From Rhodococcus spongiicola (GTDB lineage Bacteria > Actinomycetota > Actinomycetes > Mycobacteriales > Mycobacteriaceae): a DNA stretch of 64,000 bases. The stretch is from contig NZ_RKLN01000002.1 in assembly GCF_004011835.1 (NCBI RefSeq), positions 353,469 through 417,468 of the forward strand, in the 5' to 3' direction. Position 1 is the first letter of the stretch. Every line of letters starts with the position of its first letter. Under the pieces are notes generated by a model, which made no database searches, had not been told where the DNA came from, and worked only from the letters and a program-made list of their open reading frames with translations. Both the position numbers and the translations under genes were made by a program. Below are positions 1-64,000 of the stretch, in pieces.

Positions 1-410
1 AAGCTGACGACACGTGCGACGCCGACAGCCCCCATGTGCACGCGATGTACCAGAGCGTCACCTTCACGTCGGAGTCGCTGATACACCCGCGTCGGCTCGT
101 CTCTTTCCTCGAGAAGCAGCCCGCCGGCATCTACCGCATCAAGGGCTACGTGTACTTCGGGGGGCAACCCCGCCCGCAGAAGTACCTGCTGCAGGTGGTC
201 GGTGACCACATTGCCTTCCACCCCCAGCGCTCGCGGGCGGGTGAGGTACCTCGCACCGAACTCGTTGCGATCGGCACCGATCTGGACCCGGAGTTGATCG
301 ACGGGCTCCTCGGCGGGTGCACGGAGTCGGAAGGCGAGGTCGTCAGCGCCGACGCGATGCTGGGTGTGCACCGCTACACACTCGTCGAGTCGGCGGCTGT
401 GCACCCCTGA
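1..410 (+). CDS. CobW/COG0523-family metal-chaperone GTPase, C-terminal part (5' truncated by window edge)
   Basis: The reading frame is open from base 3 to the TGA at 408-410 without a convincing start, so the gene enters from the left. About 135 residues are visible. They match the C-terminal domain of CobW-type P-loop GTPases: a YQSVTF strand, then GIYRIKGYVYF, then a small alpha/beta tail. Members of this family deliver zinc or cobalt to metalloproteins or take part in cobalamin synthesis. The GTPase domain that would identify the subgroup is outside the window. A metal-sensing ArsR gene and bluB lie next door, which fits a cobalt or zinc role, but the metal cannot be read from this fragment. 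Confidence 0.75.
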   Translation, partial: ADDTCDADSPHVHAMYQSVTFTSESLIHPRRLVSFLEKQPAGIYRIKGYVYFGGQPRPQKYLLQVVGDHIAFHPQRSRAGEVPRTELVAIGTDLDPELIDGLLGGCTESEGEVVSADAMLGVHRYTLVESAAVHP

Positions 411-419
411 ACTTCGAAG

Positions 420-785
420 CTATTCGTGTGGGGGTTCACCCGTGACGACATGATCGGCGTGATTCATTCCCTCACGCACCAGGCGGGCCAGGTGGCCGTC
501 ATGGATGCGGTAGATGACACGTCGGCCTTCCTTGCGGGTGTCGACCAGCCCGGTGAAACGCAGCTTGGCCAGATGCTGGCTGACGGCGGTACGGGACGCA
601 GCGCACGCCTCGGTCAGGGCGGTGACATCGGCCTCGCCCCGGGTGAGCAGCCAGAGGATGTGCAGGCGGGTCGGGTCGGCGAGCATGCGGAACGTGGACG
701 TCGCGACGTCGAGCCGCTGCTGATCCGGCGCGACGGGGTGGGTCAGGCTCGCGGACTGTCGTCTCGCTCCGGACACCGGCTTCAC
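420..785 (-). CDS. ArsR/SmtB-family metal-sensing repressor
   Basis: A 121-residue winged-helix protein of typical ArsR size. The recognition helix is around residues 62-76 (SRTAVSQHLAKLR), followed by the beta-hairpin wing (GRRVIYRI). The last helix carries D96, H98, H109 and H112. Their D-x-H, then H-x-x-H spacing is that of the alpha-5 site of CzrA and NmtR, which sense Zn, Co or Ni. A short tail ending PPHE adds another His. The gene starts 3 nt after the stop of the upstream MFS gene, so the two form one operon and the repressor probably controls its own transporter. Which metal it binds is inference. Confidence 0.85.
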   Translation of the reverse strand: MKPVSGARRQSASLTHPVAPDQQRLDVATSTFRMLADPTRLHILWLLTRGEADVTALTEACAASRTAVSQHLAKLRFTGLVDTRKEGRRVIYRIHDGHLARLVREGMNHADHVVTGEPPHE

Positions 786-788
786 CGC

Positions 789-2033
789 TCACACCCTCTC
801 CGCCGGCATCGGCCCGGCGATCGGCTCTGTCCGCGCCGGCCAGGCCCAGGCAGCGACTAGTCCCGCGATTGTAGCGAGAACAGCGAGGGTGATCGCGGCG
901 ATCGGCTGTCCTGCCGTGGCCCCCACCCAGCCCGCGATCGTGTAGGTGACGAAGAAGCCGGCATGGGAGAGGGAGAACTGCGCCGTGAACACCGCGCTCC
1001 GATTCTCGGGGACGGATCCGTTGCGCAGCAGCCGCGCCGACGGGGTGATGATCAGCGATGTGCCCGCACCCAACGCCAGCCAGATCACCGCGAACACGAC
1101 CCAGCCTGCACCGCGCCCGGGATCGGCCACCAACAGCGCCACGATTGCCGCGAGACCGATCGGCAAGACGATGGCTCCTGTGAGCATCGCCCTGCGGAGG
1201 GGGATCCGGTCGAGCAGGTGCGGCAGCGTCAGCGCGACGAGCATCGAGCCTCCGCCGTAGATGCCGAGTGCAACCGCGACATCCGTGTTCGAACCCTCGA
1301 GGAGTTCGTGGACGTAGACGACAGTGTTGACCAGTACCAGTCCGGAAGCGGATGCGACCGCAAGATTCAATGCCAACAGCCCCCGAAGCGTCGGCCGGGC
1401 GAACATCATGCGGGCGCCTAGCGTGATCCTGTGCGCCAGGGGAACCGAACGATCCGCCGGCGCGATCACCGGCAGCGCTGTGGTCACCACCAGCAGCGCC
1501 GAGATCACGAACCCGGCGACGGTGCCGAGGAACAGGTAGTTGTAAGTCATCACCGTCAGCAACGCCGCGGCCAGGACCGGGCTCAGGAGTGATTCGAGGT
1601 CGTAGGCCAGTCGGGACAGGGACAGTCCGCGCGTGTACTGCTTCTCGTCGACCAGGACCGAGGGGATCGTCGACTGGAACGCCGGGGTGAACGTCGCCGA
1701 CGCCGACTGCAACCCGAAGATCAGTACGTAGATCTGGCACGGCTGATCCACGAACGGCAACAGCAACGCGATCGACGCCCGCACCACATCCGCGCCCACC
1801 AGTAGTACCCGCCGCGGCACCCGATCGGTCAACGCCGAGATCACCGGCGCCACAAGCACGTAGGCGACCATCTTGATCGCCAAGGCCGTACCCAGCACCG
1901 CACCGGCCCGCGCTCCGGCCAAGTCGTAAGCGAGAAGGCCGAGCGCAACCGTCAGCAAGCCTGTGCCGACGAGTGCGACGACCTGCGCGGCGAACAAGCG
2001 GCGGAAGGGGCGATTCCTCAGGACCTCGAGCAC
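789..2033 (-). CDS. MFS permease, probable metal or drug exporter
   Basis: A 414-residue membrane protein with about 12 hydrophobic segments, of the EntS-like major facilitator type. It begins LRNRPFRRLFAAQ and has the cytoplasmic loop LTDRVPRRVLL between helices 2 and 3, the usual MFS A-motif position. The GTG start at 2033 has AGGAGG 7 nt upstream. It is the first gene of an operon with the ArsR-type sensor, so efflux of the ion that the sensor detects is the natural reading. MFS proteins of this type also export drugs or siderophores, and the substrate is not visible. Confidence 0.82.
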   Translation of the reverse strand: MLEVLRNRPFRRLFAAQVVALVGTGLLTVALGLLAYDLAGARAGAVLGTALAIKMVAYVLVAPVISALTDRVPRRVLLVGADVVRASIALLLPFVDQPCQIYVLIFGLQSASATFTPAFQSTIPSVLVDEKQYTRGLSLSRLAYDLESLLSPVLAAALLTVMTYNYLFLGTVAGFVISALLVVTTALPVIAPADRSVPLAHRITLGARMMFARPTLRGLLALNLAVASASGLVLVNTVVYVHELLEGSNTDVAVALGIYGGGSMLVALTLPHLLDRIPLRRAMLTGAIVLPIGLAAIVALLVADPGRGAGWVVFAVIWLALGAGTSLIITPSARLLRNGSVPENRSAVFTAQFSLSHAGFFVTYTIAGWVGATAGQPIAAITLAVLATIAGLVAAWAWPARTEPIAGPMPAERV

Positions 2034-2070
2034 CCGAAAACCTCCTCACAAGGCGGGCTACCTGACTCAC

Positions 2071-2106
2071 CATACGCCAATACGTGCGCACATACGCACT
2101 CATATC
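2071..2106. promoter_or_regulatory. Candidate ArsR operator upstream of the MFS-arsR operon
   Basis: The 129-bp gap between the divergent MFS gene and bluB contains two copies of CATACGC (2071-2077, 2091-2097) and the inverted repeat GTGCG-CACATA-CGCAC (2084-2099), followed by ATAT. It is AT-richer than its surroundings. ArsR/SmtB repressors bind imperfect inverted repeats in such positions. The site lies 40-70 bp upstream of the MFS start and could also affect bluB. No binding data exist here. Confidence 0.4.
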
Positions 2107-2162
2107 AAGGGGTTCGCCGCGCCCGTTCGGGAGGAGCCGGGCTGGACGGCTAGCGTGGAGCG

Positions 2163-2792
2163 GTGACCGAACCTTCAGTTTCCGTGTACGACGTCATCCG
2201 TCGCCGTCGCGACGTCCGGGCCGAATTCAACGGTGACCTCATCCCGGATGAAACGTTGCAGCGGGTCCTCGGCGCTGCGCACGCCGCGCCGAGTGTCGGG
2301 AACACTCAGCCATGGGATTTCATCGTGATCAGGAACCCGGACACCCTCGACTCGTTCGCCCGGCACGTGGCCGGGCGCCGTAAGGCTTTCGCGGACTCCT
2401 TGCCGGAGGATCGCCGCAAGACGTTCGATCCCATCAAGATCGAGGGGATCCGGGAGAGCGGCACGGGAATCGTCGTCACCTACGACCCGTCCCGCGGTGG
2501 TGAGAACATTCTCGGCCGGCACACGATCGACGACACCGGACTGTTCTCGGTGGTGCTCTCGATCCAGAATCTGTGGCTGGCTGCGGCAGCGGAGAACCTC
2601 GGCGTCGGCTGGGTGTCGTTCTACGAGGAGGACTACCTCACCGAATTGCTCGGCATCCCCTCGCCGGTGCGGCCGATCGCGTGGCTGTGCATCGGCGAGG
2701 TGGACAAGTTCCAGGAGGTACCCGACCTCGAGCGCTTCGGGTGGCGCAGTCGTCGGGAACTAGAAGACGCGATCCACTGGGAACGCTTCTGA
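2163..2792 (+). CDS. bluB: 5,6-dimethylbenzimidazole synthase BluB
   Basis: A 209-residue flavin-destructase of the nitroreductase fold. BluB breaks down reduced FMN with oxygen to make 5,6-dimethylbenzimidazole, the lower ligand of cobalamin. Seen here are the early RRRRDVRAEF FMN-phosphate contact region, the APSVGNTQPWDFI segment, and the C-terminal half LGVGWVSFYEE, all typical of BluB. The start GTG has GGAG just before it, and also a TAGCGT hexamer (2151-2156) 6 nt upstream, so a leaderless transcript is possible. Its stop is 5 nt from the convergent helicase gene. With the CobW-type protein nearby, this corner looks like cobalamin and cobalt handling. Confidence 0.9.
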   Translation: MTEPSVSVYDVIRRRRDVRAEFNGDLIPDETLQRVLGAAHAAPSVGNTQPWDFIVIRNPDTLDSFARHVAGRRKAFADSLPEDRRKTFDPIKIEGIRESGTGIVVTYDPSRGGENILGRHTIDDTGLFSVVLSIQNLWLAAAAENLGVGWVSFYEEDYLTELLGIPSPVRPIAWLCIGEVDKFQEVPDLERFGWRSRRELEDAIHWERF

Positions 2793-2797
2793 ACAGG

Positions 2798-4189
2798 TCA
2801 GCTTCCTTGGCGGCGTGAGCTGACGGCCTGGCTGCCCCCGGTCCTGCGGCGGCCGGCGCCCCGGGAGCGTGGACCCCGGCTGCGTCCCTGGTGGCTCTGC
2901 CGCGGATGGCCCCCACTTGCCGGCTTGTCGGGCCTCGGCGTCGGCGCGACGTGCGGAGCCGGTTCGCCGACCAGTCGGATCACGTGCTCGGACTCGGCGG
3001 TCACCTGAACCGGGGTGGCTTTGACCGCGGCCTTGCGCATCAGCGCGGACAGATCCTTGCGCTGGTCTGGCAGCACGATCGTGACGACGTCGCCTGCGCT
3101 GCCGGCCCGCGCGGTGCGGCCCGAGCGGTGCAGGTACGCCTTGTGTTCGGCGGGCGGATCCACGTGAACGACGAGTTCGACCTCGTCGACGTGGACGCCG
3201 CGCGCCGCCACATCGGTGGCGACCAGGACACGAGCGCTGCCGTCCGCGAAGGCGGCCAGGTTCCGGTCGCGCGCATTCTGGGACAGGTTGCCGTGCAGAT
3301 CGACCGATGGGATGCCCTCGTCGGTGAGCTTGCGCGCGAGCTTGCGGGCCTGGTGTTTGGTGCGCATGAACAGGATTCGCCGACCACGACCCGATGCCAG
3401 CTTGTGGACCAGAGCCTTCTTCGCTTCGGTGCCGTTGACCTCGAACACGTGGTGGGTCATCGCGGTAACGGGCGAGTTCGCCTCGTCCACGGAGTGCATT
3501 ACCTCGTTCTGCAGGAACCGCTTGACGAGCCGGTCGACGCCGTTGTCGAGCGTCGCCGAGAACAGCAGACGCTGGCCGCCCTTCGGGGTCGCCGTGAGGA
3601 TCCGGGTGACGCCGGGCAGGAACCCGAGGTCGGCCATGTGGTCGGCCTCGTCGAGGATCGTGATCTCGATGTCGTCGAGCGTGACGAAGCCTTGCTTCAT
3701 CAGGTCCTCGAGCCGGCCCGGGCAGGCGACGACGATGTCGACGCCGCCCTCGAGGGCGCGCACCTGCCGATTCTGCGAGACGCCGCCGAAGATCGTGGTC
3801 ACCCGCAGCCCGAGCGCGGTCGCCAGCGGCTCGACCGTCGCAGTGATCTGCGTTGCCAGTTCGCGGGTCGGCGCGAGGACAAGTCCTCGGGGCCTGCGCG
3901 GACGACGCCGCCCGCCGGCGAGCCGGGCCGCGAGCGGGATCGCGAACGCGAGCGTCTTTCCGCTGCCGGTCTTCCCGCGGCCCAGGACGTCCCGGCCCGC
4001 CAGCGTGTCGGGGAGAGTGTCGATCTGGATCGGGAACGGCGCGGTGATCCCTCCGTCGGTGAGGGCCGCAACGATCGGGGTGGGCACACCCAAGGACGCG
4101 AACGAGGTCGACTCACCGGACGTTGGGATGACGCCGGAGGTTGGGGTGACACTGTTGGACAAGATTCTCGGTGCCTTTCGAGCATTCAT
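2798..4189 (-). CDS. DEAD-box ATP-dependent RNA helicase (RhlE-like)
   Basis: A 463-residue helicase with every core motif in order: Q-motif (FPIQIDTLP), motif I (GRGKTGSGKT), PTRELA, DEAD (ILDEADHM), SAT (LLFSATL), TDVAARG and HRSGRTARAG. A basic Arg/Gly/Ser tail of about 60 residues follows, as in RhlE-type proteins that remodel ribosomal or cold-stress RNA. The frame stays open upstream to 4399, but the extra 70 residues look non-homologous. The ATG at 4189 (MNARKAPR) is therefore chosen, leaving about 255 bp to moaE. This spacer contains no other gene that I can support and may be a long leader, as is common for RNA helicases. Confidence 0.92.
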   Translation of the reverse strand: MNARKAPRILSNSVTPTSGVIPTSGESTSFASLGVPTPIVAALTDGGITAPFPIQIDTLPDTLAGRDVLGRGKTGSGKTLAFAIPLAARLAGGRRRPRRPRGLVLAPTRELATQITATVEPLATALGLRVTTIFGGVSQNRQVRALEGGVDIVVACPGRLEDLMKQGFVTLDDIEITILDEADHMADLGFLPGVTRILTATPKGGQRLLFSATLDNGVDRLVKRFLQNEVMHSVDEANSPVTAMTHHVFEVNGTEAKKALVHKLASGRGRRILFMRTKHQARKLARKLTDEGIPSVDLHGNLSQNARDRNLAAFADGSARVLVATDVAARGVHVDEVELVVHVDPPAEHKAYLHRSGRTARAGSAGDVVTIVLPDQRKDLSALMRKAAVKATPVQVTAESEHVIRLVGEPAPHVAPTPRPDKPASGGHPRQSHQGRSRGPRSRGAGRRRTGGSQAVSSRRQGS

Positions 4190-4444
4190 GATGCAGGCGC
4201 CGGCGGTCGGAAGTATCCCGATGCACGGCCCGCACAAGGTGGCGACATTGCCGGTCGGCAAGATCGATTGCCGCAGGAAATGCTCGAGCAGGCGCGCGGG
4301 CGGCACCCTATCGGGCGTGCGAGCGGTTGCTCGGATCCGGCGCGGAGTGAAGCGTTCTACGACATTGGACGCCCCTCGCGGACCGTCCGGCGCCGCCACC
4401 CTACCGGGTCTCGCGGTGCTACCGGGTCGGGGTATCCCGGTCGG

Positions 4445-4858
4445 CTACAGGCCCACCCACTCAGAGACACCGGTCGCGAAGCGCTGACGTTTCCAGATCG
4501 GCACCTCGGCTTTGATCTGTTCGACCAGTTCGGCACATGCCGCGAACGCCTCCGCGCGATGCGGCGCGGCGACCGCCGCGACCAACGCCAGATCCCCGAT
4601 CGTGAGCTTTCCCACGCGGTGCACGGCGGCGGCCGGCAAACCGGTGCGCTCGGACACTTGCTCGAGGCACTGTCGGAGGAACCGCTCCGCGTCGGGGTGG
4701 GCCTGGTACTCGAGCGCGGATACCGACCGACCGTCGTCGTGGTCGCGGACGACGCCGGTGAAGACCACCACGGCCCCGTGCTCGGGTCCGGCCACGGCCG
4801 CGTCGACCGCCGCGGGGTCGAGGGGTTCGGCGGAGATGGCCGCCAGCAGTTCACGCAT
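4445..4858 (-). CDS. moaE: Molybdopterin synthase catalytic subunit MoaE
   Basis: About 137 residues. MoaE dimerises with two MoaD subunits and transfers sulfur from the MoaD thiocarboxylate to cyclic pyranopterin phosphate, giving molybdopterin. The conserved GAVVVFTGVVRDHD opening, LEYQAHPDAE, HRVGKLTIGD, and the lysine-bearing active-site stretch EVPIWKRQRF near the C-terminus are all present. The ATG at 4858 has GGAGG at a good distance. A GTG 9 nt upstream is also in frame. The gene overlaps the end of the moaC-mog fusion by 8 nt, so it is the third gene of the moeA-moaC/mog-moaE operon. The partner moaD is on the opposite strand at 8286. Confidence 0.93.
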   Translation of the reverse strand: MRELLAAISAEPLDPAAVDAAVAGPEHGAVVVFTGVVRDHDDGRSVSALEYQAHPDAERFLRQCLEQVSERTGLPAAAVHRVGKLTIGDLALVAAVAAPHRAEAFAACAELVEQIKAEVPIWKRQRFATGVSEWVGL

Positions 4859-5879
4859 CGTGTGCACCTCCGCCGGCGATCTGCGCGAGCAGATGGTCGA
4901 GTAGCGGATCCAGGACCGAGAGCCCGTCCCTCACTCCACCCGGCGACCCCGGCAGGTTGACGATCAATGTCCGGTCGGCCAAGCCGACGATGCCGCGACT
5001 GAGCGTCGCGCGGGGCGTCACCTCGGTCCCGCGTCGCCGCATCTCCTCGGCGATCCCGGGCAGCTCCCGGTCCAGCACCGCACGAGTCGCCTCCGGGGTG
5101 GCGTCGGTGGGGGAGGCGCCCGTGCCACCCGTGGTGATCACCAGAGCGGGAGAGTTCGAAAGAGCGTCGGCCAGTCCAGCTGCGACATCGGCGTCGGCGT
5201 ACACCAGCGGCCCGCGGACGGTGAATCCACGACCGGCCAACCAGTCCGCGATCACTGGTCCGGTCGTGTCCGGTCGGGTGCCCCGTGCCCCACCTGTAGA
5301 GGCGACTAGCACCGTCGCCGAACCGGGTCGCACGGTGGGTTCCGCCTCGGCTGTCTGCCCGGCCCCTGTCCGTCCAGTCTCTGTCTGTCCAGGCTCATGG
5401 CGCAGCCACACCCCGCGCTTGCCACCCTCCTTGGACAGCAGCCGGACACCGTCGAGCGTCGCGGCCGGATCGACCGCCTTCACCATGTCGTGCAGGGTGA
5501 GCCCGGCCACTGCGACCGCCGTCAGCGCCTCCATCTCGACACCGGTGGGCCCCTTGGTCTTTGCGGTCGCCTCGATCGTGATCGACGACTCGGTGAAACC
5601 GAACTCGACCTTCACCGACGACAGCGCCAGCTGGTGGCAGAGAGGGATCAGCTCGGACGTCTTCTTCGCGCCCGAGATACCGGCGATCCGGGCGGTCGCC
5701 AGGACGTCGGCCTTGGGCATCTCGTCGGCCCGCACCAGCGACACCACCTGTGGGGTGGTCATCAGCTCACCGGCGGCGACGGCGACGCGCGTCGTTTCCG
5801 CCTTCGCGCTCACGTCCACCATCCGGGCGCGGCCCTCGCCGTCGAGGTGGCTCAGTTCGTTCGTGTTCTGGTCGGTCAT
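4851..5879 (-). CDS. moaC: MoaC-MogA/MoaB fusion protein (bifunctional molybdenum cofactor enzyme)
   Basis: A 342-residue fusion. Residues 1 to about 155 are MoaC, which with MoaA makes cyclic pyranopterin monophosphate: SELIPLCHQLALS and MVKAVDP carry the active-site residues. A linker of about 25 residues (TETGRTGAGQT and following) leads to a MogA/MoaB adenylyltransferase domain that activates molybdopterin for metal insertion, with VASTGG, ITTGGTGASPTDATPE and NLPGSPGGVRDG. The ATG at 5879 is preferred over the frame's earlier codon at 5906 because GAGGAA lies just before it. It starts 14 nt after moeA stops and overlaps moaE, so one operon supplies an early and two late steps of the pathway. 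Confidence 0.93.
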   Translation of the reverse strand: MTDQNTNELSHLDGEGRARMVDVSAKAETTRVAVAAGELMTTPQVVSLVRADEMPKADVLATARIAGISGAKKTSELIPLCHQLALSSVKVEFGFTESSITIEATAKTKGPTGVEMEALTAVAVAGLTLHDMVKAVDPAATLDGVRLLSKEGGKRGVWLRHEPGQTETGRTGAGQTAEAEPTVRPGSATVLVASTGGARGTRPDTTGPVIADWLAGRGFTVRGPLVYADADVAAGLADALSNSPALVITTGGTGASPTDATPEATRAVLDRELPGIAEEMRRRGTEVTPRATLSRGIVGLADRTLIVNLPGSPGGVRDGLSVLDPLLDHLLAQIAGGGAHDA

Positions 5880-5893
5880 GCGTTCCTCGGTCA

Positions 5894-7102
5894 CTAGAGC
5901 GGCCACACCTTCACTCGATCACCCGCCGCCAGGGAGGTCGCGTCGGCGGGAATATCCAACAGCACGTCGGCCCACGCCAGGGCAGCCACCAGGTGTGAGC
6001 CCGGCCCGGACACCACCTCCACACCCGATGCGGTACGGCGACCACGCAGGAACTGTCGCTTACCGGGCACCGACGTCACGTCGTGGTCGAGAGTCGCCTC
6101 CGCGGGAGAGATCGGTGGCAGCCCCGCCGCGCGGCGTAGCAGCGGGCGCACGAACACTTCGAAGGAGACCAGCGTGCTCACCGGGTTACCTGGAAAGGTC
6201 AGGACCGGGACCCCGTCCACGACGGCCAGACCCTGCGGTCCGCCCGGTTGCATCGCGATCCGGCCGAATCGGGCACCCAGTTCGGTGAGGACGTCCTTGA
6301 CCACCTCGTAGTCCCCCATGGACACCCCACCCGACGTGATGACCAGCTCGGCGTGGGCCACCGCACGCCGCAACACCGACCGGAAGGCGTCCGGTTCGTC
6401 GCCGCTGCGGTCGACGATCGCGACCTCGGCGCCGTTCGCTCGCGCACTCGCCGCCAGCGCGGCGCCGTTGGAATCGAAGATCTGGCCGGGCCCCGGCGTC
6501 GTTCCGGCGTCCACCAGTTCGGCGCCCGTCGTGATTATCGCCACTTTGGGCCGGGTCCGCACCGCCACCGAAGGCAGACCGACCGCCGCGAGCACGCTGA
6601 TGTGTCGTGGCGCGAGCAGGGTGCCCGATGTCAGCAGGAGCGCCCCGGTGCGGACGTCGCTGCCGCGCTCGCGAACGAACTCGCCCGCCGACCGGGAACG
6701 GTACACCGTGACCTTGTCGTCGGAGACTTCTGTATCTTCCACCGGCACAACGGCATCCGCGCCACTCGGCATCACCGCTCCGGTCATGATGCGGACCGCG
6801 GTCGCCGCTAGGTGTGCGGCGGGTTCTGCCGGCCCGGCCGGCACCGTAGCGACGATCGGCAGCGTTGCCGGGACGGTCGCGATCGACGCCGAATCGACCG
6901 CGAACCCGTCCATCTGTGAGTTCCGGAACAGCGGCAGGTCGATGGGGGAGGAGATGTCGTCGGACAGGACCCGGCCGAGCGCGTCGTCGAGCCGGATCGT
7001 CTCGGACGGCCTGGTCAGAAGCGATCCGAGCAGGTCGGACACATCGGCGGCGTGGTCCTCGACGGACCTCGCGGTGCCTGGGTGCCGCTGCTGGTGGGCC
7101 AT
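5894..7102 (-). CDS. moeA: Molybdopterin molybdenumtransferase MoeA
   Basis: About 402 residues with the full MoeA layout: the N-terminal linker and beta domain (LPLFRNSQMDGFAV), the MPT-binding domain (TTGAELV, QIFDSNGAAL, ITSGGVSMGDYE, AMQPGGPQG, TFPGNPVSTLVSFEVFVRP), and a C-terminal beta-barrel. MoeA inserts molybdate into adenylylated molybdopterin. The ATG at 7102 is preferred. A TTG at 7111 is the alternative. It is the first gene of the minus-strand molybdenum cofactor operon and shares a 100-bp divergent promoter region with moaA. Confidence 0.93.
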   Translation of the reverse strand: MAHQQRHPGTARSVEDHAADVSDLLGSLLTRPSETIRLDDALGRVLSDDISSPIDLPLFRNSQMDGFAVDSASIATVPATLPIVATVPAGPAEPAAHLAATAVRIMTGAVMPSGADAVVPVEDTEVSDDKVTVYRSRSAGEFVRERGSDVRTGALLLTSGTLLAPRHISVLAAVGLPSVAVRTRPKVAIITTGAELVDAGTTPGPGQIFDSNGAALAASARANGAEVAIVDRSGDEPDAFRSVLRRAVAHAELVITSGGVSMGDYEVVKDVLTELGARFGRIAMQPGGPQGLAVVDGVPVLTFPGNPVSTLVSFEVFVRPLLRRAAGLPPISPAEATLDHDVTSVPGKRQFLRGRRTASGVEVVSGPGSHLVAALAWADVLLDIPADATSLAAGDRVKVWPL

Positions 7103-7204
7103 GAGTGCCAATCCTAGGCGGTGTCGGCACCTTGATCAGGCTGCGGAGTTCCGCATGCAGGTAGGTAGCAGGCAGGTTCCCGCGGGCGACTGCATACTGG
7201 GGTA

Positions 7205-8293
7205 GTGACAGCAGCGACACAACAGACGCCTCCGGTGGACCTAGGGCTTCCGTCGGTCCGTGCGTTGTCGCCGTCGGCAGAGACGGCGACGGGGCGTCCA
7301 GCGGTGCCCGAACTGGTGGACCAGTTCGGAAGGATTGCCCGTGATCTGAGGGTGTCGCTCACCGAGAAGTGTTCGCTGCGTTGCACGTACTGCATGCCGG
7401 TTGAGGGTTTGCCGGAGATACCGCGGCAGCAGTTGCTCAGCGCCGACGAAGTGGTCCGACTGGTCACGATTGCGGTTCACCGCCTCGGGATCCGGGAGGT
7501 CCGGTTCACAGGTGGCGAGCCGTTGATGCGCCGCGACCTCGAGGCCATCGTCGCCGGATGCGCCGAGGCGGTGCCCGAGGTGCCGCTGTCGATGACCACC
7601 AACGCCGTCGGGCTCGAACACCGGGCCGACGCCCTCACGCGGGCGGGCCTGTCCCGGATCAATGTGTCGCTGGACACCATCGACCGGCACTACTTCGCCG
7701 AACTCACCCGACGGGATCGCTTGGACTCGGTGCTCGCCGGGATCCGCGCCGCGCAGGAGGCCGGGCTGACGCCCGTGAAGATCAATGCGGTGCTGATGCC
7801 CGAAACCCTTTACGGGGCAGCCGATCTGCTGCAATGGTGCCTCGAATCGGGCTGCGCACTACGGTTTATCGAGCAGATGCCGCTCGACGCAGACCATGTG
7901 TGGGCACGTGCGAACATGGTCGACGCACGAACCCTGCTGGATGTGCTCGGTGAACGATTCGACCTGCGCGAGGTCGGCCGCGAGGATTCCTCTGCACCAG
8001 CCGAGGAGTGGTTGGTGAACGGCGGACCGGCCACGGTCGGGATCATCGCGTCGGTGACCCGTTCGTTCTGCGGGGACTGCGACCGCACCCGGATCACCGC
8101 CCAGGGCACTGTGCGGTCCTGCCTGTTCAGCGATCGCGAGGTGGACTTGCGGGACGCGCTGCGATCCGGCGCCGACGACGAGGAACTCGCCGGGTTGTGG
8201 CGGGCCGCGATGTGGAACAAGTCGGCCGGGCACGGCATCAACGCAGCGGGATTCGTTCCCCCGCAACGCAGTATGGGAGCAATCGGTGGCTGA
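7205..8293 (+). CDS. moaA: GTP 3',8-cyclase MoaA (radical SAM)
   Basis: A 362-residue radical-SAM enzyme that starts molybdenum cofactor synthesis by rearranging GTP. The N-terminal 4Fe-4S/SAM motif is [12 protein letters not shown]. [12 protein letters not shown] is the SAM-binding GGE. The C-terminal cluster ligands are in [12 protein letters not shown] and VRSCLFS, and the protein ends in the conserved GG. The first 35 residues before the fold are Thr/Pro/Ala-rich and variable. The GTG start has no clear ribosome site. A CATACT hexamer 6 nt upstream suggests a leaderless message. It overlaps moaD by 8 nt. The leader is too short for a molybdenum-cofactor riboswitch. Confidence 0.94.
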
Positions 8294-8552
8294 AGCAGTC
8301 ACGGTCCGCGCGGTCGAGGTCCGGTATTTCGCGGCGGCGGCGGAGGCCGCGGACCGCACCGAGGAGACGCTCACGCTGCCCGCGAACGCCGATCTCGGCC
8401 AGTTGCGAACGGCGCTGATCGAGCGCTACGGCCGACGGATGGAGAAGATTCTCACAGTCTCGGCGTACCTGGTCGACTCCGAACTCACCCGTGACCTCAC
8501 CTGCGCCGTCGGCGCCCAGGTGGACGTGTTGCCACCCTTCGCCGGAGGGTAG
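8286..8552 (+). CDS. moaD: Molybdopterin synthase sulfur carrier MoaD
   Basis: An 88-residue ubiquitin-like protein ending PPFAGG. The terminal Gly-Gly is adenylated and thiocarboxylated so that it can give its sulfur to the pterin on MoaE. The beta-grasp core ([13 protein letters not shown], then [16 protein letters not shown]) is clear. The GTG start lies inside the moaA end, indicating translational coupling. The stop codon sits in the first unit of a 25-bp tandem duplication shared with the end of nadE. Confidence 0.92.
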
Positions 8553-8593
8553 CGGGCGCTACAGCGCTGGAGGGTAGCGGGCGCTACAGCGTT
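8544..8593. repeat. 25-bp tandem duplication bridging the stop codons of moaD and nadE
   Basis: Two head-to-tail copies (8544-8568 and 8569-8593) are identical except for their last but one base. The unit begins GGAGGGTAGCGGGCGCTA. Copy 1 supplies the Gly-Gly-stop end of moaD and copy 2 the stop codon of convergent nadE. Each copy carries both motifs, so the duplication has spaced the two genes apart without changing either protein. GTAGCGGGCGCTAC within the unit can also form a short hairpin, giving weak bidirectional terminator character. Confidence 0.85.
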
Positions 8594-9432
8594 GCCTGCC
8601 ACCACGTGTCGAGCGGGGTCACCGGTACGGCCCGCTTGTGGCGGGTGTTGCGGTACATCGATTCGAGCTTGTCGGCGACCTCCGAGTCGACCGCCTTGCC
8701 CTCGAGGTAGTCGTCGATCTGCCGGTAGGTCACACCGAGCGCGACCTCGTCGGGTAGCGAAGGACGGTTGTCCTCGAGGTCCGCGGTCGGCACCTTCTGC
8801 CATGTGCTCTCGGGAGCCCCGAGTTCGCGCAGCAGCGTGGCTCCCTGTCGTTTGGTAAGGCCAGTGAGTGGGGTGACGTCGACGCCGCCGTCGCCGTACT
8901 TGGTGAAGAACCCGGTGAGCGCCTCGGCCGCGTGGTCGGTACCGACGACGAGATATCCGAGTTCGCCCGCGATCGCATACTGGATCATCATCCGTTCGCG
9001 CGCTTTGATGTTGCCGCGCACGAAGTCTCGCAATCGATCCCCGTCCTCGAGTAGATCGTGCATCGCCTCCGACGCCTCGGCGATCGTCGCGTCCGCCCCC
9101 GGCTTCACGTTCACTGTCAGCGACCGGTCCGGGGCGATGAACTTCAACGACACCTGGGCGTCGTCCTCGTCGAACTGGCTACCGTACGGCAGGCGCACCG
9201 CGATGAACTCGGCCGTGTCTCCTTCTGCACGCAATTCCTCGGCGGCCAGCTGCGTCAGTCGGCCCGTCAGGGTGCTGTCCTGTCCGCCGCTGATTCCGAG
9301 CACGAAGCCCCTCGCCGGGGTCGAACGCAGGTAGTCCTTGAGGAACTGCACGCGCCTGCGGATCTCGGTGGCCGGGTCGATCTCCGACACGACGCCAAGT
9401 TCCTCGATGATCTGTGCTCGTGGAATCGCCAT
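8584..9432 (-). CDS. nadE: NH3-dependent NAD+ synthetase NadE
   Basis: A 282-residue protein that amidates deamido-NAD using ATP and ammonia. It is the short form without the glutaminase domain. The PP-loop ([11 protein letters not shown]), the adenine-binding region ([11 protein letters not shown]), the [22 protein letters not shown] stretch and the C-terminal [12 protein letters not shown] are all present. The ATG at 9432 (MAIPRAQII) is the family-like start. The frame stays open much further upstream, but that region is the opposite strand of the next gene. It converges on moaD. Confidence 0.94.
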
Positions 9433-9538
9433 GGCAGAACTGTAGCGAGCACAAGTCGGGGGTGCACAGGCGTGGATTGCGCGGCAGAATGTGACCCGGG
9501 CGCACGACCGGCGCCGGACCAGACTCGGGGAGACCGTC

Positions 9539-10105
9539 ATGAGCAGCACCGGAGTCCTTGTCGTGAGCGCCACCGAGGGGGAAGCCGCGTACGTCCCCGA
9601 CGGCCTCGACATCGTGGTCACCAGGATGGGCAAGGTGGCGGCCGCGGTCGCCGTGACCCGCGCACTCGCGCAGTATCCGCCGGAGAACCTGCCCCTCGTC
9701 ATCAACATCGGCACCGCTGGTGCGCTGCACCCGCACCACAGCGGTCTGTTCGTCCCCTCCAAGGTGCTCAACCACGACATCAGCAGTGAGATCCTGCTGA
9801 GCGCCCTGCACCACAAGGTCGTCGACGACATCGACCTCGATGGCGGTGATGGCACTGTCCTCGCGACCGGCGACACGTATATCACCGACGAGAAGGCCCG
9901 GGACGCCCTGGCTGCGCGTGCCGACCTGGTCGATATGGAGGGTTTTCCGATCGCCTTCGCGTGTGCGCAGTTCGGCGCCCGGTGCCGGCTGGTCAAGTAC
10001 GTCAGCGACCATGCCGACGACTCCGCGATGGACTGGCTGCAGCAGGTAGATGCCAGCGCACGCGCGCTCGGGGCCTGGCTCGAGCAGGAACTCGAGCGGG
10101 ACTAG
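9539..10105 (+). CDS. Nucleosidase / purine-nucleoside phosphorylase-fold protein (MTA/SAH nucleosidase-like)
   Basis: A 188-residue protein of the PNP/UDP family: [13 protein letters not shown] at the N-terminus, [28 protein letters not shown] (the G-T-A-G phosphate/ribose segment), and [13 protein letters not shown], where the M-E-G region contacts the nucleoside. This suggests cleavage of the N-glycosidic bond of adenosine-type nucleosides such as methylthioadenosine or S-adenosylhomocysteine. It is shorter than E. coli Mtn (about 230). The ATG at 9539 is chosen because GGGGAGA precedes it. An upstream GTG at 9491 adds 16 unrelated residues. The substrate is inferred from the fold only. 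Confidence 0.75.
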
Positions 10106-10111
10106 TCCGGA

Positions 10112-10951
10112 TTACTCGCCGCGCAGCCCCAGCCCGTATCCGTCGGGGCCCGTCAGTCTCATCGCGCCTCCGTTCACCGAGTACGCCACCTCGCCGCGCA
10201 GCACGTGAACTACGGACTGCGCGACTTCGGCTACGTCGGCGGAGCAGGCCGTCTGGGTGGTCGACAGCCGACCGAAAGTGATCGTGTCGTCACCGACGTG
10301 GGCCGAACCGCTGAGGCGTCCGCAACCGGTCGAACCCGTCACCCGGTCATCCGGGGTGATCGTCAGGTTCGGAGCCGCGGTCTCGAGCGCGGCGGACATC
10401 GTGATCGCGTCGGGGCTGATCAATGTGTCGACCACCCACGTCGTACCTACGACCGGCCGATCCGGGTCGGCGGCAACCTTGTTCTCGAGGGTTATGGTCA
10501 CTCCGGGTGAGGACAGGATGAGGACGCCGTCCTCGGTGAGCGTCCACTCGGGTTCCGAGGCGAACAGGTCGATCATCCATGTGTCTGCGTCGGCGAGTTC
10601 CCCGTCGCACGCCATCTGCGTCGTCGCGATCGGACCGGTCCTGACGACCCCGCCGGACAGGTTGACGCTGCTCACGCCGCGGTTGCATCCCGCGGACATC
10701 GCGATCTGGCCCCGTTCCGGGAATGCGACCTCGAGCGGGCCACTGCCAGGGATCGTCGTGCCGGTCACCGAGGTGGACACGAACGTCCGTCCCCACAGCC
10801 CATCGGCCGGAGACACGGGGGCCACCGGCACCATGGTGCCGGTGGGTGTGGTCTCGCCAGTGCCCGGGGGACTCTCCGCGGCGCCACCGCATGCATTCAG
10901 CGCCGCAGCGGACAGCAGGACGAGAACGACCAGCAGCGTGCGCATGGCCAC
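10112..10951 (-). CDS. Exported lipoprotein with two META (HslJ-like) domains
   Basis: A 279-residue protein with a signal peptide and lipobox ALNACGG (Cys near residue 21), a Thr/Pro-rich linker, then two META domains. Both show the W-x-V/F strand and the TGCN/GCGR plus TQxAC pattern (MSAGCNRG...ATTQMACDG and GSTGCGRL...TTQTACSA). META domains in HslJ are linked to novobiocin resistance and heat shock in E. coli, but no biochemical function is settled. It is exported and should be anchored to the membrane. The GTG at 10951 or ATG at 10945 starts it, right after the TetR gene stop, so it may be co-transcribed with that regulator. Confidence 0.8.
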   Translation of the reverse strand: MAMRTLLVVLVLLSAAALNACGGAAESPPGTGETTPTGTMVPVAPVSPADGLWGRTFVSTSVTGTTIPGSGPLEVAFPERGQIAMSAGCNRGVSSVNLSGGVVRTGPIATTQMACDGELADADTWMIDLFASEPEWTLTEDGVLILSSPGVTITLENKVAADPDRPVVGTTWVVDTLISPDAITMSAALETAAPNLTITPDDRVTGSTGCGRLSGSAHVGDDTITFGRLSTTQTACSADVAEVAQSVVHVLRGEVAYSVNGGAMRLTGPDGYGLGLRGE

Positions 10952-10954
10952 ACC

Positions 10955-11572
10955 CTAGTAGCCGGACGCGCCGCGGGCGATCCGTCGTACGAGGTCTTCC
11001 CACCCGTCGGCAATGCGTGCGAGCGACATCCCGAGGACACGCATCTGGTGCAGGACCAGACTGGCCTCGAGTGAGGCGAGCAGCGCGCTAGCGAGCAGTT
11101 CTATATCTCCGTCGACCCCGGCGTCGGTGAGCAGTTTCTCGAGGTGCCGCAGACTCACCGCGCGCGCCGGACTCGAGAACCTGGACTCGCGGGAGTCCTC
11201 GGCCGCGCGCAGCACTTCGCCCTGCACCGTGACCATGTCGAGGCGGGCCCGGCCGAACGCGACGAGCCGGACGATTGCGTCCGCGTCCGGGCCGAGAGGC
11301 GGCGGGCCGAACATGAACGCCTGCTGTAGTGCGCGTTCGGTGCGGTCGAGCAGCGCATTCATGAGGCCGGCGCGATTGCCGAACCGCCGGAACACGGTGC
11401 CCTTGCCGACGCCGGCTCTCGCGGCGACGGCCTCCATCGTCACCGCGTCGGCGCCCAGCTCGGAGACCAGATCGGCCGCCGCGTCGAGGAGCAGCTTCCG
11501 GTTGCGGGCAGCGTCACATCGCTCGGGGATCTCGGCATCCACCAGCGGAAGTTGCGGCAGCGGGCTGTTCAC
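10955..11572 (-). CDS. TetR-family transcriptional regulator
   Basis: About 205 residues from the GTG at 11572. The N-terminal helix-turn-helix is RKLLLDAAADLV...VTMEAVAARAGVGKGTVFRRFGNRAGLM, a textbook TetR DNA-binding domain, and the rest is an alpha-helical ligand domain. The frame stays open to 11731, but that part would run across the divergent promoter. It is transcribed away from an FMN reductase gene, and a 12-bp perfect palindrome lies in between, so it probably represses that gene and itself. The ligand is not visible. Confidence 0.88.
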   Translation of the reverse strand: MNSPLPQLPLVDAEIPERCDAARNRKLLLDAAADLVSELGADAVTMEAVAARAGVGKGTVFRRFGNRAGLMNALLDRTERALQQAFMFGPPPLGPDADAIVRLVAFGRARLDMVTVQGEVLRAAEDSRESRFSSPARAVSLRHLEKLLTDAGVDGDIELLASALLASLEASLVLHQMRVLGMSLARIADGWEDLVRRIARGASGY

Positions 11573-11603
11573 GTGAGGAATCGTAGCCCAAGGGGAATAC
11601 AAG

Positions 11604-11632
11604 TGGACCGCGGTCCGTTTTCTTGCTATATC
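11604..11632 (+). promoter_or_regulatory. Promoter of the FMN reductase gene overlapped by a palindromic TetR-type operator
   Basis: GGACCGCGGTCC (11605-11616) is a perfect 12-bp palindrome. TGGACC (11604-11609) matches a -35 box at 4 of 6 positions. TATATC (11627-11632), 17 nt downstream, matches a -10 box at 4 of 6. A repressor on the palindrome would cover the -35 box. The site is 33 bp upstream of the divergent TetR gene start, which supports it as that protein's operator. Confidence 0.5.
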
Positions 11633-11675
11633 TGTTCCCGAGTCACCGACCGCACCACGAAGGAAGCCTCGAATC

Positions 11676-12239
11676 ATGTCCCAGACCCGCGTACTCGTTC
11701 TCGTCGGCAGCCTTCGCTCCGGCTCCGTCAACCGTCAGATCGCAGAGACCGCAGCGGCGGTCGCACCCGAGGGCGCTGAGCTCACGATTTTCGAGGGCCT
11801 CGGCGACGTGCCCTTCTACAACGAGGACATCGACGTCCCCGGTGCCGCGATCGCCGGTGCCGACGAGCTCCGTGCCGCTGCCTCCGAGGCCGACGCCCTG
11901 CTTCTGGTTACACCCGAGTACAACGGCACCATTCCCGCAGTCCTGAAGAACGCCATCGACTGGCTTTCGCGCCCATACGGTTCCGGTGCAGTTGCGAACA
12001 AGCCGGTCGCCGTGATCAGCGCTTCCCCGAGCCGAAACGGGGCCAAGTGGGCGCACGACGATGCCCGCAAGTCGCTCCGCATCGCTGGCGGCACGGTTGT
12101 GGATGCCGAGCTGTCGATCGGCAGCACCAGCCACAAGCTCGGCGAGCAGCACCCGCGGGAGAACGCCGGGGTCGCGCGGGAAGTCGGCAAACTCGTCCGC
12201 GCCCTTGTCGCGGCGTCCGGGCAGCTCGTCAACGCCTGA
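11676..12239 (+). CDS. NADPH-dependent FMN reductase (flavodoxin-like quinone/azo reductase type)
   Basis: A 187-residue flavodoxin-fold protein. GSLRSGSVNRQIAE is the FMN-phosphate loop, and TPEYNGTIPAVLKNAIDWLSRP is the hallmark of the NADPH-dependent FMN reductase/chromate-quinone reductase group. AAGGAAG precedes the ATG. It probably reduces flavin, quinones or other electrophiles with NAD(P)H in the cytosol. Its divergent TetR gene and the overlapping operator suggest induction by such a compound. It converges with the DUF389 gene. Confidence 0.88.
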   Translation: MSQTRVLVLVGSLRSGSVNRQIAETAAAVAPEGAELTIFEGLGDVPFYNEDIDVPGAAIAGADELRAAASEADALLLVTPEYNGTIPAVLKNAIDWLSRPYGSGAVANKPVAVISASPSRNGAKWAHDDARKSLRIAGGTVVDAELSIGSTSHKLGEQHPRENAGVAREVGKLVRALVAASGQLVNA

Positions 12240-12267
12240 TCCCGTCGGGCGAGGTACGGCATCGTCC

Positions 12268-13239
12268 TCAGCCGGTCCCTGTGATTCTCCCGCCTACTGT
12301 GTGGAGCACGACCACGTCGGGCGACCACGGAAGCAGACCGTCCACCGTGTCCTGCAACTCCGTGAGAGGCGGAAGCAATTCGGGGCTGAGAATGCTCACG
12401 GTGGCGGTGTTTCCGTGGAGGGTCACGTCGGTGACCACCGCACCGGGAACGTCGCCGATCCACTGTCGAGCCGCGGTCGAAATCTGCTCTGTCCATATCG
12501 AGGACATCGAGTTGACGATCATCGGTACGGCCACGACGACCAGAGCCACCGCGAGGACCAGGTATGCGTAGCCGCGACGCGTTCGGAACTTGCCGGCGGC
12601 CCGGGCGTAGCCGGCGGAAACGAACACCAGCGTGGAGGTGATGATCATCGCGAGGACGTTCGACGCGAACAGCACACCGGCGCCCATCGCGAGGCCGGGG
12701 GCGCCCGACCCGAGGCACACCCCGATGACGGCGAGTGGCGGAACGAGGGATATGGCAATAGCCACCCCCGGCAGCACGTCGCCGACGTCACGCCGGGTGA
12801 CGGCGATAGCACCGACCAGTCCGGTGGCGAGTGCGGCGAGCAGGTCCATCAGTGTGGGCGACGTCCGTCCCAACACCTGTGAATTGGTCAGCACGTTCAG
12901 TGGATTCGGTAAGAACTGGGCGAATACGAAGCCCAGTGCGGTCACGACCGCCACCCCGGCCACCACGGTCAAGACGGAGCGTCCGATGAGCCCGGCGGCG
13001 CCGGTCGTGATGCCCAGACCGATGCCGAGGATGGGCGTCGACAGGGGTGCGACGATCATGGCGCCGATGACGGTCGCCGTCGAGTCGCCGATGACGCCCG
13101 CGACTGCGATGACTCCGGAGAGCACCAGCTTGGTCCAGAACGCGGAACGCTTGGCGGACGCATCACCTACCGCCAGGTCGAGTCCGTCCGCCAGTTCCTC
13201 GGGTGTTCGACGCTGGCTCGCCGGTACGAGTACTCCCAT
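12268..13239 (-). CDS. DUF389-family integral membrane protein
   Basis: A 323-residue protein with about six membrane segments in residues 35-225 (VLSGVIAVAGVIGDSTATVIGAM and similar), followed by a hydrophilic domain of about 90 residues. GAMIVAPLSTPILGIGLG and ISLVPPLAVIGV are the conserved DUF389 (TIGR00341) cores. The function of the family is unknown. The soluble end may be a regulatory or sensory domain. No neighbour gives a clear clue. Confidence 0.85.
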   Translation of the reverse strand: MGVLVPASQRRTPEELADGLDLAVGDASAKRSAFWTKLVLSGVIAVAGVIGDSTATVIGAMIVAPLSTPILGIGLGITTGAAGLIGRSVLTVVAGVAVVTALGFVFAQFLPNPLNVLTNSQVLGRTSPTLMDLLAALATGLVGAIAVTRRDVGDVLPGVAIAISLVPPLAVIGVCLGSGAPGLAMGAGVLFASNVLAMIITSTLVFVSAGYARAAGKFRTRRGYAYLVLAVALVVVAVPMIVNSMSSIWTEQISTAARQWIGDVPGAVVTDVTLHGNTATVSILSPELLPPLTELQDTVDGLLPWSPDVVVLHTVGGRITGTG

Positions 13240-13263
13240 GTGATACCCGCTCGTCTACTTCGA

Positions 13264-13342
13264 AGTGAAGACACACGGACATACAGCAGTCAGGGCATAG
13301 AGCAGTCAGGACGTGAAGCAGTGAAGACACACGGTAGTACCG
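13264..13342. repeat. Degenerate 16-bp tandem repeats between the SIP gene and the DUF389 gene
   Basis: Units 13279-13294 and 13295-13310 both read RCATASAGCAGTCAGG. 13311-13326 and 13327-13342 are weaker copies at the same period. A 15-bp direct repeat, AGTGAAGACACACGG, flanks them (13264-13278 and 13320-13334). The array occupies most of the 156-bp gap upstream of the DUF389 start, where it would lie in the promoter or leader. Confidence 0.7.
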
Positions 13343-13395
13343 ACGTCGCACGGATCAGTGGATATCCGCGAATGTGAGCGCTGCCGGGTTCCGGC

Positions 13396-14400
13396 TCAGA
13401 GGCCGGCGTCCTCCATCGCCGCGTCGACGGCGTCGCGCAGCGAGTCGAAGTCCCCGCCCGCGGCGAGGGCTGCCGTCTGCGCCGCCTCGATCTGCCCCCG
13501 CACTTTCTCGTACCGTGCGGTCCACGCCTCCTTGTCTGCGCGCCAGTAGCCCATGACGTCGTACCGGTCGGACGACCAGCCCAGACTGTGCCGAAGCCAG
13601 CGGCGCACCTCGCGCGACAGTCCGGCCTCGCCCGCGAACCAGACGTAGCCCGGACCGTCGGGACAGGTCCACTCCCGGGCGGCGTCGGCCAGGGCGCTCG
13701 GCCCCACGCCGTTACCTGAGCCGTGCAGCCACGTGTACGTGACGTCGGCCGCGGTCTCCGGGCACTGTTCGTCGTCGGCGGTGGTGACCTCTGCGATGAC
13801 GTGCACGCGGACTCCGGATGCGAGTTCCTCGACGATGCGGCCGACCGCGGGCAGCGCGGTCATGTCGGCAATCAAGAGTTGCCAGGCTGCGTCGTCGGGC
13901 GGCCGGTACCAGCCTGACGCCGTCGTGACCCCGAGGACCTGGCCTGGCCGGGCCTGTAGTGCCCACCGCACGGCCGCGCCACTGCCGTGGACCACGAAGT
14001 CGATGTCCATCTCGCGGGTTTCCGAGTTCCAGTGCCGCACGGTGAAACTGCGCATCTCCGGCCGGTGCCCGTCGACGGGGTAGTCCCAGGTGCCTCCGAT
14101 CGATTGCGGCGCGGGAGGGCGGCTCTCGCCGTCGGCTGGGAACACCACGAGCAGACGCTCGTCCGCATCCCCGCTCGAGACGAACCGGGTGAGGTCGCCG
14201 CCGGACAGTGTGATTCGCAGCATGTTGGGCGTGATGCGCGCTACACGCGACACCGGTGCGAAGTAGTAGGGGTTCGCATTCGAGGGCACGTCCAACCCTG
14301 GCACACGCCGGGTGACCGCGACGCTCTCGGTACCGCGGCGCAGGGGTGGCGTAGACACAGACGTACGGGTGCGCATTGGCGCCGACGCACGGGTGCGCAT
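13396..14400 (-). CDS. Siderophore-interacting FAD-binding protein (ferric-siderophore reductase, ViuB type)
   Basis: A 334-residue SIP protein. Residues about 40-155 form the FAD-binding barrel (PYYFAPVSRVARITPNMLRITL, and RSFTVRHW as the flavin motif). Residues about 165-285 form the NAD(P)H domain (WQLLIADMTALPAVGRI, VWFAGEAGLSREVRRWLR). GYWRADKEAW is the usual ending of the core, and a helical tail of about 40 residues follows. Such enzymes reduce imported ferric siderophores to release iron. The start is uncertain: two ATG codons (14400, 14376) fall in a 24-bp repeat and have poor ribosome sites. No IdeR-type iron box was found upstream. Confidence 0.88.
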   Translation of the reverse strand: MRTRASAPMRTRTSVSTPPLRRGTESVAVTRRVPGLDVPSNANPYYFAPVSRVARITPNMLRITLSGGDLTRFVSSGDADERLLVVFPADGESRPPAPQSIGGTWDYPVDGHRPEMRSFTVRHWNSETREMDIDFVVHGSGAAVRWALQARPGQVLGVTTASGWYRPPDDAAWQLLIADMTALPAVGRIVEELASGVRVHVIAEVTTADDEQCPETAADVTYTWLHGSGNGVGPSALADAAREWTCPDGPGYVWFAGEAGLSREVRRWLRHSLGWSSDRYDVMGYWRADKEAWTARYEKVRGQIEAAQTAALAAGGDFDSLRDAVDAAMEDAGL

Positions 14401-14423
14401 TGGCGCCGACGCACGGGTGCGCT
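14361..14423. repeat. 24-bp tandem repeat at the 5' end of the SIP gene
   Basis: Units 14361-14384 and 14385-14408 differ at one base, and a partial third copy runs to 14423. The unit reads ACGCACGGGTGCGCATTGGC plus GCCG. Each full unit contains an in-frame ATG for the SIP gene (minus strand, MRTR), so copy number changes the choice and spacing of start codons. CGCACGGGTGCG can also form a small hairpin. Confidence 0.85.
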
Positions 14424-14537
14424 GGTCGCCGGCGCGCAGATGCAGATGTGGCGTAAATCACGAAGAAAATGTGACCTGCGACACGCTGGCGAGTGGCTCT
14501 CAGAGGGGTGCCGACCTGGGAATTTCAAGCGTGTTAC

Positions 14538-14585
14538 TCACAAGATCTCGGGTTATGCGCTTCTGTCGGCCACAAGGTGTAGTGT
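14538..14585. promoter_or_regulatory. Pair of NrdR-box-like sites upstream of nrdHIEF
   Basis: Two 16-mers, TCACAAGATCTCGGGT (14538-14553) and CCACAAGGTGTAGTGT (14570-14585), match the published NrdR-box type consensus (acaCwAtATmtwGtgt, from memory) at 12 and 13 of 16 positions. They start 32 bp apart, three helical turns, the usual spacing for the ATP-cone repressor NrdR. They lie 130-180 bp before the nrdH start. A perfect TGTCTAGACA palindrome (14583-14592) overlaps the end of the second box. NrdR itself is not in the window. Confidence 0.6.
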
Positions 14586-14715
14586 CTAGACAGCCGGGAG
14601 GGCACCACGGGAACGAGTTGGATCCCGGGCTTGAAAACGGGCCCTGCTCACGGCGTAGAGACTGCACAAACCCAAGCTCGTCACGCTCGCTAGGCCATTG
14701 GAAAGAGGGACCATC

Positions 14716-14949
14716 ATGAGCATCACCGTCTACACCAAGCCCGCCTGCGTTCAGTGCAATGCCACCTACCGTGCTCTCGACAAGGTCGGTCTCGACTACG
14801 AGGTCGTCGACATCTCCGAGAACCCTGAGGCCCGCGACTACGTGATGGCCCTGGGGTACCTCCAGGCCCCCGTCGTGGTGGCCGGTGACGATCACTGGTC
14901 GGGCTTCCGTCCGGACCGCATCAAATCCCTTGCCGCAAGCGCCGCCTGA
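14716..14949 (+). CDS. nrdH: Glutaredoxin-like protein NrdH
   Basis: A 77-residue thioredoxin-fold electron donor for class Ib ribonucleotide reductase. The redox motif is C-V-Q-C in YTKPACVQCNAT. DDHWSGFRPDRI is the C-terminal NrdH signature (W-S-G-F-R-P-D). GAAAGAGGG precedes the ATG at 14716. The frame is open 18 nt further upstream, but that would skip this site. It is the first gene of nrdHIEF. Confidence 0.95.
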   Translation: MSITVYTKPACVQCNATYRALDKVGLDYEVVDISENPEARDYVMALGYLQAPVVVAGDDHWSGFRPDRIKSLAASAA

Positions 14950-15425
14950 AGCGGCGGGGAGTGCGGCCGCGGGGTCTGATCCACGCTCGATCGAAAATGG
15001 TGAACACCGATGGCATCGCTGGTGTACTTCTCCAGCGCGTCGGAGAACACACACCGATTCGTCCAACGACTCGGTGTCCCCGCTACGCGCATTCCGCTTC
15101 ATGACCGCGACGGCACGTTCGAGGTCGACGAACCGTACGTCCTGATCGTCCCCACCTACGGGGGCGGCACGACGGCGACGGGACGCGACACCAGTTACGT
15201 GCCGAAGCAGGTCATCCGATTTCTCAACAACCAGCACAATCGTTCTCTCATTCGGGGAGTGATTGCTGCCGGCAACACGAACTTCGGCGAATCCTACTGC
15301 TTCGCCGGGAACGTGATCTCGCAGAAGTGTCGGGTCCCGTACCTGTACCGCTTCGAACTCATGGGAACAGCAGAGGACGTCGTCGCCGTGCGCGAGGGCC
15401 TCGAACAATTCATGGAGAGTGAACA

Positions 15426-18663
<3,238 letters not shown>

Positions 18664-18675
18664 TTCCGCCCTGCT

Positions 18676-18700
18676 GGGGCCGGATCGACCAACCGGCCCC
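18676..18700 (+). terminator. Hairpin terminator after nrdF
   Basis: GGGGCCGG (18676-18683) pairs with CCGGCCCC (18693-18700) across a 9-nt loop, 12 nt after the nrdF stop. There is no strong T-run, as is usual in high-GC actinobacteria. It probably ends the nrdHIEF transcript. Confidence 0.6.
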
Positions 18701-18818
18701 TGAAAGGCGTTCGCGCGGGGGGAGATTCGATCCAGCCGTTGTCAGGAAGGGTGACCCGCGCCTACTGTCGAACTGTAGGACCGAGCCGAAATACCCGACG
18801 ATGATCGAGGAGACGGCA

Positions 18819-19205
18819 ATGAGTGGTCGAGTAGTGCACTTCGAGGTCCCGTTCGACAACGGTGACCGCGCACGCAACTTTTATCAGCAGGCCTTCGGTT
18901 GGCAGCTCACCGAGATGCCCGAGGTGAAGTACACCGGTGTGTCCACTGGGCCGGTCGCCGAGTCAGGGATGGCGGCCGAGCCCGGGTACATCGGCGGCGG
19001 GATGTTCGAACGCGTCGAGCAGTTGCCGAAGGGACCGGTGATCACGGTCGGCGTGGACGACGTCGACGCGGCGCTCGCGAAGATCGAGTCGCTCGGTGGG
19101 GCAACCGTCTCGGCGAAGCAAGCGGTTGGCGAGTTTGGGTTTGCGGCCTACTTCCGGGACCCCGAGGGCAACGTCATGGGGCTCTGGGAGTCCGCGCAGG
19201 GCTGA
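18819..19205 (+). CDS. VOC-superfamily (glyoxalase/bleomycin-resistance fold) protein
   Basis: About 128 residues making two beta-alpha-beta-beta-beta modules. VVHFEVPFDNGDRARNFYQQAFGW opens the fold, and FAAYFRDPEGNVMGLWE is the C-terminal metal-ligand strand (E of WE). Such proteins bind a divalent metal and act on small ligands, or sequester drugs. The substrate cannot be told. The ATG at 18819 has GAGGAGACGG before it. Convergent with the siderophore-binding lipoprotein gene. Confidence 0.85.
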   Translation: MSGRVVHFEVPFDNGDRARNFYQQAFGWQLTEMPEVKYTGVSTGPVAESGMAAEPGYIGGGMFERVEQLPKGPVITVGVDDVDAALAKIESLGGATVSAKQAVGEFGFAAYFRDPEGNVMGLWESAQG

Positions 19206-19248
19206 CCGGCCGCGGCGTGGTCCGGCAGGGGCGAAACGAATTCCGACA

Positions 19249-19316
19249 CTGGCAGGGTCTTCCTGACAGACAGGGCATTCCTGGCTGACAGTGTTCCCAG
19301 CTGGCAGGGTCTTCCT
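19249..19316. repeat. Degenerate 16-18-bp tandem repeats reaching the stop codon of the siderophore-binding protein gene
   Basis: CTGGCAGGGTCTTCCT occurs exactly at 19249-19264 and 19301-19316, with two diverged copies between (GACAGACAGGGCATTCCT and GCTGACAGTGTTCCCAG). The last copy overlaps the first two bases of the minus-strand stop codon (19315-19317). The array fills the gap between two convergent genes. Confidence 0.65.
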
Positions 19317-20328
19317 AGCCGGCGTAGGCGTTGAGGCTCTGCTGCAGATCGCTGAGGACCGCGCGAGCCGCGACAACACCGTTGCCGGCGTTCCACAGTT
19401 CGTCGTCGACGGCGAAGACGCGGTTGTCGGTGACTGCTCCGAGGTCGTCCCAGCCGTCGGACTCCATCACTGACGTTCCATGCGCGAGCCCTTCGGACCC
19501 ATCGAAGCTGACGTAGATCAGATCACCCTCGGCGTCGGCCAGGTCGTCGATATCCTTCGATGCCACTTCGATTCGCTGGTAGGCCGGACGCTGGACGTCC
19601 GCGTCGGCGAGCACCTGGCCGGAGAAGCTGCCCGGTCCCTCGATCGAGGTCGCGTTCGAACTGAATCGGATGACCGACGCCTGGGTCTGACGTGCGTTGA
19701 TCTCGGTGCCGATCCGCGCCGCATCGGCGGTGTACGCATCGAGCGCCTCCTGTGCGGCACCTGAGCGCCCGAGAGCCCTGCCGGCCGCGAGGAACCGTGA
19801 CTTCCACTCGACCGGATCGTCGCCGACGAACACGGTAGGTGCGATGGCGTCGAGTCGGTCGTCGAGCGCGGGTGCGGCGGGCGCGGATCCGAGGATCAGA
19901 TCCGGGGCCGCCTCCGAGATCCGGGCGACGTCCGGTGCCGACTCCGGGCCGACACTGGGCAGCAACGCGATTCCGGTTCCGAGGTACGACGGGTGCGGAT
20001 CGTCGCCGGGTGCCGTGGCCGCACCCACGACGCGTTCCCATAAACCGAGAGCGCAAACGGAATCCATTGCAGCGCTGTCGAGTACGACGATGCGCTGCGG
20101 ATCCGGCGCGCCCGGATCAGGTGCTGTCGGTGTCGCACACGCGGCGTCGGTGTCGCGTTCGACGTTCACCACACCTGCACCCGCGATTTTGGTTGTCGTC
20201 CGCACGATGGTGCTCGCATCGTCATCCGTAGAGTCAGCGCACGCGGTGAGCCCGGCCAGGACCGCGGTTGCCGCGACCACGGCGACGGCGGCGCGGCGGA
20301 CGGTGCGGACGGGCTGGGAACTAGGCAA
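19315..20328 (-). CDS. Iron-siderophore ABC transporter substrate-binding lipoprotein (FecB-like)
   Basis: A 337-residue protein with a signal peptide and lipobox GLTACAD (Cys near residue 30), then a two-lobed periplasmic-binding fold of the Fe-siderophore/vitamin B12 type (RIVVLDSAAMDSVCALGL, then ISEAAPDLILG, then DLIYVSFDGSEG). It would sit on the outer face of the membrane and hand ferric siderophore to a permease. No permease or ATPase gene is adjacent. Its position next to ctaD matches FecB (Rv3044) in M. tuberculosis, which is also an orphan binding protein. Confidence 0.87.
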   Translation of the reverse strand: MPSSQPVRTVRRAAVAVVAATAVLAGLTACADSTDDDASTIVRTTTKIAGAGVVNVERDTDAACATPTAPDPGAPDPQRIVVLDSAAMDSVCALGLWERVVGAATAPGDDPHPSYLGTGIALLPSVGPESAPDVARISEAAPDLILGSAPAAPALDDRLDAIAPTVFVGDDPVEWKSRFLAAGRALGRSGAAQEALDAYTADAARIGTEINARQTQASVIRFSSNATSIEGPGSFSGQVLADADVQRPAYQRIEVASKDIDDLADAEGDLIYVSFDGSEGLAHGTSVMESDGWDDLGAVTDNRVFAVDDELWNAGNGVVAARAVLSDLQQSLNAYAG

Positions 20329-20549
20329 GGCGTCGACTTCCTGTTCGGCGAACTCTGACTGTTGCGGGACCGATCCAGGCTAGCTGTTGTGCGGATTCCC
20401 ACGAACCGCGGCGCGAGGTCACCGCGGACCTTGTCGCGTCGCGCACGCGCAGAGCGGTCGTGGGACGCGATCGTCGAGGCGGTCGTGCGCACGGGATGGG
20501 CTGCGCCACGCCCGTCGCGGTCGGGACCGAAGTCCTGCTCGTGACCCTC
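20329..20549. other. Intergenic region between the divergent fecB-like gene and ctaD
   Basis: No gene is supported here. Frames in both directions give only Arg-rich shadows. The region should hold the promoter of the fecB-like gene (start 20328, minus strand), but no IdeR-type box or clear -10 element could be picked out. The ctaD promoter candidate follows at 20550. Confidence 0.4.
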
Positions 20550-20619
20550 CTGACCGGAGGGCGGAAGGGCTCTAATACGACGGGGAGTAGGACCCGGTCC
20601 AAAAGGTCCGAAAGGACCG
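20550..20619 (+). promoter_or_regulatory. Candidate ctaD promoter and GAAA-tetraloop hairpin in its leader
   Basis: CTGACC (20550-20555) and TAATAC (20573-20578) form a -35/-10 pair with 17-bp spacing. Transcripts would start near 20585 and carry a leader of about 140 nt. In it GGTCC (20605-20609) pairs with GGACC (20614-20618) around GAAA, a stable GNRA loop. CGGTCC (20595-20600) can compete for the same GGACCG, so two structures are possible. The role is unknown. Confidence 0.4.
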
Positions 20620-20725
20620 TCTACGATTCGATGAGCGCAAGCCGGGAGAACGTCTGCCTCGAGCAATGAGGCCGGGGGTTCGCAGCGGGCCTGCGGAGCG
20701 ACCAAGGGCACATTCAGGAGGATCA

Positions 20726-22462
20726 TTGACTGCCGTAGCGCCCCAGCCAGTCAGAGAGGTAGCCACGCGGCCGTACCCGCCGCGGCAGGGACCCAAGGGC
20801 TCGTTCATCTACAAGATGGTCACGACCACCGATCCCAAGGTCCTCGGGATCATGTACCTGGTCACCTCGTTCGCGTTCTTCCTCATCGGCGGCCTGATGG
20901 CGCTGCTGATGCGCTCCGAGCTCGCGGTTCCCGGCCTGCAGTTCCTGTCGAACGAGCAGTTCAACCAGCTGTTCACGATGCACGGCACGATCATGCTGCT
21001 GCTGTACGCGACCCCGGTCGTGTTCGGCTTCGCGAACTACATCGTTCCGCTGCAAATCGGTGCGCCGGACGTCGCGTTCCCGCGCCTGAATGCGCTCAGC
21101 TACTGGCTGTACCTGTTCGGCGCCCTCATCACCACAGCCGGCTTCATCACCCCCGGTGGTGCGGCGGACTTCGGCTGGACCGCCTACGCCCCGCTGACGA
21201 GTGCCGTGTACTCGCCGGGCCTCGGCGCTGACCTGTGGATCATGGGTCTGACCGTCGCCGGCCTCGGCACCATCCTCGGTGGCGTCAACTTCATCACCAC
21301 CATCGTGTGCCTGCGTGCCCCCGGCATGACCATGTTCCGGATGCCGATCTTCACGTGGAACATCCTCGTTACCAGCCTCCTCGTCCTGCTGGCGTTCCCG
21401 ATCCTGACGGCCGCGTTCTTCGGGCTGCTCGCCGATCGTCACCTCGGTGCACACATCTTCGATCCGGCCTCTGGCGGTGTCCTGCTGTGGCAGCACCTGT
21501 TCTGGTTCTTCGGCCACCCCGAGGTGTACATCATCGCGCTGCCGTTCTTCGGCATCGTCTCGGAGATCTTCCCGGTCTTCTCACGCAAGCCGATCTTCGG
21601 CTACAGCGGCCTGGTCTACGCCACCATCGGCATCGCGGCGCTGTCGATCGCGGTGTGGGCGCACCACATGTACGCCACCGGCGCGGTGCTGTTGCCGTTC
21701 TTCTCGTTCATGACGTTCCTGATCGCGGTTCCGACCGGCGTGAAGTTCTTCAACTGGATCGGCACGATGTGGAAGGGCCATCTGACCTTCGAGTCGCCGA
21801 TGCTGTTCTCGGTCGGCTTCCTCGTGACGTTCCTGTTCGGTGGCCTGTCGGGTGTCCTGCTGGCGAGCCCGCCGATCGACTTCCAGGTCACCGACTCGTA
21901 CTTCGTGGTCGCGCACTTCCACTACGTCCTGTTCGGCACCATCGTGTTCGCCACCTACGCGGGCATCTACTTCTGGTTCCCGAAGATGACCGGTCGCTTG
22001 ATGGACGAGCGCCTGGCCAAGTGGCACTTCTGGACCACGTTCATCGGTTTCCACGCCACCTTCCTCGTGCAGCACTGGGTCGGGGCCGAGGGCATGCCGC
22101 GCCGTTACGCGGATTACCTGCCTTCTGACGGGTTCACCACGCTGAACACGATCTCGACGGTCGGTTCGTTCATCCTCGGCGCCTCGACGCTGCCGTTCCT
22201 GTGGAACGTCTTCAAGAGCTACCGCTTCGGCCAGGTCGTGACCGTCGACGACCCGTGGGGTTACGGCAATTCGCTCGAGTGGGCCACCAGCTGCCCGCCG
22301 CCGCGGCACAACTTCACCGAGCTGCCCCGGATCCGTTCGGAGCGCCCGGCGTTCGAGCTGCACTACCCGCACATGGTCGAGCGCATGCGGGCCGAGGCCC
22401 ACGTCGGCCCCGGCCACGGAGGCAAGCAGGTCACCGAGGTCCTCGAGGACAGCAAGTCATAA
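20726..22462 (+). CDS. ctaD: Cytochrome c oxidase subunit I (aa3 type)
   Basis: A 578-residue, 12-helix haem-copper oxidase subunit. It holds haem a, haem a3 and CuB and reduces oxygen while pumping protons. Ligand-bearing segments are [13 protein letters not shown] (haem a His), [18 protein letters not shown] (CuB His and cross-linked Tyr), AHHMYATG and [11 protein letters not shown] (haem a3 and a His). The TTG at 20726 is chosen because AGGAGG lies 5 nt upstream. The 20 codons before it in the same frame are unrelated. Monocistronic: a strong terminator follows. The other oxidase subunits are elsewhere, as in mycobacteria. Confidence 0.96.
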
Positions 22463-22473
22463 GAGACCGATAG

Positions 22474-24590
<2,117 letters not shown>

Positions 24591-24649
24591 GCGGGGGAGC
24601 GGTATGCAGGTCCGATCCAGTCGGAGGCCTCCGGGGGCGGTACGCGAAG

Positions 24650-25504
24650 ATGATCACCGTGTCGAACACGAAGGTGGTGGCTGTGTCGGAACCAGACCCT
24701 GATTTCCTCATCGATTTCGAAGATGTTCTGATTCGCCGGGGCGGTGTGACCCTCGTCGGTCCGGTTTCCTGGAAGGTTGAACTCGACGAGAAGTGGGTCA
24801 TACTCGGCCCCAACGGTGCGGGTAAGACATCCCTGATGCGCGTAGCCGCCGCCGAGGTCCACCCGACAGCCGGGGTCGCGCGCCTGCTGGGCGAGCGGCT
24901 CGGAGGCGTCGACGTCACCGAGTTGCGTCCGCGCATCGGCCTGTCGTCGTCCGCGCTCGCGAATCGGGTCCCAGCCGACGAGGTCGTGAAGGATCTGGTG
25001 GTCTCCGCTGGGTACGCGGTCCTGGGCCGTTGGCAGGAACGCTACGAAGAGATGGACACCCACCGCGCGATCGACATGCTCGAGAGTCTCGGCGCCGAGC
25101 ACCTCGCCGACCGCACCTACGGGACCCTGTCGGAGGGTGAGCGCAAGCGCGTGCTCATTGCCCGCGCACTCATGACCGATCCGGAGCTGCTGCTACTCGA
25201 CGAGCCCGCCGCGGGTCTCGACCTGGGCGGCCGGGAGGAGCTCGTTTCACGCCTGAGTGACCTCGCGGAAGACCCCGATTCGCCGGCGACCGTGCTGATC
25301 ACGCATCACGTCGAGGAGATCCCGCCCAGCTTCACGCACGCGCTGCTGCTGTCGGAGGGACGCGTCGTCTCTCAGGGTCTGCTCGACGACGTCATCACCG
25401 CCCAGAATCTCAGCGAGGCGTTCAGCCAGTCGATCAGCCTCGATCGTGTCGGCGGTCGGTTCTTCGCCCGCCGCACCCGCCGTCCGGGTCTGCACCGCGC
25501 GTGA
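24650..25504 (+). CDS. ABC transporter ATP-binding protein without a membrane partner
   Basis: A 284-residue single ATPase domain. Walker A is GPNGAGKTSLM, the signature LSEGERKRV, Walker B LLLLDEPAAGLD, and the switch His lies in ITHHVEEIP. No permease lies nearby. Position and type match Rv3041c of M. tuberculosis, an orphan ATPase resembling the iron/molybdate group (FhuC/ModF). It may serve a permease elsewhere or have a non-transport role. The first 10-15 residues may be extra, as GTG codons follow the ATG. Confidence 0.88.
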   Translation: MITVSNTKVVAVSEPDPDFLIDFEDVLIRRGGVTLVGPVSWKVELDEKWVILGPNGAGKTSLMRVAAAEVHPTAGVARLLGERLGGVDVTELRPRIGLSSSALANRVPADEVVKDLVVSAGYAVLGRWQERYEEMDTHRAIDMLESLGAEHLADRTYGTLSEGERKRVLIARALMTDPELLLLDEPAAGLDLGGREELVSRLSDLAEDPDSPATVLITHHVEEIPPSFTHALLLSEGRVVSQGLLDDVITAQNLSEAFSQSISLDRVGGRFFARRTRRPGLHRA

Positions 25505-25593
25505 GGCCCGCCTGAGCCGCCGAGACACGCCGGAGTACCTCCCCGATGGGGCTGGTGGTGAGGCCTCGATCACACGGGGCGTAGGTTCCGGGT

Positions 25594-26457
25594 ATGGGAA
25601 CCAGTCGAGACGCGGGCGCCACCTCTTCGAACGCCACGCAGTCCGGAATGTTCGATGAGACGCAGACCGCGTCCACTGCACCCACCCCGAAGGACGCGTC
25701 CACGGTCATACTTGTGCGTGACGGGCGGTCGGGCGTCGAAGTCTTCTTGGTGAGGCGGGCCACGGGGATGGCGTTCGCAGGCGGCATGACGGTGTTCCCG
25801 GGCGGCGGCGTCGACCCCTCCGACGGTGTCGCCGACGTGCGCTGGGCGGGACCACCGGTGTCGTGGTGGGCCGAGCGATTCGGCGTGGAAGAGCCCCGCG
25901 CCAAGGCCCTCGTGTGCGCGGCCGTGAGGGAGACGTTCGAGGAGTGCGGAGTGCTGCTCGCCGGTCCGACCGAGGACAGTGTCGTCGCGAGCACCGCGGG
26001 GTATTCGGAGGCGCGTCGTCAACTCGAGTCGCGGGAGTTGTCGTTCGCGGACTTCCTTGCCCGCGAGAACCTCGTCATGCGAACCGATCTGCTGCGCCCG
26101 TGGGCCAACTGGATCACCCCGGTCCAGGAGGGGCACCGCTACGACACGCACTTCTTCGTCGCAGTCGTGCCGTCGGGGCAGAATGCCGACGGCGAGACGT
26201 CGGAGGCGGCCGAGGTCGCATGGCGGACGCCGGCCGCCGCGGTGGACGACTGGCGCGACCGCCGCAGTGTCCTGTTGCCGCCCACCTGGAGTCAGCTCGC
26301 GATGCTGGAGCAGTTCGACGACGTCGACGCGATTCTCGCTGCCGAGCCGGAGATCTCACCCATCCTGCCGGAGTTGCGCTTCGTCGACGGCAAGCCGTGG
26401 GTGTCGTTTCCCGGCGACGCAGGCTACTACGGCACCGGGACGCTGCCCTGGGGGTGA
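25594..26457 (+). CDS. NUDIX-family hydrolase (NUDT19-like)
   Basis: A 287-residue protein. The NUDIX box is interrupted, as in the NUDT7/NUDT19 coenzyme A-type group: GGMTVFPGGGVDPSD, a long insert, then AAVRETFEECGVLL (R-E-x-x-E-E catalytic helix). It is likely to cleave a nucleoside-diphosphate-linked substrate such as a CoA derivative. The exact substrate is not visible. A TAGGTT hexamer 6 nt before the ATG suggests a leaderless message. The enoyl-CoA hydratase gene starts 20 nt downstream, which fits acyl-CoA metabolism. Confidence 0.82.
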   Translation: MGTSRDAGATSSNATQSGMFDETQTASTAPTPKDASTVILVRDGRSGVEVFLVRRATGMAFAGGMTVFPGGGVDPSDGVADVRWAGPPVSWWAERFGVEEPRAKALVCAAVRETFEECGVLLAGPTEDSVVASTAGYSEARRQLESRELSFADFLARENLVMRTDLLRPWANWITPVQEGHRYDTHFFVAVVPSGQNADGETSEAAEVAWRTPAAAVDDWRDRRSVLLPPTWSQLAMLEQFDDVDAILAAEPEISPILPELRFVDGKPWVSFPGDAGYYGTGTLPWG

Positions 26458-26477
26458 CGCCCAGTAGCCTGGGCCGC

Positions 26478-27257
26478 ATGGCTGAGTTTGTGACCCTCGA
26501 GGTTTCCGAAGGCATCGGCACGATTCGTCTCGCGCGCCCCCCGATGAATGCCCTGAACCGTCAGGTGCAGGAGGAGATTCGGGCGGCGGCCCGTCATGCG
26601 ACCGTCGACCCGGAAGTCAAGGCTGTCATCGTGTACGGCGGGGAGAAGGTGTTCGCTGCGGGCGCCGATGTCAAGGAGATGGCAGAACTGGATTTCGGCC
26701 AGATGAGTGACATCATCGCCGAACTGCAGTCGGCCCTGGGGTCGATCGCCGACATCCCGAAGCCGACGGTCGCCGCGATCACCGGCTACGCACTCGGCGG
26801 GGGACTCGAGGTTGCGCTCGGCGCGGATTACCGCGTCGCGGGCGACAATGCCAAGCTCGGCGTCCCGGAAATCCTCCTCGGCATCATTCCCGGCGGGGGC
26901 GGAACGCAGCGCCTGGCCCGCCTGGTCGGTCCGGCGAAGGCGAAGGACATGGTCTTCACCGGACGCTTCGTCGGCGCCGAGGAGGCCCTGCAGATCGGTC
27001 TGATCGACGAGATGGTCGCGCCCGACGAGGTCTACAACGCCGCTCGCAAGTGGGCATCTCAGTTCACGGGCGCCGCCAGTCGCGCGCTGGCCGCGGCGAA
27101 GGCCGCGATCGATCAGGGCCTCGATGCGGACCTCGCGACGGGCCTGAAAATCGAACAGCACCTGTTCGCGTCACTGTTCGCGACCGCCGACCGCACCATC
27201 GGTATGGAGTCGTTCATCGAGAACGGTCCGGGCAAGGCGAAGTTCACTGGCAAGTAG
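26478..27257 (+). CDS. Enoyl-CoA hydratase/isomerase (crotonase family)
   Basis: 259 residues from the ATG at 26478. The crotonase core is clear: YGGEKVFAAGADVKEM (oxyanion hole), ITGYALGGGLEVALGADYRVA, LGVPEILLGIIPGGGGTQRLARLVG. E in PEI and E in the following helix fit a hydratase. It would hydrate trans-2-enoyl-CoA in beta-oxidation. The frame is open far upstream, but that is the shadow of the NUDIX gene. TAGCCT lies 7 nt before the start (leaderless type). Matches EchA17 by position in M. tuberculosis. Confidence 0.92.
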   Translation: MAEFVTLEVSEGIGTIRLARPPMNALNRQVQEEIRAAARHATVDPEVKAVIVYGGEKVFAAGADVKEMAELDFGQMSDIIAELQSALGSIADIPKPTVAAITGYALGGGLEVALGADYRVAGDNAKLGVPEILLGIIPGGGGTQRLARLVGPAKAKDMVFTGRFVGAEEALQIGLIDEMVAPDEVYNAARKWASQFTGAASRALAAAKAAIDQGLDADLATGLKIEQHLFASLFATADRTIGMESFIENGPGKAKFTGK

Positions 27258-27319
27258 CCGCGCCCAGAAGGCCAAAAGTAGAACTTGTTCATCCGTTACC
27301 TTTCGCTAGGATTTCCCGC

Positions 27320-28294
27320 ATGAGTGCAAGCCCGACAGATCCCACTCCCAACCCGCACGCCACCGCCGAAGAGGTCGAGGCTGCGATGCAGGACACCAAG
27401 CTCGCCCAGGTCCTCTACCACGACTGGGAGGCCGAGACCTACGACGAGAAGTGGTCGATCTCGTACGACGAGCGCTGCATCGATTACGCGCGCGGCCGGT
27501 TCGACGCTGTGGCCGGCGATCAGCCGCTGCCCTACGAGCGGGCGCTGGAACTGGGGTGCGGTACGGGCTTCTTCCTGCTCAACTTGATGCAGGGCGGCGT
27601 CGCGAAGACGGGGTCGGTGACAGACCTGTCGCCGGGCATGGTCAAGGTTGCGACGCGAAACGCCGAGAACTTGGGGCTTCCGGTCGACGGTCGAGTCGCC
27701 GATGCCGAGACGATTCCCTACGAGGACGACACCTTCGATCTCGTCGTCGGCCATGCGGTGCTGCATCACATCCCGGACGTCGAGCAGTCGCTGCGGGAGG
27801 TGCTGCGAGTCCTCAAGCCGGGTGGCCGCTTCGTGTTCGCCGGTGAGCCGACGACGGTCGGCAACTTCTACGCCCGCTGGCTCGGGCGCGCCACGTGGGC
27901 CGCGACGACGAACATCACCAAGCTCCCGTTCCTGTCGGGCTGGCGTCGACCGCAGGCCGAGTTGGACGAGTCCTCCCGCGCTGCCGCGCTCGAGGCGGTC
28001 GTCGACCTGCACACGTTCGATCCCACTGATCTCGAGAACATCGCCAAGTCCGCCGGTGCGGTCGAGGTGAAGGCGAAGACCGAGGAGTTCGCTGCGGCCC
28101 TCCTCGGCTGGCCGGTGCGCACGTTCGAGGCGGCCGTCCCGCCGGAGAAGCTCGGCTGGGGCTGGGCCAGGTTCGCGTTCGGTAGCTGGAAGTCGCTCAG
28201 CTGGATTGACGAGAAGGTGCTGCACCACGTCGTACCGCGCGGATTCTTCTACAACGTCATGGTCACCGGCGTGAAGCCCGGCGCCACCACCTGA
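27320..28294 (+). CDS. Class I SAM-dependent methyltransferase
   Basis: 324 residues from the ATG at 27320. ALELGCGTGFFLLNL is the SAM motif I, VTDLSPGMVKVA the acidic loop, and DTFDLVVGHAVLHHIPD the motif-4 region, as in small-molecule and lipid methyltransferases. The C-terminal 120 residues are aromatic and specific to this subgroup. TAGGAT lies 7 nt before the start. It corresponds by position to Rv3038c. The substrate is unknown. Lipid or polysaccharide methylation would fit the neighbours. Confidence 0.87.
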   Translation: MSASPTDPTPNPHATAEEVEAAMQDTKLAQVLYHDWEAETYDEKWSISYDERCIDYARGRFDAVAGDQPLPYERALELGCGTGFFLLNLMQGGVAKTGSVTDLSPGMVKVATRNAENLGLPVDGRVADAETIPYEDDTFDLVVGHAVLHHIPDVEQSLREVLRVLKPGGRFVFAGEPTTVGNFYARWLGRATWAATTNITKLPFLSGWRRPQAELDESSRAAALEAVVDLHTFDPTDLENIAKSAGAVEVKAKTEEFAAALLGWPVRTFEAAVPPEKLGWGWARFAFGSWKSLSWIDEKVLHHVVPRGFFYNVMVTGVKPGATT

Positions 28295-28310
28295 TCACTC
28301 GCCCGACCCG

Positions 28311-29468
28311 TTGGGTTACCGCTTCACGATCGACGACGTCGACTACCTGCGCAGCGACGAGGGCGTCGCGGCGCTGGCGGAGACTGCAGAGTCGGAATTG
28401 TCCACGCGCACGCGTCTGGCCGATATCGGCCGGGCACGTGCGCGTTTCGGTGAGCGGGCGGGTCCGCTGATCGAGACGGTCCTGCTGCGGCGCAAGGCGC
28501 AGACCAAGCTGGTCGACGCGGACTCGTGGCTGTTCACCGGCGACGCCCTGCAGCAGGCGACACCGCGCGTGGTTGCCCGGCACCGAGCGACACGGTTGAC
28601 GGGACGGCGCGTCCACGACGTCACGTGCTCGATCGGTACGGAACTGGCGGCGCTGATCGAGCTGACGGATGCCGTGATCGGCAGCGACCTGGACCCGGTT
28701 CGGCTGGCCATGGCCGCGCACAACGTGCCGGGGGTGACCCTTTTGCGCGCGGACGCGCTGCACCCGTGCACGCGCGACACCGTCGTGGTAGCGGATCCCG
28801 CGCGTCGTTCTGACGGCAAACGTAGGTTCGATCCGGCCGCGTCGATGCCACCATTGCCCGATCTCCTCGACGTGTACGCCGGCCGCGATCTGGCGGTCAA
28901 GTGCGCCCCGGGACTCGATTTCGATCGTCTCGGCTGGGATGGCGAGGTGGAGATCGTCTCGCTCGACGGCGGGGTCCGTGAGGCCTGTCTGTGGTCGCCG
29001 GGACTGTCCGATCCGGGTGTTCGGCGGCGCGCGAGCGTGCTGCGCTCGGACGGGACGGCGTGGGAGATCACCGACACCGAACCGGACGACATCCCCGAAC
29101 GCGAACCAGGGGAGTGGATCGTCGAGCCGGACGGTGCTGTCGTACGCGCGGGACTGGTGCGCCACTACGCGGCCCGGCACGGGCTCTGGCAACTGGATCC
29201 GCGGATTGCCTATCTCACCGGGGACAGCGTGCCCGAGGGGGTGCGCGGGTTCCGGGTGCTGACCCGGCTCGGGTACACGGAGAAGGCCCTTCGGCGGGAG
29301 TTGGCCGCCCGCGACTGCGGTTCGGCCGAGATCCTGGTCCGGGGGCTCGACATCGATCCGGCGGTGCTACGCCCGCGTCTGAAGCTGCGGGGCAGCACGC
29401 CCCTGTCGGTGGTGCTCACCCGGATCGGACATGCTCCCGTCGCGTTCGTGTGCGCCGCACGGACCTGA
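28311..29468 (+). CDS. SAM-dependent methyltransferase with C-terminal THUMP-like domain
   Basis: A 385-residue protein with a TTG start 16 nt after the previous stop. Residues about 75-230 are a Rossmann methyltransferase (VHDVTCSIGTELAALIEL, GSDLDPVRLAMAAHNV, VVVADPARRSDGKRRFDP, where the D-P-A-R is like the D-P-P-R of RNA methyltransferases). Residues about 290-380 look like a THUMP-like RNA-binding domain (YTEKALRRELAARDCGSAEILVRG). This fits an RNA methyltransferase or an RNA-binding relative, corresponding to Rv3037c. Its stop codon is the first of a series of TGA codons in a 16-bp repeat. Confidence 0.8.
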   Translation: MGYRFTIDDVDYLRSDEGVAALAETAESELSTRTRLADIGRARARFGERAGPLIETVLLRRKAQTKLVDADSWLFTGDALQQATPRVVARHRATRLTGRRVHDVTCSIGTELAALIELTDAVIGSDLDPVRLAMAAHNVPGVTLLRADALHPCTRDTVVVADPARRSDGKRRFDPAASMPPLPDLLDVYAGRDLAVKCAPGLDFDRLGWDGEVEIVSLDGGVREACLWSPGLSDPGVRRRASVLRSDGTAWEITDTEPDDIPEREPGEWIVEPDGAVVRAGLVRHYAARHGLWQLDPRIAYLTGDSVPEGVRGFRVLTRLGYTEKALRRELAARDCGSAEILVRGLDIDPAVLRPRLKLRGSTPLSVVLTRIGHAPVAFVCAART

Positions 29469-29475
29469 GGCGGCA

Positions 29476-29533
29476 CGGAACTGAGGTCGAGCGGAACTGA
29501 GGTCGTGCGGAACTGAGGTCGTGCGGAACTGAA
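29476..29533. repeat. 16-bp tandem repeat continuing from the stop codon of the methyltransferase gene
   Basis: Units 29476-29491, 29492-29507 and 29508-29523 read CGGAACTGAGGTCGWG. A partial unit runs to 29533, and a degenerate unit includes the gene's own stop. TGA occurs at 29466, 29482, 29498, 29514 and 29530, each 16 bp apart, so the array puts stop codons in all three plus-strand frames. It ends 8 bp before the convergent lipoprotein gene stop. Confidence 0.9.
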
Positions 29534-29540
29534 TGCGTCG

Positions 29541-30848
29541 TCACTGCAGGACGAACAACTCGCCGATCAGGGTCGGGGTGAGCACTTCGCCGTCCGGTCC
29601 GATCGACGTGCCGGCTGTGAACCCGGTGGCGCCGGGCAGCGCGTCCTGGTCGAGGGTCTCGCCGGTCGCGGTGTCGAACGTGAGCAGTGCGACACCGTCA
29701 TCGCCGTCACGCACCGTCGTGTAGCCGGTCGAGCCGGCAGTCTGGGCTGCGGCGCCCACCTGAGCGAGATCGCCCCGCTCCCAGACCGATTCGGCCCCGT
29801 CCCCCCGATCCTGGAGCGCCAGGAGGTAGCCCTCCTCTCCGCCCGCCGGGATGATCAGCCCGTCGGCCGACACGGATGGGCTACCGAGGGGCCTGTACCC
29901 CAGGTCGTAACTCCACTTGGTCTCCCCGGTGGCGGCATCGACCGCCCACAGCTGGCCGGCGTTGTCGCCTGTGTACACGGTTCTCCCGTCCGCCGACAGG
30001 ACTGGCGCGGACCCGGCCCCGTCCTCGAGGATCGTCGTGGACCAGTCGGTGTCGATCCGGGCATCGTTCCCACCCCGGTACCACATCGCGACCAGGTCGG
30101 CCTGTTCCGCACCGGGTCGCCAGAACGTGAGCACGAACCGGCCGTTGTCCAGGTCGATCGCGGGGGAGTTCGCTACCGGGCACGCGGACGTACCGTCGAA
30201 GCACGCGTCGAGGCCCTGCCCGTTCGGGATGGGCGCGACGTTGACCCCCTGCGTGTACGACGCCGGCGGGATCAGGTCGTACGACGGGAGCACCTTGAAG
30301 CCGGTCTGGGGGTCGAGCACGTTGATCTGGCCGAGTTGCGTTACGAAGAGAAGATTGCCGTCACCGGTGAACTGGGCCGACTGCGGGGTGCCTGTCACCG
30401 GCGTGCGCCAGCGCAACTGGCCGTACTCGTTGAACGAGCTCATTGCGCCTTCCTCGCCGACGTACACGTTGGCCGCCGCGTCCACGACCGGCGCCCCTGT
30501 GGCGGCGCCCGGGCCGATCCCGTTGCAGAAACGCTTACGGCCGGAGTCCATCTGGAAGGACGACAGATTGCAGCCCTGCTCGGTCTGAGACGTAAGGAAG
30601 ATCTGACCGTTCGCCGCGACCGTCGCTCGGGTGGGCGTCGGACCACCGATCGGTCGCGACCACGCGAAATCCAGCGAACGCGACCCGGTGACGGCGCTCG
30701 TGTCGCTGTTGCGGGCGTCGGCGTGCATCCCTGGCCAGCCACCCGCCCCGAAGACGTTCTCGGTGCCGGAATCCCCGCCGCATGCTGCCAGTAGGAGGGC
30801 CGAGATCGTCGCCAGTGCCGCCGCCGACGACCTGAGGGCACGCCGCAT
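29541..30848 (-). CDS. Exported lipoprotein with PQQ-like beta-propeller repeats
   Basis: A 435-residue protein with signal peptide and lipobox LLAACGG (Cys near residue 23). The rest shows repeated blades of the pyrrolo-quinoline/BamB type: GQIFLTS, NVYVGEEGAMSSF, GRTVYTGDNAGQLWAVDAATGETKWSYDLG and GEEGYLLALQD. It is likely a membrane-anchored scaffold on the outer face, not an enzyme: the PQQ residues are not obvious. By position it matches Rv3035. It diverges from ald across 161 bp. Confidence 0.82.
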   Translation of the reverse strand: MRRALRSSAAALATISALLLAACGGDSGTENVFGAGGWPGMHADARNSDTSAVTGSRSLDFAWSRPIGGPTPTRATVAANGQIFLTSQTEQGCNLSSFQMDSGRKRFCNGIGPGAATGAPVVDAAANVYVGEEGAMSSFNEYGQLRWRTPVTGTPQSAQFTGDGNLLFVTQLGQINVLDPQTGFKVLPSYDLIPPASYTQGVNVAPIPNGQGLDACFDGTSACPVANSPAIDLDNGRFVLTFWRPGAEQADLVAMWYRGGNDARIDTDWSTTILEDGAGSAPVLSADGRTVYTGDNAGQLWAVDAATGETKWSYDLGYRPLGSPSVSADGLIIPAGGEEGYLLALQDRGDGAESVWERGDLAQVGAAAQTAGSTGYTTVRDGDDGVALLTFDTATGETLDQDALPGATGFTAGTSIGPDGEVLTPTLIGELFVLQ

Positions 30849-30887
30849 TACATCTCCTCGAGTCGGAATTTGCTCGGACCAGAGACT

Positions 30888-30901
30888 ATCCCGGCCGGGA
30901 T
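30888..30901. promoter_or_regulatory. 14-bp perfect palindrome between the lipoprotein gene and ald
   Basis: ATCCCGGCCGGGAT (30888-30901) is perfectly symmetric, in a 161-bp divergent gap, 40 bp from the lipoprotein start and 108 bp from ald. It could be an operator for either gene. In M. tuberculosis ald is controlled by an Lrp-type AldR coded next to it. No such regulator is adjacent here. Confidence 0.35.
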
Positions 30902-31009
30902 TCGGCGTCGTCGAACCTCCCCGGCGAATTTCGTGGGACCCTCGACGAAGACCTATCGGCGATGGTCGACGTGGCGTTGAACCGCTTGCTTCGGCGGAGG
31001 AGAGACATC

Positions 31010-32140
31010 ATGAGAATCGGGGTGCCGAAGGAGATCAAGAACGGCGAGCTGCGGGTCGCCTTGACTCCGCTCGCCGTCAACGAGCTACGGGCCCAGGGGC
31101 ACGAGCTGCTCGTCGAGCGTGGGGCGGGCGACGGGTCGTCGCTGCCGGACGAGGAGTTCGTTGCGGCCGGCGCCCGGATCCTCGATCGGGCGGACGAGGT
31201 GTGGGCCGAGGCGGACCTGATCGTGAAGGTGAAGGAGCCGCTGGAACCGGAGTACGCGCTGATGCGGCGCGGGCAGATCCTCTTCACCTATCTCCACCTC
31301 GCGGCGTCGCTCGACTGCACCGAGGCGCTGCTGTCGAGTGGTGTCACCGCCATTGCATACGAGACGGTCGAGCTGGCTGATGGATCACTGCCGTTGCTCG
31401 CGCCGATGAGCGAGGTCGCCGGCAGGCTTGCAACTCAGGTGGGGGCGCACGCATTGCAGGCGAGCGCGTCGGGCGAGCGCCGGGGGCGCGGCATCCTGCT
31501 CGGCGGCGTGCCGGGCGTCGGTCCGGCCCGTGTGGTCGTCATCGGCGGCGGCAACGCCGGAACACATGCGACGACGGTCGCGGCGGGTATGGGTGCGCGG
31601 GTGACTGTGCTCGATCGTGACGTCGCGAAGCTGCGGTGGTTGCACACACGGTTCGGGTCGCGCATCTCGACGGCCGTGTCCACCCGGACCGAACTCGAGC
31701 GCACGCTCATCGACGCGGATCTGGTGATCGGTGCGGTTCTGGTTCCCGGTGCTCGTGCGCCGCATCTGGTCTCGTCCGATTTGGTCTCCCGCATGTTGCC
31801 GGGGAGCGTGCTGGTCGACATCGCGATCGACCAGGGCGGATGTTTCGAGGACTCTCGGCCCACCAGCCATGACGAACCCACATATATGGTTCACAATTCT
31901 GTTATTTACGCAGTACCGAATATGCCGAGTATTGTTCCTCATACGTCGACCCGTGCCCTCGTAAATGTCACGCTACCGTTCGTATCCGCGGTTGCGGGAA
32001 AGGGCTGGCGCGCCGCGATGCGCGACGATCCTTCTCTCGCGATGGGTCTTAACACCTGGTCAGGGCGGGTGACGCATGCCCCGGTCGCGCTCGCGCACGG
32101 TCTGTCGTACGTAACGGTGGACCACGCCCTGCGTGGCTGA
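31010..32140 (+). CDS. ald: Alanine dehydrogenase
   Basis: 376 residues from the ATG at 31010, which has GGAGGAGAG before it. MRIGVPKEIKNGELRVAL opens the family, LIVKVKEPLEPEY holds the substrate Lys, FTYLHLA the active-site His, VVVIGGGNAGTHA the NAD fold and DIAIDQGGCFEDSRPT the catalytic Asp. It interconverts alanine with pyruvate and ammonia, using NADH. Codons from about 31878 to 31945 are strikingly AT-rich (AAT, TCT, GTT, ATT, GTA, AGT, CCT), unlike the rest of the gene, yet the protein is normal there. It is inserted between genes that are neighbours in M. tuberculosis. Confidence 0.95.
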   Translation: MRIGVPKEIKNGELRVALTPLAVNELRAQGHELLVERGAGDGSSLPDEEFVAAGARILDRADEVWAEADLIVKVKEPLEPEYALMRRGQILFTYLHLAASLDCTEALLSSGVTAIAYETVELADGSLPLLAPMSEVAGRLATQVGAHALQASASGERRGRGILLGGVPGVGPARVVVIGGGNAGTHATTVAAGMGARVTVLDRDVAKLRWLHTRFGSRISTAVSTRTELERTLIDADLVIGAVLVPGARAPHLVSSDLVSRMLPGSVLVDIAIDQGGCFEDSRPTSHDEPTYMVHNSVIYAVPNMPSIVPHTSTRALVNVTLPFVSAVAGKGWRAAMRDDPSLAMGLNTWSGRVTHAPVALAHGLSYVTVDHALRG

Positions 32141-32252
32141 TTCGACTGATAGGCGTGAACGTCATCGATGCAATTCCCGAGTTTCGTGATCGTTGTGGAT
32201 CATTTATGATTTCCACTCCGACACGCCGCCGGAAATTGTGTCTAATGGTTTC

Positions 32253-32690
32253 ATGCGGTCGGGAAAGCGGACAGGATCCGAAGTGCAGACGGGGGAGACT
32301 GTTGCGCACGGGACGGCTGATGCTGATGCGTCGTCCGCGCCCGGAACCCAGGAGGATCCGTCGTCCGCAGACGGCGACGAGGAAGACCACCTCCTCGCGT
32401 CCCCGCTCGCCGGCCGGATCGTCACCGTCGCGCTAGTCGCCGGCACAGCGGTGATGGTGGGCATTGTCATGGTGTCGTTCATCGAGATGGTCGTCATTGG
32501 CACTCTCGGGGCCGTCGCCGCGTATCTGGTCGCACACGACGACGGTTGGACGCGCCAGAAGCAACGCCGCCGCGCCCGCCGCCGCGCTCGGCGTCACATC
32601 CCGGTCACGCCTGGGTCGAGGTCGACGAGCGAGTCTTGGCGCGCGGAGGACTGGAGCGAGGACGACGTCGCCGGACGTCCTGCCGCCTAG
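32253..32690 (+). CDS. Small membrane protein of unknown function
   Basis: About 145 residues from the ATG at 32253. An acidic, Asp/Glu/Ser-rich N-terminal 50 residues is followed by two closely spaced hydrophobic helices (VTVALVAGTAVMVGIVMVSF, then VVIGTLGAVAAYLVA) and a basic Arg-rich tail. A good -10 box, TATGAT, at 32205-32210 gives a transcript start near 32217, which favours 32253 over the in-frame GTG at 32193. I do not recognise a family. The membrane topology with a basic cytoplasmic end is all that can be said. The polysaccharide acyltransferase gene follows. Confidence 0.6.
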   Translation: MRSGKRTGSEVQTGETVAHGTADADASSAPGTQEDPSSADGDEEDHLLASPLAGRIVTVALVAGTAVMVGIVMVSFIEMVVIGTLGAVAAYLVAHDDGWTRQKQRRRARRRARRHIPVTPGSRSTSESWRAEDWSEDDVAGRPAA

Positions 32691-32746
32691 CCGCCACCGA
32701 GGGCGCGTGGTCAGACGCACAGCCGTGGTCCGTAGGCTTATATCTC

Positions 32747-33541
32747 ATGACGAGCATGTGGGGCGCACCGTTGCGCACGAGGTGGCGCGGATCACGACGT
32801 CGCGATAGTGAGCAGGCCCGCTTTCTGACGCTTGGTTCGCTGAAGTGGGTCATCGCGAACAAGGCGTACACACCGTGGTACCTGGTCCGTTACTACCGGT
32901 TGGCGAAGTTCAAACTCGCCAACCCGCACATCATCACGCGCGGCATGGTGTTCCTCGGCAAGAACGTCGAGATCCACTCGACGCCGGGACTGTCGCGGAT
33001 GGAGATCGGCAAGTGGGTCCACATCGGCGACGGCAACGCCCTACGGTGCCACGAGGGTTCGCTGCGCATCGGCGACAAGGTCGTCTTCGGCAAGGACAAC
33101 GTCGTCAACACCTACCTCGACATCGAGATCGGTGCATCGACTCTCGTCGCTGACTGGTGCTACATCTGCGACTTCGATCACCGGACCGAGGACATCACGG
33201 TCCCGATCAAGGATCAGGGCATCGCCAAGGGTCCAGTTCGTATCGGCCCGGACACGTGGATTGCCGCCAAGGTCTCGGTCCTGCGCAACACGCGTGTCGG
33301 CCGTGGCTGCGTGCTCGGTGCTCACGCCGTGGTCAAGGGGGACATCCCCGACTTCAGCATCGCCGTCGGATCACCGGCGAAACCGGTCAAGAACCGCCGC
33401 GCCGACTGGGAGGCCGGCGCCGAGGAGCGGGCGAAGTACATAGCCGCCCTCGAGGACATCGCCCGAAAGAAGGCCGCGACCGGTGGTGGTGAGGGGGCTC
33501 TCGTGAACGGGAACGGGAACGGAGCCGGTACCCAGCAGTAG
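32747..33541 (+). CDS. Left-handed beta-helix acyltransferase (hexapeptide repeat), probable polysaccharide acetyltransferase
   Basis: 264 residues from the ATG at 32747. Hexapeptide repeats run through about residues 70-205 (IGKWVHIGDGNALRC, LRIGDKVVFGKDNVV, VRIGPDTWIAAKVSVL, VGRGCVLGAHAVVKGDI). CDFDHRTED supplies a candidate catalytic His. The Gly/Asn tail is low complexity. By position it corresponds to Rv3034c, proposed in the literature to acylate methylglucose lipopolysaccharide. TAGGCT is 8 nt before the start. It converges with the GT4 gene of the same pathway, so a shared role is likely, not proven here. Confidence 0.85.
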   Translation: MTSMWGAPLRTRWRGSRRRDSEQARFLTLGSLKWVIANKAYTPWYLVRYYRLAKFKLANPHIITRGMVFLGKNVEIHSTPGLSRMEIGKWVHIGDGNALRCHEGSLRIGDKVVFGKDNVVNTYLDIEIGASTLVADWCYICDFDHRTEDITVPIKDQGIAKGPVRIGPDTWIAAKVSVLRNTRVGRGCVLGAHAVVKGDIPDFSIAVGSPAKPVKNRRADWEAGAEERAKYIAALEDIARKKAATGGGEGALVNGNGNGAGTQQ

Positions 33542-33558
33542 AGCGGTCCGAGTGCCCG

Positions 33559-34803
33559 CTACCGACCGGGCAGCGGGCGCTCGGGAACCTCCGGACGCGC
33601 CAACGGGTGGCGGACGCGACGCTTGGCCGCGGCATACACCTGCACGGTCTCCTCGGCCACCTTGCGCCAATCGAAGTCGGCGGTCAGACGATCGCGTGCC
33701 GCCTGTGCCCGAACCTGGGCGGCGTCCGGATCGTCGAGGGTCTCTCGCACCGCGGAGGTGAGTCCGTCCACGTCGCCCGGGGCGAACGACAGCCCGGTCA
33801 CACCGTCGACGACGGCCTCGCCGAGCCCACCCGCGGTCGAAGCGATCAGCGGGGTGCCCGCTGCGGCCGCCTCGAGCGCAATGATCCCGAACGGCTCGTA
33901 GCGACTCGGCAACACGATCGCGTCGGCACCGTGCAACCAACCGAGTAGCTCCTCGTGATCGAGGTTGCCGAGGAACGTCACCGAGCGCGCGACCCGGTGT
34001 GTGCGGGCCTGCTGGCGCAGCCACTCGAACTGAGTGCCTTCACCGGCGACGGCCAACGTCGTGCCTGGGTGGCTGCGTCGGATTCGCGGCAGCGCTGCGA
34101 TCGCGTCCTGCACACCCTTCTCGTACTCGAGGCGTCCGACATACAGCAGGGCCGCCGGTCCGGACCGGGGCGAGCGTGAACGGTAGCTCCACGTCGTGAC
34201 GTCGATGCCGTTGCGGATCACGGTGATCGGCGGCAGTTCCGGGCCGTACAGCTGGGTGACCTCGTCCTCCATCGACTTCGAACAGGCGATGATGGAGTCG
34301 GATTCGTTGGCGAGCCACCACTCCACCGAGTGCACCTGACGGTTGACGCGGCCGGAGATCCACCCGCTGTGCCGACCTGCCTCCGAGGCATGCAGCGTCG
34401 AGACCAACGGGACGTCGTAGAACTCGGCGAGTGCGATCGCCGGGTGCGCCACAAGCCAGTCATGGGCGTGCACGACGTCGGGCTGCCAGCCATCACCGAT
34501 GCCACCCTTCGACAGGGCCACGCCCGCACGAACCATCGCGTGTCCCATCGCCAGCGTCCACGCCAGCATGTCCTCACCGAAGATGAAGTGCGGCGGATCC
34601 TCGGCGACCGCGACCACGAGCACGCCCTCGGCGATCTCCGTCGTCGTCGGATGCGTGGACGGGTCGGTGCCCGACGGCCGTCGCGACAGCACGACCACCT
34701 CGTGGCCGGCTGAGACCAGTTCGGTTGCCAGGTGGTGGACGTGCCGCCCCAGCCCACCCACCACCACGGGCGGGTATTCCCACGACACGATCAGAACTTT
34801 CAT
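33559..34803 (-). CDS. GT4 glycosyltransferase (Rv3032-like alpha-1,4-glucan synthase)
   Basis: 414 residues from the ATG at 34803. SWEYPPVVVGGLGRHVHHL is the donor-binding GGLG opening, VVHAHDWLV the acceptor-side motif, YVGRLEYEKG starts the second Rossmann domain and PSRYEPFGIIALEAAAAGTP is the E-x7-E donor loop. Enzymes of this type extend alpha-1,4-glucan from nucleotide glucose. The M. tuberculosis counterpart elongates the backbone of methylglucose lipopolysaccharide and contributes to glycogen. Its ATG overlaps the GH57 stop (ATGA), so it is the last gene of a three-gene coupled operon. Confidence 0.92.
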   Translation of the reverse strand: MKVLIVSWEYPPVVVGGLGRHVHHLATELVSAGHEVVVLSRRPSGTDPSTHPTTTEIAEGVLVVAVAEDPPHFIFGEDMLAWTLAMGHAMVRAGVALSKGGIGDGWQPDVVHAHDWLVAHPAIALAEFYDVPLVSTLHASEAGRHSGWISGRVNRQVHSVEWWLANESDSIIACSKSMEDEVTQLYGPELPPITVIRNGIDVTTWSYRSRSPRSGPAALLYVGRLEYEKGVQDAIAALPRIRRSHPGTTLAVAGEGTQFEWLRQQARTHRVARSVTFLGNLDHEELLGWLHGADAIVLPSRYEPFGIIALEAAAAGTPLIASTAGGLGEAVVDGVTGLSFAPGDVDGLTSAVRETLDDPDAAQVRAQAARDRLTADFDWRKVAEETVQVYAAAKRRVRHPLARPEVPERPLPGR

Positions 34804-36410
34804 TGCATGCTCCCAGCGAATGCAGCTGTTTCGGCCGAGCGAACGGGCAGGCGCCGCGCGTCGAGTGCGGGGAACAGGCCGTCGGCGGCGTTCCATCCGT
34901 CGGCAAGGCGGTGCGCGACCTCGTCCCGTCCGGACGCGACGGCGTCGGCGATCTCCCGCAGCGCATGTGCGTGCTTGTGGGCTCGGTCGCGAGCGTACCC
35001 GGCCGCGGAGTCCTTGCTGACCATGAAGGCCCAGTCGCTCGAGACGGTCAACAGCGTCTCACGCAACATCTGGTCGTGGACCCGATTGCGAAGTTCCGGG
35101 GCGCCCCCGAATCCGTGGAGATTCGCGTCGCGGTTCTTGTCGATCGTATCGAGCGCGGTCTGCACGACCTCGGCGTTGAGCTGGACCAGGTCCTGTACTT
35201 GGTCGCCGGCCCACACCCGCCAGTCCTTGCCCGAACCCCAGGACGAGTCCTGCAGTTCGACGGGGGCACCGACGTAGCCGCGATCGCGGGCGTCGGCGAG
35301 GGTCCCGACCTCGATGCCAGCCTCGGGAAGCGCCCGGAGCACCTGTTCGAGCCACTGAGGTCCCTCATGCCACCAGTGCCCGAACAGTTCGGTGTCGAAA
35401 GCGGCGACGACGAGTGCGGGGCGGCCGATTCGTTCGGATTCGCTACGCAGGCGCCGACGGACGGTTTCGACGAAATCGGCGACGTGCTTGTCGACGGCGA
35501 CCGCCGCGAGCTCCGGGTCGTAGGGCGCCTTCTTCTCCGAGGGCACCGTGCGACCGGTCACGCGTGCGGGCTTGAGTCCGGTGTCGTGGTCGTAGGTGTG
35601 GAAGTCGCGGTAGGCCGCGTGGCCGGGGTAGCCGGTCTTCGGCGACCACACGCGGTAGCTGACCTCGAGGTCGCGGCCGAAGGCGATGACGTCGGAGTCC
35701 CACACCGGCCGACCGGCCGTGGTGTCACCGCGCAGCGCAGGGCCGTCGACCATGAAGTGCGACACACCCGCCGCTGCGTAGCCCCTCTCCATCCCCGGCG
35801 TGTACCCGCACTCGGGTGCCCAGATCCCGGAGGGGGTGTGGCCCCACCGCGACTCGGCGTCGGCGAGACCCTCGGAGAGCGAGAATGACCGTAGTCGCGG
35901 ATCGAGCAGCGGCTGGAACGGATGCGCGAGCGGGCCGCCGAGGAGCTCGATCGTTTCGGCGTCGATCAGCTCGCGCAGTACTGCGGAACCACCATGGCGC
36001 CAACGGGTTTCGAAATCATGGAGGGCCGTCGCGGATGCGCGGTGCTCGCGGGCGCCCAGGTCGCGGTGCGAGGCCGACGACATCCCGGCGGCCTCGTGGG
36101 CGCGGAGTTGCCAGTTGCCGAGCCAGTGGTGCATGCCGTTGAGGCTGTGCGGGTCGTCGAGCTGCGCCGCGAGCACCGGCGTGACGCCGAGTGTGAGCAG
36201 GCGGGTGCGCCCCTCGGCGGCGAGTCGCCGCAACACCGCCGTCACCGGTAGATACGTCGCCGCCCACGATTGATACAGCCACTCCTCGCCGACCGGCCAG
36301 CGCCCGTGGTTGGCGAGCCACGGCAAGTGCGAGTGCAGGACCAGGCAGAACATGCCCGGCTCACGCGAGGCCCCCACCTCTTGTGTCCCCATCTCTGCTG
36401 TCCCCGTCAC
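34800..36410 (-). CDS. GH57-family 1,4-alpha-glucan branching enzyme/glucanotransferase (Rv3031-like)
   Basis: About 536 residues. LVLHSHLPWLANHGRWPVGEEW is the GH57 opening, WAPECGYTPGMERGYA holds the nucleophile Glu, and AAFDTELFGHWWHEGP the general-acid Asp. A helical domain and the DSSWGSGKDW segment follow, as in branching enzymes of this family. It should branch or rearrange the alpha-glucan made by the neighbouring GT4. The GTG at 36410 overlaps the upstream methyltransferase stop (GTGA). An ATG at 36392 is the alternative. Order and coupling copy Rv3030-Rv3031-Rv3032. Confidence 0.92.
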   Translation of the reverse strand: MTGTAEMGTQEVGASREPGMFCLVLHSHLPWLANHGRWPVGEEWLYQSWAATYLPVTAVLRRLAAEGRTRLLTLGVTPVLAAQLDDPHSLNGMHHWLGNWQLRAHEAAGMSSASHRDLGAREHRASATALHDFETRWRHGGSAVLRELIDAETIELLGGPLAHPFQPLLDPRLRSFSLSEGLADAESRWGHTPSGIWAPECGYTPGMERGYAAAGVSHFMVDGPALRGDTTAGRPVWDSDVIAFGRDLEVSYRVWSPKTGYPGHAAYRDFHTYDHDTGLKPARVTGRTVPSEKKAPYDPELAAVAVDKHVADFVETVRRRLRSESERIGRPALVVAAFDTELFGHWWHEGPQWLEQVLRALPEAGIEVGTLADARDRGYVGAPVELQDSSWGSGKDWRVWAGDQVQDLVQLNAEVVQTALDTIDKNRDANLHGFGGAPELRNRVHDQMLRETLLTVSSDWAFMVSKDSAAGYARDRAHKHAHALREIADAVASGRDEVAHRLADGWNAADGLFPALDARRLPVRSAETAAFAGSMQ

Positions 36411-37222
36411 GCCACGGGGTCCTTGATCGCGACGGCGACGAGATCGAGGCTGTCGTCGATATCCGCCTCGAGCAGGACGAAGTCGTCGGCGGTGACGCCT
36501 TCGACGTCGCTGCAGAGTTGCTCCGGCCACGGCTCGCCCGCGAGGGCCCGCTCGATCTGGGCGTCGATGAACGATCCACCGTGTTCGGCATCGAGTTCGC
36601 GCAGGCGCGGGCCGTGGTGGACGCCGGTCATCAGCGCGACCTTGAAGCCTGCCTCGACCAATAGTTCGGTCAACTCGGCGGCGTTGAGCTCACGGGTGTG
36701 GAACGGATTGAGCGGCGTATCGCGACCCGGGGAGAACGTGATGCGGTTGGGCGTGCTCACGAGCAGCTCACCGCCTGGGCGCAGCACCCGATGGCACTCT
36801 CGCAGGAACTGCGCCTGATCCCACAAATGTTCGATTACCTGAAAGTTGACGACGGTGTCGACGGACTCGTCCGATAGCGGTAGCTCCGCGAGGTTGCCGT
36901 GCACCATCTCCACACGGGGGTAGCGGGCACGCACGTGTTCGACCGCCGAGATGTCGTAGTCGAGCCCCGTCACCTTTGTCGCCACGTCGGCAATCATGTT
37001 GGCGCCGTAGCCTTCTCCAGATCCCGCCTCGAGTACTTCGCGACCGGAGCAGCGCGGGAGCAGGTCACGGTAGACGACCTCATGGCGCCGGAACCAGTAG
37101 TTCTCCTCGGGGATTCCGGGGACCGTGCGTTCGCCGGTCAGCGGCAGTGTGGACGCCTCGCTAGCAGGGTCGGGCGTAGCGTCTGCGCGCTCGGTCGTGC
37201 AACCAACAGTGGATTCGCTCAC
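36407..37222 (-). CDS. SAM-dependent methyltransferase of the methylglucose lipopolysaccharide cluster (Rv3030-like)
   Basis: 271 residues from the GTG at 37222. VLEAGSGEGYGANMIA is SAM motif I, TGLDYDISAVEHV the ribose-binding acidic loop, and VDTVVNFQVIEHLWD the post-motif II region. ERTVPGIPEENYWFRRHEVVYRDLL before the fold is shared by sugar methyltransferases. It is proposed to O-methylate glucose units of the polymer made by the next two genes. TAACCT lies 7 nt before the GTG. The frame is open to 37276, but those 18 codons lie upstream of that promoter. First gene of the operon. Confidence 0.88.
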   Translation of the reverse strand: MSESTVGCTTERADATPDPASEASTLPLTGERTVPGIPEENYWFRRHEVVYRDLLPRCSGREVLEAGSGEGYGANMIADVATKVTGLDYDISAVEHVRARYPRVEMVHGNLAELPLSDESVDTVVNFQVIEHLWDQAQFLRECHRVLRPGGELLVSTPNRITFSPGRDTPLNPFHTRELNAAELTELLVEAGFKVALMTGVHHGPRLRELDAEHGGSFIDAQIERALAGEPWPEQLCSDVEGVTADDFVLLEADIDDSLDLVAVAIKDPVA

Positions 37223-37323
37223 CTCAGCGAGGTTAGTGGCACTGGCCCCGAGAGTTGTACGGGTGGTCCACATCACAGCCGTGAAGGTGCCGGTTGATGG
37301 TTATTGTGAGACCGGATTTCACC

Positions 37324-37345
37324 CAAGTTACCGGCCGGTAACTTG
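37324..37345. promoter_or_regulatory. 22-bp perfect palindrome upstream of etfB
   Basis: CAAGTTACCGG (37324-37334) is followed immediately by its exact reverse complement CCGGTAACTTG (37335-37345). A -10-like TAATCT lies at 37354-37359, so a protein on the palindrome would cover the -35 region. A transcript start near 37366 gives a leader of about 97 nt with AGGAGGT before the etfB ATG. The size and symmetry suit a TetR- or GntR-type dimer. No regulator gene is adjacent. Confidence 0.6.
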
Positions 37346-37462
37346 CTGTGGGGTAATCTGTCGCACAGCCAACGTGCAAAGAACTTGTCTACGAGAGCTC
37401 GGCATGTCGCGGAGTTGCTCGCGATCATCAGCCAGCTACAACCAGGAGGTCGACGAAGACCC

Positions 37463-38263
37463 ATGACGAACATCGTCGTTTTGATCAAGCAGGTCCCCGA
37501 CACGTGGTCCGAGCGCAAGCTCACGGACGGGGACTTCACGCTTGACCGCGAGGCCGCCGACGCAGTGCTCGACGAGATCAACGAGCGCGCCGTCGAGGAA
37601 GCACTCCTCATCAAGGAGCGCGACGGCGGTGAGGTGATCGTGCTGTGCGCCGGCCCCGACCGCGCCAAAGAAGCCATCCGCAAGGCCCTGTCCATGGGTG
37701 CCGACAAGGCTGTTCACGTCAACGACCCGGCTCTGCACGGCTCCGATGCGATCCAGACCGGCTGGACCTTGGCGGCCGCTCTCGGCCAGATCAGCTTCGA
37801 CAACGGTGAGGCTGCCGACCTGGTCATCGCCGGCAACGAGGCCACCGACGGCCGTATCGGCGCCGTCCCGGCCATCATTGCCGAGTACCTCGGCCTGCCG
37901 CAGCTGACCCAGCTGCGCAAGCTGACCGTCGCCGACGGCAAGGTCACCGGCGAGCGTGAGACCGACGAGGGTGTCTTCGGTCTCGAGGCCAGCCTGCCGG
38001 CCATCGTCTCGGTCAGCGAGAAGATCAACGAGCCGCGGTTCCCGTCCTTCAAGGGCATCATGGCCGCGAAGAAGAAGGAGGTTCAGGTCCTCACCCTGGC
38101 CGATCTGGGTGTCGATCCTGAGACCGTGGGCGTCGCCAACGCCGGCACCACCGTCACCGCCTCCACCCCCAAGCCCCCGCGTACCGCTGGCGAGCGCGTC
38201 ACCGACGAGGGCGACGGCGGCACCAAGATCGCCGCGTACCTCGTGGGCCAGAAGATCATCTGA
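37463..38263 (+). CDS. etfB: Electron transfer flavoprotein beta subunit
   Basis: 266 residues from the ATG at 37463 (AGGAGGT 13 nt upstream). MTNIVVLIKQVPDTWSE opens the family, and GNEATDGRIGAVPAIIAEYLG with LEASLPAIVSVSEKINEPRFPSFKGIMAAKKK is the ETF-beta signature, including the recognition loop and AMP-binding residues. With EtfA it carries electrons from acyl-CoA and other dehydrogenases to the quinone pool. The frame is open upstream to 37343 but only through the leader. Confidence 0.95.
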   Translation: MTNIVVLIKQVPDTWSERKLTDGDFTLDREAADAVLDEINERAVEEALLIKERDGGEVIVLCAGPDRAKEAIRKALSMGADKAVHVNDPALHGSDAIQTGWTLAAALGQISFDNGEAADLVIAGNEATDGRIGAVPAIIAEYLGLPQLTQLRKLTVADGKVTGERETDEGVFGLEASLPAIVSVSEKINEPRFPSFKGIMAAKKKEVQVLTLADLGVDPETVGVANAGTTVTASTPKPPRTAGERVTDEGDGGTKIAAYLVGQKII

Positions 38264-38308
38264 TCCAGCCCCCTCGAGACCAGCAGACAAGACAGGGAGA
38301 AGTAAGCA

Positions 38309-39265
38309 ATGGCAGAAGTACTCGTGCTCGTCGAGCACGCCGAGGGTGCACTGAAGAAGATCAGCACCGAGCTCATCACCGCCGCTCGTGCGCTCGGTGA
38401 GCCGTCCGCCGTCGTCGCCGGCCCGGTCGGTACGGCCGGCAAGTTGGCTGACGCACTGGCGGCCGCCGGTGCCGCGAAGATCTACGTCGCCGAGTCCGAC
38501 GACGTCGAGGGCTACCTGGTGACCCCGAAGGTCGATGTCCTCGCGGGTCTGGTCGAGTCCGCGAGCCCGGCTGCCGTGGTCACCGCGGCCAGCATCGAGG
38601 GCAAGGAGGTCGCCGGTCGCCTCGCAGCTCGTCTCGGCTCCGGCCTGCTGTCCGACGTAGTCGAGATCAAGTCCGACGGCAGCGCCGTCCACTCGATCTT
38701 CGGTGGCGCGTTCACCGTCGACGCCAAGGCCAACGGCGAGGTTCCGGTCATCTCGGTCCGCCCGGGTGCCGTCGAGGCCCAGCCGCAGGCCGCGGCCGGC
38801 GAGCAGGTCGCGGTCGAGGTTCCGGCTCAGGACGAGAGCGCCGTCAAGATCGTCTCGCGTGAGCCGATCGTCGGTGGCGACCGCCCCGAGCTCACCGAGG
38901 CGTCGGTCGTCGTCTCCGGCGGTCGCGGCGTCGGGTCGGCCGACAAGTTCTCGGTCGTCGAGGAGCTCGCCGATTCGCTCGGTGCCGCCGTCGGTGCCTC
39001 GCGTGCCGCCGTCGACTCCGGCTACTACCCGGGCCAGTTCCAGGTCGGCCAGACCGGCAAGACGGTCTCGCCGCAGCTGTACATCGCACTCGGCATCTCG
39101 GGAGCCATCCAGCACCGGGCCGGCATGCAGACCTCGAAGACCATCGTCGCGGTCAACAAGGACGAAGAGGCCCCGATCTTCGAGATTGCGGACTACGGCG
39201 TCGTGGGCGACCTGTTCAACGTCGCCCCGCAGCTGACGGAGGCCATCAAGGCTCACCGGGGCTGA
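38309..39265 (+). CDS. etfA: Electron transfer flavoprotein alpha subunit
   Basis: 318 residues. The N-terminal alpha/beta half ([16 protein letters not shown]) pairs with EtfB. The C-terminal FAD domain is clear in [58 protein letters not shown] and [18 protein letters not shown]. It starts 45 nt after etfB with GGGAGAAG before the ATG, so the two form an operon. A long hairpin follows. Confidence 0.96.
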
Positions 39266-39313
39266 ATCCGGGCCGGACGCTTCGCTGAAATCCCGCCACC
39301 GTCCGGCGGGCTC

Positions 39314-39361
39314 ACACGGTCGCCGCAACATTCTCTGTGCGAGAGGTTGCGGCGACCGTGT
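39314..39361 (+). terminator. Long terminator hairpin after etfA
   Basis: ACACGGTCGCCGCAAC (39314-39329) pairs perfectly with GTTGCGGCGACCGTGT (39346-39361), 16 bp. The 16-nt loop contains a second small stem, CTCT with AGAG. It lies 48 nt after the etfA stop. The T run is weak, but the stem is strong enough to end transcription in a high-GC genome. Confidence 0.75.
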
Positions 39362-39420
39362 CGTTTCCGGGACGGTCGGGGCGCACTTGTTAAGTAAGCA
39401 CAACGATCGGATTTCGGTCC

Positions 39421-39560
39421 ACCGAGGACGAGTCCCAGCCGGGTTCCGAAGCCCCAGCCGAGGCGACGGGTCCGCACGTGGAGCAAGGAGTAATCGGCGA
39501 TGAACATTGCGACCACTCCTCACTTGAACCGTCTCGAGTCCTCGGTTCCCGAGACCCGGA
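39421..39560 (+). pseudogene. Internally deleted remnant of the secreted Gly/His-repeat gene family
   Basis: The segment copies the leader, start and tail of the three genes at 41.8-44.4 kb. GAGGACGAGTCCC, AGGCGACGG, CCGCACGTGGAGCAAGGAGTA and ATGAAC match the leader and start. Within 25 nt of the ATG the sequence jumps to TGAACCGTCT...CTCGG.TCC.GAG, which in the intact copies begins at the stop codon. The whole signal peptide and repeat region is therefore missing. A 30-codon frame (39500-39592) remains with a good ribosome site, but it encodes nothing like the parent protein. It lies between etfA and the MFS pseudogene. Confidence 0.7.
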
Positions 39561-39646
39561 TCCGGCTTCAGCCCTTGGTCCACCGTCGTTGATTCGAATC
39601 TGATTTCTCGCCCGGAGTTCGGGCATTTCAGAAGGGGCATTCGATC

Positions 39647-41046
39647 GTGACAGCCAGCTTCCTCGAACGTTCGAGGATCGTCGCCAGACCCTGATGGAGC
39701 CGCTGGCTCGTTCCGCCAGCCGCACTCTCGATACATCTCGCCATCGGATCGACCTATGCCTGGAGCGTCTTCAAGTCTCCACTCGAGTCGTCGATGGGCA
39801 TCTCGGGAACGGCCAGTGCGCTGCCGTTCACCGTCAGCATCGTGATGCTCGGAGCCTCGGCCGCGCTGTTCGGAACCCGCGTAGATCGCAGGGGCCCGCG
39901 ATGGGCCATGGTCGTGGCCACCTCATGCTTCTGTAGCGGCTATCTGATCGCCGCCCTCGGGGTATTCATCGAACAGTACTGGCTTGTCGTGTTCGGCTAC
40001 GGGTTCGTCGGCGGTATCGGTCTGGGTATCGGGTACATCTCCCCGGTGTCCACGCTGATGAAGTGGTTCCCTGACCGTCCCGGGATGGCGGCGGGCATGG
40101 CCATCATGGGCTTCGGTGGTGGCGCCTTGGTGGCTTCGGCGTTGGCCAACAGCCTGCTCGACGGCCTCGGTCGAGACACGGCCGGAGTTTCGGCGACCCT
40201 TCTCGTGATCGGTTGTGCCTACGCGGTATTCATGTCGTTGGGCTGGCTGCTGATCCGCGTTCCGGCGCCCGACTGGAGGCCTGTCGGCTGGGAGTCCACG
40301 CCACACAGGGCCGAATCGCTTGTCAGCACGGTGAGCGTCTCAGCGACAAGCGCGATCAAGACACCCCAGTTCTGGCTGCTCTGGATTGCCCTGTGCTTCA
40401 ACGTCACCGCGGGAATCGGCATTCTCGAGAGGGCAGCTCCGATCTTCCAGGACTTCTTCCCCACCGCGTCCAGCGCGCCACGGCTCTGGCAGTGGCGGCT
40501 GCGGGATTCGTGGCGGTCGTCTCGCTGGCCAACATCGCGGGTCGATTCGGCTGGTCGACGTTGTCCGACGTCATCGGCCGCAAGAACATGTTCCGGCTCT
40601 ATCTCGGTGGCGGTGCTCTTCTGTACCTGACGCTCGCTCTGACCACCAACGCCAACAAGGCGTTGTTCCTCGTCTGCACGATGCTGATCGTGTCCTTCTA
40701 CGGCGCAGGGTTCGCGACTGTCCCGGCATACTTGCGCGACTTGTTCGGCAGCCGGGAGGTCGGTGCGATCCACGGCAGGTTGGTTACGGCGTGGTCCGCG
40801 GCCGGCGTGCTCGGACCACTTATCGTGAACGCTGTCGCGGACTCTCAGAACGTGGCCGGCAAGAGCGGTCCGGATCTCTACATGCTGAAGTTCGGGGTCA
40901 TGATCGTGCTGTTGATCGTGGGGTTCGTCTGGAACGAGCTGATTCGGCACGTCGACCCCAAGTACCAGGAAGCCGTTCCGGCCAGGGTGGAGGACTCCGT
41001 CGGGGACTGGACTTCACATCGCAGAGAGGCGGGGCAGGAAACGTGA
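39647..41046 (+). pseudogene. Oxalate/formate-antiporter-type MFS permease, broken by a nonsense codon and a frameshift
   Basis: A GTG at 39647 with AGAAGGGG upstream starts a frame that reads VTASFLERSRIVARP, then TGA at 39692-39694, then WSRWLVPPAALSIHLAIG and STYAWSVFKSPLE, the expected OFA-family N-terminus. GGA to TGA would explain the stop. The frame continues to about 40470 (QDFFPTASSA). Homology then switches to the -1 frame (TALAVAAAGFVAVVSLANIAGRFGW and onward) up to the stop at 41046. Two lesions make an active protein unlikely. Without them it would be about 465 residues with 12 helices. A sequencing error could account for one lesion. An internal ATG at 39794 would lose the first helix. 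Confidence 0.8.
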
Positions 41047-41204
41047 CAAACACCAAACCGGCCACAGCTGCAAAGCCAGAGCACGGGTCCGGCCACCCCG
41101 TCAATCGCGGGCTCATCGCCCTCGCCTGGTTGACGGTGACCGTACCCTTCGTCTACGGGCTCTCGCAGCTCTGCGCTACGGCCTCCCATCTCTTCGGCTA
41201 CTGA
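41043..41204 (+). CDS. MFS transporter small-subunit-like membrane peptide
   Basis: A 53-residue protein whose GTG overlaps the MFS stop (GTGA). A polar 22-residue start is followed by one transmembrane helix (GLIALAWLTVTVPFVYGLSQL) and a short tail ending LFGY. Such peptides regularly follow OFA-type MFS genes in actinobacteria and are annotated as MFS small subunits. Unlike its partner here it is intact, so the damage upstream may be recent. Confidence 0.7.
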   Translation: MTNTKPATAAKPEHGSGHPVNRGLIALAWLTVTVPFVYGLSQLCATASHLFGY

Positions 41205-41640
41205 AGAAGGTCGAACACGACTGTGTCCAAGGCGACTTCGACCAGTCGATGCGCCCGAACACCGTGGTGATCGAGCAGCTTCTCGAAATGCTGTCAACTG
41301 ACCGGTATCGGCTGTGACGGTACGGAGGTCGGGGTCGATATCGAACTGACGCAAGGGTATCGGCCGGACTGGGTGACCGGGCAGAGAGCGGTCTTCCGCC
41401 TGGCGGGGTCGTCATGCCGGTCAGTGGCGGGCGTCGTTCGAGTCGGTTCGGAGGCCTGTGATGGCCGAACTCCCGTGTCGGGGGTGGGGGCAACGATGGC
41501 GTGGACGTGAGATGTGTCACGGCAGCGAGTGGCTCGCAGGGCGGCGGCGGTCGTTTCCGGGGGACTGTTCGGTTCGCTGAGCGATCGTTTGTGCTGCTCA
41601 TCGTCGTGCGTGCGGAACGTGCGATCAGAAGAGGGCGGAG
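41205..41640. other. Gene-free stretch between the MFS small-subunit gene and the first repeat-protein leader
   Basis: No gene is supported. In the plus-strand frame 41201-41317 there are 38 codons (including MRPNTVVIEQLLEML) that look protein-like and may be the end of a decayed gene. I could not name it. The right end (from about 41570) begins to resemble the upstream regions of the second and third repeat genes (GTTTGTGCTG.TCATCG). Confidence 0.35.
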
Positions 41641-41799
41641 CTGGCTATTGCGGCTGCGCCGCATGGGATTCCGCCCGGCTGATGCACGAAGCCGACGGGC
41701 GTACGTTGGGTTTTGGCCCGTCCGTCACGTAGAGGACGAGTCCCGTCGTTTCCGAAGCCCGCCAAGGCGACGGATCCGTATGTGGACCAAGGAGTATTG
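41641..41799 (+). promoter_or_regulatory. Conserved leader of secreted repeat gene 1
   Basis: This 159-nt segment is closely matched before the second and third genes. The best conserved blocks are TTGGCCCGTCCGTCA.GTAG and AGGACGAGTCCCGTCG (41714-41748), and GGCGACGGAYCCG plus ATGTGGACCAAGGAGTAT (41767-41797). A TATTGC near 41645 may be the -10 box. GTCCGTC (41720-41726) can pair with GACGGAT (41769-41775), or CGTCC (41719-41723) with GGACG (41734-41738). The two pairings exclude each other. AAGGAG (41789-41794) is the ribosome site. Confidence 0.55.
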
Positions 41800-42285
41800 A
41801 TGATGAACACAAAGACCATCTCCCGACGTCGTACTCTCGCCAAGATCGCTGTTGTCGGAGCGCTCGCTGCGCTGCCCCTCGGACTCGGAGTCGCCCCGGC
41901 CGTGGCAACGCCCAGCGCGCCGGTCTCGGCACCGATCAACGACGTCCGTCATGGGTATGGGCATGGCTTCGGATCGATCTCGGCACCAGTGAACGACGTC
42001 CGTCATGGATATGGCGGGCATGGCTTCGGTCGCGGTGGCTTCGGATCGATCTCGGCACCAGTCAACGACGTCGCCTATGGACCGCACCACGCCCAGTATC
42101 GGGGGCCAGGGTTCGGGGGACCGGGGTTCCGCCCGGGGCCGGGGCCAGGGTTCGGCGGGCCGGGGTTCCACCCAGGTCCGGGTTATGGACCGGGGTTCCG
42201 CCCGGGACCGGGTTTCGGGGGACCGGGTTTCGGGGGACCGGGTTTCGGGGGACCGGGTTTCGGGGGACCGGGTTTCGGGTCCTGA
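41800..42285 (+). CDS. Secreted Gly-rich repeat protein 1 (SISAP-repeat family, GPGFG tail)
   Basis: 161 residues, not a family I recognise. Residues 1-36 are a signal peptide: SRRRTLAKIAVVGALAALP then LGLGVAPAVA, cleaved after AVA. The arginines could also suit the Tat route. The mature part has three copies of SISAP/SAP-[IV]-N-D-V-R-H-G-Y-G, then a Pro/Gly/Phe region that ends in five GPGFG units coded by exact 15-bp repeats. It resembles elastin-like or coat-type low-complexity proteins. Its own leader and terminator make it a single-gene unit. The signal region is nearly identical to genes 2 and 3, while the tails differ. Confidence 0.75.
   Translation: MMNTKTISRRRTLAKIAVVGALAALPLGLGVAPAVATPSAPVSAPINDVRHGYGHGFGSISAPVNDVRHGYGGHGFGRGGFGSISAPVNDVAYGPHHAQYRGPGFGGPGFRPGPGPGFGGPGFHPGPGYGPGFRPGPGFGGPGFGGPGFGGPGFGGPGFGS
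42205..42279 (+). repeat. Five perfect 15-bp repeats encoding GPGFG units
   Basis: GGACCGGGTTTCGGG occurs five times without change (42205-42279), reaching the last residue before the stop of repeat gene 1. Absence of synonymous differences points to recent expansion or frequent slippage. Confidence 0.95.
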
Positions 42286-42337
42286 ACCGTCTCGCTTCTG
42301 CCGATTCCTGAGCGGCCAGTCGGTCCTGCTATCGGGT

Positions 42338-42376
42338 GATTCCACCCACCTCGCCGCCGCCGAGGTGGGTGGAATC
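42338..42376 (+). terminator. Terminator hairpin after repeat gene 1
   Basis: GATTCCACCCACCTCG (42338-42353) pairs perfectly with CGAGGTGGGTGGAATC (42361-42376), 16 bp, 7-nt loop, 52 nt after the stop. It isolates gene 1 from gene 2. Confidence 0.8.
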
Positions 42377-42514
42377 GTATGGAAGGCGAGCGTGGCTCAG
42401 TGGCCTCGGCAGGGTACTGGAGGACCGTTTCCGGGGGACCGTTCGGTTCTGTGAGTGGTAGTTTGCGCTGATCATCGTGGTGCGGCCGGAATCGATGATC
42501 GAAGGGGCCGGGAC

Positions 42515-42675
42515 CGGTTATTCCGCTTGCGCAGTACGGGATTCAGCTCCGCTGAAGCCCCACGCCGACAGGCGTACCTTGGGTTTTGGCCCGTCCGTCA
42601 CGTAGAGGACGAGTCCCGTCGGTTCCGACGCCGGCAGCAAAGGCGACGGATCCGCATGTGGACCAAGGAGTATTG
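42515..42675 (+). promoter_or_regulatory. Conserved leader of secreted repeat gene 2
   Basis: Second copy of the leader. Here CGTCG-GTTC-CGACG (about 42617-42630) makes a clean hairpin; the same stem in copy 3 has GATC as loop. The ribosome site AAGGAG and the TGATGATG start arrangement are as in copy 1. A frame through the leader (ending MWTKEY-stop) overlaps the ATG in copies 1 and 2, but its codons are not conserved as protein. Confidence 0.55.
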
Positions 42676-43179
42676 ATGATGAACACAAAGACCATCTCCC
42701 GACGTCGTACTCTCGCCAAGATCGCTGTTGTCGGAGCGCTCGCTGCGCTGCCCCTCGGGCTCGGAGTCGCCCCGGCCGTGGCTGCGCCCAGCACGCCTGT
42801 GTCGGCGCCGATCAATGATGTCCGTGGACACGGCAGCTTCGGGTCGATCTCGGCGCCGATCAACGATGTCCGTCATGGCTTCGGGCACGGCTTCGGGTCG
42901 ATCTCGGCGCCGATCAACGATGTCCGCCATGGCTTCGGGCACGGCTTCGGGTCGATCTCGGCACCAGTCAACGATGTCCGTCATGGCTATGGCGGGCATG
43001 GCTTCGGGCACGGATTCCGTGGCGGTGGCTTCGGGCACGGATTCGGTGGCGGCTTCGGATCGATCTCGGCACCAGCCAACAATGCCGATCGACATGGCTA
43101 CGGTCCGGAGCTCAGCAGAGGCCCCTTCGGGGGGCCGTTCGGCTCCGGCCCTCCCGGGCAGCTCGGATCCCTGTCCTGA
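42676..43179 (+). CDS. Secreted Gly/His-rich repeat protein 2 (SISAP-repeat family)
   Basis: 167 residues. The same signal peptide as protein 1, with cleavage after PAVA, is followed by five SISAP-type repeats of about 18 residues (FGSISAPINDVRHGFGHG), a Gly/His/Phe-rich stretch and a tail ending GQLGSLS. Repeats 2 and 3 are almost identical in DNA. His next to Gly and Tyr/Phe in every repeat would allow metal binding or aromatic stacking. No enzyme motif is seen. Own leader and terminator. Confidence 0.75.
   Translation: MMNTKTISRRRTLAKIAVVGALAALPLGLGVAPAVAAPSTPVSAPINDVRGHGSFGSISAPINDVRHGFGHGFGSISAPINDVRHGFGHGFGSISAPVNDVRHGYGGHGFGHGFRGGGFGHGFGGGFGSISAPANNADRHGYGPELSRGPFGGPFGSGPPGQLGSLS
42837..42990 (+). 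repeat. 54-bp tandem repeats inside repeat gene 2
   Basis: Units 42837-42890 and 42891-42944 differ at very few bases, and a third, partly diverged unit follows. Each encodes 18 residues (FGSISAPINDVRHGFGHG). The repeat length differs from the 60-bp unit of gene 3, so each gene has expanded on its own. Confidence 0.9.
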
Positions 43180-43241
43180 ACCGTCACGGGTCTCTCGATT
43201 CCTGAGCGAGCCCTGCTGTCGGGTGTGTCCAGCCCACCTCG

Positions 43242-43273
43242 CTCCCATGCCGCCTAATCGGTAGGCATGGGAG
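43242..43273 (+). terminator. Terminator hairpin after repeat gene 2
   Basis: CTCCCATGCC (43242-43251) pairs with GGCATGGGAG (43264-43273), 10 bp, 12-nt loop, 62 nt after the stop. The loop and stem sequence are shared with the terminator of gene 3, showing that the duplicated unit includes its terminator. Confidence 0.75.
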
Positions 43274-43718
43274 GTTGGTGGCCGACAACCTCACGAGACC
43301 GGTCCTACCCTGATCGGGTTCCCGAGCGGCACCACGATAGAAATCTGCACTCACCCGGACCGCGTCTCCAGCCTGTGGCTGGAGCGCGGCCTTCTTGTCG
43401 AGCGGGGCGCTCCTATGCCACTCGTTTGGAGGCTGTCGCGGGTCTTGTGGCAGTTGACGTAGTGGTCGCAGCGCTGTGGGGACCTGCTGTGTGTGCTGGG
43501 TGTCGCGCGTCAGCCCAGGCGGCCGAAGCACGGGACCGGCGTGAACGGGATAGGTCGCGAGCATGACCTGGTGACGTTCGTCACGGTCGTGAGCTGGTTC
43601 GGTGACGTTCGGAGGGCACTGAAGGGTCGCATTATGGAAACAGTTCGTTTGCATAGCGAGCGTTTGTGCTGATCATGGCGGTGCGGCCGGAACCGACGAT
43701 CAGAAGGGATCGCGATTG
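43274..43718. other. Gene-free stretch between repeat genes 2 and 3
   Basis: About 445 bp without a supported gene. Short frames on both strands are Arg-rich shadows. From about 43650 it is the upstream part of the third duplicated unit (GTTTGTGCTGATCATGGCGG matches GTTTGCGCTGATCATCGTGG before gene 2). The rest has no counterpart next to genes 1 or 2 and may be an insertion. Confidence 0.4.
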
Positions 43719-43878
43719 GCTATTACTCTTGCGCGGCACGGGATTCCGTCCCACTGAACCCCAACTTCGACAGGCGTACGGTGGGTCTTGGCCCGTCCGT
43801 CAGGTAGAGGACGAGTCCCGTCGGATCCGACGCCGGCAGCCAAGGCGACGGACCCGCATGTGGACCAAGGAGTATTTG
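43719..43878 (+). promoter_or_regulatory. Conserved leader of secreted repeat gene 3
   Basis: Third copy of the leader. Here the long-range pairing GTCCGTC with GACGGAC is fully Watson-Crick, whereas copies 1 and 2 have a G-U at its outer end. CGTCG-GATC-CGACG is part of a 14-bp perfect palindrome. One extra T before the start (TATTTGATG) puts the upstream frame in phase with the protein, unlike copies 1 and 2, so that frame is not conserved. Confidence 0.55.
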
Positions 43879-44394
43879 ATGAACACAAAGACCATCCCCC
43901 CACGTCGTACTCTCGCCAAGATCGCCATTGTCGGAGCGCTTGCTGCGCTTCCCCTCGGGCTCGGAGTCGCGCCGGCCATGGCAGCGCCCAGCGCGCCGGT
44001 GTCGGCACCGATCAACGACGTACGTCATGGGTACGGGCACGGCTTCGGATCGATCTCGGCACCCATCAACAATGTCGATCGCCATGGCTACGGACGCGGT
44101 AGCTTCGGATCGATCTCGGCACCCGCCAACAATGTCGATCGCCATGGCTACGGACGCGGCAGCTTCGGATCGATCTCGGCACCCGCCAACAGTGTGGATC
44201 GCCATGGCTACGGACGCGGCAGCTTCGGATCGATCTCGGCACCGATCAACGACGCCCGTTGGCACTTCGGATCGATCTCGGCGCCAATCAACGACGTCAA
44301 GCATGGCTACGGAGGGCACGGCTATGGAGGAGGACACCACGGCTATGGAGGAGGACACCACGGCTACGGAAACGAGTTCGGCAGGTACTGGTGA
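43879..44394 (+). CDS. Secreted Gly/His-rich repeat protein 3 (SISAP-repeat family)
   Basis: 171 residues. Signal peptide as in proteins 1 and 2 (PPRRTLAKIAIVG onward, cleavage after PAMA). Mature repeats are 20 residues long here (FGSISAPANNVDRHGYGRGS), three in near-exact copies, then shorter SISAP units and a tail of GYGGGHH units ending FGRYW. Positively charged and rich in His/Gly/Tyr. It may coat the cell, bind metal or polymerise. These are inferences from composition only. Confidence 0.75.
   Translation: MNTKTIPPRRTLAKIAIVGALAALPLGLGVAPAMAAPSAPVSAPINDVRHGYGHGFGSISAPINNVDRHGYGRGSFGSISAPANNVDRHGYGRGSFGSISAPANSVDRHGYGRGSFGSISAPINDARWHFGSISAPINDVKHGYGGHGYGGGHHGYGGGHHGYGNEFGRYW
44041..44240 (+). 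repeat. 60-bp tandem repeats inside repeat gene 3
   Basis: Units 44041-44100, 44101-44160 and 44161-44220 are nearly identical and a fourth begins at 44221. Each encodes 20 residues. Differences are few and mostly at the APIN/APAN and NNV/NSV codons. Confidence 0.95.
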
Positions 44395-44521
44395 CCACGG
44401 TTCCACCCGGGACCAAGGAGACTCGGAGGCTTCGACCCGCCCGCGGATTCCTGGCGTGAACCGTCTGAAGTCTCTCGGCTCCTGAGCGAGCAGTACGCCC
44501 TGTTGAAGGGGTGCTCCACCT

Positions 44522-44559
44522 CGGCTCCCATGCCGACGAATCGGTAGGGATGGGAGCCG
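44522..44559 (+). terminator. Terminator hairpin after repeat gene 3
   Basis: CGGCTCCCATGCC (44522-44534) pairs with GGGATGGGAGCCG (44547-44559) with one mismatch. CCGA and TCGG in the loop add a small inner stem. The remaining bases up to 44714 contain a TTGACG (44675-44680) that may belong to the promoter of the next gene, but no gene. Confidence 0.75.
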
Positions 44560-44714
44560 GAGGCCATCGGTTCGACGAGACCATGCGCGCACGTACCGGC
44601 TTCCGCGCCGAAGGGCGGAGAGCGGAGGTAGGCGCGCGGTCCGTTCACCAAAGCTGCACCGACGCGACACGCGGTTGACGCCCTACCGCCGGTCGGCGGC
44701 GATAGACCTGCGCC

Positions 44715-45545
44715 ATGACAACTTCGTTGGTCGAAACCGTCTGTTCTGCGCGGGAACCCGGCCTTGTCACGAGCGGGTCGCGTTACTCCCTGCTGGTCTC
44801 CTCCGACCGTGAGCACCGCGAGGCGGCGCAGCGCCTGCGTCACCGCGTGTTCTCCACCGAACCCGGCTTCGTGATCTCCCGATCTCCCGATGGGCGCGAC
44901 GCCGACAGGTTCGACGAGTTCTGCGACCATCTGTTGGTCCGTGACAACGCCTCGGGCGAGTTCGTCGGCTGCTACCGCATGCTCACGCCCGACCGGGCGG
45001 GCGCGGCTGGCGGCTACTACACCGCCACCGAGTTCGACCTGTCCACGCTGGACCCGGCCGCGCACCGGATCGTCGAGATGGGGCGCGCGTGCGTGGATCC
45101 CGCGCACCGCTCGGGTTCCGTCCTCGTTCTGATGTGGGCGGGCATCCTCCAATACCTCCAACTGACCGGTCACCACACCGTCATGGGCTGTGTCTCCGTG
45201 CCAATGCAGGACAAGCCCGATGCCGTCGCCGGCGCGAACGTGCGAGGGGTACGCGACTTCCTGCTAGATCGCCACGCCGCCGATCGGTCACGGTGGGTGC
45301 GGCCGCTGCGCCCGGTGCGGGTGGACGGGCGGCCGCTCGACGACATCGCGTCGACCGCGCGTCCCGCCGTGCCTCCGCTGCTGCGCGGCTACCTGCGGTT
45401 GGGGGCGCGGATCTGCGGCGAACCCGCGCACGATCCTGACTTCGGGGTCGCGGACTTCGTGGCGGTGCAGAGACTGGCCGACGCCGACACCCGCTATCTC
45501 GAGCGGTTGCAGCGTGCGTCGGCGGCGGTCGAGGTAGTGACGTGA
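44715..45545 (+). CDS. GNAT-fold N-acyltransferase, OlsB-like
   Basis: A 276-residue protein of the OlsB/hemolysin-type acyltransferase group: LRHRVFSTEPGF, DRFDEFCDHLLVRD, VEMGRACVDPAHRSGSVLVLMWAGI, and PPLLRGYLRLGARICGEPAHDPDFGVADF, which is the characteristic OlsB ending. OlsB joins a 3-hydroxyacyl chain from ACP to ornithine. The next gene is PlsC-like, as is OlsA, so ornithine-lipid or a related aminolipid synthesis is a reasonable guess. It corresponds to Rv3027c by position. Start and stop fit. GTGA overlap with the next gene. Confidence 0.8.
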   Translation: MTTSLVETVCSAREPGLVTSGSRYSLLVSSDREHREAAQRLRHRVFSTEPGFVISRSPDGRDADRFDEFCDHLLVRDNASGEFVGCYRMLTPDRAGAAGGYYTATEFDLSTLDPAAHRIVEMGRACVDPAHRSGSVLVLMWAGILQYLQLTGHHTVMGCVSVPMQDKPDAVAGANVRGVRDFLLDRHAADRSRWVRPLRPVRVDGRPLDDIASTARPAVPPLLRGYLRLGARICGEPAHDPDFGVADFVAVQRLADADTRYLERLQRASAAVEVVT

Positions 45546-46390
45546 GCCACCCGTGGTTTCCGACGAGCCCATGTGGTGACGGGTGTCTGCCACGGCGCCC
45601 GGATCGGGTGTCGGCTCTGACTGTGTGCGCGCGCTGGGTGGCGCTGGCGCTGACAGTATCGTGTGCGGCGCTGTTGCCTCTGGTGCGCATGTTGCCCCCC
45701 ACGGCACGGACGGCGGGTCATCGACTTCTTGCGCGGACAGCGTTGCGTGGCATCGGTATTCGGCTCGACGTCGAAGGCCGAGCGAGCAGCGGCACGGGAG
45801 GGGTGCTGGTGGTGGCGGGGCACGTCTCGTGGGCGGACGTCCTGGTGCTCGCCGCGGTGGTGCCCGGCCGCTTCGTAGCACGCGCCGACCTGGTCACGTG
45901 GCCGCTACTGGGAGGGGTGGCTCGGCGGGCGGGCATCATCCCGATCGAGCGGGCGCGTCTGCGGGAACTGCCGGGAACGGTCGCACAGGTGCGGGAATAT
46001 CTCGGTGCGGGTGAGACCGTGATCGCCTTTCCGGAGGGGACCACATGGTGCGGGCAGGCGTTCGGCCGATTCCGGCCGGCGCTGTTTCAGGCGGCGATCG
46101 ACGCCGATTGCCTCGTGCTGCCGGTGTCGATCGACTACGTCACCGCGTCGGGCGAACGGACGACGGGTCCGAGCTTCGTCGGCGACGAGGGCATCGGAGT
46201 CTCGATCCGGCGGGTCCTGCGCAGCCGTGGCCTGAGGGTGGAGGTCGTCTTGGGCGCCCCCCAGGTCGCGGGATCCTCCCGACGCGAACTCGCGCGGCGG
46301 TGCGACCGGCACGTCCGGCGCCGCACCGATGACGGCACCCGACGGATCCTCGCTCAGCTGGAGGGACAACGTCACCAGTCGGCTGCGTGA
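45542..46390 (+). CDS. PlsC-type lysophospholipid/lyso-aminolipid acyltransferase
   Basis: A 282-residue membrane-associated acyltransferase. An N-terminal hydrophobic segment (WVALALTVSCAALLPLV) precedes the catalytic GHVSWADVLVLA (H-x4-D), GIIPIERAR and FPEGTTWCG motifs of the glycerol-phosphate acyltransferase family. The Asn before His that is common in the motif is Gly here. The GTG start overlaps the stop of the OlsB-like gene by 4 nt. Together the two would add two acyl chains to one head group. The true acceptor is not shown. Confidence 0.85.
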   Translation: MSHPWFPTSPCGDGCLPRRPDRVSALTVCARWVALALTVSCAALLPLVRMLPPTARTAGHRLLARTALRGIGIRLDVEGRASSGTGGVLVVAGHVSWADVLVLAAVVPGRFVARADLVTWPLLGGVARRAGIIPIERARLRELPGTVAQVREYLGAGETVIAFPEGTTWCGQAFGRFRPALFQAAIDADCLVLPVSIDYVTASGERTTGPSFVGDEGIGVSIRRVLRSRGLRVEVVLGAPQVAGSSRRELARRCDRHVRRRTDDGTRRILAQLEGQRHQSAA

Positions 46391-46444
46391 GGCGGATCGC
46401 TGCGGACACGCCGCTTCCGGGTGAACCGCTATCCTTGACGAGCT

Positions 46445-47671
46445 ATGTCCTCGTCTGCTCACAGCTCTGCCGTCTACCTCGACCACGCCGCGACCACACC
46501 CATGTACCCGGCCGCGATCGAGGCGATGGCCGAGGTCTTCGCGACTGTGGGCAACGCCTCGTCGCTCCACGGATCGGGCCGGTCGGCCCGACGTCGGATC
46601 GAGGAGTCGCGCGAATCTGTCGCGGCGGGCCTCGGAGCCCGTCCATCCGAGGTGATCTTCACCTCCGGTGGCACAGAAAGTGACAACCTCGCGGTCAAGG
46701 GCATCTTCTGGGCGCGGCGTGATGCCGATCCCCGGCGCACCCGGATCCTCGCGAGCGCCGTCGAGCACCACGCCGTCCTCGACGCCGTCGAGTGGCTCGT
46801 CGAACACGAGGGCGCCCAGGTGACGTGGCTGCCGGTGGACGAGCGCGGCGCGGTGCCCCCTGAAGTGGTGCGGGCCGCGTTGGAGGTGCACTCGGAGGAG
46901 GCGGCGCTCGTGACCGTCATGTGGGCCAACAACGAGACCGGGACGATCAACCGGATCGAAGACATAGCTGCGATTGCGTCCGCATACGACGTTCCGATCC
47001 ACAGTGACGCAGTCCAGGCCGCGGCTCACCTACCCATCGACTTCGCGGCCAGCGGCCTGTCCGCGCTGAGTGTCACCGGACACAAGCTCGGCGGCCCACA
47101 GGGGGTCGGCGCGCTGTTGCTCGGGCGCCAGGTTTCGTGCGTACCACTGTCGCACGGCGGTGGGCACGAGCGAGACCTGCGATCCGGAACCCAGGACACC
47201 GCGTCGATCGTCGCCCTGGCCTCGGCCGTGCGGATCACGACATCCGAGATACACACGCGTAGCGGCGAGCTGATCATGTTGCGGGACAAGCTGATCGACG
47301 GTGTGCAAGGGATCGCTCCGGATGCGGTTCTCAACGGCCCGGCCGGAACCGGACGTCTTCCGGGTAACGCACACTTCACTTTTCCTGGGTGCGAGGGTGA
47401 TTCGTTGCTCATGCTGCTCGACGTCGCAGGGGTCGAGTGCTCGACCGGTTCGGCGTGTACGGCGGGTGTGGCGAGCGCGAGTCACGTGCTGACCGCAATG
47501 GGCGTCGATCCCGTCGTGGCGCGTGGTTCGCTGCGCTTCTCGTTGGGGCACACGTCGACCGATCGCGACGTCGAGACGCTGCTGTCCGCGCTGCCGCAGG
47601 TGATCGAACGTGCCCGTGCCGCTGGACTGGCAGGTGCCGGTGCCTCGGGAACAAACGGAGGGAATCGTTAG
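46445..47671 (+). CDS. Cysteine desulfurase (IscS/NifS type)
   Basis: A 408-residue PLP enzyme that takes sulfur from cysteine. [13 protein letters not shown] opens the fold, [15 protein letters not shown] binds PLP phosphate, the Schiff-base Lys is in [12 protein letters not shown], and the persulfide Cys is in [10 protein letters not shown]. The next gene is the tRNA thiouridylase MnmA, separated by no bases (TAG-ATG), so it likely supplies sulfur for tRNA thiolation. TATCCT lies 9 nt before the ATG. Confidence 0.94.
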
Positions 47672-48796
47672 ATGCGAGTTCTGGCAGCGATGAGCGGCGG
47701 AGTGGATTCCGCGGTTGCGGCGGCGCGGGCAGTGGCCGCCGGCCACGATGTGGTGGGCGTGCATCTCGCGCTCTCTTCGGCTCCGGGAACCCTGCGTACG
47801 GGCTCGCGTGGATGCTGCTCCAAGGAGGACGCCGGTGACGCGAAGCGAGCCGCCGACGTACTCGGAATCCCATTCTATGTATGGGATTTCGCAGAGCGCT
47901 TCAAGGAAGACGTGATCGACGACTTCGTCGAGTCGTATGCCGCGGGTGACACCCCGAACCCGTGCCTGCGGTGCAACGAGAAGATCAAGTTCTCGGCTCT
48001 GGCCGATCGGGCGATGGCTCTAGGCTTCGACGCCGTCGCGACGGGGCACTACGCCCGGCTCGAGGACGGCGTGCTGCGCCGTGCAGTCGACGCCGACAAG
48101 GACCAGTCGTACGTTCTCGCGGTGTTGACCGCCGAGCAGCTTTCTCGCGCACTGTTCCCGGTGGGCGATACCCCGAAGGAGCAGATCCGGGCGGAAGCTG
48201 CCGAGCGTGGTCTCGCGGTGGCGAACAAGCCAGACAGCCACGACATCTGCTTCATCCCCTCCGGTGACACACGCGCGTTCCTGGGCGCGAAGATCGGGAT
48301 CCGGCCCGGCGCAGTGGTCGACGCCGACACCGGTGAGGAACTCGCGAGGCACGACGGTGTGCACGGCTTCACGATCGGCCAGCGGAAGGGGCTCGGCGTC
48401 CAGGGTCCCGCGGCCGATGGCAAGCCGCGGTACGTGACTGCGATCGAACCCGAGACCGGTACGGTGCGGGTGGGGTCGGCTGCCCGACTCGACGTGTGGA
48501 CCATCACCGCTGATCGTGCGGTCTGGACGTCAGGGCATGCTCCTGAGGGCCCGGTCGAGTGCGTCGTGCAGGTGCGCGCGCACGGCGGAACTGCGCGCGC
48601 CGTAGTGGAGGTGGCGGGGGGCACACCGGGCGGCCCGAAGAGTGACGACGGCGGCATCGTCGTCCAGCTGTCGGAGCCGCTGACCGGCGTCGCACGGGGG
48701 CAGGCCGTCGTGCTGTACCGCCCGGACCAGGCCGGCGACGTCGTCATCGGCAGCGGCACCATCTCGGGCACGGGCTCGCCGTCGGACCGGCCGTGA
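47672..48796 (+). CDS. mnmA: tRNA-specific 2-thiouridylase MnmA
   Basis: A 374-residue enzyme that thiolates U34 of tRNA Lys, Glu and Gln. The PP-loop is [12 protein letters not shown]. The catalytic cysteines are in [14 protein letters not shown] and [12 protein letters not shown], about 100 residues apart as expected. A C-terminal beta-barrel ([13 protein letters not shown] onward) binds tRNA. GGAGGGAATCG precedes the ATG. The stop overlaps the next gene by 4 nt (GTGA). Confidence 0.95.
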
Positions 48797-49824
48797 CGGA
48801 CGTGCGGATCCCCGTCGGCGTCGCGACGGGCGTCGGATCCTGGCCGGGTACAGATCCGCGCGAGGCCGCGGAGATCGCCATCGGCGAGCTGCCCGCGCTC
48901 CCGCACCTGGTGGAACTGCCGGCCCGTGGAATCGGCGCCGACATAATCGGCCGGGCCGCGGCGCTGGTGGTCGACATGCCTTTCGACGCCTCCACGACCG
49001 GGTACCGTCTAGCGCAGCGGATCGGCACGGTCACCCGCACGGCTCGCGACTTGTTGGCCCGCGACGTCGACGCGCTCGAGGAAGCGTGGGAGCTGGCAGG
49101 CAGACGCGGTACCGAGCAGCCGATCAAGGTGCAGACCGTCGGCCCGTTGACGCTGGCGTCGCAGGTCGAGTTGTCCGGGGGACACCGGGTGCTCACCGAC
49201 CGCGGCGCCCTGCGGGACCTCACGGAATCGCTCGCCGAGGGCGTCGCCGAGCACGCCGCCGAAGCCGCCCGCCGCCTCGGGTCGCCGATCGTCGTCCAGC
49301 TCGACGAACCCGCCCTGGACGCCGTCCTCGCCGGCACGCTTCCCGGGGTGTCGATCCTGCAGGCGCCGCGTGCGCTGCCGGAGCCGGAGGCACTCGCGCT
49401 GTTGCAGTCGACGATCGAGCGCATCGGAGCCCCCGTCCTCGTGCACTGCTGCGCGGCCGACGTCCCGTGGGGCATGCTGCGTCGCAGCGGTGCGGCGATG
49501 GTCGGGTTCGACGTGTCGACGCTGCGAACCGCGGATCTCGACGGTGTCGGCGAACTGCTCGACGGGGGCGTCGATCTGGCCTTGGGTCTCGTGCCCGCGA
49601 CCGCGCCGGGGCACACGCCGAGTTGGCGGGAGCTGGCGGAGCCGGCGACACGACTGCTGGATCGGCTGGGATTCGCGCGCACGCTGCTGTCCTCGCGGGT
49701 GGTCGTGACGCCGAGCTGTGGGCTGGCCGGGGCGAGCCCCGAGTGGGCTCGCTCGGCCTTGCGTGCGGCCGGCGAGGTGACCCGTGCTTTCGCCGACGGG
49801 GCCGACCCGTCCGGGATGCCGTGA
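48793..49824 (+). CDS. MetE C-terminal-like (UROD/MetE superfamily) protein
   Basis: A 343-residue TIM-barrel protein resembling the catalytic half of cobalamin-independent methionine synthase. [24 protein letters not shown] and [14 protein letters not shown] match the barrel, LVHCCA carries a zinc-type His-x-Cys, and [10 protein letters not shown] the final Cys. Zinc ligands are thus partly kept. The N-terminal MetE domain is absent, so it may be a core methionine synthase or act on another thiol. Equivalent to Rv3015c. GTG start overlapping mnmA. Confidence 0.75.
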
Positions 49825-49922
49825 ACGGAGCTCGAGGCACTCTCGCGGGTCGTGGCGGGGCCGCGAGCTCGAGTTCGGCGAGCCTGTCCGCGTCCGCGGA
49901 ACATGTCGCTCGGCTGCGATAA

Positions 49923-52070
<2,148 letters not shown>

Positions 52071-52399
52071 CCTCCCGGGGAGAACGACAGTGCGACAGCA
52101 GCATTCACCGAGCCAGGCAGCGCCTTCCACGTGATTAACGCCACGTCTACGACATCGCGTCGTTGGGCGTGCGGTTCAGTCGGTCGGAATCGGGTACTTG
52201 CCGCGAATGGCTTCTCGTCCGAGTTGGTGGCCCGTCGATGCTGGTCGGAATCGGTACTGGCGCGTTCCGCTCTGCATGGCCGCCGCCACCCTGCGGGCGT
52301 GGTGGTCCGGTGCCGGCCTAGCTCGAATTGTGACGTGAGTCTCAGTGCAAGGTCCCGATCGAGTTTCGGGCAAACCAGCCTAGCTGACATCATGGCGCC
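52071..52399. other. Gene-free stretch after ligA with a spaced direct repeat
   Basis: No gene is supported in these 329 bp. GGTCGGAATCGGGTACTTG (52182-52200) recurs with small changes at 52243-52260, 61 bp later. The start of the next gene is at 52400. No clear terminator hairpin was found for ligA. Confidence 0.45.
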
Positions 52400-52888
52400 A
52401 TGATCGATATCCGAGCCGTCACACCTGCCGACTACGAGACCGTCGGCAAGCTCACTGCCGAGGTCTACATCGGTGAAGGCTTCGTATCGGGGACCGACAC
52501 CTATTCCGACCTCCTGCGCGACACTGCGACCCGCGCCGAAAAGGCGGAGGTCGTGGTGGCCGAGTACAACGGTCAGATCGTGGGGTCGGTGACCATTGCC
52601 ACACCCGAATCGCCTTTCGCCGATGTCGCCGAAAAGGGTGAGCTCGAGTTCCGGATGCTCGCCGTGGCGAAGTCGGCCCGCGGGAAGGGCGTCGGCTCCG
52701 CTCTCGTGCAGTACGTACTCGACGTCGCCTACGACCGCGGCGACCACGCCGTGATCATCTCGACCATGCCGGACATGGTCGACGCCCGTCGCATCTACGA
52801 CCGCAACGGTTTCGTGCCCGCGCCGGAAAGAAACTGGGAACCGGTGCCAGGTATCGAACTCACCGCGCTGGTTCGCGAACTCGTCTGA
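52400..52888 (+). CDS. GNAT-family N-acetyltransferase
   Basis: A 162-residue acetyltransferase. MLAVAKSARGKGVGSALVQYVLDVA holds the acetyl-CoA pyrophosphate loop (R-G-K-G-V-G), and DARRIYDRNGFVPAPERNW is the C-terminal strand-helix. It acetylates a small amine or a protein N-terminus. The substrate is unknown. Convergent with the ACT-domain gene, 6 nt apart. Confidence 0.88.
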   Translation: MIDIRAVTPADYETVGKLTAEVYIGEGFVSGTDTYSDLLRDTATRAEKAEVVVAEYNGQIVGSVTIATPESPFADVAEKGELEFRMLAVAKSARGKGVGSALVQYVLDVAYDRGDHAVIISTMPDMVDARRIYDRNGFVPAPERNWEPVPGIELTALVRELV

Positions 52889-52894
52889 CCTCGG

Positions 52895-53545
52895 TCACCC
52901 GAGGACGGTCGCGACGATGCCGGTGAGGTAGCCGAGCCGCGCGACCTCCGAGGGGCGGAACTCGGGTCCGCCAGGGCGCCCCAACAACAGCGCCCGGCCG
53001 GTGTTGCCGAGCGGTGCAGCCGCGAGGGCGGTGTCCATATCGCGCCACGACTTCGGCACCCAGTCCTCGTCGCCGTGGAGGACGGCGGCCCGCTTCAACG
53101 GCATCCACGGTGCATCGCCGGCGTGGGTCTCCGGTGCTCCCGGGCTTCCGGCCACGCGGTACGCGCCGTGCGGGCCCATGTCCATGACCGTGCACCACCC
53201 GACCCGCAGAACCCTCGGCGCGTTGTCGACGAGGACCTGGAGGCGATCCGAGTGCGCGGTTGCGACGTGGTCGATGAGTTCGAGCTCTCGGTGCGTGTCC
53301 AGGATCCCCGAGTACGGGCGGATCGAGTCGACGTGAACCTCGGGCAGCTTCTCCGCCGCCGTGATGAGCGTGTCCGGCAGCGAGCCGGACTCGACGTCGA
53401 CGACGAGATCGTCGACGGCGTACCCCGAGCCACGCTCGACGACGTCCAGCGAGAGGATGTCGGCCCCGACAGAACCGAGAGCGACGGCGAGCGCGCCGAG
53501 GCTACCGGGCCGATCGGGAAGCTGGACGCGGAGCAGGTAGGACAC
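52895..53545 (-). CDS. ACT-domain protein
   Basis: 216 residues from the GTG at 53545. Residues 1-75 are an ACT domain (LLRVQLPDRPGSLGALAVALGSVGADILSLDVVER), the ligand-binding module of amino-acid regulated proteins. Residues about 100-215 resemble a GAF-like or sensor fold (LQVLVDNAPRVLRVGWCTVMD) with no catalytic motif. It is probably a sensor of an amino acid or similar ligand. It corresponds to Rv3013. The frame is open to 53836, but this would run through a 16-bp repeat region and the gatC promoter. Confidence 0.82.
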   Translation of the reverse strand: MSYLLRVQLPDRPGSLGALAVALGSVGADILSLDVVERGSGYAVDDLVVDVESGSLPDTLITAAEKLPEVHVDSIRPYSGILDTHRELELIDHVATAHSDRLQVLVDNAPRVLRVGWCTVMDMGPHGAYRVAGSPGAPETHAGDAPWMPLKRAAVLHGDEDWVPKSWRDMDTALAAAPLGNTGRALLLGRPGGPEFRPSEVARLGYLTGIVATVLG

Positions 53546-53572
53546 GAGAGGCTTTTCCGTTCTGTCGAAGTC

Positions 53573-53634
53573 GAGCTCTGGCACTCGAGAGCTCTGGCAC
53601 CCGAGAGCCCTGACACCCGAGGGCTCCGATACCT
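53573..53634. repeat. Degenerate 16-bp tandem repeats upstream of the ACT-domain gene
   Basis: Units at 53573-53586 (short), 53587-53602, 53603-53618 and 53619-53634 follow GAGAGCYCTGRCACCC with increasing divergence. They lie 28 bp upstream of the ACT-gene GTG, in its leader or promoter, and 150 bp from gatC on the other side. Confidence 0.75.
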
Positions 53635-53780
53635 GAGAAGGGACACCGCTCGGGTCCCTGCCGTCTTCCATCCTTCCATTCCGTATCAGTGCCTGCTGGG
53701 GTGACGGGCTGCACGATCGATCTCGGCACGCTCTAGGCTGGTCGGGAACGTTCACTTCGACCTGAAAGGGGTCATCGAAG

Positions 53781-54080
53781 GTGCCTGCCATCTCCCGTGA
53801 CGAGGTCGCCCACCTCGCCCGGCTGTCCCGGCTCACTCTGACGGAGGCAGAACTCGACGAGTTCGCCGGTCAGCTGGATTCGATTCTCAGCCACGTGAAG
53901 GCGGTCTCGGAGGTCGCGGCAGATGATGTCCCGCCCACCGCGAACCCCAACCCGGTCTCGAACGTGACCCGGCCGGACGTCATCGTGCCGGGCCTCACGC
54001 CGGAGCAGGCACTGTCGGGTGCCCCGGCCGTCGAAGAAGATCGGTTCTCCGTTCCGCAGATCTTGGGAGAGGGCGAATGA
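53781..54080 (+). CDS. gatC: Aspartyl/glutamyl-tRNA amidotransferase subunit C
   Basis: A 99-residue belt subunit of the GatCAB complex, which converts Glu-tRNA(Gln) or Asp-tRNA(Asn) to the amide form. [28 protein letters not shown] is the GatC signature, and the tail (LRPD-type [11 protein letters not shown]) wraps GatA. GAAAGGGG precedes the GTG start. It overlaps gatA by 4 nt. gatB is not in this window. Confidence 0.94.
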
Positions 54081-55561
54081 GCACCGATCTGACCCGCCTC
54101 GACGCGTCGGAGCTCGCGTCGAAGATTCACTCCCGCGAGGTCTCCTCGGTCGAGGCCACGCAGGCGCACATCGACCGGATCGGACAGGTCGATGGCGAAC
54201 TGAACGCGTTCTTGCACGTCGCGGGCGAGCAGGCTCTGGTCGCCGCAAAGGAGGCCGACTCGGCGATTGCAGCCGGGGACAAGCCCGTCTCTGCGCTCGC
54301 CGGCGTGCCGATCGCCCTCAAGGACATATTCGCGACCACGGACATGCCGACGACCTGTGCCTCGAAGATCCTCGAGGACTGGGTGTCGCCGTACGACGCG
54401 ACGCTCACGACCAAGCTGCGTGAGGCCGGCATCCCGATCCTCGGCAAGACCAACATGGACGAGTTCGCGATGGGTTCGTCCACCGAGAACTCCGCGTACG
54501 GCCCCACCCGGAACCCGTGGGACACCACGCGCATCCCGGGCGGCTCGGGTGGTGGCTCCGCGGCTGCCCTCGCGTCGTACCAAGCGCCGCTGGCGATCGG
54601 CACCGACACCGGTGGTTCGATCCGCCAGCCCGCCGCCGTGACCGCGACCGTCGGCACCAAGCCGACCTATGGGACCGTGTCGCGTTTCGGTCTGGTCGCG
54701 TGCGCGTCGTCGCTCGACCAGGGCGGCCCGTGTGGGCGCACCGTCCTGGACACCGCGCTGCTGCACGAGGTGATCGCCGGATACGACCCGCGTGACTCCA
54801 CGTCGGTGGACGAGCCGGTCCGGCCGGTCGTCGAGGCGGCCCGCCAGGGTGCTTCGGGTGACCTGAAGGGTGTGCGCGTCGGTGTTGTCAAAGAGTTGCG
54901 ATCGGACAGCTACCAGCCAGGCGTCATTGCGTCGTTCGACGCTGCCGTCGAACAGTTGACGGCGCTCGGCGCTGAAGTGGTCGAGGTTTCCTGCCCCAAC
55001 TTCGAGTACGCCCTCGCGTCCTACTACCTGATCCTGCCGAGCGAGGTGTCCTCGAACCTGGCACGTTTCGACGCCATGCGCTACGGCCTGCGAGTCGACG
55101 ACGGCGACATGAGTGCCGAGCAGGTCATGGCTGCGACCCGCGCCGCCGGCTTCGGCAAGGAAGTCAAGCGACGCATCATGATCGGCACCTACGCGCTGTC
55201 GGCGGGCTACTACGACGCCTACTACGGCTCCGCGCTCAAGGTTCGGACCCTGATCGCGCGTGACTTCGATGCGGCCTACGAGAAGGCCGATGTCCTGGTC
55301 TCTCCGACCAGTCCGTTCACTCCGTGGAAGCTGGGCGAGAAGGTCGACGACCCGCTGGCGATGTACCTGTCCGACCTGTGCACGCTGCCGACCAACCTGG
55401 CCGGTCACTGCGCGATGTCGGTCCCGTCGGGCGTCTCCGTCGACGACGGTCTGCCGGTCGGCCTGCAGATTATGGCCCCAGCCCTGGCAGATGAGCGTCT
55501 GTACCGCGTGGGTGCCGCCTACGAGGCGGCACGTGGCCCGATCGCCTCGCCGGTGAGCTGA
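54077..55561 (+). CDS. gatA: Aspartyl/glutamyl-tRNA amidotransferase subunit A
   Basis: A 494-residue amidase-signature enzyme that releases ammonia from glutamine. The catalytic Ser-cisSer-Lys triad is visible in [13 protein letters not shown] (Lys), [12 protein letters not shown] and [22 protein letters not shown] (Ser residues). DPRDSTSVD and [24 protein letters not shown] are typical. ATG overlaps the gatC stop. A strong terminator follows. Confidence 0.96.
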
Positions 55562-55588
55562 CGGGCCGAGCTACCAAGCGAGTCAGCC

Positions 55589-55627
55589 GGACGGCCCGGA
55601 TCCGCAATGTGCGGATCCGGGCCGTCC
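55589..55627 (+). terminator. Terminator after gatA
   Basis: GGACGGCCCGGATCCGCA (55589-55606) pairs perfectly with TGCGGATCCGGGCCGTCC (55610-55627): 18 bp with a 3-nt loop, 28 nt after the gatA stop. It marks the edge between conserved genes and the accessory region that follows. Confidence 0.85.
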
Positions 55628-55724
55628 TCTGTCCGATCGGACTAGGCTTCGTTTCACGGGGGCAGCTACAACCGGGGCAGTTGTCCCAGGACATCGGACC
55701 AGGTGGCGCGCGAGGAGGCCCGTA

Positions 55725-57239
55725 GTGAGGCAGCCGTCGATCACCATCATCGGCGCCGGGTTCGGCGGGATCACGATGGCGCTCGAGTTGCGTCGGGCCG
55801 GATTCACCGACATCACGATTCTCGAGCAGGGTGACGACGTCGGCGGCGTATGGCGGGACAACACGTACCCCGGTGCGGCGTGTGACGTGCCTTCCCCGTT
55901 GTATTCGATCTCGACGAATCCCAATCCGGACTGGTCGCGCCGGTTCTCGGAGCAGCCCGACATCCTCGCGTACCTGCGTGACGTCGCCGGTAGGCATGAT
56001 CTGCTACGGCTCGTCCGGTTCGGGGTCACGGTCACCACAGCGGAGTTCGACGAACGCACCAACCGATGGACGGTGCGCACGGCCCACGACGAAGTGATCG
56101 AGTCGGACGTCCTCGTGACCGCGGTGGGGCAGCTGTCCCGGCCGTCGCTGCCGAGTATTCCGGGGCGGGAGACCTTCGCCGGATCGGCCTTCCACTCCGC
56201 CGAATGGAACCACGACGTGGACCTCTCGGGCGAGCGGGTCGCGGTGATCGGAACCGGGGCCAGCGCGATCCAGTTCGTGCCGGAGATCGCCCCGGAGGCG
56301 GGCCGTCTGACGCTCTTCCAGCGGTCCGCGCCGTGGATCCTGCCCAAACCCGACCGCGTCTACAGCGACTGGCACCACCGGGTGTTCCGATCGGTGCCGG
56401 CGACGCTGCGGGGCGAACGGTTCCTCGTCTGGGCGATCTTCGAGATCCTCACGGTCGCTCTCGTCGACACCAGGTGGCGGGGCGCCTTGGCCGGGGTTCT
56501 CGCCCGGAAACACCTCGAACGGCAGGTGTCGGATCCGACGCTGCGAGCTGCGCTCACTCCTGACTACGAACCCGGCTGCAAGCGAATGCTGCTGTCCGAC
56601 GAGTACTACCCGACACTCACCCGCAGCAACGTCGATCTCGTCATCGACTCCATCGAGCGGATCGAGTCGGACGGGGTCCGTACCGTCGACGGGACCCTGC
56701 ACCCGGCCGACGTCATCATCTACGGAACCGGTTTCGCGGCTACGGATTTCCTCGCCCCCATGACCGTACGGGGCCGGGGCGGGACACGTCTGGACGACGC
56801 GTGGTCCGACGGCGCCCACGCGTACCTCGGCATCACCACGGCCGGGTTCCCCAACCTGTTCATGCTGTACGGGCCCAACACGAACCTCGGCTCCGGGTCG
56901 ATCATCCACGTGCTCGAGTCGCAGGCCCGGCACATCGCCGGGCTCGTAAGGTGGCTCGCGGAGCGCCCCGGCTGCGCCATCGAGGTCGACGCCGATATCG
57001 AGCAGCGGTTCAACGATCGCATCCAACGCAAACTCGCCAACTCGGTGTGGAGTCTGTGCGGTAATTGGTACCGCAACGCATCGGGCAAGATCACCAACAA
57101 CTGGCCCGGCACGGTGACCGCCTACCGGCGTCGGACCAGGCGCCCGCGCAGGCGTGACTACCGGATCACCGCTCGTCCAACAGGCCCCGCAGATACGCCG
57201 CTTGCCCCAGGTGCTGCAGACAGTCACCGATCACGCTGA
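55725..57239 (+). CDS. Flavin-containing monooxygenase, Baeyer-Villiger type
   Basis: A 504-residue FAD/NADPH enzyme. IIGAGFGGITMALEL is the FAD Rossmann motif, GVWRDNTYPGAACDVPSPLYS is typical of BVMOs and related steroid or ketone monooxygenases, FAGSAFHSAEWNHDVD is the F-x-G-x3-H-x3-W fingerprint, and VAVIGTGASAIQFVPEI is the NADPH site. It inserts oxygen into a ketone or aldehyde. The substrate is unknown. The last 25 codons overlap the convergent DinB-like gene by 74 bp, and this tail is Arg/Pro-rich. Confidence 0.88.
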   Translation: MRQPSITIIGAGFGGITMALELRRAGFTDITILEQGDDVGGVWRDNTYPGAACDVPSPLYSISTNPNPDWSRRFSEQPDILAYLRDVAGRHDLLRLVRFGVTVTTAEFDERTNRWTVRTAHDEVIESDVLVTAVGQLSRPSLPSIPGRETFAGSAFHSAEWNHDVDLSGERVAVIGTGASAIQFVPEIAPEAGRLTLFQRSAPWILPKPDRVYSDWHHRVFRSVPATLRGERFLVWAIFEILTVALVDTRWRGALAGVLARKHLERQVSDPTLRAALTPDYEPGCKRMLLSDEYYPTLTRSNVDLVIDSIERIESDGVRTVDGTLHPADVIIYGTGFAATDFLAPMTVRGRGGTRLDDAWSDGAHAYLGITTAGFPNLFMLYGPNTNLGSGSIIHVLESQARHIAGLVRWLAERPGCAIEVDADIEQRFNDRIQRKLANSVWSLCGNWYRNASGKITNNWPGTVTAYRRRTRRPRRRDYRITARPTGPADTPLAPGAADSHRSR

Positions 57240-57693
57240 CCAGCCGCACCGAAACGGAAACCGGTGGATCCCACGAGCGATCGACGATCCGGTCGAGTTC
57301 CTCGTTGGTCAACTCGTCGATGTACTCGAGGGTCGCGAGGTGGACGTCGCCGTGATAGTCGGCGAGCAGTTGCGCGTCGGCATGTACCTCGCCGACCTGG
57401 GTGCTGTTGTGTCCGTAGCCGATATCGGTGGCGGGAAAGGAGAATCCGAACCGCTCCTGCCAGCCCCGCGACGTCCACGCCTGCTCCGCGTCGGCCGCGT
57501 CGCTCACGTGGTCGTCCTGAACCCGGGTGAGATGCCAGAGCAGCCAAGCGATCGAGTTGGCCTTCGGTCCGGCCCTATAATCGGACATCTCGGGAGTCAG
57601 ACCGTCGGTGGCCTCGACCACCAACTCCCGGATCCGTTCGAAGTTGTCCCGCAGGATTGCGCGTGCGGCTTCCGTGTCCGTGTTTGCGCTCAT
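57166..57693 (-). CDS. DinB/DUF664-family protein
   Basis: A 175-residue four-helix protein of the DinB/mycothiol-transferase-like superfamily. SIAWLLWHLTRVQDDHVSDAA and DCLQHLGQAAYLRGLLD supply His residues in the positions that bind a metal in this fold (H..H and H near the end). Some relatives are mycothiol- or bacillithiol-dependent transferases. This one's reaction cannot be told. Its 3' end runs 74 bp into the monooxygenase gene on the other strand. Confidence 0.8.
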   Translation of the reverse strand: MSANTDTEAARAILRDNFERIRELVVEATDGLTPEMSDYRAGPKANSIAWLLWHLTRVQDDHVSDAADAEQAWTSRGWQERFGFSFPATDIGYGHNSTQVGEVHADAQLLADYHGDVHLATLEYIDELTNEELDRIVDRSWDPPVSVSVRLVSVIGDCLQHLGQAAYLRGLLDER

Positions 57694-57736
57694 GTCTCCA
57701 CGGTAGGAGGACCTCGGCGAATGCGCAGCGGATCGC

Positions 57737-59083
57737 TCAGCAGTCTGACATGAGCAGGCCCTGGTCGGCGCCGTACCGATGCCCGTGCCCGGAGGGGGCG
57801 TCGAGGGAGAACACCAGGTCGACCGTCGTCTGCACGAAGCTCACAAACGGAACCCATTGCGGTACAGGCGCATCGACACGAGTTCGACTCAGGTCGGGCG
57901 GGCGCGTGAGCAGTGCACCCGACCACCACACCACGGGGTCGGAACTGTTGGCGAGCACCGTCGCGCCCCTGGTGTCGACCGCACCGGCTGGTGGACCGGC
58001 CCACAAGGCGCTGCACGTAGCCGTCCTGGCGGCGCTGTCGTCCGCGAAGATCGCGCTGCCGCCAACCGATCCCATACTCTGCCCGAAGACGTGAATGGCC
58101 GGCCGTGTGTCGGCGGGCATCGCTGCGACGTGGGCCGAGACCGCCGCGAACAGTGCCTGCGCGGACCGTTCCGCGTCCGAGCGACCGAACAGGAACGTGA
58201 CCCAGCTCGGCGCGTACGAGTACTGCTGGCCGACGATGGCGACGTCGCCATCGAACCTTTGCTCGATCCCGCGTGCAGCCTCGCCGTCGATCCATCCCGA
58301 ACCGGTCGGAATCGCCACCACGACGTGACCGCGGGTGAAGCCGCCCGCACGGTCGAGTTCGCGTACCGCTAGTGCAGCACGCGAGTCGTGGTCCGGCGCG
58401 GAGTCGAGTCCGACGTAGGTGCGAATGCTCCCGGAGGCATCGGCCACGAATCGGCGACCCTCGACACCCAAAGTCCTCCACGGAATCAGCGAATCGTGTT
58501 CGGCTGCAGAAAGACTGGCATCGACGGTTGTATTGATCGAACGGAAGTGTTGTGTCGCAGCCGAAGCCACCGCGGGAACCGCCACGAACCAGACGAAAGG
58601 GAGAGTGGCACTCAGCAGGGCGGTGCATCCCAGCGGCCCCAGGCGGCGGGCGACGGCGGCGACGACGCGAGCGACGCCGAACGCCGTCAGGCACACCGTG
58701 GTCGACCAGAATCCGACCTGTGCCCAATGCATCGGCCCGACGGGTGGTAGCGCCATCGCCGCGCGTAGCCCGTTCTGCCAATGGTCGGCGCTCGCCACCG
58801 ACCAGGTGACCGCCGCGAGCGACACGACCGCAGACACCAGGCGCGGCAAGGCCCCGGTGCTCGGGCCCTGCTGTAGCCGACCGAGCAGCGAGGACAGTCC
58901 CCAGAGCGCTGCGACCGCCAGCCCGGTCAGGACGCCCTGGACTACAGGTGAGCGGGGGAGCAGGGACGGTGCGAGCGACACGACGGTCCCGACGGAGATA
59001 GCCAGTGACGTGCGGACGCGGGGCAGTGCGTCGGTGATCGAGAGGCGATGTGCCGTGATTCGGCTGTTCGAGATCGCGCTCAT
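57737..59083 (-). CDS. Membrane alpha/beta-hydrolase (Abhydrolase_9 type)
   Basis: 448 residues from the ATG at 59083. The N-terminal 165 residues have about four transmembrane helices (SLAISVGTVVSLAPSLLPR, VVQGVLTGLAVAALWGLS and more). The C-terminal domain holds GHVVVAIPTGSGWIDGEA and the nucleophile elbow HVFGQSMGSVGG (G-x-S-x-G). The catalytic side should face outside. Related mycobacterial proteins (Rv1069c type) are thought to act on lipids. The start overlaps the stop of the phospholipase gene (ATGA), so the two are made together. Confidence 0.85.
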   Translation of the reverse strand: MSAISNSRITAHRLSITDALPRVRTSLAISVGTVVSLAPSLLPRSPVVQGVLTGLAVAALWGLSSLLGRLQQGPSTGALPRLVSAVVSLAAVTWSVASADHWQNGLRAAMALPPVGPMHWAQVGFWSTTVCLTAFGVARVVAAVARRLGPLGCTALLSATLPFVWFVAVPAVASAATQHFRSINTTVDASLSAAEHDSLIPWRTLGVEGRRFVADASGSIRTYVGLDSAPDHDSRAALAVRELDRAGGFTRGHVVVAIPTGSGWIDGEAARGIEQRFDGDVAIVGQQYSYAPSWVTFLFGRSDAERSAQALFAAVSAHVAAMPADTRPAIHVFGQSMGSVGGSAIFADDSAARTATCSALWAGPPAGAVDTRGATVLANSSDPVVWWSGALLTRPPDLSRTRVDAPVPQWVPFVSFVQTTVDLVFSLDAPSGHGHRYGADQGLLMSDC

Positions 59084-59697
59084 GCGGTCACCAGCCGCCG
59101 GATCCGCTGGACCGTGATCGCGGTGGCCAGTAGCCCCAGCACGCCGAGTGCGCCGGCAAGGCCGTAGCGGATCCATGGTTCGTCGATCGGCACGCCGTAT
59201 CCCTGCCGCCGCGAGTTCACTGAGACAGCGGTCGTCGCGATGTTCGCCAGCGCGAAACAGGACGCACGATCCCGTTCTCGGGTGTCGCATGCCGCATGCA
59301 TACGGCGATCGAGCTGGGCGTCGAGCGCGTTTCGGGCCCACGGACCGAGTTCGCCTCCAGTCAGATGCGCATAGCGGAGCAGGTCGTATCCGAGGTCGTG
59401 GGCCTTGCAGGCGGTGTCGAACTCGGCGGGCAGCGGCACGGGTGACGAACAAGCGCCGTGCGGGTTCACCATCACGCCGTCGACCTCCTTCGGCTGGTAG
59501 CCGAGTAGAGCGGTGAAATCCGCAGGTACGGCTGTCGAATCCGATGCCGAGGCCGGCGACGTCAGGTGCTGCACCGCGCGCGCCGCGGTGGAGCTTTCCC
59601 GCAACGGGGTGTCCGCGTCGGCCGGCGGGACCGCTAGCAGGACGGTCGCGATCGCGGCGCCGGTGAGAATGGCGGCGGCCCAGCTGTTCGTTCGCAT
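59080..59697 (-). CDS. Exported prokaryotic phospholipase A2-like protein with C-terminal membrane anchor
   Basis: 205 residues: signal peptide (WAAAILTGAAIATVLLAVPP, cleavage near ADA), a phospholipase A2 core and one C-terminal helix (YGLAGALGVLGLLATAITV) with a basic end. FDTACKAHDLGYDLLRYA contains the His-Asp catalytic pair, and GACSSP the calcium loop. Four cysteines fit the two disulfides of bacterial secreted PLA2. Most bacterial relatives lack the anchor, so this one is held on the outer face. It is coupled to the hydrolase gene that follows. Confidence 0.82.
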   Translation of the reverse strand: MRTNSWAAAILTGAAIATVLLAVPPADADTPLRESSTAARAVQHLTSPASASDSTAVPADFTALLGYQPKEVDGVMVNPHGACSSPVPLPAEFDTACKAHDLGYDLLRYAHLTGGELGPWARNALDAQLDRRMHAACDTRERDRASCFALANIATTAVSVNSRRQGYGVPIDEPWIRYGLAGALGVLGLLATAITVQRIRRLVTA

Positions 59698-59865
59698 GAC
59701 ATCGGACGCTAGAAACGGGCTGTACGCTGCGGCATCACTCCGAAGTGCCGAAACCGCACACCTCGACGGAGGTGTCCCCGACGTTTCTCTCGTACCGAGG
59801 TACCAGATCGATCTCGCTCCCGGGTATGACGCCCGAAGGCACGAGAGTTCCTAGAGTCGAAACCT

Positions 59866-61050
59866 GTGAGTGGCAACGAACTGGTCCGCCGAGCGACTGG
59901 GCGATTGCGTGGGCACCGCGCGGCCGTCCTCGTCGGTCTCGTCACCGCGATTCTGTACGCGGTGGCATGGCCGACGCTGCACTTGACCCATCAGGTGCCA
60001 AACCCGGTGCAGCCCATCGTCGCGGCGCTCGCGGCTTGGCCGTTCGTGCTGATCCGCGCCAACCCTGCTCTGGGATGGGCGATTTCGGCGGTATCGGCGC
60101 TGGTCATCCCGTTCGTCTTCGATCTCGTCCCGGCCTCCGAGTACACGTACCCGTGGCAGGTCGTGCACATCATCGTGATCATGGCGCTGCTGCTGTCGGT
60201 GAGTCTCACCGCCGGTCCGCCCACCGTGGTAGTGGCGTGGATCTCGACCGTGCTGCTGTTTCTCGCCGAAACACCGAGGGAGGACGGTCGGGGCTGGGCC
60301 GTCGGGCTCACCGCGATGGTGGTCTTCGGACTGTTGGTGCGGTGGCTGGTGCTCTCGCGTCGGCAGCTGGCTGCGGAGGAGCAGACCAGTGAACTGGAAC
60401 GCGCACGACGGGCGATCCTCGAGGAGAAGGCGCGCATCGCACGTGACCTGCACGACGTCGTCGCACACCACATGTCGATGGTCGTCGTGCAGGCGCAGAG
60501 CGCGGAGTACCGGCTCACGTCGTTGTCCGACGAGGCCAAGGCCGAGTTCGAGTCCATCGGATCCACAGCGCGCGAGGCACTCAACGAGATCCGCGGACTC
60601 CTCGGCGTGCTGCGCAGCGACGCCGATACGGTCGAGCGGGCACCGCAGCCGGGCGTCTCGCAGATCCAGGAACTGCTCGACGGTACCCGGAGGACCGGTA
60701 TCTCGTTGTCGTGGAGCGTGACCGGAGATCCGGCCTTCCTGTCCGAGTTGTCGGGGCTGACGGTGTACCGGATTCTGCAGGAGTCACTAGCGAACGCGGC
60801 GCGGCACTGCCCGGGCGCACACGTGACCGTGGCGCTCGACTACGGGACGTCCGTCGCGTCGCTCGTCGTGGTCAACGGTCCTGCCCGGATCGAAGTGGAT
60901 GCGTCGACCCTGCCGGAAGCATCGGGTGGTAGCGGTATCGGGGGCATGCGCGAGCGCGCCGCCGCCGTCGGCGGCACGGTCGAGACCCGTGCCCTCGACG
61001 ACGGCGGCTTCGAGGTCCGGGCCTCGGTACCTGTGGTGCCGCTCGCCTAG
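59866..61050 (+). CDS. Sensor histidine kinase (HisKA_3, NarL/DesK-type)
   Basis: A 394-residue kinase. Residues 20-165 form about five membrane helices with short loops, without a large outer domain. IARDLHDVVAHHMSMVVVQAQ holds the phosphorylated His, and RILQESLANAARHCPGAHVTV plus GGSGIGGMRERAAAVGG are the ATPase N and G boxes. TAGAGT lies 8 nt before the GTG. Its NarL-type regulator is not next to it but 2 kb away, beyond a convergent phosphoesterase gene. Confidence 0.9.
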   Translation: MSGNELVRRATGRLRGHRAAVLVGLVTAILYAVAWPTLHLTHQVPNPVQPIVAALAAWPFVLIRANPALGWAISAVSALVIPFVFDLVPASEYTYPWQVVHIIVIMALLLSVSLTAGPPTVVVAWISTVLLFLAETPREDGRGWAVGLTAMVVFGLLVRWLVLSRRQLAAEEQTSELERARRAILEEKARIARDLHDVVAHHMSMVVVQAQSAEYRLTSLSDEAKAEFESIGSTAREALNEIRGLLGVLRSDADTVERAPQPGVSQIQELLDGTRRTGISLSWSVTGDPAFLSELSGLTVYRILQESLANAARHCPGAHVTVALDYGTSVASLVVVNGPARIEVDASTLPEASGGSGIGGMRERAAAVGGTVETRALDDGGFEVRASVPVVPLA

Positions 61051-61067
61051 CCTCGATGAGTCTGGGC

Positions 61068-62777
61068 TCAGCGACCTGACGCGAGCACCAGTTCGACGTT
61101 CTGGTCCTCGGCCGTACCCGACCTGGTGGAACTGGGAGAGGCGTCGTTGAAGGCGAACTCCCGGTACAACGACGCAAGGCCGACCGGCGAGAGATCGGTG
61201 TAGTCGACGGAATAGGGGCTGTCGGCCTCGAACAGGGTGGTGAAGAGGGAGACGGTGCCGTCGACGTTGTCGGTCACCTCGATGATCCGCCCGAGTTGGG
61301 GGAAGTCGATGTGCGACGCCGTGTTGATCTCCCAGAACGACTGCTCCGGGGTGGCCCCTTCCCGGGGGCGGACCTTGTTCCTATGGGTGTGGCCGTTGAC
61401 CCAGGCGAGCACGTTCGGGAATCTGTGCAGCAGATCCACCACCTCGGAACCGGGTACCCGGCGTTCGGACGGGTTCGCCGGGTCCGGGAGTAGGGCGTCC
61501 ATGCTGCTCGTATGGTGACTGAACAGCACGAACCAGGTGTCGGTCCCCTGTCGCGATACCGGTGAGCCGTCGGTGTCGTAGTACCGGCTGCTCCCGGCGA
61601 TCAGAGTCTCCTCGATCCACTGGAGCTGTGCTTCGCCCAGCGAGCCTTCGGCGAGGCCGACGGGGTTCGTGGAGTCCATGCCTATTCCGACGACGCCTGG
61701 GGCGATCTCGAAGGAGTAGTACGCGATCCCGGTCTCGCCGGCATCCGGTGTGAAACCGTGGCCGACCGGTCCCGGACCGGTGTTCTCCGGTTTGAGGTGT
61801 TCGGCAACGAACTCGCGTTTTGTGAATGGGCTGCGGGCGAGATCGGGTGTGACCTTCCGTGGCGGTTTGGTGAACGAGGACAGAGCGGCAAGCACGAGTT
61901 CGGCGTTGCCGGAGACGGCGGCGGAGCTCACGGACGCCACCTGCTCCGGTGAGCCCGGTTCCATGAACTTCAACGAACCCGTGTACATCCTTTCCAGCAG
62001 CGGGATTCCGTTGGGGAGGGTGCCTATCGGCGTGTCGTCGTGATTGCCGAACACGCAGTACCACGGGGTGTTCAGGCCGGGACTGGTGAAGGGGGCGATA
62101 GCGGCGTCGAGCAGTCCCGGAATCTCGGGGAACCCGGCCTGCTTGTACTTGTCCTGGACCGACGAGCCGGGGTTCCAGTACATATCCACATCTGAGTCCT
62201 GCACGCCTTCGTAGCGGTCGGGCGCACCCGTGTTGGGGGTGATGGTGCCGCCGTTCATGGCTGTGAGGAACCAGTCCAGTTCGGCGAATTCCTTGTTGTC
62301 GGTGTTGTCACCGGTGGTGACGACCGCATCGAAGCGGCGCTGGGTGTGCGGCCCGGATGCGATCGCGTTGATCTGCCTGACCAGGGCGGTGAGGCCCTGG
62401 GCGGCCATTGTCTCCTGGGGACGGTGGGCGGAGCCGTTGAAGGAGTCGACGAACTCGAAGCGCATCGGAGACTGAGCATCAATGATGTGGACGTCGGTGA
62501 TCTGAACGAATGAGGCGAGGGCAGTCCGCCGGTCCTCACGGCCGGTCTTTGCCTCGGCGAGCTCGGTGCGGACCACTGTCGGCCACCCAGGCCCGGCGCC
62601 GAGTTTGCGGTACCCGGAGCTACCGAGCGGCATGGCCACCGCCTCGAGGGTGGTGCCGGTGGGGAGCGGCGCTGCGCCCGCGTATTGCAGACCCCAGGGG
62701 CGCGCTCCGAGTCCCACCGCTCCGATGGCTCCGAGCCCGGCAAATGTCAAGAATGATCGTCGATTGATCTCAGCCAC
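61068..62777 (-). CDS. Tat-exported calcineurin-like metallophosphoesterase (TIGR03767 type)
   Basis: A 569-residue protein with a Tat signal (NRRSFLTFAGLGAIGAVGLG). Metal-binding motifs in order: VQITDVHIIDAQ (D-x-H), VVTTGDNTDNKEFAELDWF (G-D-x-x-D), VFGNHDDTP (G-N-H-D), VLFSHHTSS and WVNGHTHRNKV (G-H-T-H). It should act on phosphate esters outside the membrane after folding with metal in the cytosol. It lies between the genes of a two-component system and faces the kinase gene, 17 nt apart. Confidence 0.9.
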   Translation of the reverse strand: MAEINRRSFLTFAGLGAIGAVGLGARPWGLQYAGAAPLPTGTTLEAVAMPLGSSGYRKLGAGPGWPTVVRTELAEAKTGREDRRTALASFVQITDVHIIDAQSPMRFEFVDSFNGSAHRPQETMAAQGLTALVRQINAIASGPHTQRRFDAVVTTGDNTDNKEFAELDWFLTAMNGGTITPNTGAPDRYEGVQDSDVDMYWNPGSSVQDKYKQAGFPEIPGLLDAAIAPFTSPGLNTPWYCVFGNHDDTPIGTLPNGIPLLERMYTGSLKFMEPGSPEQVASVSSAAVSGNAELVLAALSSFTKPPRKVTPDLARSPFTKREFVAEHLKPENTGPGPVGHGFTPDAGETGIAYYSFEIAPGVVGIGMDSTNPVGLAEGSLGEAQLQWIEETLIAGSSRYYDTDGSPVSRQGTDTWFVLFSHHTSSMDALLPDPANPSERRVPGSEVVDLLHRFPNVLAWVNGHTHRNKVRPREGATPEQSFWEINTASHIDFPQLGRIIEVTDNVDGTVSLFTTLFEADSPYSVDYTDLSPVGLASLYREFAFNDASPSSTRSGTAEDQNVELVLASGR

Positions 62778-62987
62778 GCGGTGACCCTATGTGATGGTTG
62801 TGAGGAAGGTCGCTATTCGACGAAATTGTCTCGCTCCTCACAGTCGTCGCGGCGGACACGGCCAGATGAACTCAGAGCCACACACATTCGCAGCACCGCC
62901 AGGGAGGCCTCACCGCGTCGAGGCCTGTCAGCGGTGCGCCGATCGCCCGACGGTGATTGAGAATTTGACTATGTTCATCCACGACAA

Positions 62988-63043
62988 CCGAGTGTGTTCG
63001 TTGTTCCGAGTGTGTTCGCTGTTCGTCGACGCGAGACTAGGCT
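62988..63043 (+). promoter_or_regulatory. 18-bp tandem repeat and -10 box of the response regulator gene
   Basis: CCGAGTGTGTTCGYTGTT occurs at 62988-63005 and 63006-63023. TAGGCT (63038-63043) is a -10-like hexamer 7 nt before the GTG start at 63051. The repeats cover roughly -63 to -28 relative to a leaderless start, where an activator or the regulator itself could bind. Confidence 0.55.
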
Positions 63044-63050
63044 GTGCCGG

Positions 63051-63713
63051 GTGGCGATCACGGTCTTCATTGCGGACGATCAGGCGATGGTGCGGCAGGG
63101 CTTCGGTGCCCTGCTGGGTGCGCAGCCCGATATCAGCGTGATCGGCGACGCGCCGAACGGTCGCGTCGCTGTGTCGGAGGTCGCGCGGCTACGCCCCGAC
63201 GTCGTTCTGATGGACGTGCGCATGCCGGAACTCAACGGGCTCGACGCCGCCCGCGAAATCCTCTCGGCAGCAACAGATCCACCCATCCGGGTGTTGATGC
63301 TGACGACGTTCGACATCGACGAGTACGTGTACGAGGCCCTCGGGCTCGGTGCGAGCGGTTTCATGCTCAAGGACGCGCCCGCCGAGGAGTTGATCCGTGC
63401 GGTGCGCGTCGTTGCAGCCGGGGAGGCGCTGCTCGCTCCGAGCGTCACACGGCGGCTGATTGCAGACGTCACCCGTCGCCGCCCTACCCCGCGCGTCCGA
63501 CAGCGCCAACTCGAGACGTTGACCCCGCGCGAGCGGGAGGTCCTCGAACTCATCGCGGCCGGGTTGTCGAACACCGAGATTGCCGAACGCCTGTTCCTCG
63601 CGGAACAAACCGTCAAGACCCACGTGGGCAAGGTCCTGGCGAAGCTCTCATTGCGTGACCGCGCACAGGCCGTCGTGCTCGCGTACGAAACGGGACTGGT
63701 CACGCCTGGTTGA
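63051..63713 (+). CDS. NarL/LuxR-type response regulator
   Basis: 220 residues from the GTG at 63051. The receiver domain has the acidic pair in FIADDQAMVRQGF, the phosphorylated Asp in VLMDVRMPELNG, LTTFD and the Lys in FMLKDAPAEEL. The C-terminal LuxR helix-turn-helix is LTPREREVLELIAAGLSNTEIAERLFLAEQTVKTHVGKVLAKL. It most likely pairs with the HisKA_3 kinase at 59866, the only such kinase here. An earlier ATG at 62994 would start inside the repeats and upstream of the -10 box. Confidence 0.92.
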   Translation: MAITVFIADDQAMVRQGFGALLGAQPDISVIGDAPNGRVAVSEVARLRPDVVLMDVRMPELNGLDAAREILSAATDPPIRVLMLTTFDIDEYVYEALGLGASGFMLKDAPAEELIRAVRVVAAGEALLAPSVTRRLIADVTRRRPTPRVRQRQLETLTPREREVLELIAAGLSNTEIAERLFLAEQTVKTHVGKVLAKLSLRDRAQAVVLAYETGLVTPG

Positions 63714-63794
63714 TCGACCGAGGGTGCCCGATCCGCGCAGGAACGGCAAGATGAGAAGGGACCGCTCTGCTACCCGAACGTCGAGGGGGCCGTG

Positions 63795-64000
63795 ATGCGC
63801 ATCGGAATTCTGACCGGTGGCGGCGATTGTCCCGGTCTCAACGCCGTGATCCGCGCGGTCGTACGAACAGCCGAAGGGCGGTACGGAAGCACCATCGTCG
63901 GGTTCCGGGACGGTTGGCGGGGGCTGCTCGAGGACCGCAAGGTGGAGATGCGGAACGAGGACCGGATCGACCGGATCCTCGCGCGCGGCGGGACGATTCT
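63795..64000 (+). CDS. pfkA: ATP- or PPi-type 6-phosphofructokinase, N-terminal part (3' truncated by window edge)
   Basis: 68 codons are visible. [20 protein letters not shown] is the Pfk nucleotide-binding opening (GGGDCPGLN), followed by [12 protein letters not shown] and [14 protein letters not shown], with Cys-Pro, is the actinobacterial PfkA form. The ATG at 63795 or the GTG just before it starts the gene, with GAGGGGG upstream. In M. tuberculosis pfkA directly follows gatA. Here about 8 kb of accessory genes lie between. Confidence 0.93.

Follow-up and report, generated by a model that had tools for sequence, protein, structure and literature searches.

Tandem genes for SISAP-repeat proteins in Rhodococcus spongiicola, a possible exported and self-associating protein set

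The analysed window, a stretch of 64,000 nucleotides from Rhodococcus spongiicola, contains three tandem genes for SISAP-repeat proteins, preceded by an MFS transporter gene and the relic of a fourth copy (Table 1). As the original prediction had stated, all three genes lie on the plus strand and begin with a nearly identical signal peptide, the first ca. 48 residues being almost the same and of export type as judged by eye. A twin arginine is invariant ahead of the hydrophobic stretch in all six SISAP proteins, three from R. spongiicola and three from Rhodococcus xishaensis, its surroundings fitting the Tat motif only loosely. From this N-terminus, read by eye, we infer that the proteins are exported. 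Also the predicted divergence of the C-terminal tails was found, the three proteins ending in three different types (GPGFG, PEL-RGPFGGP and GGHHGYGNEFGRYW).

Table 1. Positions of the SISAP genes and associated features in the window.
Feature	Position	Strand	Remarks
Relic leader and start of decayed fourth SISAP copy	39424..39506	+	upstream of MFS gene
MFS transporter gene	39647..41043	+	nearest NCBIfam model L-lactate MFS, just under cut-off
Copy 1 upstream 35-nt element	41594..41628	+	where the imperfect dyad would sit; 5/10 positions paired
Copy 1 leader with ribosome-binding site	41628..41801	+	
SISAP gene 1	41803..42285	+	160 aa, GPGFG tail
Hairpin after gene 1	42338..42376	+	
Copy 2 upstream dyad	42468..42502	+	8/10 paired
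Copy 2 leader	42501..42674	+	
SISAP gene 2	42679..43179	+	166 aa, PEL-RGPFGGP tail
Hairpin after gene 2	43234..43281	+	
Copy 3 upstream dyad	43669..43703	+	8/10 paired
Copy 3 leader	43703..43876	+	
SISAP gene 3	43879..44394	+	171 aa, GGHHGYGNEFGRYW tail
Hairpin after gene 3	44522..44559	+	

The mature parts of proteins 1, 2 and 3 include 2, 4 and 5 FGSISAP units, respectively. The units are real, as predicted, and in frame, but their lengths are 14, 18 and 20 residues instead of 18–20, and the arrays are irregular. Whole-codon periods (15, 21, 27, 39, 42, 45, 54, 60 and 108 nt) are shown by 12 of the 13 tandem-repeat rows within the genes, the sole exception being a row of period 29 with a low match (64%). 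The longest repeated words of the mature parts cover 20, 25 and 21 residues; the maxima reached in 1000 shuffles were 9, 8 and 7. The mature chains are rich in Gly, His and Phe/Tyr, each with 7–15 [FY]G and 4–9 HG[FY] motifs, and contain neither Cys nor dibasic sites; no sortase motif was found in the proteins. They are near-neutral to basic (pI 7.1–9.8) with a low net charge, and the charge-hydropathy plot places all six mature chains a little to the compact side of the boundary with extended-disordered proteins.

Each gene is preceded by a conserved leader of about 174 nt, the leaders of copies 1 and 3 sharing 70 and 86% identity with the copy 2 leader, and is followed by a stable hairpin of its own (−27.5 to −32.1 kcal/mol, z −5.1 to −6.1), which bears out the earlier view that whole units were duplicated. 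The hairpins had also been called terminators, but no clear U-run accompanies them and the six sites of the terminator scan include none of them. Strong conservation of the leader, and its presence before the MFS gene as well, first raised the suspicion of a regulatory RNA. The riboswitch reading was rejected, however, as Rfam gave no match at E ≤ 1 over positions 40900–44800, the folding z values of five leaders lay between −0.8 and −2.1, none of the 26 pairs in the consensus fold of seven leaders showed two-sided changes, and the copy beside the MFS gene is a decayed SISAP gene. At E ≤ 5 Rfam gave three matches, in loci L056–L058, all below gathering scores. A 31-nt leader match on another contig (L058) was dropped, since the stretch reads as protein-coding. 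The wider leader search of 381 family genomes, in which two candidates were scored per genome, found beyond G000 and G004 only matches of 24–52 nt in eight genomes, and these are taken as chance.

The fourth, relic leader, an addition to the original prediction, is 81% identical to the copy 2 leader over 81 query bases. A decayed fourth copy is present upstream of the MFS gene also in R. xishaensis, its relic aligning with that of the window and retaining a short frame whose end is still a type-1-like tail. The MFS gene itself has a broken frame in the window and an open one of 464 aa in R. xishaensis, and it is probably a neighbour, not part of the SISAP system.

R. xishaensis has the same array at the corresponding site, with a counterpart for every copy and no broken frame among the three. 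Between the species a tail matches the one in the same position and no other, the three positional pairs reaching alignment scores of 109–113 and the 12 other pairs −13 to 27. The number of FGSIS[AS]P units differs, being 2, 4 and 5 in the window and 1, 1 and 3 in R. xishaensis. In the N-terminal 44 codons dN was lower than dS in 15 of 15 pairs, and pN/pS was about 0.35 for 16 core units that do not count as independent. Because the array has been kept copy for copy, with tails matching their positional partners, the open reading frames look like real genes under selection. There is also modest support for a tendency of the leaders and signal peptides to be more alike within species than between them.

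The array is absent at this site from the 12 other genomes of the genus looked at, the site being variable within the genus. In a search of 301 sampled genomes of the family the mature part was matched in only two, those of the window species and R. xishaensis. Six genomes of the genus were not counted as members, as they match only within the first 58 profile positions and their frames are short His-rich proteins; G026 and G034 have another repeat unit, the match in G275 (E 8e-4) contains an internal stop, and that in G652 (E 2.7e-4) lies inside a 797-aa frame. The earlier claim that the proteins belong to no known family held, with no Pfam family at E ≤ 1 for any of the three and no PDB relative at E ≤ 1. 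The best PHROGs match (0.0014) is of unknown function, and an iron-oxidase model was rejected for protein 1 (13.5 bits, cut-off 100). No SISAP match was obtained at the limits used from plasmids (protein 3), phages (protein 2) or viral contigs (profile), nor was a published description found among the titles and abstract openings listed in a literature search. We regard the SISAP proteins, whose general kind is familiar, as a new family restricted to this lineage, here present in the window species and R. xishaensis only.

The reading tentatively preferred here, and quite possibly the correct one, is that the SISAP proteins form an exported, low-complexity, self-associating envelope or matrix set with aromatic and His-Gly stickers. 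After export, the three proteins would associate, beyond the membrane, with themselves and with one another, either in the cell envelope or in an extracellular matrix. Weak sticking would come from the aromatic-Gly and His-Gly-aromatic motifs, spaced by the SISAP-N segments, the chains condensing or gelling with a possible response to pH or metal ions through His, while each tail may give its component its own partner or material property. Unequal recombination could change the repeat number while function is retained, as would be expected of such polymers. The array and tails kept in R. xishaensis, dN below dS, the varying repeat number, the motif counts and the lack of Cys support self-association, as do the absence of Pfam and PDB matches and the precedent of squid-beak condensation. 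Counted against it are the compact side of the charge-hydropathy plot, the absence of GHGxY and of a sortase motif, and the fact that no assembly gene was recognised beside the array. Of the readings in the original prediction, the exported structural or coat protein would fit best. It seems rather unlikely that the proteins form, more specifically, a three-component extracellular condensate or gel, in which a His/aromatic-Gly sticker repeat shared by three co-conserved proteins would be combined with tails of different material roles (GPGFG elastin- or silk-like, PEL-RGPFGGP, and His/Tyr), co-regulated via the common leader and dyad and convergent with animal beak and adhesive proteins.

A doubtful alternative is that the proteins buffer metals or haem outside the cell, with Zn, Cu, Ni or haem bound on its surface by the His-rich repeats. 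The mature chains with 5–10% His and no Cys, and the HHGYGGGHH clusters in the tail of protein 3, would suit this, but His is lacking both from GSIS[AS]P-N, where the unit varies least, and from the 26-residue tail of gene 1. Furthermore, no metal transporter was recognised among the adjacent genes scanned, and the upstream dyad matches no metal-regulator box known to us. That the genes are young, weakly constrained orphans with little function, kept by recombination, is unlikely: three open frames with three distinct tails persist in both species at a dS of 0.16–0.32 in four flanking genes, and the N-terminal codons show dN below dS, although the restriction to two species, the decay of the fourth copy in both and the partly homogenised look of leaders and signal peptides would agree with such an origin. 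Antimicrobial or signalling Gly/His-rich secreted peptides would be small, with an export-type N-terminus and a pI like that found here, duplicated with different tails and lineage-restricted; this is still less likely, as net charge is low, the tails are kept between species and not diversifying, and no immunity or processing gene was recognised beside the array.

It is very improbable that the proteins are RiPP precursors of the TigB type, whose repeated cores would be modified by a radical-SAM enzyme encoded far from the array or cleaved once exported, even though a related kind has been published (TvgA of Halomonas; PMC9062424). The match of protein 3 to the NCBIfam TigB model (E 7.7e-4, residues 94–141, with repeated GSIS segments) was the best database lead, but was rejected, as its 19.4 bits are far below the cut-off of 70 and the ten PF04055 domains found in the genome all belong to other enzymes (MftC, HemW, MiaB, BioB, LipA, CofG, CofH, RlmN, Rv2578c-type and MoaA), a maturase beyond the reach of PF04055 escaping this count. 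Proteins 1 and 2 gave no TigB match at E ≤ 1, at which limit the model matches, under cut-off, also in 7 of 14 control genomes (none at E ≤ 1e-4); among 386 genomes of the phylum two match at E ≤ 1e-4 and none reaches the cut-off. With no unassigned radical-SAM enzyme found and no dibasic site, the modified or processed multi-copy peptide of the original prediction was not supported.

The two-species family, caught after duplication, offers a small system for following the birth of repeat proteins, with shared parts seemingly homogenised per species, private tails held apart and one copy dying. If self-association leads to condensation, extracellular bacterial coacervates would also gain a simple genetic model, and the proteins would supply new sequences for materials.

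The chaplins and rodlins of Streptomyces are likewise small, exported, surface-assembling actinobacterial proteins with several paralogues, from which the SISAP proteins differ in having no Pfam match at E ≤ 1. The GYDR/GRDR-repeat proteins of two other genera of the family (L010 of G034 and L011 of G026) have an export-type N-terminus by eye followed by Gly/aromatic/Arg repeats. Their unit is another one, they match whole protein 3 at E 4.1e-6 and 4.5e-5 and G034 does not match with the mature part, and the similarity may be compositional. TigB, the methyl-cyclopropylglycine RiPP precursor (NF047709), shares repeated G-S-[I/V]-S segments with SISAP. Its repeat motif is TIGSVS, with Ile directly before GS[V/I]S, whereas IGS[IV]S does not occur in the six mature SISAP chains, which also differ in their export-type N-terminus, in the Phe before GSIS and in that no cognate radical-SAM enzyme was found. 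TvgA is, like SISAP, built of a short repeat, and according to the published account it is the precursor of a secreted product, the radical-SAM enzyme TvgB converting its TVGG repeats to cyclopropylglycine; its gene adjoins those for this enzyme, a dioxygenase and transporters (PMC9062424), none of which are beside the SISAP genes. The squid-beak proteins HBP-1 and HBP-2 differ from the bacterial SISAP proteins in their exact GHGxY, which is found in none of the six, these having GHG[FY] (2–5 per protein), HG[FY]G and SISAP-N instead. Both are modular, with Gly/His/aromatic repeats in which His stands next to Gly and aromatics, a likeness of design that is not claimed as homology; in the squid-beak peptides the GHGLY-type His/Gly/Tyr repeats suffice for pH-driven condensation (PMC6884462).

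The three SISAP genes of the window (table below) are each preceded by AAGGAG. The near-identical signal-type N-terminus noted for the three plus-strand genes in the original prediction was confirmed; judged by eye, it is of an export type (Arg-Arg, hydrophobic stretch, A-x-A). Downstream of it follow FGSISAP-[VIA]-N units, each continued by a stretch rich in Gly, His and aromatic residues. This form of the unit agrees with what had been predicted, but the length of 18–20 residues does not hold throughout: the tandem-repeat scan gave periods of 42, 54 and 60 nt, corresponding to units of 14, 18 and 20 residues in irregular arrays. Repetition in the mature parts far exceeded that of same-residue shuffles. 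The mature chains contain 22–37% Gly, 5–10% His, 8–19 aromatic residues and no Cys, and their net charge is low. The S-I-S codons were TCG ATC TCG in all 16 GSIS[AS]P units of the two species holding the array (the window and the R. xishaensis locus), despite variation in the adjoining codons. This could stem from codon bias, from recent copying or from a constraint acting on the DNA.

Positions of the SISAP genes and associated features in the window
Feature	Position	Strand	Remark
Relic leader	39424-39506		upstream of MFS gene; found by leader search
MFS transporter gene	39647-41043		frame broken in window
Imperfect dyad, copy 1	41594-41628		35-nt element ahead of leader
SISAP gene 1	41803-42285	+	160 codons before stop
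Imperfect dyad, copy 2	42468-42502		35-nt element ahead of leader
SISAP gene 2	42679-43179	+	166 codons before stop
Imperfect dyad, copy 3	43669-43703		35-nt element ahead of leader
SISAP gene 3	43879-44394	+	171 codons before stop

As originally predicted, the proteins belong to no known family, neither Pfam nor PDB giving a match at E ≤ 1. Among the genomes searched, the sole other holder was R. xishaensis LHW51113 (G004), with three SISAP genes in the same order and at the same site, between the MFS and GNAT genes. The profile search suggested for the repeat, run with the mature part, matched two of 301 genomes from the family, the source genome and G004, and searches with the mature part in 397 genomes from the order (that of protein 3) and 396 from the phylum each found the source genome and one marginal match. 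G004 was missing from the matches of both these samples, presumably because it was not drawn, and such samples may thus overlook holders. With the whole-protein profile, eight of 14 genus genomes matched, only the source genome and G004 over the full length. Protein 3 had matches in ten of 61 genomes (its own included), six of them over the signal-peptide end alone and two (G026 and G034) over a different kind of repeat. Plasmids, phages and viral contigs yielded no SISAP matches. Six genus members (L038–L043) have short proteins that are rich in His and begin with a similar signal peptide; the G009 locus among them holds a DnaE-like frame. Two other genera of the family have GYDR/GRDR-repeat proteins with an export-type N-terminus (L010 in G034, L011 in G026); the L011 protein had no Pfam match at E ≤ 0.01. 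According to PMC11893733, which cites the description of the two species as coming from marine sponges, R. xishaensis and R. spongiicola belong to the R. equi sublineage.

The stretch separating etfA from the GNAT gene was compared in 12 other genus genomes (L083–L093, L095). It included a minus-strand frame of 322–396 aa in seven, measured 658–883 nt in two and was nearly empty (170–234 nt) in three, and the site is thus variable within the genus. We take the minus-strand frames to resemble AbiEi/DUF559 proteins. In L095, from the 79%-complete genome G009, the GNAT gene was matched as two pieces in different frames. The two genes following the array (44715–46387) matched the ornithine-lipid acyltransferases OlsB and OlsA in NCBIfam, far below cut-off.

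A relic leader lies upstream of the MFS gene at equivalent places in both species. The short frame belonging to it has 43 codons in R. xishaensis, where its end, GFGGFPPGLGFRS, resembles the GPGFG tail of protein 1, and 30 codons without such an end in the window. The relic is a dead fourth SISAP copy, so copies formerly stood on both sides of the MFS gene. The latter is open in R. xishaensis (464 aa, MFS_1), and its nearest NCBIfam model is L-lactate MFS (316.9 bits, cut-off 320); its broken frame in the window may reflect either decay into a pseudogene or a sequencing error.

Alignment of the last 26 residues gave scores of 109–113 for positional partners of the two species versus −13 to 27 for the 12 other pairs. 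In the first 44 codons, dS between paralogues was 0.136–0.203 in the window and 0.14–0.17 in R. xishaensis, that between orthologues 0.27, 0.198 and 0.277, and that of the six remaining cross-species pairs 0.107–0.344; four flanking genes or gene parts gave 0.16–0.32. The tree of leader and signal peptide supported the species split at just 70 (ultrafast bootstrap) or 0.868 (FastTree). Homogenisation of this front part is suggested, and the simplest account would be duplication predating the species split, after which the front was partly homogenised and the tails stayed distinct. Core units had a pN/pS of about 0.35, the units not being independent.

That each gene has its own leader and hairpin was borne out: the leaders, about 174 nt long, resemble one another (identity to that of copy 2 is 70% for copy 1 and 86% for copy 3), and a hairpin follows all three genes in both species. 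The hairpins had no good U-run and were absent from the terminator scan list, so their predicted role as terminators is plausible. Ahead of five of the six leaders of the two species, the exception being that of R. xishaensis gene 2, stands a 35-nt imperfect dyad, CTG[AC]TCAT[CG]G-N15-CGANGATCAG, pairing at 5, 8, 8, 8 and 9 of 10 positions. With up to three mismatches allowed, the only matches of the consensus in the window were the dyads of copy 2 and copy 3 (expected 0.00), copy 1 being too divergent for this search. The dyad may be an operator; a simple scan found no sigma-70-type promoter.

A reading of the proteins as RiPP precursors, for which protein 3 matched the TigB model (NF047709), was rejected, since the match scored 19.4 bits and the model's cut-off is 70. 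Sub-cut-off matches to the model occurred in seven of 14 control genomes at E ≤ 1, and at E ≤ 1e-4 in none of these and in two of 386 phylum genomes, none above the cut-off. Nor did the PF04055 (radical-SAM) search of the genome reveal a maturase partner: its ten domains all fall in frames passing the NCBIfam cut-offs of other named enzymes (MftC, HemW, MiaB, BioB, LipA, CofGH with two domains, RlmN, the Rv2578c family and MoaA); MftC we take to be a peptide maturase, for mycofactocin. Elsewhere in the source genome, a small protein (L063, G000:C12:146946-147077) has an N-terminus of export type by eye and LGS-D-type repeats, and scored 19.9 bits with the TigB model, under the cut-off.

The explanation we favour, though tentatively, is that the SISAP proteins form a self-associating set of the envelope or matrix. 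The Gly/His/aromatic composition of the mature chains would provide a sticker-and-spacer layout. In the charge-hydropathy plot all six mature chains lean compact, which is compatible with condensation and counts against extended disorder. In squid-beak proteins, according to PMC6884462, deprotonation of His and then contacts with Tyr lead to condensation, for which GHGLY must be present as four tandem repeats or as two spaced copies. The SISAP proteins have GHG[FY] and HG[FY]G in place of the squid-beak GHGxY, and the resemblance is thus one of design only.
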